Shown piece after piece: positions 1 through 64,000 of a stretch of DNA of 64,000 nucleotides (the first letter of the stretch is position 1; each line of letters starts with the position of its first letter). Location of the stretch: contig CM075780.1 of the NCBI GenBank assembly GCA_037974665.1, positions 55,283,594-55,347,593 on the forward strand, in the 5' to 3' direction. The notes beneath the pieces were generated by a model, which saw only the letters and a list, made by a program, of their open reading frames with translations, searched no databases and had not been told where the DNA came from. The position numbers and the translations under genes were made by a program. The DNA comes from Ehretia macrophylla. Lineage: Eukaryota; Streptophyta; Magnoliopsida; Boraginales; Ehretiaceae.

Positions 1-454
1 GATATACTATTTTATGTAATGTTTGAAATTTTCTATTTTAATTCCAAAAATGGACTTTTTGAGAATATATTCCATCAGTTTGATGGAAGTGTGCAAAAAA
101 TCAAATAACAAATATTGAAAATAATATATTAAGAAACAATGTAACATCAATTGCCACTTAATTTTCACAATATAAGGTAAAGTGGAAATCATACAAGTGA
201 CTCATTGTAATTGAAAACCACACCATGTCTAGAAAATGGTTTATCATTGTTTAACAATTACTAATTAAAGTAATGAGTTGTTTAGGATGAATGAGAATTA
301 TATATTGCGGTACTAGACATAAACTTACTCAAAATTTAAAATCAACGATTAAACTATTTATCATTTTAAATCACCCATTGAATAATTTTTTTTGTTTCAT
401 TTAAACAATTCATTAATCATTTCAATTTGTTGTAATTGATTTCTACTTTTGGTT
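1..454. other. AT-rich intergenic DNA
   Basis: No reading frame, RNA gene or element end is recognisable. The short open frame on the minus strand is low-complexity AT-rich sequence without family resemblance. Confidence 0.5.
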
Positions 455-830
455 GGTCAAAATTGTCATGATTGAGACCCACAAGAGATTTGGTTCATTT
501 AGAAATTTTGAACCAAGCTTGGCAAGCATCGCCTCATTTACCAGCAATTATAGGGGCGAAGACCAAGTCCCCCAACTAATTTAGGACATCACAACTTTTC
601 CCATCCAACTCAATACATATTTCTTTTCTCCACGAAGAGCCCCAAATAAAGTTGCGTTGGAGTTTATCGATTTCCTGACAGGTTTGAATAGGAATAGCTG
701 TTGTATTCATCGTATAGACATGCAAGGCAGCAATAACGGACTTGGCAAGCGTAATTCTTCCCGCAAAAGATAACATATTAATCTTTCCACCCTGCAAGTG
801 TTGCCTGAGCTTTAGCAACAACGAACTTGG
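455..830 (-). pseudogene. LINE reverse transcriptase C-terminal remnant
   Basis: The minus-strand translation from about 821 carries LSFAGRITLAKSVIAALHVY followed by IPIQTCQEIDKLQRNFIWG. This is the conserved stretch just after the reverse-transcriptase core in plant non-LTR (LINE) polyproteins. After about 590 the match continues in another frame (PKLVGGLGLRPYN) and then in further frames as far as about 455, where residues equivalent to the usual NEP..LWV motif can be read. At least two frameshifts and in-frame stops are needed, so this is a dead fragment of roughly 125 codons. Neither the catalytic YxDD block nor a 3' tail is present. The LINE family match is established knowledge; the exact clade is not determined. 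Confidence 0.8.
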
Positions 831-867
831 CGAAAGTGTATCTAATTATTTCACATGGATAAATCAG

Positions 868-1310
868 GACTTTTAAAACTAGTATATAAAATTATGGGTT
901 ACTCCATCTAAAACCATCTAAAACCAATTGGTTTTAGAATAGAACCTCAAGTTAACTATCATGGTATCAGAGTTGGACATTGGTCTTATATAATCCATTC
1001 ACGTGTGGCCCAATAATTTCCAAGTGTTAACTTTAGTACGTAGTTTTCGATTTTGCTACTTTTATACCACATCATTAATTAATTACACATTCGATAATTG
1101 ACTTTGGTATGCAACTCTTCCAAATTCTCTTCTTCTTCAACTATATCAATTAATTAGTCATGAGTGACAAATGAAGGCGGTATTGAAGAATCCAATTGTG
1201 CCACAAGGACAAATAAGGATTTTCAACAGCAGTATATAAAATTTTGAGTACTCCACTTAGTACTAATTAGTTTTAAGATAAAATCGCAAATTAACTATTA
1301 ATTCTAACGT
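868..1310. repeat. Two diverged copies of a ~90-bp motif
   Basis: Positions 868-972 and 1218-1310 are related: both run from an AGTATATAAAAT word through ACTCCA and a GGTTTTA/AGTTTTA word to TTAACTAT. The first copy is followed by ATGGTATCAGAG, which resembles the tRNA-Met primer-binding word found just inside plant LTRs, but no LTR pair is visible. Identity unknown; probably debris of an LTR element. Confidence 0.35.
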
Positions 1311-1334
1311 AACATCCACACATTCTCTAGACGG

Positions 1335-1790
1335 ATCCAACAAAATAAACATCTTTGATAAAATGTACTACAACACCTTGTCATGAATATGGCTAGTGAT
1401 AAAGTGCACTACAACACCTTGTCATGAATATGGCTAGTTTCTTGTCTATAAAAAGAGTAAAACAATATAAGTTTAAGGGCGATTCTTGGTATAGATCGAT
1501 TGTGATGAGAAAAGCATTGATCCACCTATTTATCTTTACATTAATCATACATTTATCATGCATCTTTCTTATCATTTTAATATGTACTAATATCATTCTT
1601 CTCCAATACTCTTTACAATATCTCTTTAAGAATTCGATCATATACTTTTTTGAAGTCAATAAACACTATGTGTTGGAATTTTTTTCATTTTCTCGATATT
1701 GCTCCATTAGTCTTAATTCTTAGTAAAAAAGTAGCTTCTATTATTGATATACTAGGTATGGAACCAAACTAACTCTTTGAAGTATTTGTA
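1335..1790 (-). pseudogene. LINE reverse transcriptase remnant (fingers/palm part)
   Basis: Read on the minus strand from about 1780, three frames together give the landmarks of a plant LINE reverse transcriptase: a FGSIPSISIIEATFLL stretch (cognate of the usual FGFMPGRSTMEAIF), then RLMEQYREN, then a DFKKVYDR-like stretch, then ITIDLYQESPLNLY (cognate of the GLHQGS.LSPYLF block), and finally residues near HIHDKV. It belongs to a different part of the protein, and probably a different element, from the fragment at 455-830. Several frameshifts and stops make it non-functional. The YADD catalytic motif should follow but the similarity ends near 1335. Confidence 0.75.
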
Positions 1791-1873
1791 TTCTTTCTTA
1801 ATCTTATTTTGATCATTTTTTTTATAATTGCATAATACACCTCATTTATTTAATTTCTTGGTAATTGACACAG

Positions 1874-1975
1874 TATTTTTATTTTTAATTTTTTATTCCC
1901 ACTCCCATGAGAATCGAATGTTGGTCTCCTAACTACCAAGGGGAGTAGCCCACCACTATGCTACTCTTGAATCTC
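1874..1975 (-). mobile_element. tRNA-derived SINE (putative)
   Basis: On the minus strand an RNA polymerase III A-box-like word TAGCATAGTGGTG (1951-1964) is followed about 30 bp later by a B-box-like CATTCGATTC (1911-1920) and an A/T-rich tail ending near 1874. That arrangement and spacing is typical of plant tRNA-derived SINEs. No target duplication was confirmed. Confidence 0.5.
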
Positions 1976-2188
1976 TGATAATTGACGTAGTTTTGATGCC
2001 ACTTATCCTTTTCTTTTGTACATGCATCAAATGTCTTCTTACTCGTTAGAATTACATTGAAAGGCCTTTTGCGCTAAGTTATATCATTCTCACCTATCTA
2101 CCTCCAAACCTTATTCACACTAGACTACATGAATGAATAAATAGGGATGATAGGTATATGGTTTAAGCCCAGTTATAAAATCAATTAA

Positions 2189-2582
2189 GGCTCTGTTTGG
2201 CCTAGCTTCTAGACAGTCAAAAGTGTTTCCTATGAATTTAGAAACTGAACTAATTTGTTTGACCCATTTTTAAAAGTGTTTTTAGGTAAAAGTTGAAGCT
2301 AAAAAAAGCTAAAAATTGAGAAGCTCCATATTGGAGCTTTTCAAAAAAGACTTTTGCGAAACTGTTTGATATAATGCTGGAAGCTGTTTTTTTTTTCCCT
2401 CAAATATACCCATCCATATTTTTAAAGTCCGATATTACCCTCAAAATTTTTAAAAGTTCAACATTGTGTAACACAGGCCAAACAATTAATGGTTTTTGTT
2501 CAACAACACTTCTTACAAAAGCTCTACTCTAAAAGCTCTACAACTCAAAAGTTGAAATTTCATAGCTAGGCCAAACAAAGCC
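2189..2582. mobile_element. Tourist-type (PIF/Harbinger) MITE
   Basis: Terminal inverted repeats GGCTCTGTTTGGCCTAGCT at the left and, on the opposite strand, GGCTTTGTTTGGCCTAGCT at the right, flanked by a 3-bp TAA duplication (2186-2188 and 2583-2585). Length 394 bp with no coding capacity. TIR sequence and TAA target site are those of PIF/Harbinger MITEs. It sits inside the hAT-like fragment. A related copy lies at 6580-6929. Confidence 0.8.
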
Positions 2583-2701
2583 TAAGGCATCCAATAGGGT
2601 TCGATTTTCATAACAGTATGAGAATTAATAAGATAGGTTTTGGTAATAGACTTTAATTAAGCCTAAATCCAATTGTTAATTTATTAAAAAAATAAGTATA
2701 T

Positions 2702-2702
2702 A

Positions 2703-2736
<34 letters not shown>
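2702..2736. repeat. (TA)n microsatellite
   Basis: Uninterrupted TA dinucleotides; part of the hAT-like repeat, whose other copies also carry TA tracts. Confidence 0.9.
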
Positions 2737-2739
<3 letters not shown>

Positions 2740-2741
<2 letters not shown>

Positions 2742-2947
2742 GTCATATGATATTTATTTGAGGTACCTGGTGTTGATGTTGTAGAGTTAGTAACTTTATT
2801 TGTGATTATTTAAATTTTAGTGAACTGGAGTGGGAATTTGCAAGTCTATAATATCAACATGAGTTATCTCAAACAAATATCATATGGTGGGCATTTGCAT
2901 GTCTATAACATCAACCCAAGTTACCTCAAACAAATATCATATGACTT
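2740..2947. repeat. Foldback inverted repeat (MITE-like)
   Basis: The left arm begins AAGTCATATGATATTTATTT and the right arm ends with its near-exact complement at 2947; the pairing extends about 45 bp through a GATGTTGTAGAG-like block. A second, shorter copy of the right arm is at about 2848-2887. The 208-bp structure would fold into a long hairpin. No clear target duplication was seen, so the superfamily is unknown. Confidence 0.6.
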
Positions 2948-3539
2948 CTTTTTTATATAAAAAATAAGAAATTGTATGACTTCTTGGAGCAAAAATCTAA
3001 TGGCTTCATTTTTTTTTTGTCCAACTTCTATATCGTTTTCTCGAGACTTTAAAGACCATTAGTTTTTCACACTAGTCACTTTGTGTATTTTTGGTTGAGC
3101 CTACAATTAAAAGCAATAAATATCATTTTCTCAAGACTTTAAAGATCATTGGTTGACACTAAACCACTTGCCATAAAAGGTGGTCATGTAATATTTCTTG
3201 GAGCACAAAAAATGTATGAGTTTGTAAGCTAAATATGACTCATATTTGTTTTTCTAATTAAACATGGTAGTTTAGATTGTGGCATTTAATATTTTCTAAC
3301 TATGGTTGGAAAGCTAATTTAGTAAGATTAATGTAGTCCGTAGATGATATTAATAGAGAAGAGTATTGTGTAGAATTATAGAGAATGAAATTGTAGAGGA
3401 GCTAAGTCCATGAAATTTATCTTGGATTACAACCATTCACTATGATGTCTAGATGGCAACATGTACACATGTTTTGATTAACACTGAAATGTATATTGAA
3501 ATTCAAGTGGACTTCTATCAAACTTAGACCTAATTCAAT
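2948..3539. other. Intergenic AT-rich DNA
   Basis: No gene recognised. A short pair of related words (ATTTTCTCAAGACTTTAAAG near 3124 and a similar stretch near 3035) suggests a degraded repeat. Confidence 0.4.
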
Positions 3540-3844
3540 AACTAAGTACAAAGCAAAGATATATTGGCAACCATTTGAAAAGTCACCTTAGTTAAGTTTA
3601 CTACAACTTCATGAAATTTTCTTTCATGTATGGGTAGGTCACTTATTAGTAAATAACTCTTTTCATTTAAATAAGTTATATACATAGTTTACTAGAAGAA
3701 TGAATCACTAGTTGGTGATGGTGATGTTGAAACGACCTCAAGTTCAATGCCCGCGACAGTGGTAGAAGGACCCTAAGCTTGGTGGCTATGGCAATGCTAA
3801 AAAGACCTTGAGCTTGGAAAATTTCATGGCAATGGAGAAGTAGA

Positions 3845-3955
3845 TTAGGCAAACGTATGCCATGGACATGAAAGTGCTGCCTCAAGCTTAACGAATTTCA
3901 TGGCAATGGAGATGTAGATGAGGAAAACTATGCCTACTTCTATTGCATGAGCCAT
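3845..3955 (-). pseudogene. Short secreted-peptide-like frame, copy A
   Basis: A 36-codon minus-strand frame starts at an ATG in good plant context (AAAAATGGCT) and begins with a hydrophobic stretch (VGIVFLIYISIAMKFV) like a signal peptide. It ends at a TAA where copy B has TCA and continues into SSPSPSP. Downstream, another frame contains a TSPSPTSDS stretch reminiscent of arabinogalactan peptides. Each copy lacks something: copy A the read-through, copy B the start. The function is unknown; a decayed small secreted-protein gene is a guess. Confidence 0.3.
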
Positions 3956-4087
3956 TTTTAATTTCTATTTTGGGCGTTTGTTGATGATGGTGGCTTTTAG
4001 GGCTTGGAGAGAAATAAGGTCAAACAAGGGACGTTTTAAAAATAATTCTGCCTCAAACGCCTTGCACTTTTTGTAAATTGGATACTC

Positions 4088-5001
4088 TACGAATGGTAGT
4101 GACTCAGTTAATTGTAAAAAAGGGATATTCATAACCAAAATTGTTTATTATGACATGTTACCAAAACTGTAATTGAAACTCGACGGGTTTGAAGAATCAA
4201 TTATTAAAATCAAAATTGCTAAGTATTCAAAAGATTATAGTTAATTGTGCCCATAAAACATTCTTAGGAAACAAATAAAAAATAGTTTAAACAGAAATTT
4301 AACCCAAAAAATATGTTACAAATTCTAATTTGAATGTCAAAAAGTCCAAAAATAAAATCAATGGAAACATATATACAATAAGATGATAAAATTTAAAATA
4401 AATTGCATAATCATGGCAATAGTTGTCCATAAACTAAATTTAGCCCAAGTTTTATCAATACTATTAAAACATATAACCCAAGTTTTATTAATACTATCAA
4501 AACATACATAAAATAAGACGATAAAATTTAAAATAAATTTCATAATCATTGCTATATTTGTCCATAAACTAAATTTAGGCTTTAGCCCAAGTTTTATTAT
4601 TCTAGTTATTGATTTGGCTAATCTTACAAAAAAAAAAAAAACTATTGGGTTAAAAAACCTAGATTTAGAAGTGTAAGTTTAGATATTAATATATTAGGCT
4701 AATATAAAAAAATATGCTTATTTTCTTGTCAATGTTAAATATAACATTATATATGTGGCATCTGTATATATATGTACATAAACGTACACAGACACAGATA
4801 TATATATATATATAAATCCATAATCAGGTTTTGAGTTTCAATCTTTTTTAATGTCAAATACAAAAAATTATTGTATTACCTATCAGTTACTCTTTATAAA
4901 AATCACACTTATCAGCCACCCCATAGGTTTTGTTATCAGGTTTGTCGTCGGTTCAAATATATGTCAGTTTTAGATTTAAATTCTACCAATTTTCATCTTT
5001 A
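4088..5001 (+). mobile_element. hAT-like non-autonomous element, copy A
   Basis: Paralogue of 13951-14798, present at the same place in both duplication copies, so it pre-dates the duplication. The left end is TACGAATGG and the right end TTCATCTTTA, degenerate forms of the TAGGGATGA...TCATCCCTA hAT termini. It contains a TA-rich tract (4796-4815). No coding capacity; no convincing 8-bp target duplication survives. Confidence 0.45.
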
Positions 5002-5181
5002 GACATTTTCTGAAATATAAGTCAACCCCTTTTTGGTACATTTCTTGGCAAAGATAAGAGTAGAATTGTAAGTTATAAAATGATAATAAACAAAAATGAA
5101 GAAGAAAAGATTTTTATTCAATAATTTTGACTTAGTCCCCTTGTACTTTTAGTAATAAGAGACATAGACCCGGTACATTAA

Positions 5182-5482
5182 GGTAGCGATTGGTATATTG
5201 GAATGGATTTGGACAGGAATGGAATGAACCAAGGAATGGAATGAAAGTGGGAATGGAATGAACTTGGGAATGAGAATGACATGTTTGGTATGCTTTAGGA
5301 ATTAAAAGTAGTAATGCGAATGACTTATATAATATGACATAATTGCCCTTTTATTATTATAGTATTAAAAATAAGAATAAATATAAACATAATAATAAAC
5401 AATATAAACATAAATAATAATAATAATAATAACAAAATAAAAATAATAAATAATAATAATAATAACAACAACAACAACAATA

Positions 5483-5517
<35 letters not shown>

Positions 5518-6190
5518 TAATAATAAAAATAAAAATGATTATTAATAACAAAATATTATTATATTTTTAATAATAATAATAATAATAATAATAATATTAA
5601 TAATAATAATAATTATTATTATTATTATTATTTAATCACTATTATTATTATTTATTTTTATTTTTATTATTTTATTTATTTATTTATTTATTATTATTAT
5701 TATCATTTTTTTATTATAATAATTATTATTTTTATAATATTATTATTATATTTTTAATTATATTTATTATTATTATTTTTTATTTTATTTATTTATTATT
5801 ATTATTATCATTTTTATTATTATTATTTTTTTATTATTATATTAATAATTTTTATTATTATTTTCATAATAATATTATTATATTTTTAATTATTATTATT
5901 ATTATTTAATCACTATTATTATTTTTTATTTTTATTATTATTATTTTCATAATAATAATAATTAAACAAATTATTTATAAAGGGTATGGTAGTCAAGTTG
6001 ATTCCCAAATACATAGGAATGGGCCATTCCCATGTATTTGGTCTGGAATGGCTATTCCTATGTATGTGGGAATGAGATTCCCTTGGAAATAACATTTTCA
6101 AGTTCATTATCTCATACCAAACATGGGAATTAAAATAGAATTGGGAATGTCATTTTATTCCCAACTCATTCCCACATACCAATCACTGCC
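5182..6190. mobile_element. PIF/Harbinger-type MITE with (ATT)n core
   Basis: Terminal inverted repeats GGTAGCGATTGGTAT (left) and, complemented, GGCAGTGATTGGTAT (right), continuing as GGAATG-rich arms of about 150 bp, flanked by TAA duplications (5179-5181, 6191-6193). Copy B has the uninterrupted site TATTAAGAAAAA at about 14976, showing insertion after the duplication. The centre is a roughly 600-bp run of ATT/AAT trinucleotides. Confidence 0.85.
5340..5960. repeat. (ATT)n / (AAT)n trinucleotide expansion
   Basis: Almost purely A and T with a period of three, changing from AAT-rich to ATT-rich strand composition near 5610. It forms the core of the surrounding MITE, so the two halves can pair as an extension of the inverted repeats. 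Confidence 0.9.
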
Positions 6191-6579
6191 TAAGAAAAAT
6201 AAGAGAAATAGGCCTTGACTATTCAGGATCCGTCTCGTTTTTGGTATAGAAAGGAAAAAAAAAAATGTGAATGGTCAATATTAAAGAAACACATGATGCA
6301 AACTAGTCTGCAAGCCCATCACATCCTTTTTTCCCCTTTCTTCTCTTTTCTTTACTTTCCATGTATCTCATGACTAAGTATGGCATGCAGCCAACCTCCC
6401 ATGGATCCTCCATAGGTGTTTTCGGTACACTTTTGATTTTTGATCATCATCATTGAAAATTAGAAAGTTCACTCAAATAATCTTCAATCTACCCAAACCC
6501 ATTATTACTACCATTGCCATTAAATACTTAACTATGCGAACTACACGAAATGATGAAACAACAAGGACACAATGGGTAA

Positions 6580-6929
6580 GACTCTATTTGGTCTAATCGC
6601 AAAATTTTAATTTTTGAGTTGTAAAACTTTTAGTAGTAGAGTTTTGATTAGAAGTATTGTTGAACAAAAGCCGTTGACTGTTTGACTTATGTTGGGCAAT
6701 TGTGAACTTTTAAAAAATTTGAGGGTAATGTTGAACTTAAAAAAATATGAAATGGTATATTTGAGAAAGAAAAAGAAAAACTTTAATTTAGAACTTCTTG
6801 TTTTTTAGCTTTTTTTCAACTTTAACTTTTACCTAAAAGCACTTTAAGAAATATGCCAAACAAATTAGATTAGCTTCTAAACTTATAGAAACCACTTTTG
6901 AGTGTCAAAAAATTAAGCCAAATAGAACC
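6580..6929. mobile_element. Tourist-type MITE
   Basis: Ends GACTCTATTTGG and CCAAATAGAACC, flanked by TAA (6577-6579, 6930-6932); the internal sequence is similar to the MITE at 2189-2582 in inverse orientation (words AAAAGCACTTT, CAACTTTAACTTTTACC). In copy B the site is empty: CAAGTAATTCTTTGAC at about 15367. It therefore inserted after the duplication. Confidence 0.85.
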
Positions 6930-7352
6930 TAATTCTTTGACAAAAAAGAAAGTTAATAGAGTTGGTGACCCGTCTTGTCAAAAACAAGAAAACCTTAATA
7001 ACTACTTTTTTGCCATAGGATTAGTCAGAGCTTTGCTCGTTTTTGTATTATTTTACATATTTATTGCCTGAAGAGGATAACAGTGATAATAAGCCATAGT
7101 TTAAACTGATGAATAGGGAATTATCTAAATTGATGAATTGGGAATTATCTTTTAAAAATATCAAATTTTGATTACAATAAAAATGAAAATCCAATAAGTG
7201 TATTAGAAACACTTATGGTAGGTTTGGTGGTGTTAGTTACACGCCATGCATAGCCATGAGATATGCAGAGAGAAGAAGAAAATAAAGAATGGGGAAAAAA
7301 GTAAAAAAAAGGAATAGAGTAAGGTGAGATGGGGTTGCACATTTTTTTGAGT

Positions 7353-7976
7353 TAGAAATGACGGTTTGGTTAATTGTGGTTTTTGAAAAAATCGAAATCG
7401 AAACCATTTAGTATAACTGAAATTGAAAACCAATAGTTTTGAAAACCATTATTCAAAACTAAAACCGACAAGTATAAAAAAAACAGTAGATAACTGAAAC
7501 CGAAACCGATAATTTTAAAAAAATAATTTAAATAGAAAAAGAGTCCAAAAATATGAAAAAAAAAAATTAAAAATACAATAAATCAAAATCCATAAATATT
7601 AATTTAAATAGTATTTTTTTAGTTAGGCACTTGGGAGCCCAATAACTTTTTTTGTTGTTTCTTATTTTAATAACTGTATTGGACCTTAAATTTTTTTTTT
7701 TAAAAAATTGCCCATTTTAAATTCTCTATTGATATAATTTTAGATATTAGTATAAAAATTATTTTTATATTTTCATCAACTATAAATATTAATTTATTAT
7801 ATAATATAAAAATATTATATATTATATAATAAACTAATAATTGAGTTTCGGGTTTCGATTTTTTTTAACGTCTAAAACCAAAACCTATCGACTTATCCAT
7901 CGATTTTTGTTATCAAATTTTTATTGGACGGATTCCCATCAATTTTGATTATAGCGATTACCCGTTGTCATCCCTA
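7353..7976 (-). mobile_element. hAT non-autonomous element with target duplication
   Basis: On the minus strand it starts TAGGGATGACAACGGG (right edge 7976) and ends at a decayed TAGAAATGAC on the left (7353). The 8-bp flanks TTTTGAGT (7345-7352) and CTTTGAGT (7977-7984) match at seven positions, as expected for a hAT target duplication. Copy B carries one TTTGAGT at about 15765 with no insertion. The 624-bp element has no coding frame. The internal words GATGGGAATCC and GATAGGTTTTGG recur in the copies at 18413 and, in part, 32137. Confidence 0.8.
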
Positions 7977-8694
7977 CTTTGAGTCTATATGTTTCTTGAA
8001 AACTGAAATTTCACATTTTTACATTCTTTTTTCCTAACAAAAGAATAGATGGATTTGAGGAAAAGGAACTTGTCTCTCTCATTGAATAAACTCTGGGGTC
8101 TATATGTCTTTTCTACAAATGTACAAGTAGTCTGAATCAAAATTACTATATACAAATTTCTATTTTTTTATTTTTTATTATAATTGATCATTACATCCTT
8201 ATTCTTAATGAAAAAGTTAACAGAAGGTGTCCAACTATCATATTTAATAAATAGGCAGTCTAAGTCTGATTAACCAAAAGTTGAAAGAGTTTGAGGTAAA
8301 ATTATCATCTTTTTTCTGTTTAAATTGATAAACGTAAAAGAGATTTTTATAATTAGTGATGGTTAGTATAAATAAGATGACATAAATGATTGCACTCTAT
8401 TAGTATAAAGTCTCATTTTTTAGAAATTACTGGAATAGCATAATTAGTCGTCGTCTTTGTATTAACTTGCAAATGAGTTGCACTCTGTTACAAGTGCTTC
8501 CTTCTCATGTTCATATATTTTTTGATAGTTGAATGAAAATATTTACTTGTTTAGCAAAAAAAAAAATGACAAAAATGATTGACTGAGACAATAGACAAAT
8601 TATTGCCCTGATGTCTTGCCGCAGGATTTGGGTACTCGTATCCAATTATATTGTTCATTTTACTTGTGAATTGCAATAAGTCTGTAATTGAAAA

Positions 8695-9430
8695 AAAAAA
8701 AAAACTTTTGCCGGAATGAGAATTTTATACAGTGTAACACAGGTAAACTTGGATGATGTGTGCGGTTGGTCAACTCAAAAGTCAACTCTTAAAGGGTGTT
8801 CCTATCTAATCCAGCAAGGAAGCCCACAAACAAAAGCTTATTGGTGTTTCATGCCTTTTTTGGGCGCTTGTTTCAGAAGGCCTAACAACTCTAGTTGAAA
8901 TGGGCTTTGAACAAATGTTCCAAATGGGCCACATATATATGGCACACGTCAGAAATATGGAATGGACCACTGGCGCTTTGCTCTAGTCATATGATTCTTG
9001 CTTTGTATATGAGAGGTTCCGAAATCAATTATTGACAAGTATAACATCCTTTATATATTATGTAATATTGATTTTTAAAAAAATGTACGGAATGGAAATG
9101 GACTTCAAGGTTCACGGTTTTGGAAAGTTTAAAAAAAACATCTTTGATGCACACAGATGGACTAGATATTGAGACTAATTCGAAGGCTATAGTGGATCTT
9201 ATTCAAGGTAGGCACACCTTTGAACAGTCCTTTGAGACCTCTAATTGAAGACTGTAAAGAAATTCTATAATGACATCTAAACTTTCAACTCCGACATATT
9301 TATCGAGAAGTTGACAAATCTGTTGACTAGATTTCCAATTTCAACTTGACCCAACCATTAGATAATATAACAATACTTGCTCTTCTATCCGAGCTCCTTA
9401 TATTATTGGAAGAAAGATATGAAACATTTC
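8695..9430 (+). repeat. RNase H-bearing module, copy 1
   Basis: First of several repeats of a module running from a GTGTAACACA(G/A)GTAAACTTGG word, through CCAGCAAGGAAGCCC and GCCTAACAACTCTAG, to the RNase H-like fragment. It ends after TTATTGGAAGAAAGA. The GTTCACGG...TTTGGAAAG section is shortened here by an internal deletion of about 70 bp relative to the other copies. Confidence 0.7.
9120..9290 (+). pseudogene. RNase H-like fragment, copy 1
   Basis: Frames here read a degenerate DGLDIET.SKAIVDLIQG stretch, cognate of the ETDSKAVVDLI core of the plant RNase H-like (RVT_3) domain. It is truncated upstream by the deletion next to 9115 and broken by frameshifts. See the better-preserved copy at 10390-10622. 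Confidence 0.6.
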
Positions 9431-9897
9431 ATATGTGTTTATCTGCTATTGAACAAATTACTTCTGTATTGCAATAAATCTTTAGTTGACAAAAAGAAAA
9501 AATTTACTTTTGCTGGAATTAGAATTTTATACGAAGTGTAACACAAGTAAACTTGGATGAAATATGTGTGGTTGGGCTAGTCAAATATTAACTCTAGTAA
9601 AGGGTGTTCCTATCTAATCCAGCAAGGAAGCCCACAAACCAAAGTTTATTGAGTTATGAATTCTGACGAAGAAATGAGTATGTTGGTGCTTCGTGCCTCT
9701 TTTGGGCGCTTGCTTCAGAAGGCCTAACTACTCTAGTTGAAATGGGCTTTGAACACATGTTCCAAATGGGCCATGGCACACGTTAAAATATGGAATGGAC
9801 CACTGGGCCTTTGCTCTAGTGATATGGTTCTCGCTTTGTATGCAAGAGGTTCTGAAATCGATTCTTGACAAGTGTAATATCCTTTATATGTGATTTA

Positions 9898-10342
9898 GGC
9901 TCCGTTTGTTTGCCGTAAAATAACTTGCTTGTGTAAAATATTTTCCGTGGAAAGTGTTTTCCTGGAAAATAAAATATTTTACATGGCTCCGTTTGTTTGC
10001 CGTAAAATAACTTATTGAGGGAAAATATTTTACTGGAAAATAGAATACTGAAAAATATTTTCTAGTGTTTGGATGTAAGGTAAGTTCGGTAAAATGTTTT
10101 CTTATCCCAAAGGACATGAAAACATTTTACATAATTTTGTACTAGCCGCAATTGTTAATCGGAAAATATTTTACGGTTGACTAATTTTTCGGTGTTACCA
10201 AACACCGTAAAATTAAGAAAAAGCAGCCGCAATTTTTGACTGAAAAATATTTTACGGTTGATCAATTTTCTAGTGTTACCAAACACCGTAAATTCCGAAA
10301 AATATTTTTCGGTAAAATATTTTACAGCAAACAAACGGAGCC
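9898..10342. mobile_element. PIF/Harbinger-type MITE with duplicated left end
   Basis: Termini GGCTCCGTTTGTTTGCCG (left) and the inverse CAAACAAACGGAGCC (right), flanked by TTA (9895-9897, 10343-10345). The three paralogous sites in the window (about 9060, 11425, 16770) lack it. The first 87 bp are repeated in tandem: a second GGCTCCGTTTGTTTGCCG begins at 9985. Many TAAAATATTTTAC palindromic words lie inside. Confidence 0.85.
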
Positions 10343-10389
10343 TTAATATTGATTTTTGACCTCCTTGAAATAATAAAAACAACAAAAAA

Positions 10390-10622
10390 AATGTACGGAA
10401 TCACAACTGCACTTCGGGGTTCACGATTAATTTGGGATTGGCATCAAATATGGAGGCTGAGGTCACAATTCTTTGGGAAGTTTAAAAGGAGCCTCTTTGA
10501 TGCACATAGATGGACTAGAAATTGAGACGGATTGGAAGGCTATAGTGGATCTTATTCAGGGTAGCACTCCTTTGAACAGTCCTTTGAGATCTCTAATTGA
10601 AAACTGTAAGAAAATTCTATAA
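10390..10622 (+). pseudogene. RNase H-like (RVT_3) domain fragment, best copy
   Basis: From about 10402 one frame reads CTSGFTINLGLASNMEAEV, the conserved GGF..N.G..S...AE segment of plant RNase H-like proteins. After a single-base shift near 10478 an uninterrupted 47-codon frame (10479-10622) contains IDGLEIETDWKAIVDLIQ and then SPLRSLIENCKKIL, ending at TAA. These are the third catalytic-Asp region and final helix of the RVT_3 family, found in LINE-derived and host RNase H-like proteins. The first two acidic blocks are missing. Truncated and shifted, so a remnant; whether its parent was a LINE or a host gene is not resolved. Confidence 0.65.
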
Positions 10623-10899
10623 TAACATATAAACTTTTAACTTCTTAAATTGTTAATAAAAACACAAGAAATAGGAAAAAAAAATACATATTTATCGAGA
10701 AGTCGACAAATTTATTGACTGAATTGCTAACTTTAACTTGACACAACCATTAGGTAATATAACAATACTTGCTCCACTAGCTATGCTCCTTAAATTATTG
10801 GAAGAAAGACATGAAGGGTCATCCCCTAGGTTGATCGTAGAGTAGCCTCAATGGCTATTTACTTTGCTGTTTTTGTAATAGAGATCAACTAGATATCTG

Positions 10900-11396
10900 T
10901 TTAAACTATAAAAAAAATTATACTCGTGAATTTATTTATTTATTTAGTTTTGGTTTTAAGGAAGACCTAATCGATCCACCTTAACAAATCAACAATTAAG
11001 ATACTAAAAAATTCAGGCTACTGAATAATTATCTAGTGACAGAACCAGGACCCTAACGTCAATACTTGCACTCATATGAAGTGAAACAATATGTACTGGG
11101 TAAATTTGCAGGAAATAGATGTTCTCCAGTCATTTTCTTTCTTCAGCCACCATTATCTGACATTTTCTCCTCTCAGAGGCTTCACTTCAAGTGAAACGAT
11201 ACAAGTAAACGGAGTAGAATGCTTACTGTGTAGTCCTTTTTTCTTAGCCAAAAATAGTAGAGTTCAAAGATATTAGGGGGAAGAAAAGCAGAAAAGGGAC
11301 TTTGAAAGGTGATACTTCAAGGACATTTTGTTATATTCACCAAAGACATCAAGCATGAAAAAGAAAAGCCACACGTTGGAATTGATTTTTAACATC
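10900..11396 (+). repeat. Module tail with AAGTGAA palindrome, copy 1
   Basis: Block with ACTCATATGAAGTGAAAC, GGAAATAGATGTTCTCCAGT and the odd palindrome TTCACTTCAAGTGAA (about 11181). Repeated at 12060-12300 and 17340-17620. A short open frame is partly conserved among the three, but no known family is recognised. Confidence 0.6.
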
Positions 11397-12300
11397 ATTG
11401 ACAAGTGTAACATCCTGTATATGTTATGTAATATTAATTTTTTTAAAAATGTACGGAATGCAAATAGATTTCGAGGTTCACGGTTAATTTGGAATTGGTA
11501 TTAAATATGGAGGCTGAGGTCACAACTCTTTGGAAAGTTTAAAAAGAACCTCTTTGATGCACACAGATGGACTAGAAATTGAAACGGATTCGAAGGCTAT
11601 AGTGGATCTTATTAAAGGAAGGCACACCTTCGAACAATCCATTGAGACCTTTAATTGAAGACTGTAAAGAAAATTTATAATGACATCTAAATTTTCGATT
11701 CCGACATATTTATTGAGAAGTTGACAAATCTATTAACTAGATTTTCAATTTTAAGTTGACCCAACCATTAGATAATATAATAATACTTGCTCCATTATCC
11801 GAGCTCCTTATATTATTGGAAGATATGAAATGTGAAACATCCTCTAGGTGGATCTAGAGTATCCTCAACGACTATCTATTTCGTTGTTTTTGTAGTAGAG
11901 AATAGACATCGCTTTAAACTATAAAAAAAAAAAAAAAAAAACTCGTGAATTTATTTATTCATTTTGGTTTTAAAGGAGACCTATTCGGTTCAATTGAAGT
12001 AGTCAAATCTAAGCTACTCAATAATCATTCGAGAGGATGTTTCACCATAAAATCAGGACCATAACGTCAGTGTGCACTCATATAAAGTGAAACAATATTT
12101 AGTCGGTAAATCTGCAGGAAATAGATGTTCTCCAGTCATTTTTTTTTTCAGCGACCGTTATCTGTCATTTTCTTCTCTCAGTGGCTTCACTTCAAGTGAA
12201 ACGATACAAGTAAATGAAGTAGAATGCTTACTGTATAGTCCTTTTGTTTTAGTAAAAAATATTAGAGTTCAAAGAGTTTAGGGGGAAGAAAAGCAGAAAA
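11397..12300 (+). repeat. RNase H-bearing module, copy 3, with tail
   Basis: The module restarts at CATTGACAAGTGTAACATCC, so its junction with the previous copy is inside the module. It includes the fragment at 11455-11690 and the second tail at 12060-12300. The extra copy is absent from duplication copy B. Confidence 0.65.
11455..11690 (+). pseudogene. RNase H-like fragment, copy 3
   Basis: Contains the NMEAEVTTLW stretch and, in a shifted frame, SLMHTDGLEIETDSKAIVDLI. This copy keeps the consensus Ser of ETDSKA where copy 2 has Trp. It is terminated by TGA shortly after, and no complete domain is present. Confidence 0.65.
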
Positions 12301-12314
12301 GCAGAAAAGCAGGA

Positions 12315-12337
12315 GGGGGGGGGGGGGGGGGGGGGGG
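12315..12337. repeat. 23-bp poly(G) run
   Basis: Uninterrupted G tract following repeats of AGAAAAGC. Able to form G-quadruplexes; may also mark a length-uncertain assembly point. Confidence 0.95.
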
Positions 12338-12344
12338 TGTGGAG

Positions 12345-12492
12345 TTGGAGGGGAAAAAGATATAGATTAGCTTGATAGTTGGTCACAAGTATGTTTATAT
12401 AGATGACGCGAGTTCGAACCACACCAGGCAACATGTTGTATTTTTTTTGCTATTAGCCTAATTCGTAAGTTGGTGAAGGGGAAAAAAAAAAA
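12345..12492 (+). mobile_element. tRNA-derived SINE (putative)
   Basis: A-box-like TAGCTTGATAGTTGG (12368-12382) and B-box GAGTTCGAACC (12410-12420), the spacing of a tRNA promoter, followed about 65 bp on by a poly(A) run ending near 12492. The sequence is absent from the corresponding place in copy B, in line with a later insertion. Target duplication not established. Confidence 0.55.
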
Positions 12493-13069
12493 CAGAAACA
12501 AACTCAAAAGTTGTGTTGTCACTTTTTTTTTTTTTTAAAAACAAAACTATCATCATATTCATCTCCTTCTCAAAATTTTTTTACAAATCTCAATTTTATT
12601 ACACCACATCTTCCTGCAAATCTCAAGTTAAAAAGTATATATATATGTGTGTATATGTGTATGTACAAAAAATTAAAACAGTAAAAATTAAATATCTTCT
12701 TTACAAATTCAAAAATACTGTACAAAAAAAAAATTCAGCCCTCCCAACATTCTAATCCTGGGTTCTGCCCCTGCAGAAAAGGGACTTTGACCAAAGACTT
12801 CAAGCAAGAAAAAGAAAAACCACACGTTGGTTTAGTGCTGCTGTGACCAGAAAAACAAGAAAAGTAGAATAAGACCAATTGTTTGTTTTTCCTTTCAATG
12901 GAGAACACAATAATATGCAATTAGTGTATAATAATAGTGAGCTTGTGGGCTTTGTGTGGATTGCACACTCCTTCTAATACTCTAATATTATATTTCCCAC
13001 TTTTTGCGTGGATGGCACACTCCTCTAATCTCCTTTTGTGAGCTGGTCTCCTACCCAGCAATCCATCTC

Positions 13070-13320
13070 CATTAATTATAATTATAATTAAAATTAAAAT
13101 TAAAAAATAAAAAAAAAATAAAAAAAAACTATAATTAAAACTAATTATATACAACTATAATTAGAATTAAAAATTAAAAACTGAAAACAACATTAACTTT
13201 AGTTAAAATTAAAAATAAATAATTCTAACTAAAATTATAAATAATAAATGACTATAACTAAAAATAAAAAATAAAAAATAGTTAAAACTAAAAATAAAAA
13301 TAAAAACAATCAAAACAAAG
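13070..13320. repeat. ATTAAAATT-rich low-complexity tract
   Basis: Degenerate repeats of TATAATTAAAATTAAAA. A shorter version occurs at the end of copy B (about 17958-18080), marking the shared right edge of the two duplication copies. Confidence 0.7.
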
Positions 13321-13683
13321 TTAACTTTCTCTCTGTTTTCTTGGTTGTTGGCGTGCGTTCCGGGGTGGTTGTGTTGTAAGATCGGGTAAGGTAGAATACA
13401 CAAGGGTTGGTTAATCAAGTACAAAGAAAATATATATATATTGCAACCTTTTGAAATGTGGCCCTAGTTAAGGTTAATGTATGGTTAGGTTACTTATAAA
13501 TAAATAACTCTTTTTACTCAAATAAGTTAATAAGTTTACATACATAGTTTACTAAGAGAATGAATCGCTAGTTAGTGATGGTGATGTTGAAAAGACCTCA
13601 AGTTCAACGACCACGACAATAGGAGAAGGACCCTAAGCTTGGTGGCCATTGCAATGCCGAAAAGACCTTGAGCTTGGCATATT

Positions 13684-13815
13684 TCATGGCGATGGAGAAG
13701 GAGATGAGGCAAACGCAGGCCATGAAAATTGCGGTGTTACCTCGAGCTTAACAAATTTGATGGCAATGGGGATGCAGATGAGAAAGACCATGCCTTCTTC
13801 CAGTAAATGAGCTAT
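13684..13815 (-). pseudogene. Short secreted-peptide-like frame, copy B
   Basis: Paralogue of 3845-3955. The initiating ATG is ATA here (13813-13815), but the frame stays open for 43 codons. It has a hydrophobic segment (GMVFLICIPIAIKFV) and ends in SSPSPSP before TGA at 13684. Losing the start in one copy and gaining a stop in the other indicates that neither is functional. Confidence 0.3.
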
Positions 13816-13950
13816 TTTCAATTTCTATTTTGGTTGTTTGTTGATATTGGTGGCTTTAGGGCTTGGAGAGAAATAAGGTTAAGTAGGGGACTTTTTTAGA
13901 ATAATTCTGCCTCAAACGCCTTGCATTTTTTGTAAATTGGACAAAGACTC

Positions 13951-14798
13951 TAGGAATGACGACGGTTCGTTATATGTAAAAAATGAGATATCCATAACCA
14001 AAACCACTGAAACTCGACGGGTTTGAAAAATCAATTATCAAAATTAAAATCGCTAAGTATTCAAAAAATCATAGTTAACCATACTCGTGAAGAATTCTAA
14101 GAAAACAAAAAAAAAATATATATATATATATATAGTTTAAACAAAAAATCAACCTAAAAAATATGTTACAAATTTTAATTTGTATCCAAAAAGCCCAAAA
14201 ATAAAATGAATGACAACATATATACAATAAAATAATAAAATTTAAAATAAATTGCATAATCATTACAATATTTGTCCATAAACTAAACTTAGCCCAAGTT
14301 TTATTAATATTATCAAAACACACATACAATAAGATGATAAAATTTAAAATAAATTACATAATCATTGCTATATTTGTCGATAAACTAAATTTAGCCCAAG
14401 TTTTATAATTCTAGTTATTGATTGGCCTAATCTTGTAATAAAAAAAAAATACCATTGGGTTAACAAATCTAGCCTTAGAAGTGTAAGTTTAGATATTAAT
14501 TTATTAGGCTAGTATAAAAAATATATATATTTATGTTTTTGTCAATGTTAAATATATGTGGCATCTGTATATATACATAGACACACACACACACACATAT
14601 GTACATATATAAATTAATAATCAGGTTTTGAGTTTCAATCATTCTTAATGTTGAATACCAAAACCTATTGTATTACTTGCTGGTTGTTCCTTATAAAAAT
14701 CAAACCTAGCAGATACCCTATCGGTTTTATTATTAGGTCTTTTATCCGTTGAAATATTCGTTAGTTTTAGATTCAAACTCTACTAGCCGCCATCTCTA
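13951..14798 (+). mobile_element. hAT-like non-autonomous element, copy B
   Basis: Left end TAGGAATGACGACGG and right end CCATCTCTA, both close to hAT termini and better preserved than the copy at 4088-5001. It contains a (TA)n/(CA)n tract around 14570-14610. No coding frame. The flanks AAAGACTC and GACATTTT do not match, so the ends or the duplication have decayed. Confidence 0.5.
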
Positions 14799-16379
14799 GA
14801 CATTTTTTGAAATATAAGACTCAACCCCTTTTTGGTATGTTTCTTTCAAAGATAAAAGTAGAATGGTAAGTTATAAAAGGATAATAAAAAAAAAGAAGTA
14901 GAAAAGATTATTATTGAGTAATTTTGACTTAGTCCCCTTGTACTTTTAGTAATAGGAGACATGGACCCTGTATATTAAGAAAAAAAAAATGAGAAACAGG
15001 TCCTGATTATAAGGGATCCATGTCTTTTTCGGTCTAAAACAAGGAAAAAATATGAATTATCAATCTTAAAAAAAAAAACATAATGCAAACTAGTCAACTA
15101 CCTCATCCCACTTTTCCTTCCTCCTTCTCCTATTACTTCTCTTTTCCCTACTCTCCATGTATCTCATGACCAAGCATGATGTGTAACCAAACTCCCATGG
15201 ATCCACCATTGGAGTTTTTGCTACACTTTTTGTCTTTGATCATCATCATTGGAAATTAGAAAGTTCACTCAAGTGATCTTCAATATACCCAAACCCATTA
15301 TTACTACCATTGCCATTAGCTACTTGGCTATGGAAACTATAGGAAATGATGGAACAATAAGGACACTTCAAGTAATTCTTTGACAAAAAGAAAGTTATAG
15401 AGTTAGATACTCGTATTTTCAAAAACAATAAAGCTAAATATCTATTTTTTCCACATGATTAATTAGAGATTTTCTTGTTTTTGTATTATTTTACGTATTT
15501 TTTGCCTTAAAAGGATAACAGTGATAATAAGCTATAGTAAACTGATGAATATTGAATGATCTTTTAAAAATGTTAAATTTTCATTACAATAGAATCCAAT
15601 AAATGTATTAGAAATACTTATGGTAGGTTTGGTGGTGTTAGTTGCACGTCATGCATAGCTATGAGATATGTAGAGAGAAGAAAATAAAAAATGGCGAAAA
15701 AATAGAAAACACAAAAGAGAAAAAAGAAGAAGAAATAGAGTATGGTGGGATGAGGTTGCATATTCGTTTGAGTCATATGTTTCTTGAAAACTAGAAATTC
15801 ACATTTTTACATTCTTTTTTTTTTCTTCTAACAAAAGAAGAGAAGGATTTGAAGATAGGAACTTGTCTCTCTCATTGCATAAACTCTAGGGTCTATATGC
15901 CTTTTTTACTAAAAGTACAAGTAGTTGAATGAAAATTCCTATATACTAATTCCTATTTTTATTTTTAATTTCTAATTGATAATTACACCCTTATTCTTAA
16001 TGAAAAAGTTAATAGAAGGAGTCCAACTATCATATTCAATAAATGTGGGTTCTAAGTCTCATTAACCAAAAGTTGAAAGATTCTAAGGTAAAATTATCCT
16101 TTTTTTTGTTTAAATTTAAATCTAAAATAGATTTTTATAATTAGTGACGGTTAGTGTAAATAATATCACAAAACGATTGACCGAGACAATAGACAAGCTA
16201 TTGCCCCCATGTCTTGCCGCAGGATTTGGGTATTTGTATCCAATTTATTGTTCATTTTTATAAATGGTTCTTCTCGATTGTTTTCCCGTTTTGAATTCAT
16301 ATGTGTTTATCTGCTATTGAACAAATTACTTCTGTATTGCAATAAATCTTTAGTTGACAAAAAAAAAAAAAAAAAAACC

Positions 16380-17250
16380 TTTTTCTGGAATTAGAATTTT
16401 ATACGAAGTGTAACACAAGTAAACTTGGATGAAATGTGTGTGGTTGGGGGGCTAGTCAAATGTTAACTCTAGTAAAGGGTGTTCCTATCTAATCCAGCAA
16501 GGAAGCCCACAAGCTAACGTTTATTGAGTTATAAATTCTGACGAAGAAGTTAGTATATTGGTGCTTCATGCCTCTTTTGGGCGCTTGCTTCAGAAGGCCT
16601 AACAACTCTAGTTGAAATGGGCTTTGAACAAATGTTTCAAATGGGCCATGGTACACGACGAAATATGGAATGGACCACTGGGCCTTTGCTCTAGTGATAT
16701 AGTTCTCGCTTTATATGCGAGAGGTTTCAAAATCGATTTTTGATAAGTATAACATTCTTTATATGTGATGTAATGTTGATTTTTGACCTCCTTTAAATAA
16801 TAACAAAAAAAAAAAAAATGTAACTCTTGGGGAAGTTTAAAAAGAGCCTCTTTGATGCACATAGATGGATTAGAAATTGAGACCGATTGGAAGGCTATAG
16901 TGGATCTTATTCAAGGTAGGACACCTTTGAACAGTCCTTTGAGACCTTTTAATTGAAGACTGTAAGAAAATTCTATAATAACATCTAAACTTTTAACTCC
17001 GATATATTTATTGAAAAGTTGACAAATTTGTTGACTGAATTGCTGACTTTAACTGGACACAACCATTAGGTAATATAACAATACTTGCTCCACTAGCTGC
17101 TCTCCTTAAATTATTGGAAGAAAGACATGAATGGTGAAACATTCCCTAGGTTGATCGTAAAGTAGCCTCAATGGCTATTTACTTCAATGTTTTTGTAATA
17201 GAGATCAACTAGATATCCCTTTAAACCAAAAAAAATTATACTCATGAATT
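16380..17250 (+). repeat. RNase H-bearing module in duplication copy B
   Basis: Single copy of the module repeated in copy A; contains the fragment at 16818-16985 and leads into the tail block at 17340-17620. Confidence 0.7.
16818..16985 (+). pseudogene. RNase H-like fragment, copy B
   Basis: The words TTTAAAAAGAGCCTCTTTGA, GAAATTGAGACCGATTGGAA and TATAGTGGATCTTATTCAAG encode the same LEIETDWKAIVDLIQ block as the copy at 10479-10622. The upstream GGF..N.G..S block has been deleted. Degenerate. Confidence 0.6.
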
Positions 17251-18412
17251 TATTTATTTTTGATTTTAAAGGGGGCCTAATTGATCCAACTCAACAAATC
17301 AGCAATTAAGGTACTAAAAAATTCAGGCTACCGAATAATTATCTAGTGACAGAACTAGGACCCTAACGTCAATACGTGCACTCATATGAAGTGAAACAAT
17401 ATGTAGTGGGTAAATTTGCAGGAAATAGATGTTCTCCAGTCATTTTCTTTCTTCAGCGACCATTATCTGATATTTTTTTCTCTCAGAGGCTTCACTTCAA
17501 GTGAAACGATACAAGTAAACGGAGTAGAATGCTTACTGTGTAGTCCTTTTTTCTTAGCCAAAAATATTAGAGTTCAAAGATATTAGGGGGAAGAAAAGCA
17601 GAAGGGACTTTGAAAGGTGATACTTCAAGTATACATTATGTTATGTTCACCAAAGACATCAAGCATGAAAAAGAAAAGCCACACGTTGGTTTAGTGCTGC
17701 TGTGACAGAAAAACAAGAAAAGTAGAATGAGACCAATTGTTTGTTTTTCCTTTCAATGAATGGAGAACACAATAATATGCAATTAGTGTATAATAATGGT
17801 GAGCTTGTGGGCTTTATGTGGGTTGCACACTCCTAATACTCTAATATCATATTTCCCACTTTTTGCGTGGACGGCACACTCTTCCAATTTTATACTCTTG
17901 AACAAATCTCACAGCAATCTCCTCTTGTGAAGTGGTCTCCTACCCAGCAATCCATCTCCATTAATTATAACTAAAATAAAAATAAAAACAACTATAATTA
18001 AAATTAAAAACTAAAAACTAAAATAACTTTAGTTAATAGTAATAATAAATAATTATAAATAAATAATTAAAACTAAAATAATTCAAGTCACGTGCTAAAA
18101 ACGTTAAAAAGTAACAGATTAAGCCAATTGGACCAACGACGTCACACTTAAAAGATATTAATAACCAAAAAGATCATTTTAAAAGATTCAAGACCAAAGT
18201 GTCAAAACCTCAAAACATTGGAGACCACGAGTGACATTTACTCTTTCTAAAATTCTCTATGAGAAATGATATTGTCACTAGAAATTTTACTCAAAAACTT
18301 TTAATAACTTATGTAAGCGTAGTTTTGTTTGCTTTTTAGATGCACTTAAGTCTCGTAAAACTAAAGCTAATCAATGTGTAACTGTCCTGTTTGCTCTTGC
18401 ATGAACGGAAAC

Positions 18413-18590
18413 TAGGGATGACAACAGATATGCACTCTGTCTGAAACTGACGGGTATCCGTCCGATAAAAACTCAATAACAAAAACATATAGGAATCTGT
18501 TAGATTTTGGATTTTATAAGCGATAACCGATAGGTTTTGACTTTTTACGATAAAAAAATAAAAACTCATTATTGGATATTTTTAATTGAC
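18413..18590 (+). mobile_element. hAT-like left-end fragment
   Basis: Starts TAGGGATGACAACAG and carries GACGGGTATCCGTCC and GATAGGTTTTGAC, matching the element at 7353-7976 read on its own strand. No right end is present, so the fragment is truncated. Confidence 0.55.
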
Positions 18591-19860
18591 ACCCCTTCTA
18601 CTTTCATAAAAGGAGACTTAGACCCCAAGTTTATTGGTAAATGAAAGATAGACCCATTATGTTAAGGATCTGTCAAATGCTTCGTTAGAAATATGATGAA
18701 TTCCATTTATGCCCCCAATGTTATTTCTCTGAATCCTCCCGTCTCTCCTTTTCCTCTACCACCCATTTCTTCTTTTCACCCGTGCTTTTTTATTCACTAT
18801 ACCAATTTTTTCACTCTTCATCTTCCTTCACCGAAAATTCCCATAAAATCAAGCAAATGATATAACAAGCTCTTTCTCTCTCCTTAGCTTCTCAAAGACC
18901 CATATGCAAATTCCCCTTCTTTGCCTCAGACTTGTGTTTCTTTTTCATCTGTGGCGGTCTTACCTTTCCACCAGTGCACCCCCTGGTTTACCCCTTACTT
19001 AGTGAAGGGTATATTTATGAATTGACATAAAAAATAGGGCTGATGCCTTGTTGTATCGCACCAATCCCCAAAAAGTTTTAATTTTACCAAAACTTGTCAA
19101 AAAGTGCACTTTTCATCAAAAAAAAAAAGCATATTTCGTCTCCTTCATCCTTGGGCTTTCTCTATTGTTGCCAAGCTGAGGTATATTTTTTTTTTCTATT
19201 TTGTTAAGCCAAAAGTGTGGAATTGATTATTGATGATTATTTAGTGAAATACATATTTAAGATTTTAAACATATTTGGTACAAATTTTAAAAAAGAGTTT
19301 TCATAATATACAACTAACTAAAAATATACATAAAATACAGAGAAAGATTCATGTATTCATAGTATGCATGAAATATATAACACACATTCACTAAAAGATA
19401 ACGTAGTAGTGAATGATTATAGACTTGCCAAGCTTCAAGGATCTTTTTGGTCTAGACAGGAGCTCGAGTAGATAAGGAAAGACTAACTTTAGGATAATGA
19501 AAATGATCAAAAAAATTTAAAGGAAGAAAAGCAAGACTTAGTGACTGAATCTGTAATCTGAAGCCCTATGCAGATTTTTACTTAAATTTTATGGTAATTC
19601 AACGATCGAAAATTCCAATGTGGTAAGATGAAGTACCAATTGGAGAGCAAAACGAGAGAGGTGGGGAGTGTTGAACAGTTGTTAAGCTATGAATGCAAGA
19701 TTAGAGCTCAGATAAGTATAAAAGAGAAGTTTAATGGCTCAGCATTTGCAGCGGCAATGAGCAAAAACTGAGAGCAGTTTCAGTGTGTGTGTGGATTGAA
19801 GTATTAAAGTGTGTAGAGTGTGTGTAGTGTACATGCACAACTAAGTAAAAGTATACATAT
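18591..19860. other. Unassigned region left of the gypsy element
   Basis: A pyrimidine-rich stretch (18730-18920) followed by AT-rich sequence. No reading frame or repeat family recognised. Confidence 0.4.
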
Positions 19861-19865
19861 TATAT

Positions 19866-20710
19866 TGTAGATGCCAAAATCTACAATTACGGATTTTGGG
19901 CCACTAGCAACCTGCAAAGACAGAAGGCGAGAAAAGCGGCGTGAGTCTCGGGACACCGGTGTGGTGCCGGCTAAAGACACTCCGACACTCAAGTCAGTAG
20001 TGTATTAGAAAGGATAAAAACGAGAAAAATAGGAAGGGAAAAGTGGAGACTACCGTATTACCAGCGTCGATATGTGGAGTATAGGCTGTGAAGATGTTTG
20101 AAGGAGAGAGGGGATGTAATGTTAGTAAGGCTAGTATTCGATGCCCTCTCCCTGTGTAGGCGTGGCCTACTTATAGGTGTGGGTAGGCCAATAGTCACGA
20201 ACTCTTGGGACTTGTATTTTTACCAGACTACGTGATCGTGTAGGATAGAGGTAGTCTTTATCCTAAGTCCTTCAGTGGTCGTCCACTTCTCGTAGGCTAG
20301 GCAATTGTGATACGTCTGGGGTCACTTATCCCTTGGGACTTGTATCTCTAGTGGACTGCTTCAAGCAAGTGACCACTTATCCCATAGGATAGGGTTGACT
20401 TTTATCTTGAGTTTGTTGATCGTTATCCACTACTAGTAGTCTAGTCAATTGAAATGTTTCATTGATCGTCTATCTAGAGATATCCGATAGAGTCTGAGTT
20501 GGATTGGAGTTCATCCTTGGTTGTTTGTGTAGGACGGTGCCGCTATACGGGCTTAGCCAAGGGCCTTGAGCCTCTATCAGACCCAATTTTGGAGTAGGCC
20601 ACGACTTATAGTATTGTATATGGGCCTTGGCCCAGTAATCAGGCGTCGATTAGGGCCAAGTGACCTGTCGTAATTGGACCATGGGTCCAAGTCCAATTTT
20701 GGTATTAACA
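19866..20710 (-). repeat. 3' LTR of the gypsy element
   Basis: 845 bp, bounded TG...CA, matching 29339-30189. On the minus strand a TATA-like CTATAAGTAGG lies at about 20166-20176. Flanked outside by TATAT. Confidence 0.95.
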
Positions 20711-20730
20711 GTTTGTCCCCCATTCCCTAA
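20711..20730 (-). other. Polypurine tract of the gypsy element
   Basis: Minus strand GGGAATGGGGGACAAAC directly precedes the 3' LTR: the purine-rich primer for plus-strand DNA synthesis. Confidence 0.8.
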
Positions 20731-21586
20731 GTCAAAGAGTCTTCGAGTTAGGGAGTAGTTGCTCGTTGGCAAAACAATTCTTGCTTAGACCTTGTATAAA
20801 GAGGCATTTTTTGCAGGCTACGCTCGAGGGTGAGCTTTATTTCTCACTTTGGGCCCAAGGTTGGAAGTGGGCTACATCCTGTATTGCCGTTCGAGGGTGG
20901 ACCACAAGAATAAGAGCCTTGTTCAAGGGCGAATCCTTGCGCGCGGCTTCATGCCAATTATAATTCTTTGCGTTAGCCATGAATGGACTACACATGAGTT
21001 AATGTGTCTGAGTTGAAGGAGCCTACATGATCGATATATGCTTGGGCGCAGCCTGTAAACCCTCGTTCGTGGCTCTAGGAATGGTATTCATGAGCAGCAT
21101 CCTATGCATTTCGAATGCGAATTTAAATAGACTTTGCGACTGACATGCCTTTGCAATCCGGAGGCTACATTCCTTTGCTTTTTCAATTCGCAGCCTACGC
21201 CCCGTGAACTTCACAATTCACACCCTATGAATGTCTTCCATAATTTCGCAGCCTACAATGGCTGGTATGCGAGCAACTTTGCAGCCTACATGTTGCTTTT
21301 CGCTTTTGTTTTTTGTACATTTTCATTTGAATTTGCTTTGGCAGAAGGCACTTGTACGACCAATGGGGAGCTGACACATGCCTTGAGGTCAACTCCCATT
21401 TAATGCTCCATTTGCAGACAAGACAACACTCGTCCTCAGTTTGGTTTTGTTCTCGGAATTCTACTTCGAGTGAGACGTGCAGATGTCTGGCGCATGGATT
21501 GTTGCTGAGACAAACTGTCTTCCAAAACTTGTTGCTCTACAAGACAATTCTAATCTTGGCATTCGTGGGACCCGCATGGAATCAAA

Positions 21587-21715
21587 GGCTATATTATAAC
21601 ATATTATATATAAAGTCATATTATAATATATTATATGCAAGGCTATGTTATAATATATTATATGTAAAGTTATATTATAATATATTGTATCATATTATAA
21701 TACATCAAATGTAAG
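21587..21715. repeat. AT-rich tandem array inside the gypsy element
   Basis: About four units of roughly 32 bp built on ATATTATAATATATTATAT with a spacer like GTAAAG/GCAAGG. Confidence 0.75.
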
Positions 21716-23099
21716 GTTGAAATAGCTTTCTTACGTAATGTAATAATATATGTGCATGCATTATATTATTATATAGTATGATATATCACAGTGCGCTGGT
21801 GAAGTATAAGATTATGTAACACTATATTTTATTATACCATGAGCTGATGTTATTGTAAGTTGTTGTGCTTCAATATATATATTTTAATATTCACTTTCTT
21901 GTTAACTTGAGCAAGCATAATTGCAGAGTGTTGTAAGATGACAGGAATTCGGGCTTCGGTTTTTCATTTTTATTTTTGAGTGCGCTTCCCTACATGTAGG
22001 TTGCTCCTTGGAGTTCCTTCTTGTAGGAGTTCTTCATACAGGTTGCTCTTCAGATATCCTTACGTATAGGTTGGCCATGTGTAGACTAGTGCGCCAGTCT
22101 ACACGTAGGCTGCGAGCTTCTTGAGTTCCTCCTTGCAGACTAGCCCCTTCAACCCTACGTAGGTTGCATTTTTTGAGCCTTAAAGACGATCGATCTCTAA
22201 GCAACTTTACGTAGGCTACGACTTTTGAACCTTAATGGTACGCGACTTAGCGGCTAATCAGCAACTTAGCACATTCTCTTCTTCAGGTAGGCCGCTCTTT
22301 AGGACCTTTCTCTTGTCGCCAAGGTAGAGCCGACACGTCGTAGCACTTTTGGATAGTAGTCTAGTACTTGCCGACCAATGTCTTCCTTTGTCATGTACCT
22401 TCATTGCTGTACCGAAATGCCCTTCGAGGGTTAGATTGACTCAATCAAGTCGACTAGCCCGACGTTTGTGGCCAAATCGCGGAGAATCTGTCTCTTTAGT
22501 TTGTCTATCTTCTGTCTTTAATGACTCGTAGTGCAATAGGCATCATCGAACTATGGGATAACATGCCCTGGTACTCATTGTATGGTAGACACTGCTCATT
22601 CTTGACTTTGACCTCTCGGATGTAGGTATCATTTGTATGGCACTTTTGTTGTCAGTAGGCGGGAATTAACACTATGACTCTAGGGTCCCGAATGTGTTTA
22701 ATTCGCACATAATGCTTCTATCTTCTCTAACGCTTTGTAGTAGCTTCGTTGTGTTTGGGGGGCTACTTAGCGTTAGTTTTACCATAACGTTGTTCGTGGT
22801 CTTTGGCTATGCTCTTTCCCCACTTATTGTAGTGGTGTGGGCTTAGCGTCAAGCATTCGGTCTTTGGGACTCTATTAACTGGAATATATGGTTATCCTTC
22901 GCCCTCAAATTAGGAGATAAGACCACCACGGTGGTAGTCTGGTTCATAGTTCGTTTGTTCAAGGAGTGGCCTGCGGTCGAGTGAGCTTGACTCTAGGTGG
23001 CTACTAGTAGGTAATCTATATTAGAGGAGACTACTAGGCTTGTCGGTGACTCTATTTTCGTAAACTTCCGTGTTAATAGGTTGTGTTCCACTTAGGGCA

Positions 23100-24190
23100 T
23101 GGATATGGGAGCTTGGCCATCGTGGGCTACAGTGCTCGCAGGCTACGACGCCGGTAGGCTGGTCTTTATAGAACTTTTGCACAGTTGCATATGAGCGTTT
23201 GGTTGGTCCACGTTGGACTTTACGTAGTTGTTGGCGACCGTTGGTTGGTTAGTCCTCTTAAGACTTCTATGTAGCCACGAGGGGTTATGTGGGTTAGTCC
23301 ACTTAGGACTTTTACGTAGTCGCAAGGGACTCCCTAGGCTAGTATGCTTAGGACTTCTATGTAGTTTTCAGGGACTACATCTTATACATTGACCCTCATA
23401 GGACTTCTATGTAGTCGTCAAAGACTACATCTTGTAGGTTAGTCCACTTAGGACTCACATGCATGGTCACAAAGGACCGTAGATTAGTCCAAAGATGTAG
23501 TTTGGTCGCTACGGACTCCTACCCTAGTAGTTTGTCCATAAGGACTTCGAATTAGTAGTTCGGTCGTTACGAGCCTCTACCGTAGTAGTTTGTCCGTGAG
23601 GACTTTGAATTAGTAGTTCAGCTGCTACGGGTCTCTACCGTAGTAGTTGGTCCATGATGACTTTTATATGGTCGCAAATGACCATAGTTGGTCCACATAA
23701 GACTCTATATGGCTGCAAGGGACCATAGGTTATTCCTTATAGGACTGTATGTGATCGCGAGAGACCGTAGGTTGGTCCATGTAGGACTTTAAGTGGTTGT
23801 ATGGGACTGTAGGTTGGTCCAAATAGGACTCTACATGGCCAATTGAGGCCATAGGCTAGTCCGCGTAGGACTCGATGTAACCGTGTGAGGCCGTAAGCTA
23901 GTCCACGTATGACTCAATATGGCTGCGTGATGCCGTAAGCTAGTTTGCGTAGGACTCAATATGGCCGCGTGAGGCAATGGGTCAGTCTGTGTAGAACTCC
24001 ATATGGCTGCGTGAGGTCGTGGGTTAGTCCGTGTAGGACTCTATATGGCTGTGTGAGGCAGTGGATTAGTCCATGTAGGACTCTATATGGCTGCGTGAGG
24101 CCGTAGGTCAGTCCGTGTAGGACTCTATATGGCTGCGTAAGGCCGTAGGTCAGTCCGTGTAGAACTTTATACGGCCCCATAGGGAAAAAC
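23100..24190 (-). repeat. 42-bp tandem repeat array in gypsy 3' region
   Basis: On the plus strand the unit reads approximately GTAGGACTCTATATGGCTGC followed by GTGAGGCCGTAGGTCAGTCC. The best units run from about 23850 to 24175; older, more diverged units (TAGGACTTCTATGTAGTCG type) extend back towards 23100. The minus-strand translation of the good part repeats a 14-residue PYRVLHGLTYGLTQ unit, which proves the 42-bp period; it has no recognised function and is probably not translated. Confidence 0.85.
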
Positions 24191-24420
24191 TTATTTCCAC
24201 TAACAACCTTTAGTGGGTGAGCAAACACGAATTTGCTTCAAAAATAGTATTTCTTAAGGTGGACGACATTCCAACTATTCGCTACGTCCTTGCCTTCCTT
24301 GGTACGAATCTTGTAGGCTCCATGACAGACTACCTCTGTGATGAGGTAGGGTCCCTCCTAACTAGGTTTAAGCTTCCCGGCGTTGACCTACTTGGTATTC
24401 TGGAATACCCTCCTTAGAAC

Positions 24421-25481
24421 CCAATCTCATTCTCTAAAGGTCCTGATCTTAACGTTCTTATTGAAATGTCGAGCGACCTTCTGATGGTAGGCTGCAATTC
24501 AAACTAGGACCTGTTCCCTCTTCTCATCAATAGTATCGAGTAGAAGGCTCAGCTCCTGATTGTTCTGCTCCTCGGCCGCTTGCTGAACCCGAAGAGTAGG
24601 AAGCCCAACCTCCGCTGGAATAACCGCCTTAGTGTCGTAGACCAGTGAAAATGAAGTTTTTCCAATTGAGGACCTTACTATAGTCTGGTAGAACCATAGC
24701 ATAGCTGGAAGCTCGTCAGCCCATCTCCCTTTTGAACTTTCTAATCTCTTCTTGAGAGTTGAGATTTTCGCCTTGTTGGACGATTCAGCTTGACCGTTGG
24801 CCTGCGGGTAGCGCGGAGTAGAAAAGGTTAGTTGGATCTTCCATTCCTTACATAAGTCTCTGAAGTCGCAGCTAATGAATTGAGAGCCATTATTTGTCAT
24901 GATCTCCTTTGGCACTCCAAACCTACATATGATGTTTCTCCACACAAAGTTCTTCACATCTCTGTCTCTGACTTGGTGATAAGCCTCGGCCTCAATCCAT
25001 TTGGAAAAATAGTCAGTGACGGCGAGCATGTAAACGCGCTGCCCAGGAGCGGTCGGGAGTTTACCCACGATGTCCATTCCCCACTTCATGAATGGCCACG
25101 GGGCAGAAATGGTAGCAAGCGACTCGGGAGACTGATGTGATACTTGCGCGAACCTCGCGCGAACCTCTGGCAATTGTCACATTTTTTCATATATTTGATG
25201 GCATTGCTGCGCATTGTAGGCCAGTAGTACCCTGCTGTGAGTGCCCTGTTTGTAAGACTGCGCGCTCTGGAATGATTGTCGCACTGTCCCTCATGTAGCT
25301 CGGCTAAAACGTAGTCTGATTCCAATTTGTCAACGCATCGAAGGTAAGGTCCTGTGTATGACTTCCGATAGAGTCTACCTTCTATGAGGCAGAATCTAGC
25401 TGCTTTCGCCCAAAGCCTGTGTGCCTCACTGCGATCCTCTGACAAAATGTCATTTTGAATATACTGAATGATGGGGGTCAT
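24421..25481 (-). pseudogene. Gypsy integrase, inactivated
   Basis: The N-terminal zinc-binding HHCC domain is visible (ELHEG....NHS, then CDNCQRFA near 25150-25290), followed by the catalytic core with WGMDIVGKLP and PQANGQAES (the D and E of the DDE triad) and the KWIEAEA block. Two lesions are clear. An 11-bp perfect tandem duplication (25146-25167) shifts the frame between the zinc domain and the core. The second catalytic Asp, in the usual TDNG motif, is Asn (codon 24892-24894, motif TNNGSQF). Integrase would insert the element cDNA; this copy cannot. Confidence 0.9.
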
Positions 25482-25523
25482 TCAGGAGGGCGCCTCCCCC
25501 AAGCTCGCCACCTCTTTCGAGTG

Positions 25524-26000
25524 TCATTTCCATACTGCAGGCCACTGTAAATAAACAATGGGTATTACCTTTGGGGCTGAAACTTGCGTAGCTGCCCCTA
25601 AAGCTGCTAGGGCATCGGCGTGGTTATTATCCTCTCTACTCAATTGTTTAATCTCAAACTCCTCGAAGGCCGCCTGTAGCTCTTTGACAACCGCCAAGTA
25701 GGCTGCCATTTTGTTACCCTTTGCCTGGTAGGCTCCGAGGATCTAGTTGACAACCAACTGCGAGTCCTTGCTGACAGTTATCCTTTTGACGTTCATCTCC
25801 TTGGCCAAGGTAAGCCCTGTAATTAGGGCTTCATATTCTGCCTCGTTGTTGTTACCTTGAAACCACATTTAATTGACCGCTCGATGACATCCCTTTCGAG
25901 GGACTGAAGTACCAACCCAAGGCCGGTACCCTTAATATTACTCACTCCGTCCATGTTCAAGGTCCACTTTTCACATTCTGCCGAGATGCTATGGCATAAC
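25524..26000 (-). pseudogene. Second RNase H-like domain of the gypsy element
   Basis: Begins WTLNMDGVSNIKGTGLGLVL (catalytic Asp in the NMDG block), shifts frame near 25850, continues NNEAEYEALITGL, then the KGNKMAAYLAVVKELQAAFE stretch and the NNHADALAALG block, which carries the last acidic residue. This is the archaeal-type RNase H-like module that Tat-lineage elements carry between the ordinary RNase H and integrase. Frameshift and stops make it non-functional. Confidence 0.85.
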
Positions 26001-26490
26001 AATTCTTTCTCTGCTAACAGGTGGATGCCTAGTGTGAAATCAGCTACAAAGTCAGCCAAAGCCTGCGACTTGATTGCTGTCCGTGACTGGTAGGAGATTT
26101 CGTACTCGCTGAGCTCGATCGCCCACTTTGAAAGTCGGCCGGAGAGTTCTGGCTTGTGTAACACTGACTTGAGAGGAAAAGTAGTTAATACCACTATCTG
26201 GTGGCACTGGAAATACGGCCTTAGCTTACGACCTGTAGTAACGAGGGCCAACGCTAATTTCTCGAGCTGACTGTACCTAGTCTCGGTATCGAGTAGAGCC
26301 CTGCTGGTATAGTAGAATGGGTGTTGTTTCCTTCCCTTTTCTCGTACTAAGACAGCACTGATGGCGGTCTTCGAGACAGCCAAGTAGATCAGGAGAATCT
26401 CTCCATCTTTCGGCTTGGAGAACAATGGTGGGCTGGTAAGGTAGGCCTTGAGTTACTGAAGCGCTTCTTCGCAAGCGGGCGTCCATGAGA
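26001..26490 (-). pseudogene. Gypsy RNase H domain
   Basis: A readable frame contains the LYLAVS-like start (here IYLAVSKTAISAVLVRE), HPFYYTSRALLDTETRYSQL, LEKLALALV and the closing LADFVADFT, the usual landmarks of the Ty3/gypsy RNase H. It lies directly after the RT connection region, where a stop precedes LKAYLTSPPLFSKPKDGE. Part of the polyprotein in intact elements. Confidence 0.85.
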
Positions 26491-27460
26491 AATCTTTATT
26501 TTTTCGTAGGGTATCGAAGAAGGCATGACACTTCTTTGAGGATCTGGAAATAAATCGGGTTAAAGTCGCCAGTTTCCCAGTAAGCTTCTAAACTTCTTTG
26601 ATACATGGTAGGAGACGGAATGTCGAGGATGAACCTGATCTGGCCTGGGTGGGCTTCGATCCCTCACTGCGTGACTAGGTACCCTAGGAATTTCCCAGAG
26701 ATAACACCGAAGGAGCACTTTGTGGGGTTCAACTTCATGTTGTACTTTCTTAGAACCTCGAATGCTTGGTGAATGTGCTCGAGGTGGTGCTCGCAACTAG
26801 AAACTTCACCAACATGTCGTCGATATAGACCTCTATTGTTTCGCCCAACAGTTCAGCGAACATTTTGTTAACCAAGGGCTGGTAGGTTGCACCCGCGTTC
26901 TTCAAGCCAAAGGGTATAACCTTGTAGCAATATATTCCGCGTTCAGTGATGAATGCTGTCTTCTCTTGGTCATCAGGGTGCATGAGAATTTGGTTATAGC
27001 CCGAGAAAACGTCCATGAAACTAAGAAGCTCATGTCCAGCTGTGGCGCCTACTATTGTATCAATGTGTGGAAGAGGAAATGAGTCTTTTGGGCAGGCTTT
27101 GTTTAGGTTTGTGAAATCGATGCAGACTCTCCACTTTTCATTCGTTTTCCTCACAACCACCACGTTCGCTAGCCAATCAGGGTAAAGGACCTCACGGACG
27201 GAACCGATGTCGATCAGTTTTTAGACTTCTTTATTGATGATGCGATTTTTTTCCGCTGTAAACTTCTTCCATTTCTGTTTCACAGGAAGGTAGGCTGGGT
27301 CGACTTGAAGTTTGTGGACCATGACCGTCGGGTCGATTCCAGTCATGTCTACATAGGACCAAGTGAAGCAGTCCTGGTGGCGACTAATGAAGTCTATCAA
27401 CTCATCACGCAGCTCTGGCTTTAACTTCGAACCAATCTGGACAATACGATCTAGACAATC
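26491..27460 (-). pseudogene. Gypsy reverse transcriptase
   Basis: The frame at 26750-27163 starts VVVRKTNEKWRVCIDFTNLN and contains NKACPKDSFPLP, LLSFMDVFSGYNQI (first catalytic Asp), KNAGATYQ and YIDDMLVK (YxDD active site). Directly after YIDD the frame shifts, and the following NMKLNPTKCSFGV..GKFLGYLV stretch is in another frame with stops. The region upstream to about 27460 holds the N-terminal fingers in broken frames. The motifs are classic Tat-type. Confidence 0.9.
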
Positions 27461-28000
27461 TAGGTTGATTTATACCTCGTCGAGCTCCTCCAAGGTAGGC
27501 TGGTCAGGGTAACTTCGTGTCGTAGTCTGCTCTACCTGGTACAAAATGTCATAGCTAGCCCTTCTCAAGGCGGAGCGGTAGCACTTGTGAGAGTCCTTTT
27601 GTTGTCCTCTTATTTCTCTTATTCCCCATATTGTCGGGAATTTGACTAGTTGATGGTAGGTTAATGGGACGGCTTTCATCTCATGGATCCACAGACGCCT
27701 CAATATGATATTATAGGGCGACGGGTAGTCTATTACCAAAAAGCGAGTGTGATGGTTAACACCCTCGGCATAAGTAGGGAGGACGATCTCTCTGATAGTA
27801 CTCTTGTGTTCTCCGCTGAACTCGATTAAGGTAGTTGAACGACGAGTGACGCACGACTCATCTATTCCCATTTCCTGAAGGGCATCTAGCATAAGGACGT
27901 TGGTTGAGCTGCCATTGTCGACTAAAATTCGCCTGACCAAGCAATTGGCCACCATCAATGTTATAACCAGGGCGTTGTGGTGCGGGTCAGCCAAGTAGGC
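27461..28000 (-). pseudogene. Gypsy aspartic protease region
   Basis: A 174-codon frame contains RRILVDNGSSTNVLMLDAL, the retropepsin active-site segment in the form seen in Tat elements (DNGSS rather than DTGSS), then the IEFSGEH and YNIILRRLWIHEMKAVPLTYH landmarks (cognate of YN.I.GR..L). It would cleave the polyprotein. The frame is open here but isolated from gag and RT by stops. Confidence 0.8.
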
Positions 28001-29250
28001 TGCCTTGTCATTAGAGAACGTGACGGTCCACCCAGGCTCAACTTCCCTTGGTGGTAAAGGCTTTGAATCGAAACCAACTGCTTGACGGACGTACCTCCTT
28101 GTCGCTGAGTGACTAATGCTGCTGACCTCCGATCCACCAGTGATGCAATTTACTATTTGCTCGTGGCGTGGCGGCTCAAGTGTGGTGACCTCTCGAACCT
28201 TTTGCTTTCCTTCTCATTGGGCTATTGTCTGTTTTTCTTTGTCTGTCAAGAACTGCGTGAGGTGTCCCTTTTTCAACAACTCTGCGACCTCCTTTCTAAG
28301 TCCAATGCATTCCTCCGTTGTATGTCCTTGGTCGTCGTGGAAATCGCACCACTTAGTTTTATCTCTCCGGTCAGCGGGATACCTTATCTTTTCTGGCCAC
28401 TTGACAGTGTTGCCCATCCTTTTTAAAGTATGGATTAACTCAGTTCGCGCTACATTGAGGTCATAATCGGGCACTCTCTAAGTGTTTTAATTGCGATCCC
28501 GCCTCTGTTCAAGTGGTCTTCTATCATCGCGTGATCGTTTGTGCCTTCGTTCCTCTGTGGGGTAAGGTTCGCGCCTTTTATGATGCAAGTCCGATACTCA
28601 GTTCCTCTTTGGGGTAAGGTCCTACCAAGCTGGAGCTGAAGTCCTTGCACATGCAGGCTTCCCTTGAATCTCGCGGGATGGCAACTGTAAACTTCTTCTG
28701 CTTGTACTACATTATGTAGTCGTCGGGATCGGTAGTCCCGTCATAGGGCCTCATTGTTTGGAAACCTAAACTTGGCCGGCATCTCCACCATGGCGATGGT
28801 GTCAACAAATGGGGAGTCGGCAAAGTTGTTCGCCGCACTCTTCTTAATAGGGACAGGTACACCGGGGATCTTTTGGATGAGGGACTCAATCTCTTCGAAT
28901 CGGTGAAAGATATCCTAATTCAACCCTTCTACATCTGCTGATTGAGTCTGGAGTCGCTCAGTGGAGACGGTAGTTTGGAAGTAAACTCTGCTCCCGGGTG
29001 TCGGTTGAAGTGTGGATCCAAGGAATTATATGGGCGCCACGGTCTGACCGTGTGCAATCGACTTTCCGTGATTGGAAAGAGTCGTCGTCGTTGTGAGGAT
29101 CTTGACCCTCTCTTCTAGCTCAATGTTTTCCTGGCGAACGACGGGGTTTTCTGCCTCGAGTTCCTTCAGCTTATCTTCATAAGCAGCCATTTTGGTCGTT
29201 AAGGCCTCCATCTGCGCTTGGAGGTCATTCTAGGTATTGGATTTGGCCAT
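28001..29250 (-). pseudogene. Gypsy gag, truncated
   Basis: The first ATG (29248-29250) is followed by a TAG at codon seven. In the same frame comes a coiled-coil-like segment (MAAYEDKLKELEAENPVVRQ and on). Further frames give PYDGTTDPDDYI and MCKDFSSSLVGP, conserved in plant Tat gag, but the rest of the central gag domain is missing, apparently deleted near 28640. The end has KWCDFHDDQGHTTEECIGLR, the C-x2-H-type zinc-binding motif of this gag family. Intact gags of the group are larger, so this one is shortened. Confidence 0.85.
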
Positions 29251-29317
29251 GGTTTTCATCGTAAGTGAGGATAAGTGGGTGTCTGTAGCCTTCTGATGAA
29301 GTAACTAAGTTGCTAGG

Positions 29318-29336
29318 ACCCCACAGTGGGCGCCAA
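29318..29336 (-). other. Primer-binding site of the gypsy element
   Basis: Minus strand TTTGGCGCCCACTGTGGGG begins two bases after the 5' LTR. A TGGCGCC start is the usual PBS form in this lineage; the tRNA is not assigned. Confidence 0.75.
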
Positions 29337-29338
29337 AT

Positions 29339-30189
29339 TGTAGATGCCAAAATTTATAATTACGGATTTTGGGCCACTAGCAACCTACAAAGACAGAAGG
29401 CGAGAAAAGCGGCGTGAGTCTCGGGACACCGGTGTGGTGCCAGCCAAAGACACTCCAACGCTCAAGTCAATAGTGTATCGAAAAGGATAAAAATGAGAAA
29501 ATAGGAAGGGAAAAGCGGAGACTACCGTATTACTGGCGTCGATATGTGGAGTATAGGGTGTGATGATGTTTGAAGGGGAGAGGGGATGTAATGCTAGTAA
29601 GGCTAGTATTCGATGTCTTCTCCCTGTGTAGGCGTGGCCTACTTATAGGTGTGGGTAGGCCAAGAGTCACGAACTCTTGGGACTTGTATTCCTACCAGAC
29701 TACGTGATCGTTTATCATGTAGGATAGAGGTAGTCTTTATCCCAAGTCCTTCAGTGGTCGTCCACTTCTCGTAGGCTAGGCAATTGTGATAAGTCTGGGG
29801 TCGCTTATCCCTTGGGACTTGTATCTCGAGTGGACTACTTCAAGCAAGTGACCACTTATCCCATCGGATAGGGTTGACTTTTATCTCGAGTTTGTCGATT
29901 GTTGTCCGCTACTAGTAGTCTAGTCAATTGAAATGTTTCATTGATCGTCTATCAAGAGATATTCGATAGAGTCCGAGTTGGATTGGAGTTCATCCTTGGT
30001 TGTTTGTGTAGGACGATGCCGCCATGCGGGCTTAGCCATGGGCCTTGGGCCTCTATCAGACCCAATTTTGGAGTAGGCCACAACTTATAGTATCGTATAT
30101 GGGCCTTGGCCTGGTAATCATGCGTCGATTGGGGCCAAGTGACCCGTCGTAGTTGGACCATGGGTCCGAGTCCAATTTTGGCATTAACA
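29339..30189 (-). repeat. 5' LTR of the gypsy element
   Basis: 851 bp, pair of 19866-20710, TG...CA ends. The TATA-like CTATAAGTAGG is at about 29638-29648 on the minus strand. It differs from its partner by scattered transitions and small indels (for example an extra TTATCATGT near 29713). Confidence 0.95.
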
Positions 30190-30194
30190 TATAT

Positions 30195-31219
30195 GAAAAT
30201 TATTTTACAAAGAATCCATTCATAACTGCTAAGGGTAGTTTATGCATAGATGAGTTTCTTAACCCTAATTATTAACTCTTGACCCGGGCGTACACTATAA
30301 ACACCCCCTGACCCAGGTGCTTGGATCCGCCACTGTTTTTCATACATCACCTTAAGCCTCTCCCTACTCTTGACCACACAGATTCCTCAAATGGGTCAAC
30401 CAATATCCAATTTTGACCTCAACGATAAAATTTATCATATTTTGTAGGACATTTTGGTAAAAGCAAGATTTTAAAGCTACCTATGAATTGCTTCTTGATA
30501 GCAAAGGCACATCCGGATTTAAAACTCTAGAAGCCATTGTTGATGCTAAAGTTGAAGATCTTGAAGATTTTTTGGTATTTTCTAGTAGTGGTCTTATGTA
30601 TTTTATTATTTTTGTTGATTTTTCTATTTTTTATTTAGATAATTTTTAATTTATTTTATTGTATTATAAAAATCATATTTGTATTTAATAATCTTATTTT
30701 GTAGGCCTTAAATAATTGCATTCTTAATGTTCAAATTCCATTTTTGTAATTTTAGGTTAATTTTCTTAAACATTTTTTTTATAAAAAATTTTCGGTTTCG
30801 ATTTTGGTTTTCCGCGGATTTTTCAATGTTTATCGATTTTTATTTTGGTTTACGATTTTAAAAACCATTCGATTTCGATTTTGGTTTTAAGATTAACTAA
30901 TCAATTTCGGTTTCGATTTTGGAATTATTCGCTATTATTCGACCCATTTATATCCTTAAGGGAAACTATTGATGGATCCTGCGTCACTCACAACATTGTG
31001 AAACTCATATGTAGATTTCATTATTGTAAAGATCCGCCAGTGAGACTCAAAAATTTTCTTTGATTCACATGAAACCGAAGACATGTTGACCAAAAAAGTG
31101 TATCACATACCCTTCCAATCCGAATTCAATTAAGGAATGCACGAAAGAGCATCATCCCTAGGCCCATGGATCTGAATCCATCCCCATTAGAACTTAAGAA
31201 CCACCCGCAGCGCTGGGCT
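30195..31219. other. Unassigned AT-rich DNA
   Basis: Contains a GGTTTCGATTTTGG-type repetitive stretch (30780-30940) resembling the interior of the hAT-like repeats, but without ends. No gene recognised. Confidence 0.4.
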
Positions 31220-31351
31220 ATCAAGGGTAGAGAAATAATTAATTCCACTTTACATTGTATTTCTTTAGTTATGTGGTGTATATATATATATATATATCAA
31301 GGGTAGAGAAATAATTAATTCCACTTTACATTGTATTTCTTTAGTTATGTG

Positions 31352-31396
<45 letters not shown>
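31220..31396. repeat. 76-bp tandem duplication ending in (TA)n
   Basis: The unit starting ATCAAGGGTAGAGAAATAAT occurs at 31220 and again at 31296, each ending GGTGTATATAT; the second TA tract is longer (to about 31396). Confidence 0.9.
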
Positions 31397-31400
<4 letters not shown>

Positions 31401-32136
31401 CATGTTTCCAATCTCTATGAGAGGGGCAGAAAAGGACAAAAACAAGTTGAATAGAATTACTTAAATGAAATTTCACGTGGATAGAATCACAGAAGAAACG
31501 ACTCTCAATAGCAATAAATGGTATTTTAAATCCATCTATCCAACTCCATCCACCTAATAAAATGAGACTCATTTTGATTTGATTTAGTTTAATTTTCCAT
31601 CTCTCCTAGAAAATATAAAAAAAAGAAGATGATTTTAAACAACTTTACATTTTTTAGTTGTAAATTCTGGTGTGACCGAACCGATTCAGAGCCGAAAGTA
31701 TATAGTTAACTTGGTCCAGTCGGTATAAGTAATTGTGACAAAATCTGCAATATATGTTAGGTAGATGGGTAAAATCTAAACCACTAAGAGGAAGCTAGGA
31801 GCCCTTTCCATATAATTTATTGACAATTTTGGTATGCTCATGTCATTTCTGAGTTCATATAGTTTCTCATTGGATCCCAATCACGTAATTATCAACCACT
31901 AAATGCTCCACCACCTTTAATTATAATAACTTTCGAGTAAGAGTTCTATCAGCATAGATTTCTCCAGAGACGAAGTAAAATTTACTTGGAGATACATGCA
32001 TATTATGTGATAATGCATGACAGAAGCAACTTGGTATAGTTAGTAATTATCACTTTTGTAATTGCAAAAGATCATATATGGGATACGAAGAACAGTGCGT
32101 ACAAGGTTATTTTATTCCTAATTAATTGGATTTTAG

Positions 32137-32315
32137 TAGGGATGACAGTAGATAATATTTAAAACTGAAATTGATGGGTATCCACCAATAACGAATACAA
32201 TAACGAAAGTGATATGTATTTGTTAGGGATTGTTTTTCATAAGGGATAATCGAGGAGTAATCCGATAGTTTTTAATATTAGACGTTACAGAAAAGAGAAA
32301 GCCAAAACTTGATTT

Positions 32316-32370
<55 letters not shown>

Positions 32371-32700
32371 GTATGTGTATATGTATTATATGAAATAACA
32401 TTTAAATTGTCATCTTAGTGTGTAGGAGTTTTGAAACATTTTATTTGGACTCTTTTGATATTTAGATTGATTTTATTTTTACATTTTGTAGGTTCTTTAT
32501 CTATTTAAGCTATTTTTTTTTCCAAAAGTAAATGATTAGGGTGTGAGTACTAGCGGTTTTTTGAACACTTTACAATTGTTCTTAGTGATTTTCAAACTCC
32601 TTAAATTATGATTACGGTTTTGATTATAATTCAGCTACACAATTACAGTTATCACTATTTTATTTTATTTTTACAGATAACTGACTTGGTATCATTCCTA
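32137..32700 (+). mobile_element. hAT-like non-autonomous element
   Basis: Starts TAGGGATGACAG and ends ATCATTCCTA, the hAT terminal pattern. Interior words (GATGGGTATCC, CCAATAACGAA) match the other copies, and a long (TA)n(TATG)n tract is at 32319-32376. The flanks GATTTTAG and ATTAAATT are only weakly similar, so the target duplication is uncertain. Confidence 0.55.
32319..32376. repeat. (TA)n-(TATG)n microsatellite
   Basis: TA dinucleotides change to TATG/TGTA tetranucleotides; internal to the hAT-like element. Confidence 0.9.
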
Positions 32701-33318
32701 ATTAAATTTTAATTAGATTTTGCTGTCTTTGCTTTTAATACTCACATGTACGCCGTCGAGGCCATTGTTTCTAGACTCGAATCTCACGTGGCAAAGAAAT
32801 GGAACAATTATGTGGTTTTATCATGCAAATACACATTTGGCGATATAGGAACAAGACTTTAAATGTAACACCGCGTTTTATATTGAATTTATAAAAGATA
32901 TATATTCAAATTATAATAATTTAATTTTTTTTTTTCGAGTATAAAGAGCTCAGATATTTTAAATTAATTGATGAGATCATTAGTACTAACATGCTAATAT
33001 TAATTCGACTTAGGTTATTATACTTGGTATTAGGCTACATGCTCTTCCCATGTCATTACATGAGAAAATTCTTATTGTATTTTGCTATTACACATAGGAC
33101 ATAATAGATTGCTTTGTTCGAGATTTTCAAACATTGACGACTAAAATACATCATAACAACCTAATGGAGACACAGACTCAACACTATTATAGCTAGGCAT
33201 CTGCTGATGATCACAATGATTCTCAAAGACACTGGGGAAACTATATACTATACAAGTTAGAGCTTTCTTATTAAATACCTAGACCTATAAAACAAATACC
33301 AAATGAATCAACCTTCAA
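32701..33318. other. Intergenic DNA 3' of the MYB gene
   Basis: No gene recognised. The part nearest the MYB stop codon is presumably its 3' UTR: on the minus strand an AATAAG poly(A)-signal-like word occurs about 45 bp after the stop. Confidence 0.4.
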
Positions 33319-34720
33319 TTAGCCAGTTCGAAACTTGTTCTCTTGATTGTGAAAGGAATATTGCAATTGATTATCACTCATGGGCATGAACATCTTAAAG
33401 CTTTCTTCATCGTCCATTTTCCATAGCATATCAGGGCAATAATCCCATATAGGAGAGGCCATCGTGCTGCATGGGAAACCGCACCCTTCTAAACTAAAGC
33501 TATCGTTAACTGGTTTGATAGCGTCATCAGATCCAGGTAACTCAACGTCCTTCCATATTTCATCCATTGAATAAACCTGGGGACTTAAATCTTCGTGATA
33601 GTTAGGCTTGCTTGCACTAGTATCGAACATGTCAAGGCCCCCAGTGTCATAAAAGTTACGTTCTTTAATCTCTTTGATTTGCATGGAATCCACTGTAGGG
33701 CTGTTAGATGATGGAGAAGAAGAAGAGATACTGGACAGTGAGGATGATGATGACATAGCCTTTTTCTTCTCTTGAGCTTTCTTCCTCATATAAGTTCTCC
33801 AATAATTCTTTACCTCATTATCAGTCCTTCCTGGTAATTTGCGAGCGATTTTTGACCATCTGCAAGTAATCAACGCTATATATATTACATGGAAGCAACT
33901 AAATAGACCATAAATAATGAATAAAAATTAGTAGCTTTAGTAAATCTCGTGAAGATAACATTTTTTTTTTTCCAACCTCCATAGAGAAAGGTTCTCTTTT
34001 TATTCTCTCAAAGACCGGAAAATATCTAAGTACTTAATAGGAAAACTATTATTATTTTTTATTCTCTTCAATAATCTGAGATTTTTGTGAGTAGCTCTGT
34101 TGGACAGAAAGTGCGAAAATTAACCTTTTGCTCATTATAACACTACAATCAGCTTCTTACTTGTTTTGAGAAAGATTTTCAACTTTTTAAGTATATTCCG
34201 TTTATGGCTATACATAATATATTATAACATCGTCCGCAAATTATATATATGTCATATATAGTATGATATAAGTTAGCATATACGAATTATATAATAAAGT
34301 TAAAAAGTTTTTACCATCTTAGAAGTATAATAGACAAACATATATATATATATATATATATACTGTAAATAATCGAACCTATTTCCCCATTTGGCGTGAA
34401 GCTCAACCACGAGGCGTTCTTCGTGAGAAGTCATCTTGCCTCGTTTGAGACCAGGGTGAAGGTAATTAACCCAACGCAACCTGCAACTCTTACCTGTTCT
34501 TTTCAGACCTACAACAAAACTATGTGGTTAAAGCTAGGCTCCTTTGAAATATGATGCCATGCCCAAATAAGCCTACCTATTTTTTGTCTCCCGCCACCTT
34601 CAAACCTGAAACTTTTGCTATGAAATCCCAACGCCGATCTCCAAATAAGTTCACGTATAAAGCCAGTTGAACATCTTCTTCTTTAGTCCATGGTCCTTTT
34701 CTGATTTCCTCTTGCACCAT
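33319..34720 (-). CDS. MYB59: R2R3-MYB transcription factor, MYB48/MYB59-like
   Basis: Three exons: 34606-34720, 34379-34508 and 33319-33859, joined at GT/AG sites with phases conserved in plant MYB genes. They give a 786-bp CDS of 261 codons plus stop. Repeat R2 (residues 8-58) has Trp 11, 31 and 51. R3 (59-109) lacks the first Trp, as is usual in this family, and has Trp 83 and 102. The stretch [20 protein letters not shown] followed by RKKAQEKK is diagnostic of the MYB48/MYB59 group. Residues 118-136 are Ser-rich; the C-terminus is acidic with Trp-containing segments ([25 protein letters not shown]), a plausible activation region. The bHLH-binding signature is absent in R3. A nuclear regulator; Arabidopsis relatives act in root growth, calcium and potassium responses. 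Intron 2 holds a TA microsatellite. The MYB48-versus-MYB59 assignment is inference. Confidence 0.92.
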
Positions 34721-34813
34721 TTTCACACTATTATTTTTTTGCTCTACTTTTATTTCTCTTTTTTTGAGTGGTCACCTACTCAATGTTGTGTTGAACCTTT
34801 AGTATACTACTGA

Positions 34814-34821
34814 TATTTATA
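34814..34821 (-). promoter_or_regulatory. TATA box of the MYB gene
   Basis: Minus strand TATAAATA about 95 bp upstream of the ATG, the only good TATA word in the proximal promoter. It implies a 5' UTR of about 60 bp. Confidence 0.6.
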
Positions 34822-34829
34822 GTAGTGGC

Positions 34830-35896
34830 CTTCCTTAGTAGGAAGTCTTTGTGATGGGGATATTATTATTTTAAAATTATCGCTTGGATCGCAGCCGGAC
34901 ATGTGGTATTCGCGTGCCCAATAAACTGATAGGAGCAAGTGCATATGATGCAAGCCACTAATCAAGATAAGTGGCTGATATGTTAATGTAGCTTTCATGA
35001 CTTTGATGCCCATTTTAACTTATTAGTTTTTGTTACAATGGAGACTAAGATTATGATTAGAATTTTGAGTTTTTAATATATTATCAGATTCTTGGGTGTT
35101 TATGTTCAATTTAATTTTCATTTTATGAGAACTTTTTTCCAAAACTATTCTACAGGAGGTCGTTGTTTTGAGATATACACTTGTTAAAATTACATATACT
35201 CCAACATGAAACCGGTGGCGTTAGTCCATACAAGAATTATACTTGCTTCTATGGCTTTAATTTTTCACATATCCTATATATTAATTGAGGGCCAAATTTT
35301 GATGAAAAAGAAAAGGAAAAAAAAAAAGAAGAAAAAGAGGACTTACAAAGAGAAAAATCTAGTATTCTTCAAAAGTTAATGAAGACCTTTCCATTTTGAT
35401 ATATTGAAAAGAATAGGAAAGTTAATATCTAATGGTAGGGAAATTATATTGACATGAATAGGATGCTAACTGCATATGGTTCGCAAAACAACTCTTGAAC
35501 TACCGTCTTGGATTAACGTTGGTCCATAGGTAACACTATAATATGATGGTACAATAAATCCTTTTGCAATTTACTAGGTGAAAAAGAAAAGGAAATTAAA
35601 TGCTCGAAATTGCGGTTTGCTTCGATAAGTGGATTAAAAAGATGATATAGAAGCTGCTAGATGTTCTTCCATTTGTCCAATTTGAGGTGGTGGTAGTGTC
35701 CCTTGACTTCAGCAAAGGCCACGATGGGGAGTAGGAAAGGGACGAACCAAGAAAGGATATGCAAAGAAAGTTTCTTCTAATATATTTCATTATTCTTTGT
35801 TAACTTTAATTGGAGTTAAAAGTTCATATGACTTTTAATCAAAAGGGAGAAAGACATGTTCATCCACCACAAATCCCATGTAGAAATAGCTACTAA
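34830..35896. other. MYB upstream region, otherwise unassigned
   Basis: Presumed promoter/intergenic DNA. A GAAAAAGAAAAGG purine tract lies at 35300-35340. No second gene recognised. Confidence 0.4.
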
Positions 35897-36483
35897 GGGA
35901 CTGTTTGGAAATCTTTTCGATAATGAGTTGTTCCGATAATTGCTGTTAAAAACTGTTTTGAAAAATATGTTACCAAGAACAAGAAGACGAAAACCAATTT
36001 TATATGTTTTCATGTATTCTCAAGAATAATTTACTAAATTTATTAACTTAAAATTAAATTATTAATTAATAGATTAACAATTAATAATTTTAATTAATTA
36101 ATTTTTATTGATAACATAATTAATTAAATTAACTAGTTTAATAAATAAACTTGTAGTTCGATAAAAGAAAAAAAACAATTGCTCATGTAATTCTAAAAGT
36201 ATCTTCATTTTAAAAACTGTTGAAAATAATAAATAATATAACAAACCCCTCTCTAACAGTTTAAACTTTTAGATAAGGTGGTCACTTAATATGATATTAG
36301 AGCCTAGGTACTAAAAGGTTTTGAGTTCAAAACTCACCGAACTTTTAGATAAGATGATCACTTAACAAAACCTTATTCAAGAAAAAATTATGCTGAAACA
36401 AATTTCGTGTTCTTTGTTCTTAAAATTCATTTTAGAAAACTATTTTACGAAACAAAAGAATAAGAACATTTCCAAATAGACCC
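35897..36483. mobile_element. MITE-like TIR element
   Basis: Left end GGGACTGTTTGGAAATC, right end (inverted) GGGTCTATTTGGAAATG; about 590 bp, AT-rich, no coding frame. No convincing target duplication, so the superfamily is open. Confidence 0.55.
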
Positions 36484-36562
36484 AAACATTATTTCCATTA
36501 GTATTTTACGAAACAAAAAAATAAGAACATTTCCAAATAGACCCAAACATTATTTCCATTAG
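36441..36562. repeat. 61-bp tandem duplication at the element's right end
   Basis: The unit starting TATTTTACGAAACAAAA occurs at 36441 and 36502, duplicating the terminal repeat and flank of the adjacent TIR element. Confidence 0.9.
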
Positions 36563-36939
36563 TATTAGAAACTGTCTGACAATTGATAACTAGTTCCGAT
36601 AGCTCATTTTTGGTCTAGCCTCTTCTAGTATTTGCCATGCAACGTCCTCCTAAAAATTAAATTAGTTGGGAAATTGGTCATCTACCGAATGGCCAGCTTG
36701 CAAAATCGCAGTTCAATCGTAAATATAGAACACATATATGATTGCTTTGCTCATATGGCAAGGGTGACGACCAGCACCAAATTGGAGAGGTATGGTGTAG
36801 AACCAAAATGGGAGGCTGGAAACAATACCGGAAATGACCTGAGAAGAGATGATTGAGTACTTGAGTTACAAAAAGAAATTGGATAATGAATAAAATTTAT
36901 AAGTAGATTTTCCCAAGTAACAACCCCCTCGACACACGC

Positions 36940-38710
36940 AACATACTTATGCCCAATGCAAAAACTAACATATGATATATATCTTTCAAGTGAGTTCTAC
37001 TATTGACTCATCTTGTATCGATTATGTTGACTTATTTTGGCTTGTCAACCTAGTGTGGTAGCCTAACCTTGTCACTAACCTTTGAGGATCCAACATTGCA
37101 CAACTCATTTACGCTCAACTTGTGACAAATGGTATCATGGCTAGCTCCCTACCTCATTCAATAGGGGGCCCAACAATTAGGGGACCAACGACTATGTGGA
37201 GACAAATTGGTACTATAATACCCCACTCATTTAATGAAGGTAGAAATTTCTTTTAACTTTTAAATTTCAATAGTGATTATATTCAATATGGCTTGGAAAG
37301 CAAGTTAATGAGTGCTCTATTTTTGGACAGGGTTTAAAATAAGAGCTAGTGCACTATATATAGAAAGCTACCCCTAGTTTAACCCTCACTCTTTCTTCTT
37401 TCTATAGCTTGTCCTCTCAAAAAAGGCGAAGACTGCGAGCCTATGCCTTTCTAGTTTGTCCTTTAATCTTTCTTCTATAAGTATTGGACGTAGTTAATTA
37501 TAGTGGTTTTAGTGGTATTAATTGCATTATAGAGAGAGAGATGGTAATATCATAGCTTGAAGTACGTAGTGGGTCGAGGCTTGTATATAGGTTGGATTGA
37601 GGTAAGCGGGGCTTCCTTTGATCTCTATTTTTTTTTCTATCTTGTTCAACCCTAGTTGAGTAAATAAAACTCCCATTGTTGCTATATAGTCGTGATTGAT
37701 CCCTATAATGATTCGATGATTGATTTAGCTTGTCCTATGTGTTATTGTTGTTTTCTTGTGTGTATAGGGTGTTATTTGCTTTATACTCTTTCAAGAATGT
37801 TATTTCCTTATCGTTGCCTCCTAAGAGTTTGATGAAGTTCCCCAACTATGTTTAACTTGTGCTATGTGTTGTATATGGGTGGTTGATGATTCCTTTCGAT
37901 ATAGAGTACTGTTGACTCTATATCTCTTCTAAATATACCATACATTGAAATGCCTCAACAATGTTTCACTTCTTATTTTTATTGAAGTCTATCATGTTGA
38001 AGTCTAGTTGTTGTTTGCATGAGATTGGTCATTTGGCCATTGTAGATAGCTCATTGTTGGATTATGTTGTTGATTGAAGTGTAGCCTTACATGCTCGAGG
38101 GGTTAGTCCTTTAGACTTGTAACATTTTTTAGGTCCAGTTGGGGTGTGACAGGTATGGTGGTCTAAAAAGGCATAACTTCCCTTTGTAGGGAATGATAGC
38201 ACGTGTGGGACCATTTTTTGATGCCATATGCTTGCGATAGATATTCCTTGAGTTAGTCATCATATGACAAAGTGTGTCAAGCTTCAAGTGTGGTTGACAA
38301 ACATCTATGCAAAGACAATAAAAAATGGTTGGTAATATATGGTAGTGTAGTGATGAAAGAGTGTTGTAGTTATGTACCTTGTCTAATGTGGGATGCTCGG
38401 CTGTCAATGTATTTGCAAAGTGAAAGCTTCGTGGGCCAATGATGCGATGGTGAGCTTGTGAGGTTCGACAACAAAGATGTCTACGATGAGGAAGATTAAA
38501 TATTGGGTGGGGGAGTATGTTATGGATTGTTCTGTAGTTCCCCATCCTGAGTATCTAGAAACTTTATGCCTACTATGAACTAATATGTAAAATCTATATT
38601 TCAGGCGAGCACTAACTTATCAACCTAGTATAGTAGACTAGCTAGCGCTATCCTTAAATTTTGAAAATTAAAGTTGTGTGAGTTATTTGCACTCAATGTT
38701 TTACTTTGAT
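36940..38710 (+). mobile_element. TRIM-like small LTR element split by a solo LTR
   Basis: Direct repeats of about 190 bp (about 36940-37127 and 38518-38710) share TTTCA(A/G)G(T/C)GAG, TCAACCTAGT and the CTCATTTACGCTCAA / GTTATTTGCACTCAA block. Just inside the left repeat is the PBS-like TGGTATCATGG (37130-37140); just before the right one is a PPT-like GGGTGGGGGAGTA (38504-38517). Removing the solo LTR at 37214-38151 leaves an internal region of about 450 bp with no gene, the size of a terminal-repeat retrotransposon in miniature. The left boundary is not sharp. Confidence 0.5.
37214..38151 (+). mobile_element. Solo LTR, gypsy-type
   Basis: Starts TATAATACCCCACTC (a decayed TGTAATACCCC start) and ends GGGGTGTGACA, typical of plant gypsy LTRs, flanked by GGTAC (37209-37213) and GGTAT (38152-38156), a 4/5 target duplication. 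A TATATATAG promoter word lies at 37355-37363. No internal region or partner LTR in the window. Confidence 0.65.
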
Positions 38711-39179
38711 GAAACTAATATGGACTTCTCTCTTGTTTCATTTTTTCCTATCCCATGCCCCTACATTTCTAATGTTCATAGAGTGGAGTACGTACATACC
38801 AAAAAATGCGTATAGGCCTATTTCAATTTATTTTATTTGTATTATTTTTGGTCAAAGCCTTGTTCCGATTTATGAAAATCGTTAGTGAGACAAAGCCTTA
38901 CAACCCCTTCAATAGCAAACAAATAGTCTTTCTTTTGAATCAATCGAAAAACAAAAGAGTTAATAAGCTTGTTGTTCGGATATCTGCTACCTTAATTATT
39001 ACAACAAACTTCATCTTTAGCTTGTCCTAACCGCACAACTCTATGGTTTTATGTAAAAAAAATAAATATACTCTAACCATTTTGAGAAATTAATTACTGG
39101 TTAGGACCATGCAATATCTTAGGCTTGCAGGTTCCTTGCACTGTAATCTTTGTAATGATAGAAGATTGTATGCTTTTTA

Positions 39180-41010
39180 TTGGATACATGTTTATGATTG
39201 TTAGTATTAATGAAAGCATTCATTTCTATTCTCTATCTCATTTATGTGTAATTACTAGTATAGAGGTCCTTGAACCATAAGTGAATGACTTAGGTGCATG
39301 GTGTTCAAGCATAGAAGATCTAAGTCATAGACACTTGGTTCTAGAATCAGTTCATAACCGATTGATGGAGTTGGATGCTTCATCAATGTCTAGGTTATAG
39401 TAAGTTAGTCTCCTGTGAAGGGTAACCTGTCTTGGTCATTGGTAGGTTTCCGGACTAAGCCTCACTAGTGTGTGTGTCACACATTAAACGGGCCACTGAG
39501 GTACGATCTCTTCCAGTGGTACTATCAAAGATAGAGATCAATACATACCTTACACTGCTAAGTGATCAATACTCTTAATCTTGAGTATATGTGGATGAAC
39601 TGACAAAATCAGGTTCATGTGCTTTGATGTACTATAGGTGAGATCTCTGTTGTGGTCAACAACTCCGTGTCTTGGACATATGGGTTTGAATAGTTGGGAC
39701 GTGCGTATACAATATAGAATGCATGTCGTCGCATGACGGAATAATCACTCCCTTGTGGCTTGAGGGTCGCTCCCTAGATCAAGTAGTATATCAGATATCT
39801 GGCTTGAGGGTCGCTCCCTAGATCAAGTGTTCCATATCCAATGGATGGTTACTGAAAGGATTTAGATGTCTCAAGGAGAAGATGCAATCAAGAAAGAGAT
39901 GGTACATTGAAAGTTTTTCCTTGTTTGTTAGTGTTATATGGAGGGGTATTTTAATCATTCTACTTAGTAGGTCGTAGACAAAGGCCATAGTTAGTATGAC
40001 AAGCTTCTGCATTAAGTAGTAAACATCTTGGAGTGTACCCATGACTTTTTAGTAGAATAAGTAAGGTTGAAAAGCCTAAATGTGCTATAGGGATTAATAG
40101 GGGCATTTTGGTCTTTCCAGTTGCTAAGTTGTTTATGTCTTTTGGTCCTTCTTCTAGCCTATTTCCTTTTAGATGTTTGTTAAAGTTTCCTAATTGTTTA
40201 TTGTGTATATAAAGTTGCTAAATTAAAGTATTCAATTGCAACTAAGTATCCTAGTTAGGAGTATTTCCTATTTGGATAAGTTGAGCACAATTTGGAAACT
40301 AACAAATAATTAATTAGCGAAATAATACATGGACTAACATACTTGGGCTAAGTTGGTGCCTAGCCCACCTAGGCCATGGTCTACATGTGTAAATGAGAGA
40401 AGATGGAAGAGTTAGTGGTTTAATTTAATATGCTATTGGGCTAGCCTACTCCAAATGTGCATAGGATTAGGTTATGGGCTTGGAATCCAAATCCTATTTC
40501 TTTCAGGATTAACTACTAAGGCTATTCCATATCTATAAATAGAGTTCATTTTCCACCTCCATAATTCGCACCTTTCACTCAAGAAAAGGAAGAATAAAAA
40601 GCTCTCTATCTCTCTCTCTCTCTAGTTATTTCACACGAGTTTGGCTAAGAAAAATACAAGAGAAGAATCACACAATTCTTCATCATCTAAGAGAAAGAAG
40701 AAGGTCATAGAGGAGAATATCAAAAGTTTTTCAGGTCCTAGGCACGTAGATCTTCAAGAAACAAGTAGGTAATCAAGTTTTGTGTTTTTCATTAAGTTTT
40801 CTACGCTAAAGAGTCAAGGTAACAAAACTATCTCTTGCTAGAATTTATTCTTTATGAAATTGTTCTTACACATGTTCTTAGAGTTCTTGTAATAATTCAT
40901 CTTAGAACTTGTGGTTTGATCCTAAATTAGCATGCTATCAAGTTTTCGCTGCATTTATATGCTTTAAAATTTTTAAACACAATAGTATATCTTGGTAGCA
41001 TACACCTTCA
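39180..41010 (+). repeat. 5' LTR of the copia element
   Basis: Matches 46510-48358 from TTAGTATTAATGAAAGCATT onward. TATAAATAG promoter word at 40534-40542, followed by a CT-rich leader. Contains a local duplication of GGCTTGAGGGTCGCTCCCTA (39758 and 39801) not present in the right LTR. Ends CACCTTCA. Confidence 0.9.
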
Positions 41011-41011
41011 G

Positions 41012-41023
41012 TGGTATTAGAGC
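41012..41023 (+). other. Primer-binding site of the copia element
   Basis: TGGTATTAGAGC, one mismatch from the initiator-tRNA-Met complement TGGTATCAGAGC, one base after the LTR. Confidence 0.9.
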
Positions 41024-42820
41024 CATACCACATTGTAGTATGAATATTGTTATCTATACATGTGTAGATTATGAAGTTTAAGAACTTTTGGTGGAAGTTT
41101 TTAAGATTTCATGTTTGCTGGAATTTTTGTTTAACATATAGAGTTATGCATGTTTATGTTAAGAAACAAAAGAATTCTAGAGCAAACAAAGTTTTAGCTA
41201 TATTGATAGACAATTACATTTTTTTGCATGTTTGATTCAATATAATTAAAGTTAGATGAGTAGTTTTTGTTTTATCACGAAATTATAGGACATCTTAGAT
41301 ATTTAATTAGATATATTGAATTTATGAAAAAAGTAAAATCTAGTTTGATTTGGAAACTGAAAAAGTTTTACTTGGATTGCAAGAAACAAGGAGCAAAGAA
41401 AATAAAACAAAAAAACAAAAAAGAAATTATAGGCCCCACCCTTTTCACGCGTCCCAAAGACGCGTGGGGTAAGGGAAATTGGCCAAACCATGGTCTTTAG
41501 GACCATGGTGTTTTATTTTGTTTCAGCTTTATTTTTTGTGGTATTTGAAATTTAGTTGTGGTCAAATTTTAGAATATGGATAAACTTCAATGTCTATCTA
41601 GAAATTATAGCTATGATAACTAAATTTAATTATTTAATTATTTATTCCTATGCTTTAATATTTAAATTTAATTATGTTAGTTAAATATATGGAATATTAT
41701 GGATGCATAAAATTTTAGCACCATTAGGATTTAGAATGACAAATCCTAATAAACTTAGGTAATGGATAATTAAGAATTAATCTAGGAAAATATTAATTTC
41801 AATTAATCTTAGGATTAATTAATTATAAGAATAATTTAAAATTGGTTAAAGATAAGATTTATCTTTTAGGGCCCAATTATTAAATTAAATACCTAAGTAG
41901 GCCTTACCTAAGGTTTTAGAGACTAAAACACAATATAGGTAATATATTTTAAAGTATACTTAAAATATTTTAAATAAAAGCCTATAATATTCTAGGGAAT
42001 AAGGAACCCAAATCCATATTCTAGACGATATATTATTAGCCTTAAATTATTTAGATAAAACTTAGATTTTAAGTATTAAGGAAAAATATATGAAAACCCT
42101 TTTATTTAATAAAAATTTGAGTGGTAGAGGGGAATGGAAAACCCAAGACTCTCCAATTCCAGTTTGTACTAATAAACAAATATTACCTCGCCTTACCATA
42201 CAGTATGCTCCCTGCGGAGGTAATATTTAATTTAGACGTTAGTGGACAAACTAAACGTAGATAATAATAAGACAAGGTGATTAATGGGCTCGATCATCCT
42301 AACGGTGGAGTTCTTCACTAAAGATCACTTTATAGGATGTGGATATGAGTTACTACCCTACAGCGGGCTTAAGTCTAGGACATTCTAGGGAATATCAACT
42401 AAGGAATGATAGTTCACTCGACTCTAGAAGAAATAATTTTTAACCAAAGTAAACCTATTCTAGAGAAGCCAAATAATACATTGATTGGATTATTATTTGG
42501 ATAGTGTTTATCCAGACAAAATAACAATCCAAATGAAGCATGTGCTTGACTCAAATTTATTGCAAGTTTGGCCATCCTAAAGTTGGAGGACTTGTAGATA
42601 AATTGAGACAATGTTGTATATAGTAGTTTAAGGGCTAATTACTTAAGCAAAAAGATTAATGTGTATATATGCGTTTTTTTTTTCCATATTTACATTATAC
42701 ATGATATATTTGCATTACATATGAATGTTCTAATAATTACAATAGATATGTATCTAGAAATGTCTAGTTCTTTTTAGCCTATTGGTCATTATAATCAAGG
42801 AGAGTAAGTTAATTGACCCA
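41024..42820 (+). other. Copia leader, non-coding
   Basis: AT-rich region between PBS and gag without a coding frame. Two perfect hairpins lie at 41447-41465 and 41487-41509. Confidence 0.6.
41447..41509. other. Twin hairpins in the copia leader
   Basis: ACGCGTC-CCAAA-GACGCGT (41447-41465) and ACCATGGTC-TTTAG-GACCATGGT (41487-41509), both perfect stems with 5-nt loops, 21 nt apart. Confidence 0.85.
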
Positions 42821-42829
42821 ATATTTGTG

Positions 42830-43560
42830 GACAACAAAAATAAATTTTGGACATAGTACTCTAAGCTAATAGAATACAAGTATGTCCAAGCCCAACATAA
42901 TCCTCTAGTACTAGCTAAGTCCATACTTGACCATTAAGAGGCAGAGAGACAATGGAAGAAAGCCAAAGACATGGTTGTATGACACGTTTTGGTTTCCATG
43001 TCAGATACTCTGTGTTCTAGCATAATGACATGGATTTTACTGCCAAGATATTGACCTTATTGACTAATATAAGTTACATACCAATAAACAAGGATAGTAG
43101 CAGGGCTAATCCATCAAAGCGTTATATGCTTAGGATAATAGACCTCTTAAGACTACCAGAGTCCTTGGAGCGAAGACCAATCTTGCTAGACAAGTAGACA
43201 TGATCTTAGAGGCTCTGCCAAAATCCTTTAGTAAGTTCAAGCCCAACATGAGGAAGTTGAACATGATGCTCCAGGAGCTTATGAAGGAACTTCAAGAAGC
43301 ATAACCTATCATAGAGCTCGAAGGTCGAAGCCCATATAGCTCAGGCTTCCACTTGAGGCTTAAACCGCGAGGGAAGAAGTCTGAGAACAAGGGGAAGCAG
43401 AAGAAGGGCAAGGGGCAACGAGGTAGTAAAACTAGTAAGAACAAGAAGGTGCAAGTGACAAGCCCATAGAAAAGTACTTCAAGTGCAAAGAGAAAGCACG
43501 CTGGAAGAAAGACTATCCTAAGTACGTTGGTAATAGCAAGATAAGTACTTCCTTTAGCGT
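42830..43560 (+). pseudogene. Copia gag remnant
   Basis: Frames give SLPKSFSKFKPNMRKLNMML followed by QELMKELQEA (about 43210-43305), the conserved helix of copia gag (UBN2 type), then a degenerate zinc knuckle FKCKEKARWKKDYPK (43472-43525), in which the first and last Cys of CX2CX4HX4C are lost. Stops and shifts throughout. Gag would form the virus-like particle; this cannot. Confidence 0.75.
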
Positions 43561-43999
43561 TTTACATTGAGACACGTTTGGTAGTTGATTCTACAGAATC
43601 TTGGATAGTAGAATTAGGACCACCAGCCAGACCTGCAATTCGTTCTAGGTGTTTCAAATAACGCGAAAGCTTAAGACATGAGAGTTTGCCGTAAGAGTTG
43701 GTAGTGAGCAAAAGTATGCGCTGCTGTAGTGGGAGATGTTTTATTTACTTTAAATAAAGAAAGGATATTAGTTTTTGAACAATTGTTATTATATTCCAGA
43801 TTTTTTTTAAAATTTTAATTTCAATTTTGCAACTTTTAAAATTATAAATTATGCAGTTTTTCCATTCTGGTGTAAACACTAGTAGATATGAGAGTATAAT
43901 TTATTCCGGTAGATTACATAATAACTTGTTTCATTTATCTTCGCTGTGCAATATAGAGTATAGTAGTAATAAGAGTAAGGTTACTTAACCAATAATGCT

Positions 44000-44900
44000 T
44001 ATCTATGGCATATTGTTTGGGCCATACTGGCTTAAACAAGATTTAGAGGTTGATCAAGAATGGGCATCTTGGCCCATTAGAACTTGAACAAAGTTACCTC
44101 AGCACGAATCATGTCTTGAGGAAAAGATGACCGAAAGGCCACTTTCTTCTAAGCGACAAGAAGCCAACAAAGTATTGAAAATTGGTACACACAGATGTGT
44201 AGTACTATGAGCACACTATCTCGTAGAGGTTGTAAGTACTTCATCAGTTGTTGCAAATGATTACTCAAGATATGGATATGTATTCCTAATGCAACACAAT
44301 CAGAGTGCTTTGATTAGTTCAAAGAGTACAAGGCTGAATCGATGTAGTAATTAAGAAGACATATCAAAGCCTTTGGGTTTGATCCAAGAGGCAAAAACCT
44401 CTCAGGTGTACTCATGTAGTATCTCACACAATATGGAATTGTATCTCAGTTAACTACACCTGGGACACTCCAACAAATGGTGAAGTTGAGAGAAGAAACT
44501 GAATACTCTTAGATATGGTAATATCCATGATGAGTCATGCAACTTTACCCATATCCTTTTAGGGATACACATTTAAAACAACAGTATACATTTTGAACTT
44601 GGTTCTTTCCAAGTCAGTACCTAGAACTCCACTGGAGATGTGGACATGCCATAAACCTGGTTTGAGGTACCTCTACGTTTAGGGATGTTCAGTCTAGGTA
44701 CTAAGTAGCAATGCTATGAAGTTAGAACCAAGATCATAAATGTGTTATTTCTTAGGCTATCCTAAAGGAACCAGAGGTGGGATATTTTTATCACCCTAAG
44801 GAGTAGAAAGTGTTAATTATCACCCATGCTAGATATTTAGAAAATGATATATCGATCCAAACAGCACCAAATTCTGAGATTGCTCTAGAGGAATTTCTCC
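44000..44900 (+). pseudogene. Copia integrase remnant
   Basis: Across several frames one reads the pre-integrase end (LEEKMTERPLSS-like near 44115) and a KYFIS..DYSRYGYVFLM-like stretch (44230-44300), then the KECF/KEYKAE equivalent. This is the GAG-pre-integrase plus core order of copia pol. Several stops occur within 300 bp, and the catalytic triad is incomplete. Confidence 0.7.
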
Positions 44901-44934
44901 AAGATCTCCAAATGCACCTACACCAAATAAAGAA

Positions 44935-45730
44935 ATGAATGGACAACATGCCATAACTAATACCCTAGAACCTTGTCGTAGTGGGATAATTGTTAGACAA
45001 CCTGATAGATACTACAGGGAGTCTTTTCAGACAGACTCCATAGATCATATTGTCACTAGTTATGACGAAGCAGTAATAGACGTGGATGAAGACCAATGGC
45101 ACAAAGCAATGCAATCAAAATTAGAGTCCATGTACTCTAATAAAGTCTGGGACTTGTAGTTGCACCTGAAGGAGTAAAACCCATAGGGTGCAAATGGGTC
45201 TACAAGAGAAAGAGAAATGTGGAAGGGAAAGTAGAAACTTTCAAAGCAAGGTTGGTTGCAAAAGGATATACTCAGAAAGAAATGATCGATTATGAGCAAT
45301 AGTCATGCTCAAGTCCATAAGAATTCTCTTAGCCATAGCGTGTCATTATGACTACGAGATTTGGCAAATGGACGTCAAGACAACACTCCTTAACGAGAAT
45401 CTCGACGAGAGCATCTATATGATGCAGCCTGAGGGGATTATAGCTAAATGCCAAGAGAACATGGTTTGTATACTTAAAAAGTTTATTTATGGACTTAAGC
45501 AAGCATCACATGCATGGAACATCAAGTTTGACCAAACAGTCAAATCTTTTGGCTTTGATCAAAACATTGATGAACCATGCGTGTACAAGAAAGGTAATGA
45601 TAATGCTATTGCAGTCTTAGTCCTTTATGTAGATGACATCCTATTATTTGGGAATGATATTGGAATGTTGTCATCTATAAAGGTTTCGTTATCTACCCAA
45701 TTTCAGATGAATGACTTAGAATAAGTTAAT
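44935..45730 (+). pseudogene. Copia reverse transcriptase
   Basis: The frame at 44935-45160 ends with DEDQWHKAMQSKLESMYSNK and stops at TAG, then resumes as PIGCKWVYKRKRNVEGKVET and ARLVAKGYTQKE. A frameshift near 45300 leads into a 139-codon open stretch (45305-45724) with YEIWQMDVKT (first catalytic Asp), FIYGLKQASHAWN and LYVDDILLFGND (YVDD active site). These blocks define Ty1/copia RT. It is the best-preserved coding part of the element but has at least two stops and a shift. Confidence 0.92.
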
Positions 45731-46443
45731 TATATTCTTGGGATCAAGCTTCTGCGTGATTGTAGAAATAAGACACTAACATTATCCCAGTCTTCATGCA
45801 TTGAGAAGATTCTTGTCAAGTTTAGCATGCAAGACTCGAAGAAGGGTTAGTTACCTTTTAGGCATAGAGTACCTCTATCCAAGGATCAGTATCCGAAGAT
45901 ACCTAATGAGATAGAAAGCATGGAGAAGCTTCCATATGCTTCGGCTGTTGGTAGTCTCATGTATGCAATGTTATACACAAGACCGGACACCTGCTTTACT
46001 GTAGGCATGGTCAGCAGATATCAGTCGAACTAGGATCAGCTCATTGGGTCGCAGTAACGCACATATTCAAGTATCTCTAGAGAATGAAGAACTATGTATT
46101 AGAATACCATGTAAACGATTCGATATCGTTTAGCTTATACAAGACTTAGATTTTCAGACTAATAAAGATTCCAAAAAGTCCACTTGTGCATAAGTCTTGA
46201 CTCAGTCAGACAAAATAGTCAGTGGGGCTATAGCATAATATAAGAAACCTAGGAATTACAGAAAAAAGGCAGACATATAAAGACAAAGTACCATTTAATC
46301 CGAGAGTAACGAGGGGATATAGTGGTAGAACAAATTGTCTCAACTAGTAACCTAGCAAATCCAATTACCAAGACTCTTACAGAGAAAGTATTCTTAACAT
46401 GTGAAGAGTCTATAGGTCTAGGGATAGATAGTAGTGACCTTTA
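45731..46443 (+). pseudogene. Copia RT end and RNase H remnant
   Basis: After a stop, VNYILGIKLLRDCRNKTLTL, then YASAVGSLMYAMLYTRPDTC (connection) and an RTKNYVLEYHVNDS-like stretch follow, as in plant copia RNase H. Later parts are shifted, and no complete RNase H active site can be read. Confidence 0.8.
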
Positions 46444-46458
46444 GTGCAAGTAGGAGTA
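46444..46458 (+). other. Polypurine tract of the copia element
   Basis: GTGCAAGTAGGAGTA directly before the 3' LTR, a weakened form of the usual AAGTGGGAGA-type tract. Confidence 0.6.
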
Positions 46459-48358
46459 TGTTGGGACAAGTATGCCTAAAAGCTCGCTGAACGTGACATT
46501 TCAGTTATATTGTATACGTGTTTGTGATTATTAGTATTAATGAAAGCATTCATTTATATACTCTATCTCATTTATGTGTAATTACTAGTATAGAGGACCT
46601 TGAACCATAAGTGAATAACTTAGGTCCATGGTGTCCCAACACAGAAGGTCTAAGTCATAGACAATTGGGTTTTAGAATCAGTTCATAACCGATTGATGGA
46701 GTTGGGCGCTTCATTAAGGTCTAGGTTATAGTGAGTTAGTCTTCTGTGAAGGATGACCTGCCTTGGTCATTGGTAGGTTTTCGGACTAAGCCTCACTAGT
46801 GTGTGTATCGCATATTGAATGAGCCACTGAGGTATGATCTCTCCAAGAGGTACTACCAAAGATAGAGATCAATACATATCTTATATTGCTAAGTGATCAG
46901 TATTCTTAATCTTGAGCATATGTGGATGAATTGACGAAATCAGGTTCATGTGCTTTAATGCACTATGGGTAAGACCTTTGTTGTGGGTTAAGAACTCTGT
47001 GTGTTGGGCATATGGGTTTGACTAGTTAGGACGTGCATATGCAATATAGAATCTACGTCGTCGCGTGACGAAATAATCGCTCCCTTGTGATTATCCAGTG
47101 AATCATCCAAATATAAGCTTAGTGGTATGCTCTAGGAATATATCGGATATCTGGGTTGAGGGTCGCTCTCTAAGTCAAGTGTTCCATATCTTCTGGATGG
47201 TTCCTTAAAGGATTTAGATGTCTCAAGGAGAAGATGCAATCAAGAAAGAGATAGTACATGGAAAGTCTTTCTTGTTTGAAAGTGTTACATGGAGGGATAT
47301 TTTGGTCATTATGCTTAGTAGGTCATAGACAAAGGCCATAGTTAGTATGACAAGCTTCTGCATTCAGCAGTAAACATCTTGGAGTGCACCCATGACTTTT
47401 TAATGGAATAAGGCAGGTTAAAAATCCTAAATGTGCTATAGGGATTAGTACGGGCATTTTGGTCTTTTTAGTTATGAAGTTTTTTATGTCTTTTGGTCCC
47501 TCTTCTAGCCTATTTCATTTTAGATGTTTGTTAAAGTTTTCTAATTGCTTATTGTGTATTTAAAGTTGCTAAATTAAAGTATTCAGTTGCAACTAAGTAT
47601 CCTAGTTAGGAGTATTTCTTATTTGGATAGGTTGAGCACAGTTTGGAAACTAGCAAATAATTAATTAGCAAAATAATACATGGACTCAGCTACTTGGGCC
47701 TAGTTGGCACCTAGCCCACCTAGGCCATGGTCCACATGTGTAAATGAGAGTAGATAGAAGAGTTAATGGTTTAATTTAATATTCTATTGAGCTAGCATAG
47801 TCCAAAGGTACATAGGATTAGATTATGGGCTTGGAATTCAAATCCTATTTCTTCTAAGATTAACTACTAAGGCTATTCCATATCTATAAATAGAGCTCAT
47901 CTTTCACCTCCATAATTCACACATCTCGCTCAAGAAAAGGAAGAAGAAAAAGCTCTCTCCCACTTTCTGTCTAGTTGTTTCACACGAGTTAGGCTAGGAA
48001 AAATACAAGAGAAGAATCCCACAATTTTTCATCATCTAAGAGAAGAAAGAAGGTCATAGAGGAGAAGATCAAAAGTTCTTTAGGTCCTAGGCGCGTAGAT
48101 CTTCAAGAAGCAAGTACGTAATCAAGTTTTGTGTATCTCGTTAAGTTTTCTACACTAACGAGTTAAGGTAACAAAACTATCTCTTGCTGGAATTTATTCT
48201 TTATGAATTGTTCTTACACATGTTCTTAGAGTTCTTGCAATAATTTATCTTAGAACTTGTGGTTTGATCCTAGATTAGCATGCTATCAAGTTTCTATTGC
48301 GTTTATATGCTTTAAAATTTTTAAACACTATAGTATATCTAGGTAGAATGCACCTTCA
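46459..48358 (+). repeat. 3' LTR of the copia element
   Basis: Starts TGTTGGGACAAG and ends CACCTTCA; 1900 bp. TATAAATAG at 47885-47893. Followed by CTTCAAAG. Differs from the left LTR by substitutions and around 47090-47160, where the left LTR has a shorter, duplicated sequence. Confidence 0.92.
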
Positions 48359-48681
48359 CTTCAAAGAATAAATGATAAACTACAACCGAAAATTGTAACT
48401 TCATGTAAAATCTAGCATGCCATGCCCAAAGTTAAATAATAGGGCAATAAAATCTCTTTCAAATTCTTTTTTCCTTGTGTCCGCAGGTGTCTAAGGATGC
48501 AATAGTTAAGGTTTAAATTTGAAATTCATAGATATTCATATGAATAATAGACACATTAGCATAAGTGATAGGGGTATCCATTAAGGTTTGACATTTATAA
48601 GAGATAAATGATAGGTAATCAGATATGTTTTGGCAATAGACAATAAAAAAAAAAATCAAAACCTTAAAATTTGATTATTAA

Positions 48682-48689
<8 letters not shown>

Positions 48690-48764
<75 letters not shown>

Positions 48765-48802
48765 GGTGTGTGTGGGGGGGGTGTGTGTGTGTGTGTGTGT
48801 GT
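48690..48802. repeat. (TA)n-(TG)n compound microsatellite
   Basis: About 70 bp of TA followed by TG repeats with an internal G run. The preceding 150 bp (words GGGGTATCCATTAAGG, GATATGTTTTGGCAATAGAC) resemble the window's hAT-like repeats. Confidence 0.9.
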
Positions 48803-48864
48803 TTTTTTATTTTTATTTTTATTAATTTGGATTTTTGTACTAATTAATTAATATTATGTTTCTT

Positions 48865-49830
48865 TTGGAGCATGTTTTCTCTCATCTATATATGAATTTG
48901 TATATATAAGGTCCATTGAACAAGTAAACGACTTGGTTATGTGGTAATTACGTACAGAAGGTTCAAGTCATAATAACTTGTTCTCATAAACTTACTTCAT
49001 AATAGAGTAATAGGGAGTTAGACATTTCACTATCGTATAAGTTATAGTGGAAAAGTCTCTTATATGTGGGGTGATTTGCTTTAGACATTGGAGGTCTTTT
49101 CGGACTTGTCTAACTAATGCATGTCTCATGCATTGAACATGACCACTATAGATGTGTGTGATCTCTAAAATAGTACTATTAGTGTATAGAGATCAAATAC
49201 ACCTATAGCTACTAAGTGGCCTATTCTCTAAATCTTGATTGTGGATTAACTGACAATGTCAGTTTCTTATACTTTGAGTTATCATGGGTGAGATCCTATG
49301 CTATGGATCAACAACTCTGTGGCTTGGGTATCTGGCTTTGATTAGTTGGGACATAGAAATGTAATATAGAATCTATAACGTAATCACTTTCTTAGAGTTA
49401 TCTAGTTGATCTTCATAAATCTATATCTAGTGACGTAGTCGTTTGGACTATGTCATTCCTTAGGTCAAGTGATAGTGTCATATAGATGGTTAGTTTATAG
49501 ATTAAATGTTTTTTAGGATGATAAATAAGTGATAGTACAGGCAAAAGACCTGTCTTGGTTATGAATCAACATAGAGGGGCATTTTGGTCATTTTACTTAG
49601 TAGGTCGAAGACAAAAATATAGTAATTGTGATAGAGTGCAACTATAACTTTGTAGTGGAATGAGTTAGGGTTAAAGTGGTCCAAATACAACTAGAACTAG
49701 TAAGGGTATTTCGATCAATTTTAAAGCTAGGGCATTTATATCTTTTGGTTCCTTTTCTAGCCACATTTCTATTACTAGTATGATTGCTAAATTTTACTAT
49801 ATGTAATATTTTTGGATTATGGAGACAACA
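48865..49830 (+). repeat. Diverged LTR related to the copia element
   Basis: Colinear with the copia LTRs over about 900 bp: ATAAGGTCCATTGAACAAGT (cf. TAGAGGTCCTTGAACCATAA), CTCATGCATTGAACATGACC, TAGTGTATAGAGATCAA, GTGAGATC..ATGCTATGG, AGAGGGGCATTTTGGTCATT, ACTTAGTAGGTCGAAGACAA. Much older; no internal region, so a solo or truncated LTR of a sister family. Confidence 0.75.
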
Positions 49831-49995
49831 TTTGAGGAATCTTAGTAGAGATAATATTGAGACATTTTTAGAATCAGCATTTGAGGAATCTTATTATCCT
49901 ACACGGTTGCTAAGTAGGGGTTGAGGAACATGAAGGTGTTTGGCGTTTGGGGGGTTTGAGGGAGTATGTTAGGGAAAGGGGTGGGGGACTATGGC

Positions 49996-51706
49996 CACTA
50001 CAAGAAAACATCCCTGAGGCTACAAAAAATGGCTACGAAATCCAGCTTTGTAGCCAATTTGCAAAGTCTGGCGACGAAATAAAATCTTTCGTCACCATTT
50101 TGTAGCCAAAATGCGCGAAAAAATTTTCCTCCAAAAAAAATTACATTTGGTCACCATATGGTCGCCACACAGCGACAAAATGGCGGCCAAAATCGATAAT
50201 TATTATTTAATGGCAACTTTGTCGCCAATGGGCAACCGTATGACGACCATTATCATTACTTTTTTTTCATTACGCAGTTACAAACAAATCAATGAGAAAA
50301 AATAACTATAAAATAAAAAAGCGAAACATTTGTCGCCATGTGGTCACCCTCTCGCCACCCCCGGGCGACCAAAGTTGTTAATATTTCTTTAAAATAAATT
50401 TTAAAAAAACAAAATGAAAAAAATAAATAAAATAACGTTTTGTCGCCCTTCGATCGCCATATGGGTGACCTAAAAGCGACCAATATTATTTATTTCTTTT
50501 AAAAAAATTACAAGAAAATCAAAATAATTATTAAATAAATAATTAAAAAGTTGGTCACCCTTTGGTCGCCCCTTGGCGACAACCTTGCTACAAAATTCAT
50601 TTAATTTTTTATAAGAAATTATAAACCATCATTGCTATTGGCGACTAACCAATTCTATCTTTTACTTGAGATTTCGTAGCCCCGTGGTAGCTATTGGCCA
50701 CTAAATGGCGACACAAAGTAAATATGTTGTAGATCTATGGTCGCCAATGGCTAACAAGGGGCTACGAACCTCCATATTTATAAGAAAGTAGATTGATTTA
50801 GAACCAAAGAATTTATAATAACAAATATATTATAAGTTTGTACTACATTTATTTTTCTTTGATTGAAAATATATTTTAAGGTCTATTTAATGGTATGGGT
50901 TGTGTATTTAAGATATAAGGCCATAAAATTGAATTAATGATTAATAGTTTTTATTATAACAAAAGTTAACAAAAGTAGGATGAATTAAATATAAAGTCTA
51001 AAACAATGAAGATTTTATCATTGTCATTAGTTTTTACACATCAATCAAATTCTAACATTTACATTAATATCAAGGAATTAATTTGAATTGAAGAATGACA
51101 ATAATGAAAGGGAATATATAACTTAGAAGCGTAATTTAAAACAAAAAAGTTGAATATATAAAACCAATTCTATCTTTTGCATGAGAGTTCGTTGCCATGA
51201 GGTCGTCATTGGCCACCTAATAGCAACAAAAAAAAAATATTTTGTCGCTCTTTGGTAGCCAATGACCACCAAGGGGATACAAACCTCCATATTCATAAAA
51301 AAATAGATTGATTTAAAATAAAAGAATTTATAATAATAAATATATTATAAGTTTGTGCTAAATCTATTTTCTTTTGATTGAAAATATATTTTAAGGTTTA
51401 TTTAATGGAATGGGTTGTGTATTTAAGATATAAGACCATAAAATTGAATTAATGATTAATAATTTTTACTATAACAAAGTAGGATCAATTAAATCTAGTC
51501 TAAAACAATGAAGATTTTATCATTGTCATTAGTTTTTGCACATCAATCAAATTCTAACTTTCACATTAGTATCGAGGAATTAATCGGAATTGAAGAATGA
51601 CAATAATGAAAGGGAATATATAGCTTAGAAGCGTAATTTAAAATAAAAAAGTTGATTATATAAAACCAAATTTATCTTTTGCATAAGAGTTCGTCGCCCC
51701 ATGGTG
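49996..51706 (+). mobile_element. CACTA-type transposon end
   Basis: Begins CACTACAAGAAAA, the terminal repeat of plant CACTA (En/Spm) elements, followed by a subterminal region dense in GTCGCC/GGCGAC and GTAGCC/GGCTAC words (50020-50760), as expected for transposase-binding repeats. Tandem ~510-bp units follow. No matching opposite terminus and no transposase are found; similarity stops at 51706, so it is truncated. Confidence 0.7.
50647..51706 (+). repeat. ~510-bp tandem repeats in the first CACTA end
   Basis: Units 50647-51161 and 51162-51663 plus a partial third (51664-51706), each starting AACCAATTCTATCTTTT and carrying one block of GTAGCC/GTCGCC words followed by a conserved AT-rich body. 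Confidence 0.9.
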
Positions 51707-54062
51707 GGTGAGGGTTTGCGTGGAAGAGATTGGAGAAAGGGATCAGGAAGGAGCTATAGGGAAGAGGGGAGGGGGGAAGAGGGAGAAGGGATAAGGGGTA
51801 TTGGGGAAGTCAGGAAAGGGATGGCTTTAGGGGAAAGGGGTGCTAGATGGTAGGGTAGGGTGGATTTTTATATATGTTTAAAAGAATAAAAAGACCATAA
51901 TGTCTTTTAAGTTTAAGGTTTTGTTTGACAAAATTTTGATGTTATATATAAAGAAATTTGAATAAAATAAAATGTTCATGGAGTTTTGGCTTTAGATAAA
52001 AATTCATGAAGAAGAAATGACATTTGCTGTATCTTAATCTTGCACGAATTGATAGCCCACACCTTATTACGTGAGACTTACAACAGGATAGCATTAACAA
52101 CATAAAAGAGATATTTAAAAGCGGAATATGTCGTCATGTGAGTCATTTTCTGTTACAAAGGGCATTAGACTTGTGGCCATGATGTTGTTCGATCGAGAAA
52201 GGGGTGGGGGCTATGCACTAACAAAGCCATCGCAGAGTAAAACAAATTGAAATTGGAAAATGGAAGGGGGCTCCCTTGCTTTAGGGGCTCTTGTGATCGG
52301 AGTGGGGTGAATGAGTAACCAAAACGATGAACCAGCCTTACGTGGATGTCACAAATTTCGTGGCCACTCCACAAAAAAATGGTCACTATATATGGTTCCA
52401 TAAATTACTATATAGAGCGGATGTTACGGTACGTAGTGCATATATTTCCGCGAGGGGCATCTTTTTTGAAGATATGCTTCACGTAGAAACATTAATTTAT
52501 GTTGGTACATTTTCAGGAAAGCATAGAAAATGAAAAGATTACAAAACGACTTTTTTTCTTTTGTCACGCAATTCCTTCCATGGATCCCGTATTTTTGTCT
52601 TTTTCTTGTGGACATATGTAATCATGAGAACTGACTTTAAGACAACAAGGTCAGCTAGGTCTCTGACTCCAACTGTTAATGTGGAAACATCAAGCATGAA
52701 TCATGTCTTTGTTGAATTCGATAATATGCTATTGTTGTTTATAAAGATTACATGAAATAATTAGATAACGATTCATTCTTATTAAAGATTGAAGTTCAAA
52801 CTTATATTTTTGCATCCTAAACAATACTAGACTTTAGATTGACTTGAAACATACGTCAGAGCGCACCGCTGACTCCAACTATTAATAAGGAAACATCAAA
52901 CATGGAATCTTGTCATCATTTAATTCAAGAGTTAATATGTTATTGTTGTCTTTTAAGAGTTGGGTGAAGTGGTTTGGTAGTAACTCGTTATGATAAAATA
53001 CTTTGAATTCAAATCTATGTCATTCCATAACAATATTTGGATCTTAACTAACCTAAAATATGTGTTGGCGTGCGCCACTATATTACGAGATTTATAATTT
53101 AGTGTGAATTCAATGCGATTCTATCTAAAATGAGTTCTTCATTATTAAAAAAGAAAAAAAAAAAAAAAGAATATGCTAATGCTTCACGGTACTATCCCTA
53201 GTGATTAGTACTTTGAGCCAATCTTTGTCACTGAATATTCATTTCTCGGAAAATAAAAAGATTAGAAAAGAAAAATAATGGCCGTGAGGGATATAGATAA
53301 GCCGTTGTGGGATTCCACTTTGCACTATGAATTATTTTCAAACCATCAGGGAAGGTGATAAGTTGTATGTGCGATAACACATGATAAGATATTATATTCT
53401 TGTATGGTACATGGCCCCTATGCATTTCTTGAGAACTCATCAAGAGAATCGTAGAGATAAAAAACACATGTTGTGGTCTTGATGTTACGGTACGCATATA
53501 AGACGATATATAGCTTGGCATAAGATTGGCCATTCCCAGGTTAGTGGAGGGTTGCTTGGTTGATAAGGATTAATTAAAGCTTGACTATGACTGATCTAAG
53601 GTTATTATAATGTTGCATTTCCAATTAATTATGGGATATTAATCATCAGAATCTCCTTAATGAAATTAATACTGTTAAAGTGTAAAGCACTACTATATAT
53701 ATATATCCTAGTGGCAGTAACCACTTATAGATTTGTTATTCAAGATCAAAATGATTAAGACAGTATTGAATTCGTTGAACACTGTACGTACTAGAGTTTG
53801 GTGGTCCTTGTGAATGATGGTTAGCCCTGTTTGATTGAAATATCAAATAGTGAACTAAGGGGTCTATATATATATATATATATATATGTTTAATCTACAA
53901 GATAATCGATTATGTCATTGACATGAAAAAGTGGCATCAATATTCAGAAAGGTCTAACCCAAAGGGAAACATTTGAATCTTATACAATTATAAGAAATTT
54001 ATTCCCAGAAATTGGTAAGTCAGATTTTGCAAGACAAATAAATCAAATTAAAGGGGTTACTA
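51707..54062. other. Unassigned region
   Basis: A G/A-rich stretch (51710-51860) is followed by AT-rich DNA. Short open frames (for example 52327-52533) have no recognisable family. No RNA gene or element end was found. Confidence 0.4.
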
Positions 54063-54190
54063 ATATTTTGCCCCTTTAATCTATAGGCAGTGTAACGATT
54101 TACTTTTTAATACATTTTACCTTTCCATTAACATTTTGCTCCTTTAATCTCTAGGTAGTGTAACAATTTACTCTTTAATGCATTTTTTTA
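54063..54190. repeat. ~68-bp tandem duplication
   Basis: CCCCTTTAATCTATAGGCAG and TGCTCCTTTAATCTCTAGGTAG versions of the same unit at 54063 and 54131. Confidence 0.8.
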
Positions 54191-55349
54191 CCACCTAACA
54201 TCATTTCTGGTATTAGTCAATGAAAATGGTAGTCAAAATAGTATATTAAATTTAAATACACATAACGATTCTTGAGGGAAATAAGTTTTATGAATATACA
54301 TAATTACCCTCGAGGGAAATAAGTTTTACTTATCTTTATAACTAAGAATATAATATTATTGCATTATTTATAATTCCAGAATAAATAAAAGAAGCTTTTA
54401 TATGTCCTCTATCATGAAAACATCATAACTAATTTGATTATTGTACCTTCGATCGCCATCTATCAAAAATTTATTTCTTGTGCTTCTTTTTTTTTATTTA
54501 AATAAACACTTTTTCTAACAATGGAGTAATTTATTAAAGTGAGAATGAGCTTGTTTCCCTTGTAAGCTCTAAAGAAACTATCGTAAAAATAATAAATAAA
54601 TAACAATGGAATAATTATAAATAAAAGTATAATTAACCCTAAACTAAGTTTTATCAGATAGGTGAAGTTGATTATATGAGTGTGACGATACTATTTATTT
54701 TTGTCAAAAAACTCTTCAATGTAAGACAACTAAATAAAAAAATTCTTTCTTTTAATTTTTGTTGATCCACTCTCTTTCTTAAGCATTATATCTGTGTTCA
54801 ATGAACTCTCCCAATTCATGTAATGAAAACGATATCTGAACCCGGATTACACGTTAAACCAATTTGTTAGGTGGACATTTCCATGAATTTGCTAAAACAG
54901 AAAATGACAAAATGAAGAAATGATTGCTGTGATATCCACTTAGTAAAGACCGTCTTATATAGCTGCGTTGCAAATGCGTCTTAAAATTGCATCCTTATTG
55001 AATATTTTCTTTTGGGTGCGCGTGAATGGCAAGCATAAACTTTTGTTGCAGATAGGATGATCCTGATCAGGTTGATCATCTTTTTGACCTTTTGTAAGAT
55101 ATACACAGCACAAATCTCACTTTGTTAATATATATATATGTATGTGCTCGTGGGGTTTTTAGGAAGTTTGGATTTTTATTCCGATAGTAGAAAAAAATGA
55201 CTGCAAATTGTTCTAACCTCTATGCTTTTAGGGTCAACTACTGGCTTCCGAGTAGTCATCAAGGATTAAAGATCGGAGATCCAGCCCATGCACTCAAATG
55301 AAGATTTGAAAATTAAATGACAAGAGTGTAACCCCCTTTTAAATTTTAC
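54191..55349. other. Unassigned AT-rich DNA
   Basis: No gene or element recognised. A GAGGGAAATAAGTTTTA word is repeated at 54274 and 54312. Confidence 0.4.
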
Positions 55350-55390
55350 GAGTAATTGCCATTTACCCCCCTTAAGTTTTAGTTTAACAA

Positions 55391-55850
55391 CTTATTTGGA
55401 TTCGCAATATTAAAGGAAAGGAAAGGTAAAAGAGGGAATTTTCAATTTATTCCCTTGTTTGGATTGCAAATTTAGAGAAACGAAAGGTTATGGAGGGGTT
55501 CGAAAATCCATCTATTTCTTTTAATGAGAAGATTTTGCAATCCTTTCAAATTGGAGTGTTTTGGAGGGAAAGAAAATGTTTTGTATAAAAAGTCTCTTTT
55601 ATCCCTACATATCTCATGGTTATATAAAAAAAAGTGTACTTAAGTAATTTTGCATTTAAAATTATCCATTCTTTTAATTTTTTGCAATCCAAATAAGGTA
55701 ATTCCTTTCTTTCTCCAATCCAAAAAAAAATCATAAAATCATTTCATTTCCTTTCCACAATTAATTTTTTGCAATCCAAATAAGGTAATTCATTTCTTTT
55801 CTTTTATTTTTCTTCCTTCACTTTCCTTTCCTCTGTGCAATCCAAATAGG
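55391..55850. mobile_element. MITE with TTTGGATTGCAA-type ends
   Basis: Left TATTTGGATTCGCAAT, right GTGCAATCCAAATA, plus internal repeats of both (GTTTGGATTGCAAA near 55453; TTTGCAATCCAAATAAGG at 55680 and 55771). No coding frame. Confidence 0.5.
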
Positions 55851-56269
55851 GGGTAAAGCCCAAACTCCCCTATAAGTTTATATTTTTATCCAAATTCCCC
55901 CATGACATTTAAGTCTCCCAAACAAAGCTTTAAAGCAAAAGGGCATTTTGGACTTCTTATTTTGTAAAATGAATAATATTTGAAAACATAAAGAAACACC
56001 TCTAACCCATCCCATTCCATTTGCATGTTAAACTTAACCCCCTCTCCCCACCCCTAACCCAATAGCCTAAACCTCGTACCAATACCCTATGCCCTTTACC
56101 CAAACATACCCCACACCCAATACCTTTTACCTAAACCCACCCCATAACCTTACCCACAAGCCCCCTACCCACATGCCATATCCCACGCCCCAAGTTTGAA
56201 GCCAACAACCTCCCGGACACCACCATTACAACTCACCACCTCGCATACCCTTTTTTTTCATTTATGCAT

Positions 56270-56640
56270 GAATTTGTGTTGTATGTGTGCTGTAACTTTG
56301 TGCATATATGTGATAGGGTTGTGTGTGTGTGTGCATGATGAAGGGTGTGTATGCATGATTGTATGTGTGACTATGTGCATAAGTGGGTATACGTGCAAAT
56401 ATACAAATGACTGTGCATGTGTATGTGTGAGAGAGTGTGTGACTACGCATGTTTGTGAAAGAGTGTGTATGTATGTGTGTGTGAGAGAGATTGTGTATGA
56501 CTATGTGTATGTTGTGTGTAAGTATGCACATGTGTGACTGTGAGAGAGTATGTACATGTGTGTAATTGTGTGAGTATGTACATGTGTGTGACTATAAGAG
56601 TATCTGTGAAAGAGAGAGAGAGAGAGAGATGATTGAGAGT
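56270..56640. repeat. Imperfect (TG)n / (TGTATG)n tract
   Basis: Long run of TGTG, TGTATG and GAGAGA motifs. Open frames in both directions here are products of the repeat. Confidence 0.9.
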
Positions 56641-56839
56641 AAGAGAGGTTTTGATTATATTTTGTCATTTAGATTTGCTTGGTAGGGTTAAATGTCATAG
56701 GGGAAATTGGATAAAAGTAAGACTTCATTAGGAATCTGGGAATTGGATAAAAACTCATGGGGATAAATCGCATTTTCTTTAAATTTTAATATTCATAGTA
56801 AAGTCATAAGTAAAATGAATTAAGAATTGGCAATTACTC

Positions 56840-57619
56840 CATTAGAAAATAGTAGGGGAAGGGGGCAATACTAATCTTAATACAAGGCAAATTCCAACAA
56901 CTTTCCTATTTTTTTCTTTACATGTATAGAGTTTGGAGTTGTCTCCTTAGCTTTAGAGACCCTCTATTTCAGTTTTATTCCAATAGCCTCAGCACTTTTA
57001 GTCTATCTTTATTTTACGGACTTCCTATTTCAGTTTCGCTCCAACAATCCTTATTTTAAGGACTCCTTTGTTTTATTCAAATATATCTCTATTCTGATTA
57101 AACATACCATTTTACTTTTTTATTTAGATTTTTCATTTGCTAACGATTATGTTTTATTTTAATTATTAACACAATTTTCTAATAAAAATTTAAATTAATA
57201 TGATTTTTTCTTAATCGAAAAGACAGAATCAACTCAGCTAGAAATTCGTCATCAAACTTGAAGTCCCGTAAAGTAAATTTGTGTAGTATGAATTATTTAG
57301 TGAGTCCATCTATAAAACAAAAAGTTAAAACTAGAATAATTTAATTAACAAAAAAAAAAATAAATTAAGAAAAATTATAATTTAAACTAATATGACTTAA
57401 ACATAATTATAAAATTATAACAAGTTAAAAATTAAAAAAAAAATTATCATAGTATAAATAAGAAAAAATTTAGGTTATAAATATAATTTAATACTTTTAA
57501 CCCTAATTTTATAAACCTATACCACCTAACACCCTACCTCATTGGGGTGGGGGCAAGAAAAGGACAAAAAAAACATTAGCCCAAAAATCATTATCAGCCA
57601 TTTTCTTAAACCGTTCTTT
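56840..57619. other. AT-rich intergenic DNA
   Basis: No gene recognised; related CTCCTTAGCTTTAGAGACC / TTTACGGACTTCC stretches (56940-57070) look like a degraded short repeat. Confidence 0.4.
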
Positions 57620-58235
57620 TACTACAAGAAAACAGCGCTAGAGTGACGGAATTTTTTCGTAGTAAATTGGTTATTGCCAGGCTACGGATTTGCTACAGAA
57701 AAAAATTTCGTAGCCCAACAGTAGCCAACTTCGCCCCCGTTGAAATGGCGACAAAAATTTGCTACGGATTAGCTACGAAATATAATTTTAATTAATTAAA
57801 AAAATGAAAAATAATATTCCGTAGCCTAGCGGTGACAAATTTGCTATGGATTAGCTACAGATTATTTAATTAATTCGGTAAAAAAATTCATAAAAACGTC
57901 TGTAGCCATGCAGTGGCCAAATAGCCACGGATTGGCTACTGATAATAATTTTAATTAATAAAAAAATAAAAAATAATATTTTGTAGCCTAACTGTGGCAA
58001 ATTTACTATGGACTAGCTACATATTATTTAATTAATTCGGCAAAAAAATTCATAAAAAATTCAGTAGCCATGTAGTGGCCAATAGCCACAGATTGGCTAC
58101 GGACTATATATTATTCAAAAAATATTTTAAAAAAATAAATATAGATATTTTAATTAAATAGGAAAAAATAAAATAACAAAGTCCGTAGCCTATCTGTAGT
58201 CTCTAGCTACGGATGGGTTACAAAATTTGACTCTT

Positions 58236-61200
58236 CTGTAGCCCAGCAATAGCCAATTGGCTACTGCTAGGCTACGGACTTCAATAAAATATTGAGATTT
58301 ATCATTTTTAATTTCAATTATAGAATTTTGATTGCACCTACAATGTAGTAAACTTCACTTGAGTTACAAATTTTTGAAATAAAAATAAACTTGGTCCATA
58401 TTTTATTAACATGCGTCCTTTTATAGAGAAATCAATTGTCGTTTAAATCAAACTTTTCATGTTTTTACTTAACATTGCGTTAATATTAATAAACGTTCAA
58501 TCTAGGAGTCAAAAGACTATCACATTATATCTAAACTTCATAAACAAGAAAAATATGAAGATATTAACACTTTTTAATACGTTGTTCCTATCTATTAACA
58601 AGTAAGAATACATATTATTAGTTGTCCGTAACCCTAACAATAGAATTGGCTACTGTTAGGCTACGGACTTCAACAAAAAATTGAAGTTTGTGGTTTTTAA
58701 TTTAAATTATGGAATTTTGATTTGCACCTACAACGTAGTAAACTTCACTTGAGTTGTAAAATTTTCAAATAAAAATAAATTTGGTCCGTATTTCATTAAT
58801 GTACGTACTTTTATAGAAAAATCTCATAGGAAATCAATTATCGTTTAAATCGAACTTATTATTTTTTCACTGAACATTGCGTTAATGTTAATAAACGTTC
58901 AATCTAGGAGTCAGGAAACTTTCACATTGTGTCTATACTTCATAAACAATAAAAATATAAAAATATTAACACGTTTTAATACGTTGTTCGTGTCTATTAA
59001 CAAGTTAGAAAATATATTATTAGTTTTTCGTAGCCCAACAATAGCCAATTGGCTGCTGTTAGGCTACAGAATTCAACAAAAACCGAGGTTTATCGTTTTT
59101 AATTTGAATTATGGAATTTTGATTGCTCGTATAACGTAGTAAACTTCACTTGAGTTACAAAATTTTCAAATAAAAATAAACTTGGTCCATATTTCATTAA
59201 CGTGCGTACTTTTATAGAAAAATCTCATAGGAAATCAATTGTCGTTTAAATCGAACTTATTATGTTTTCACTTAACATTGCGTTAATGTTTATAAACGTT
59301 CAATCTAGAAGTCGAAAAACTCTCACATTATGTTTAAACTTCATAAACAAGAAAAATATGAAGATATTAACACGTTTTAATACGTTGTTCTTATCTATTA
59401 ACAAGTTAGAATACATATCATTAGTTGTCCGTAGCCCAGCAATAGTCAATTGGCTACTGCTCGGCTACATATTTCAACTATTTCGTAGCCCAGCAATAGC
59501 CAATTGGCTACTGCTAGGCTACGAACTTCAACAAAAAATTGAGATTCGTCGTTTTTAATTTGAATTATAGAATTTTGACTGCACATACAACGTAGTAAAC
59601 TTCACTTGAGTTGCAAATTTTTCAAATAAAAATAAACTTGTTAACGTGTGTACTTTTATAGAAAAATATCATAAGAAATCAATAGTCGTTTAAATTGAAC
59701 TTATTCTATTCTCATTTAACATTGCGATAATGTTCAATTTAGGACTCGAAAAACTCTCACATTATGTCTAAACTTCATAAACAAGAAAAATATGGAGATA
59801 TTAACACATTTTAATACGTTGTTTGTACCTATTAACAAGTTAAAATACATATTATTAGTTATCCGTAGCCCAGAGTAGCCAAGTGGCTACTGCTAGGCTG
59901 CGGAATTCAACTTTTCCGTAGCCTAGCAGTAGCAATTGGCTACTGCTAGGCTACGGACTTCAACAAAAATTGAGGTTCGTCGTTTTTAATTTGAATTATA
60001 GAATTTTAATTACACCTACAATGTAGTAAATTTCACTTGAGTTGCAAAATTTTCAAATAAAAATAAACTTGTTAACGTGCGTACTTTTATAGAAAAATGT
60101 CATAGGAAATAAATTGTCGTTTAAATCGAACTTATTATGTTTTCACTTAACATTGCGTTAATGTTAATAAACGTTCAATCTAGGATTCGGAAAACTCTCA
60201 CATTTTGTCTAAACTTCATAAACAAGAAAAATATGAAGATATTAACACGTTTTAATACGTTGTTTCTATCTATTAACATGTTCGAATACATATTATTAGT
60301 TGTCCGTAGCCCAGCAGTAGCCTAGGCTACGGAATTCAACTTTTCTGTAGCCCAACAGTAGCCAAATTGGCTACTGCTAGGCTACGGACTTCAACAAAAA
60401 ATTGAGGTTGTTCGTTTTTAATTTGAATTATGTAATTTTGATTGCACCTACAACGTAGTAAACTTCACTTGAGTTGCAAATTTTTCAAATAAAAATAAAC
60501 CTGTTAACGCGCGTACTCTTATAGAGAAATTTCATAGGAAATCAATAGCCGTTTAAATTGAACTTATTATGTTTTCACTTAACATTGCGTTAATGTTAAT
60601 AAACGTTCAATCTAAGAGTCGGAAAACTCTCACATTGTGTCTATACTTTATAAACAAGAAAAATATGAAGATATTAACAAGTTTTAATACATTGTTCGTA
60701 CCTATTAACAAATTAGAAAATATATTATTAGTTATCCATAGCCCAGCAGTAGCCAATTGGCTACTGCTAGGCTACGGAATTCAAATTTTCCGTAGCCCAG
60801 CAGTAGCCAATTTGCTATTGCTAAGCTACGGACTTCAACAAAAAATCGAGCTTCGTCATTTTTAATTTGAATTATGAAATTTTGATTGCACCTACAACAT
60901 AACTTCACTTGAGTTGCAAAGTTGTCAAATAAAAATAAACTTGGTCCGTATTTCATTAACGTGCGTACTTTTATAGAAAAATCTCATAGGAAATCAATTG
61001 TCGTTTAAATCGAACTTATCATGTTTCACTTAATATTGCGTTAATGTTAATAAATGTTCAATCTAGGAGTCGAAAAATTGTGACATCGTGTTGAAACTTC
61101 ATAAAGAAGAAAAATATAAAGATATTAACACGTTTTAATACGTTGTTCGTACATATTAACGAGTTAGAATATATATTATTAATTGTTTAGCCCATCCGTA

Positions 61201-61290
61201 GTCCCTAGCTACAGATGGGCTATGGATTTCATCACGTCCGTAGCCCAGCAGTAGCCAATTGGCTACTGTTGGGCTACGGATCTCAACAAA
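58236..61290. repeat. Seven-unit subterminal array with palindromes
   Basis: Units of about 400-450 bp, anchored on the CGTTCAATCTAGGAGTC-like word at 58494, 58896, 59297, 59731, 60172, 60604 and 61055. Each contains one or two near-perfect palindromes of about 40 bp: CCGTAGCCCAGCAGTAGCC then AATT then the complement ending GGCTACGG (best at 58236-58277, 59485-59523, 60738-60777, 61238-61280). Units from 59297 onward have gained a second palindrome, which adds about 35-45 bp to the spacing. Confidence 0.9.
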
Positions 61291-61531
61291 AAACTGAAAT
61301 TTATATTTTTAATGCGTGGCTACGGATGGGCTACGGACGCATAGATGTCCGTAGCCCATCCATAGCCAAGTCATTAAACAAAAAAAAACTTGGGATATAT
61401 AAAAGATATATACCATAATTTGTCAAGCATAGATGTCTATAATAACTAACATAAGAACCATAAGTCGGTACAAGCATACATAAATGGTAAATCAGACATC
61501 TAGTTTCAAATGCAATTTTAATTATAAAAAA

Positions 61532-63003
61532 CTAACAGCAAGTTGCCCAAATAAAACTATTGTCTCGGTCCACAACCGCGACGTCCACGACTCCGATTGT
61601 CGATAAACCCAGGGGCTTGTCCAACTCCCTCACCACGAAAGTCATCAGCCATGAGTAGAAGTCGACCTTGTATTCAAAATATTGTCGATCTTCTGTTCTA
61701 CGTTCTTCCAGACTCTGAAATTGAGTTTCAAAGTATTGATGATCTTCTGCTCTATGTTCTTCCAAAGTCTGAAATTGAGCTTTAAAATATTGACGATCTG
61801 CCGCTCTACGCTCTTCCATTGTTTGAAGTTGAGTCTACAAATGGTTGAGAGTTCTATCATTGTTGCCCATAGAAGTAGAGATATCATTTAGTTTTTCCAA
61901 AATTAGATCAAATGACGAACTAGAAACACAACTAGAACTAACACCTCTCCTCCTTTCTTGCTCATCTATTTGTGACACTCTCTCTGCATAAATATACTCC
62001 TCCGAAATATCGGTTTCCATAGGCGTTTCACGATATAAGTTTTCTTCCATCTCAACATCACCAATATAACTCAAATTCTGAACAAAGGTTCTATTCTTGG
62101 TAGTATTAGTTCTAATGAATGATTTGGTTTCCTTTGGTAGGCTATTAAATTCTTCTTGGTTTATATAACGATCTTGATACCAATAAGCTTGTTGCTTATT
62201 TAGAGATAGCATATTAAGATACCAAGAAGGGTTGAATTTCTTACTTTCAACGCCATCAAATGAAACCCCGAAGTATTCAAAAATTCGCGTAAGGGCTACT
62301 CCATATGGCAAGGATTTGTTGTTCTTGGCCACATAAATCATGTGATGAACAATCATATACGGTAGGTTCACTTGTCTATCACTAACCAACAAATATACAA
62401 TATAAGCATATCTTTGAAGTGTCATTTCATCATTAAAATTTCTATGTACAAGACAAAAGCCTACAAAGTTTACCCAAATTTTCTTTAGTATGGGCAACTC
62501 TCTCTTATCTTGCATTTCCTCTATGAGCAATTCTATCATACCTTTCCGCCCAGAAAAATCTCGAACAATTATCTTTGCTTCGTGCTTCATTCTACTTTCT
62601 AGCCAACCAGTGGTGTCATAAGCTTTTACCTCTTCGTCTCTCATATTAAAGATTGTAGCTATAATATCTGGGGTTAACTCAATATTAACACCTCTAACTC
62701 TAGTTTTCACAACAACAATTTCATCACTTTCCATATTAGCATAAAATTCATGAATTAAAAGTGGATAAACAAGACAATGAATATATAGGAAGTCATACCA
62801 ACCTTGTTGTTGCATGAATTCAGAAATTGTAGTACCTTGTATGTCCTCATCTATCAAACACTTTCCATACAATATTGGCTTGACAACCTCGTTGTTTGCA
62901 TGTGTGGGAGGAGGATCCCTATCCGGACCTGGAAGCCTTGTAGAGGCTCTTGTATTGATTTTCTTAGAAAGATTTTTTTTCCATTTTTTCTTGTATCTAC
63001 CAT
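61532..63003 (-). pseudogene. Putative plant transposon protein (Transposase_32-like), broken
   Basis: The minus-strand frame from about 62990 to 61835 encodes a HEFYANM..DEIVVVKTRVRGV block, an ELTPDIIATIFNM block, then an LQRYAYIVYLLVSDRQVNL region, the arrangement of the putative plant transposon protein family (probably Pfam Transposase_32, from memory). A TAG at 61835-61837 stops it, yet the same frame continues for about 100 codons with three copies of a ~17-residue coiled-coil-like repeat (LEERRAEDRQYFE type). At the other end, the only well-placed ATG (63001-63003) is one base out of frame across an eight-T run (62973-62980); the first in-frame ATG is near 62816. Function unknown; probably an element accessory protein. 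Confidence 0.65.
61711..61830 (-). repeat. ~51-bp coding repeats (coiled-coil-like)
   Basis: Three tandem copies of a unit coding FQ(T/S)LEE(R/H)R(A/T)(A/E)D(R/H)QYFE, in frame with the transposon protein after its stop codon. Confidence 0.8.
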
Positions 63004-63035
63004 GATAAAATATAGAGATTTTGAGCTTTTGGGAA

Positions 63036-63400
63036 GTGGGTAACGTGACTATGGAACAAAACTTGAGATTTAATGGCTAAATTTTGAGTTTAAGACAACT
63101 TTACCTATATTTTGGCTTAGGGCTTGAAAAAATCGGGGTTTGGAAAAAATATTTGTAGATTTGGAGGTTTTTCCAAGTGGGTAATGTGATTATGGAAGAA
63201 ATTTTGAGGTTTAATGGCTAGATTTTGAGAATTTGAGAGAGATTTTTTGAGTTTTTCTTGCAATGGGGTTGAAGAAATTGGTATTTTGAAAAACTATTTG
63301 GAGATTTTGATGTTTTGTGGAATAGGTAATGTGATTATGGAAGAAATTTTGAGATTTAATGGTTAGTTTTTAATGATTTTAGAGATATTGTGAGAGAGTT
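63036..63400. repeat. ~143-bp tandem repeats upstream of the transposon-protein frame
   Basis: Units start at 63036, 63177 and 63322 with GGTAA(C/T)GTGA(C/T)TATGGAA and continue TTGAG(A/G)TTTAATGG. They lie in the 5' region of the minus-strand frame. Confidence 0.85.
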
Positions 63401-63517
63401 TAGAAAAGAAAGGTGAAGAGATGTGAAGTTGGGGAAGAAGATGGGATTTGGGGGTCGGTTTGCTGATTTTTATCAACACAAATCAAAAAAAAAAATTATA
63501 ATAATTAAAATTTCAAG

Positions 63518-63548
63518 CAGGTCACGGCCGGCCGGCCGGCCGTACCTG
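63518..63548. repeat. GGCC-rich palindrome
   Basis: CAGGT-C-ACGGCCGGCC...GGCCGGCCGT-ACCTG: a 31-bp inverted repeat with a single unpaired C, in otherwise AT-rich DNA. Confidence 0.95.
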
Positions 63549-63624
63549 TTACTTAAATTTTTTTATTTATTTGTGCTGAATGTTTAAAACATTTTCCCCA
63601 AATTGACTTCACTCTTTTTTTCTC

Positions 63625-64000
63625 TTACAAAAACCTATCTCTCTTAACTCTACCACTATCACTACCACCACCACCACCACCACCACTATCACCATCAACA
63701 CCATTATCACCATCAACACGACTACCATCACTATCAAGACCACCACTACCACCAACAAAGGCTCCATCAGCACCACAAGGTCCTCCATCACCACCATGTA
63801 GGGCATCATCACAATCATCACCATCTAGGGCACCATCACCATCACCACCACCACCACGACCATCACCACCACCACTATCATCATCAACACTACTACCATC
63901 ACTATCAAGAGTACCACCAAGGGTACTACCACCACTACCAACAAAGGCTCCATCACCACCACAAGGTCCTTCATCACCACCATGTAGGCCACCATTACCA
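63625..64000 (-). other. Gly/Asp-coding minisatellite, partial open frame
   Basis: CAC/ACC-rich repeat with a longer ~175-bp unit (CTACCATCACTATCAAGA at 63722 and 63893; ACAAAGGCTCCATCA follows in each). One minus-strand frame is open from the window edge to TAA at 63625-63627 and reads Gly, Asp and Ser almost throughout, ending RVKRDRFL. It could be the C-terminus of a Gly-rich protein, but simple-repeat composition alone can keep such a frame open. Confidence 0.4.

Follow-up and report, generated by a model that had tools for sequence, protein, structure and literature searches.

Knowledge of how CACTA transposons regulate themselves through TnpA-binding subterminal repeats comes mainly from a small number of genetically active elements. 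In En/Spm the repeated motifs sit within a few hundred base pairs, to our knowledge without a kilobase-long array of units. The En/Spm motifs of maize are 12 bp long and are recognised by a TnpA-type protein (PMC2613891), and in an account of a lettuce CACTA element the usual subterminal units measure 10–20 bp (PMC8195511). The soybean element Tgmt*, which is 20.5 kb long and has coding sequence for tnp2 and for a presumed DNA-binding product, is described as having subterminal repeats that pair into palindromes, 12 at the right end (732 bp) and 2 at the left end (159 bp) (PMC2613891), and stem-loop-forming subterminal repeats are described for TgmR* (PMC4219821). The Tpn1 family, CACTA elements of Ipomoea nil, has subterminal tandem repeats of 122 bp on the 5' side and 104 bp on the 3' side (PMC5105172). 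Among Jozin-type CACTA elements of Chenopodium, one in C. quinoa contains a 5,550-bp satDNA array of 171-bp monomers (PMC8978399; PMC7320549).

The window analysed here, a stretch of 64,000 nucleotides from Ehretia macrophylla (C17:55283594–55347593), contains a tandem array near the end of a CACTA element that resembles each of these systems in part. With Tgmt* it shares a palindromic CACTA end, tnp2 and a long element; unlike the present array, Tgmt* has 17-bp motifs of another sequence in under 0.8 kb, and 400-bp units with a long body are not among the features given in its description (PMC2613891). Long-period subterminal tandems are common to the array and to Tpn1, whose period is only about a quarter as long, whose repeats lie on both sides and whose description, as far as available, does not mention palindromes (PMC5105172). 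The quinoa element likewise has a tandem array of several kilobases inside a CACTA element, but that array is presented as captured and lies near the 3' end, and an end module within the monomers is not mentioned in the available account (PMC8978399). Repeated subterminal motifs, there recognised by a TnpA-type protein, are also found in En/Spm, although these have only 12 bp (PMC2613891). Palindromic ends and long-period tandems are each known, and their combination over 3 kb was not met in the literature searched. Units of 400–500 bp that each carry an end-module palindrome are not described in the open-access literature searched, a body of text with few subscription papers, and a search of it for GGCTACGG together with CACTA and transposon gave only subjects that were unrelated by title and start of abstract. 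The array is thus a transposon part of known kind in an unusually long form, and probably represents a bank of binding sites for the transposon's own protein.

The tandem array was located by TRF at 58238–61297, with periods of 401 and 432 bp, and the combination of TRF, a body profile and palindrome counts delimits seven units on the plus strand at 58235–61280. Each unit consists of an AT-rich body of about 357 bp and one or two 44-bp near-palindromes, which bears out the initial annotation, where seven tandem units with palindromes of about 40 bp had been described. The profile search with the body returned seven plus-strand bodies of 336–359 bp, at 58278–58623 (about 11 bp shorter, like 16 of 19 first units), 58667–59025, 59072–59426, 59525–59860, 59957–60301, 60388–60733 and 60832–61184, with start-to-start spacings of 389, 405, 453, 432, 431 and 444 bp. 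The main-type palindrome, CCGTAGCCCAGCAGTAGCCAATTGGCTACTGCTAGGCTACGG (family consensus TCCGTAGCCCAGCAGTAGCCAATTGGCTACTGCTAGGCTACGGA), is present 12 times in the window array, once clearly truncated: at 58235–58278, 58624–58666, 59026–59071, 59427–59524 (two), 59861–59956 (two), 60302–60387 (two, the first truncated), 60734–60831 (two) and 61237–61280. A second palindrome type (CCGTAGCCCATC...GATGGGCTACGG), which reads CCGTAGCC-ATC..GAT-GGCTACGG in other copies, flanks the array on both edges, at 58183–58222 on the outer edge (read by eye and decayed here) and at 61188–61222 on the inner edge. Instead of the "about 11" hairpins first counted, there are thus up to 14 palindromes, 12 of the main and 2 of the edge type. 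The exact 18-mer core of the palindrome was found 867 times in the 1.58-Gb genome and not once for the reversed control; the array palindromes are therefore not a product of chance. Junctions preceding units 4–7 contain two palindromes, and those preceding units 1–3 contain one of the main type. The earlier statement that later units have acquired a second palindrome is therefore accurate for the window copy; elsewhere doubling is found early as well as late, and two loci (L031 and L032) have no doubled junctions at all. Doubling of the palindrome thus floats between positions and is not a general feature of late units.

The CACTA element housing the array is 13,235 bp long. It occupies 57620–64000 of the window on the plus strand, and its right part extends beyond the right edge of the window to C17:55354447. 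The left terminus, TACTACAAGAAAAC (57620–57633, plus strand), has its first C changed to T, and one base of CACTA is changed at each of the two ends of this copy. The target site duplication (TSD) TTT precedes the left terminus at 57617–57619, and its right copy lies outside the window at C17:55354448–55354450. Six two-ended copies carry CACTACAAGAAA-type termini on both sides, as terminal inverted repeats of CACTA elements do, and all six have matching 3-bp TSDs (TTT, TGT, ATA, ATA, ATA and TAT, the last being ambiguous as it sits inside a TA run). Because two of these copies have common flanks and represent one duplicated insertion, the six copies stand for five independent insertions. The family terminus pattern had 375 matches genome-wide at up to 3 mismatches, compared with 0 for the control; the terminus of the window copy, with 4 differences, falls outside these 375. 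The left subterminal region (57620–58234, plus strand) contains 26 GTAGC words per kb and imperfect repeats of 81/162 bp. Across four elements, the density of GTAGC words was 18–26 per kb at the left end, 11.5–14 in the array, 23–30 at the right end and about 1 in the interior. The words occur in both orientations at the left end and in nearly all cases in one orientation at the right end, so that these four elements have the subterminal motif in direct and inverted orientation that characterises CACTA elements.

Within the element and adjoining the array, a minus-strand ORF at 61838–63076 matches Pfam Transposase_32 (PF20167, E 3e-18). It sits between the array and the transposase; the array is therefore at the end 5' of tnp2 without immediately adjoining it. 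Beyond the window, the plus strand of this copy encodes Transpos_assoc (E 4e-16), DUF4216 (E 5e-11) and a tnp2 fragment below the cut-off. A clear tnp2 is found in the C3 copy (Transposase_21, PF02992, E 1e-77), together with DUF4218 and DUF4216. Transposase_24 (PF03004), the family of TnpA, was matched in two ORFs, one in the window copy and one in the copy at C17:36.2 Mb, with E values of 7.9e-4 and 7.6e-5 and scores of 20.0 and 23.3 that are both below the Pfam cut-off of 28.7 bits. Directly 3' of the Transposase_32 ORF, at 61673–61841, lie three copies of a 54-bp repeat, and in the C3 copy the ORF runs on through these repeats as a repeated peptide.

The constancy of the array was examined in a less array-biased sample, for which the query consisted of the terminus and the subterminal region. 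From 41 matches that nearly spanned the query, the window's included, nine loci spread over the chromosomes were picked non-randomly and fetched at 4.6 kb each. The array was present in all nine and began about 0.6 kb from the terminus, and the numbers of near-complete units were 2, 3, 5, 5, 6, 6, at least 7, 8 and at least 10, the counts for L035 and L037 being minima as the array reaches the end of the fetched stretch. The proposed assignment of the array to a CACTA element is thereby supported, and the suggested comparison of elements with the same ends shows an array in each of the nine, with a unit number of 2 to at least 10. Of ten chains selected by array matches, nine had a recognisable left terminus, the exception being on C15. 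In the six two-ended copies, which are 6.9 to 15.2 kb long, body matches were confined to positions 648–3871, counted from the left end, with none near the right end. On C1, where core clusters were counted by eye among the matches listed, at least 8 of 18 lie close inside a terminus. Many array and terminus matches are also crowded within 1.3 Mb at C17:36.05–37.37 Mb, where at least one element has been segmentally duplicated, since two copies have identical flanks.

Arrays lacking a visible terminus do occur, and a satellite inside a CACTA element has been reported in Chenopodium (PMC8978399); both observations would suit a satellite DNA of independent origin, captured by a CACTA element. 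The longest array, the second on C8 (L019:1881–9479; C8:52391880–52399478), has about 18 units, 17 near-complete and one partial, and its left terminus was sought and not found. A 9.6-kb stretch on C1 (L038; C1:91799300–91808899) contains two runs of array units on the minus strand and no terminus was found within it; palindrome cores spread over about 17 kb at C1:91.79–91.81 Mb possibly belong to a larger, terminus-free array. Against capture, CACTA-internal sequence still follows the terminus-less C8 array, the distance from array to terminus is about equal in 9 of 9 terminus-selected loci, the palindrome arms equal the end modules of the element (see below), and first units are partly position-specific. 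A captured satellite is extremely improbable on this evidence and was rejected as the main reading. The initial annotation had itself raised the case of an independent satellite with no CACTA terminus at its edge; the nine terminus-selected loci, all with an array beside a terminus, turned out the opposite way, and the exceptions are those on C15, the second C8 array and L038.

The palindrome arm is the 22-bp end module of the family, and each palindrome consists of two copies of it placed head to head. In the window copy, the left-end modules lie at 57667–57728, the R form ("<") at element position 48 and the L form (">") at position 88. At the right end all six two-ended copies have the module at position 37, counted from the terminus, with 20–22 of 22 bases matching, and the earlier observation that the arm words are the element's own end motif therefore holds. 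At the left end it was found within the first 150 bp in 15 of 15 termini, at positions 44–103 and with best matches of 19–22 of 22, in a test that left out three termini (C3 14.52 Mb, C8 and C18); 300 mononucleotide-shuffled ends gave at best 15 of 22. The module is thus 37–103 bp distant from both termini. The two arms also differ in form: position 10 of the left arm is C in 95 of 113 palindromes, as in the inward-pointing left-end module, and the right arm resembles the right-end module in 84 of 113, which have the T form, and shows the C form in another 26. Because the second, opposite-facing module of the right end also fits T better, the difference is a tendency rather than a rule of strand.

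We consider it likely, with a probability of roughly two in three, that the array belongs intrinsically to the 5' subterminal region in a large CACTA (En/Spm-type) family and that the palindromes are, most probably, paired protein-binding sites. A unit would then be a piece of subterminal DNA with a head-to-head pair of end modules that was multiplied at one end, and unequal recombination or slippage would account for the multiplication and turnover of the units. The palindromes would serve as paired sites for a putative TnpA-like, Transposase_24-related DNA-binding product of the element. Many extra sites at the end 5' of tnp2 could affect synapsis, repression or titration of the TnpA-like protein, and by these routes perhaps transposition or expression. 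The array may have been retained because the element benefits from extra paired sites, or at least is not harmed by them.

Conservation of the palindromes was compared with that of the bodies in 133 units from 19 loci, comprising ten chains from the best array matches and the nine terminus-selected loci; units without a near-complete body were left out, so that body deletions may be undercounted. The initial annotation had proposed this comparison and had seen a difficulty for its reading in arms that diverge as fast as the body. The raw values go part of the way in that direction, with the palindrome at an identity of 0.842 and the body at 0.877. Relative to the expectation from base context (AT, CpG and other C/G), the whole palindrome did not differ significantly (0.842 versus 0.819, P=0.11), as in a first sample of 80 units in which the words were not separated (0.836 versus 0.833 expected, no difference). 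The four GTAGCC words, in contrast, were more conserved than matched body sites, at 0.869 versus 0.800 expected (P=0.0006, from resampled body sites with no tree modelled), and the palindrome spacers and ends were below expectation, at 0.783 versus 0.819. The arms as a whole therefore do not stand out from the body, and the words do. The word test was designed after the per-site values had been seen, though the words were those named beforehand. The excess for the words was +0.063 to +0.086 on leaving out any one locus and +0.035 to +0.109 in a bootstrap over loci, which covers kinship in part. Between the consensuses of the two main subfamilies there is no difference at the 24 word sites, one at the 20 remaining sites of the palindrome, and 23 along the 357 sites of the body; the absence of word differences is not significant alone, because only about 2 were expected. 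Different methylation of the words could account for part of their conservation. We infer that selection keeps the GTAGCC words and, as far as is visible, not the pairing of a hairpin.

These data bear on a neutral origin, in which the array spread by unequal exchange and element copying and the end module was merely caught in the unit. In favour of such a by-product, the unit number ranges widely, from 2 to about 18, and loci with 2 or 3 units (L036 and L030) keep intact-looking left termini. That conservation of the whole palindrome does not exceed that of the body fits as well, as does the more frequent loss of palindrome pieces: palindromes had 2.6 deletion runs per kb and bodies 1.1, and the distinct runs numbered 12 in the 44-bp palindrome and 21 in the 357-bp body. 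The higher loss is the behaviour expected of inverted repeats. The excess conservation of the GTAGCC words over matched body sites argues in the other direction, as do the presence of an array in every one of the nine terminus-selected loci and the like layout of a second CACTA family, described below. We regard a purely neutral by-product as rather unlikely, though as an alternative to be taken seriously.

Strong hairpins are predicted for the RNA, with folding z scores of -7.4 to -14.7 in four palindromic segments and of 0.4 and -0.9 in two body segments. The palindromes might accordingly be structural devices, maintained in the form of hairpins, of cruciforms or of a double-stranded RNA that either provokes silencing or evades it. 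The string of separate hairpins originally envisaged was obtained for the segment 61180–61290, which forms two; in both double junctions that were folded, the two palindromes pair together into one long nested hairpin. Pairing was tested in 113 palindromes, after 20 of 133 with more than two gaps had been left out. Double changes were slightly in excess, with 34 observed; shuffling of the arms gave an expectation of 23.7, and 34 was reached in 1.3% of 1000 shuffles. The excess over random re-pairing of positions was 6.2, which 2.1% of the pairings reach. In addition, deletions in the palindromes often cross the centre (9 of 15). At the pair 10/35, however, a C/A mismatch is the commonest state over all loci (68 of 113). 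One subfamily of five loci has C-G there in 16 of 23, which means that the palindrome can be complete and gives the earlier idea of cruciform or hairpin selection some limited support. Of the 26 compensatory double changes, 24 were C>T/G>A on both sides, the type expected of decay of methylated C, and the two others were G-C to T-A and A-T to C-G. Maintenance of a structure by covariation is not favoured: both tests gave weak signals, mostly of deamination type. A known structured RNA was rejected: cmscan against Rfam returned 20 matches with E values of at most 1, none of which attained the gathering score of the respective family. Since the sites between the words are not conserved either, a selected hairpin or cruciform is very improbable, and paired protein-binding sites fit the palindrome data better.

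Concerted homogenisation within each element is not dominant, as no more than 44 of 133 units had their nearest relative in their own locus; mean likeness of units was 0.900 within a locus and 0.875 between loci. Of the 19 first units, 16 are 333–347 bp long and 13 have another first unit as nearest relative, yet a clade of first units was not recovered, the largest nearly pure clade having 3 members. From these relationships the array appears to be old and partly position-conserved, with later gains, losses and exchanges.

A second CACTA family in the same window provides a parallel. Its broken end lies on the plus strand at 49996–51705, beginning with CACTACAAGAAAACATCC at 49996, and contains GTCGCC/GTAGCC words and two units of about 510 bp. 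The units begin at 50647, 651 bp inside the terminus, and measure 515 and about 502 bp, and the next repeat is broken near 51705; the TRF run was limited to periods up to 500, and this array is not listed there. Each unit has an inverted block, one at 50673–50768 and the other with arms at 51201–51231 and 51240–51270, and the block words are of GTAGCC/GTCGCC type, like those at the terminus of this second family. In a blastn comparison with the first family's end, the second-family stretch gave only short pieces that were AT-rich or contained the words; the best match between the two families had an E value of 1.6e-4 and the best within the first family's array 0.002. When a unit of the second family was used as the query, rows of adjacent copies about 500–530 bp apart were found on several chromosomes, for example at C2:16486151–16488448 and C8:64237321–64240779. 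A 1.14-kb piece from C2 (L039; C2:16486620–16487759) has a period of 514 bp and an inverted block in which 581–630 pairs with 637–686 (78% complementary), and the block of the preceding unit (67–172) is complementary to the next block over its whole length (75%). The terminus of the second family was seen in the window only. The second family has a like layout, with a body that shows no clear similarity to that of the first.

The like layout in two families points to selection or else to a mechanism of amplification that can recur, alternatives that can be distinguished. One may go further and regard long-period arrays of miniature end pairs as a recurrent, selected regulatory device of CACTA elements, present in at least two families with unrelated bodies, with units of 400–515 bp that each carry an inverted pair of the family's own end words (in the family studied, C10 in the left arm and mostly T10 in the right), and acting as a copy-number-sensitive sink or enhancer for a TnpA-like protein. 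In this full form the proposal is speculative and we think it improbable. With hundreds of termini and a varying number of paired sites, this genome would allow the number of sites to be compared with the age, methylation and activity of the elements. For repeat annotation, a satellite-like array of several kilobases may simply be the end of a transposon.

Two further features stand out. At L014:8982 (C3:14647481) a CACTA-like terminus, recognised by eye, is followed by GCGACGG words, perhaps representing a third family. At 23288–24175 of the window there is a degenerate array of units of about 42 bp, and the neighbouring minus-strand ORFs at 24499–28213 resemble Ty3-type gag-pol on inspection by eye.
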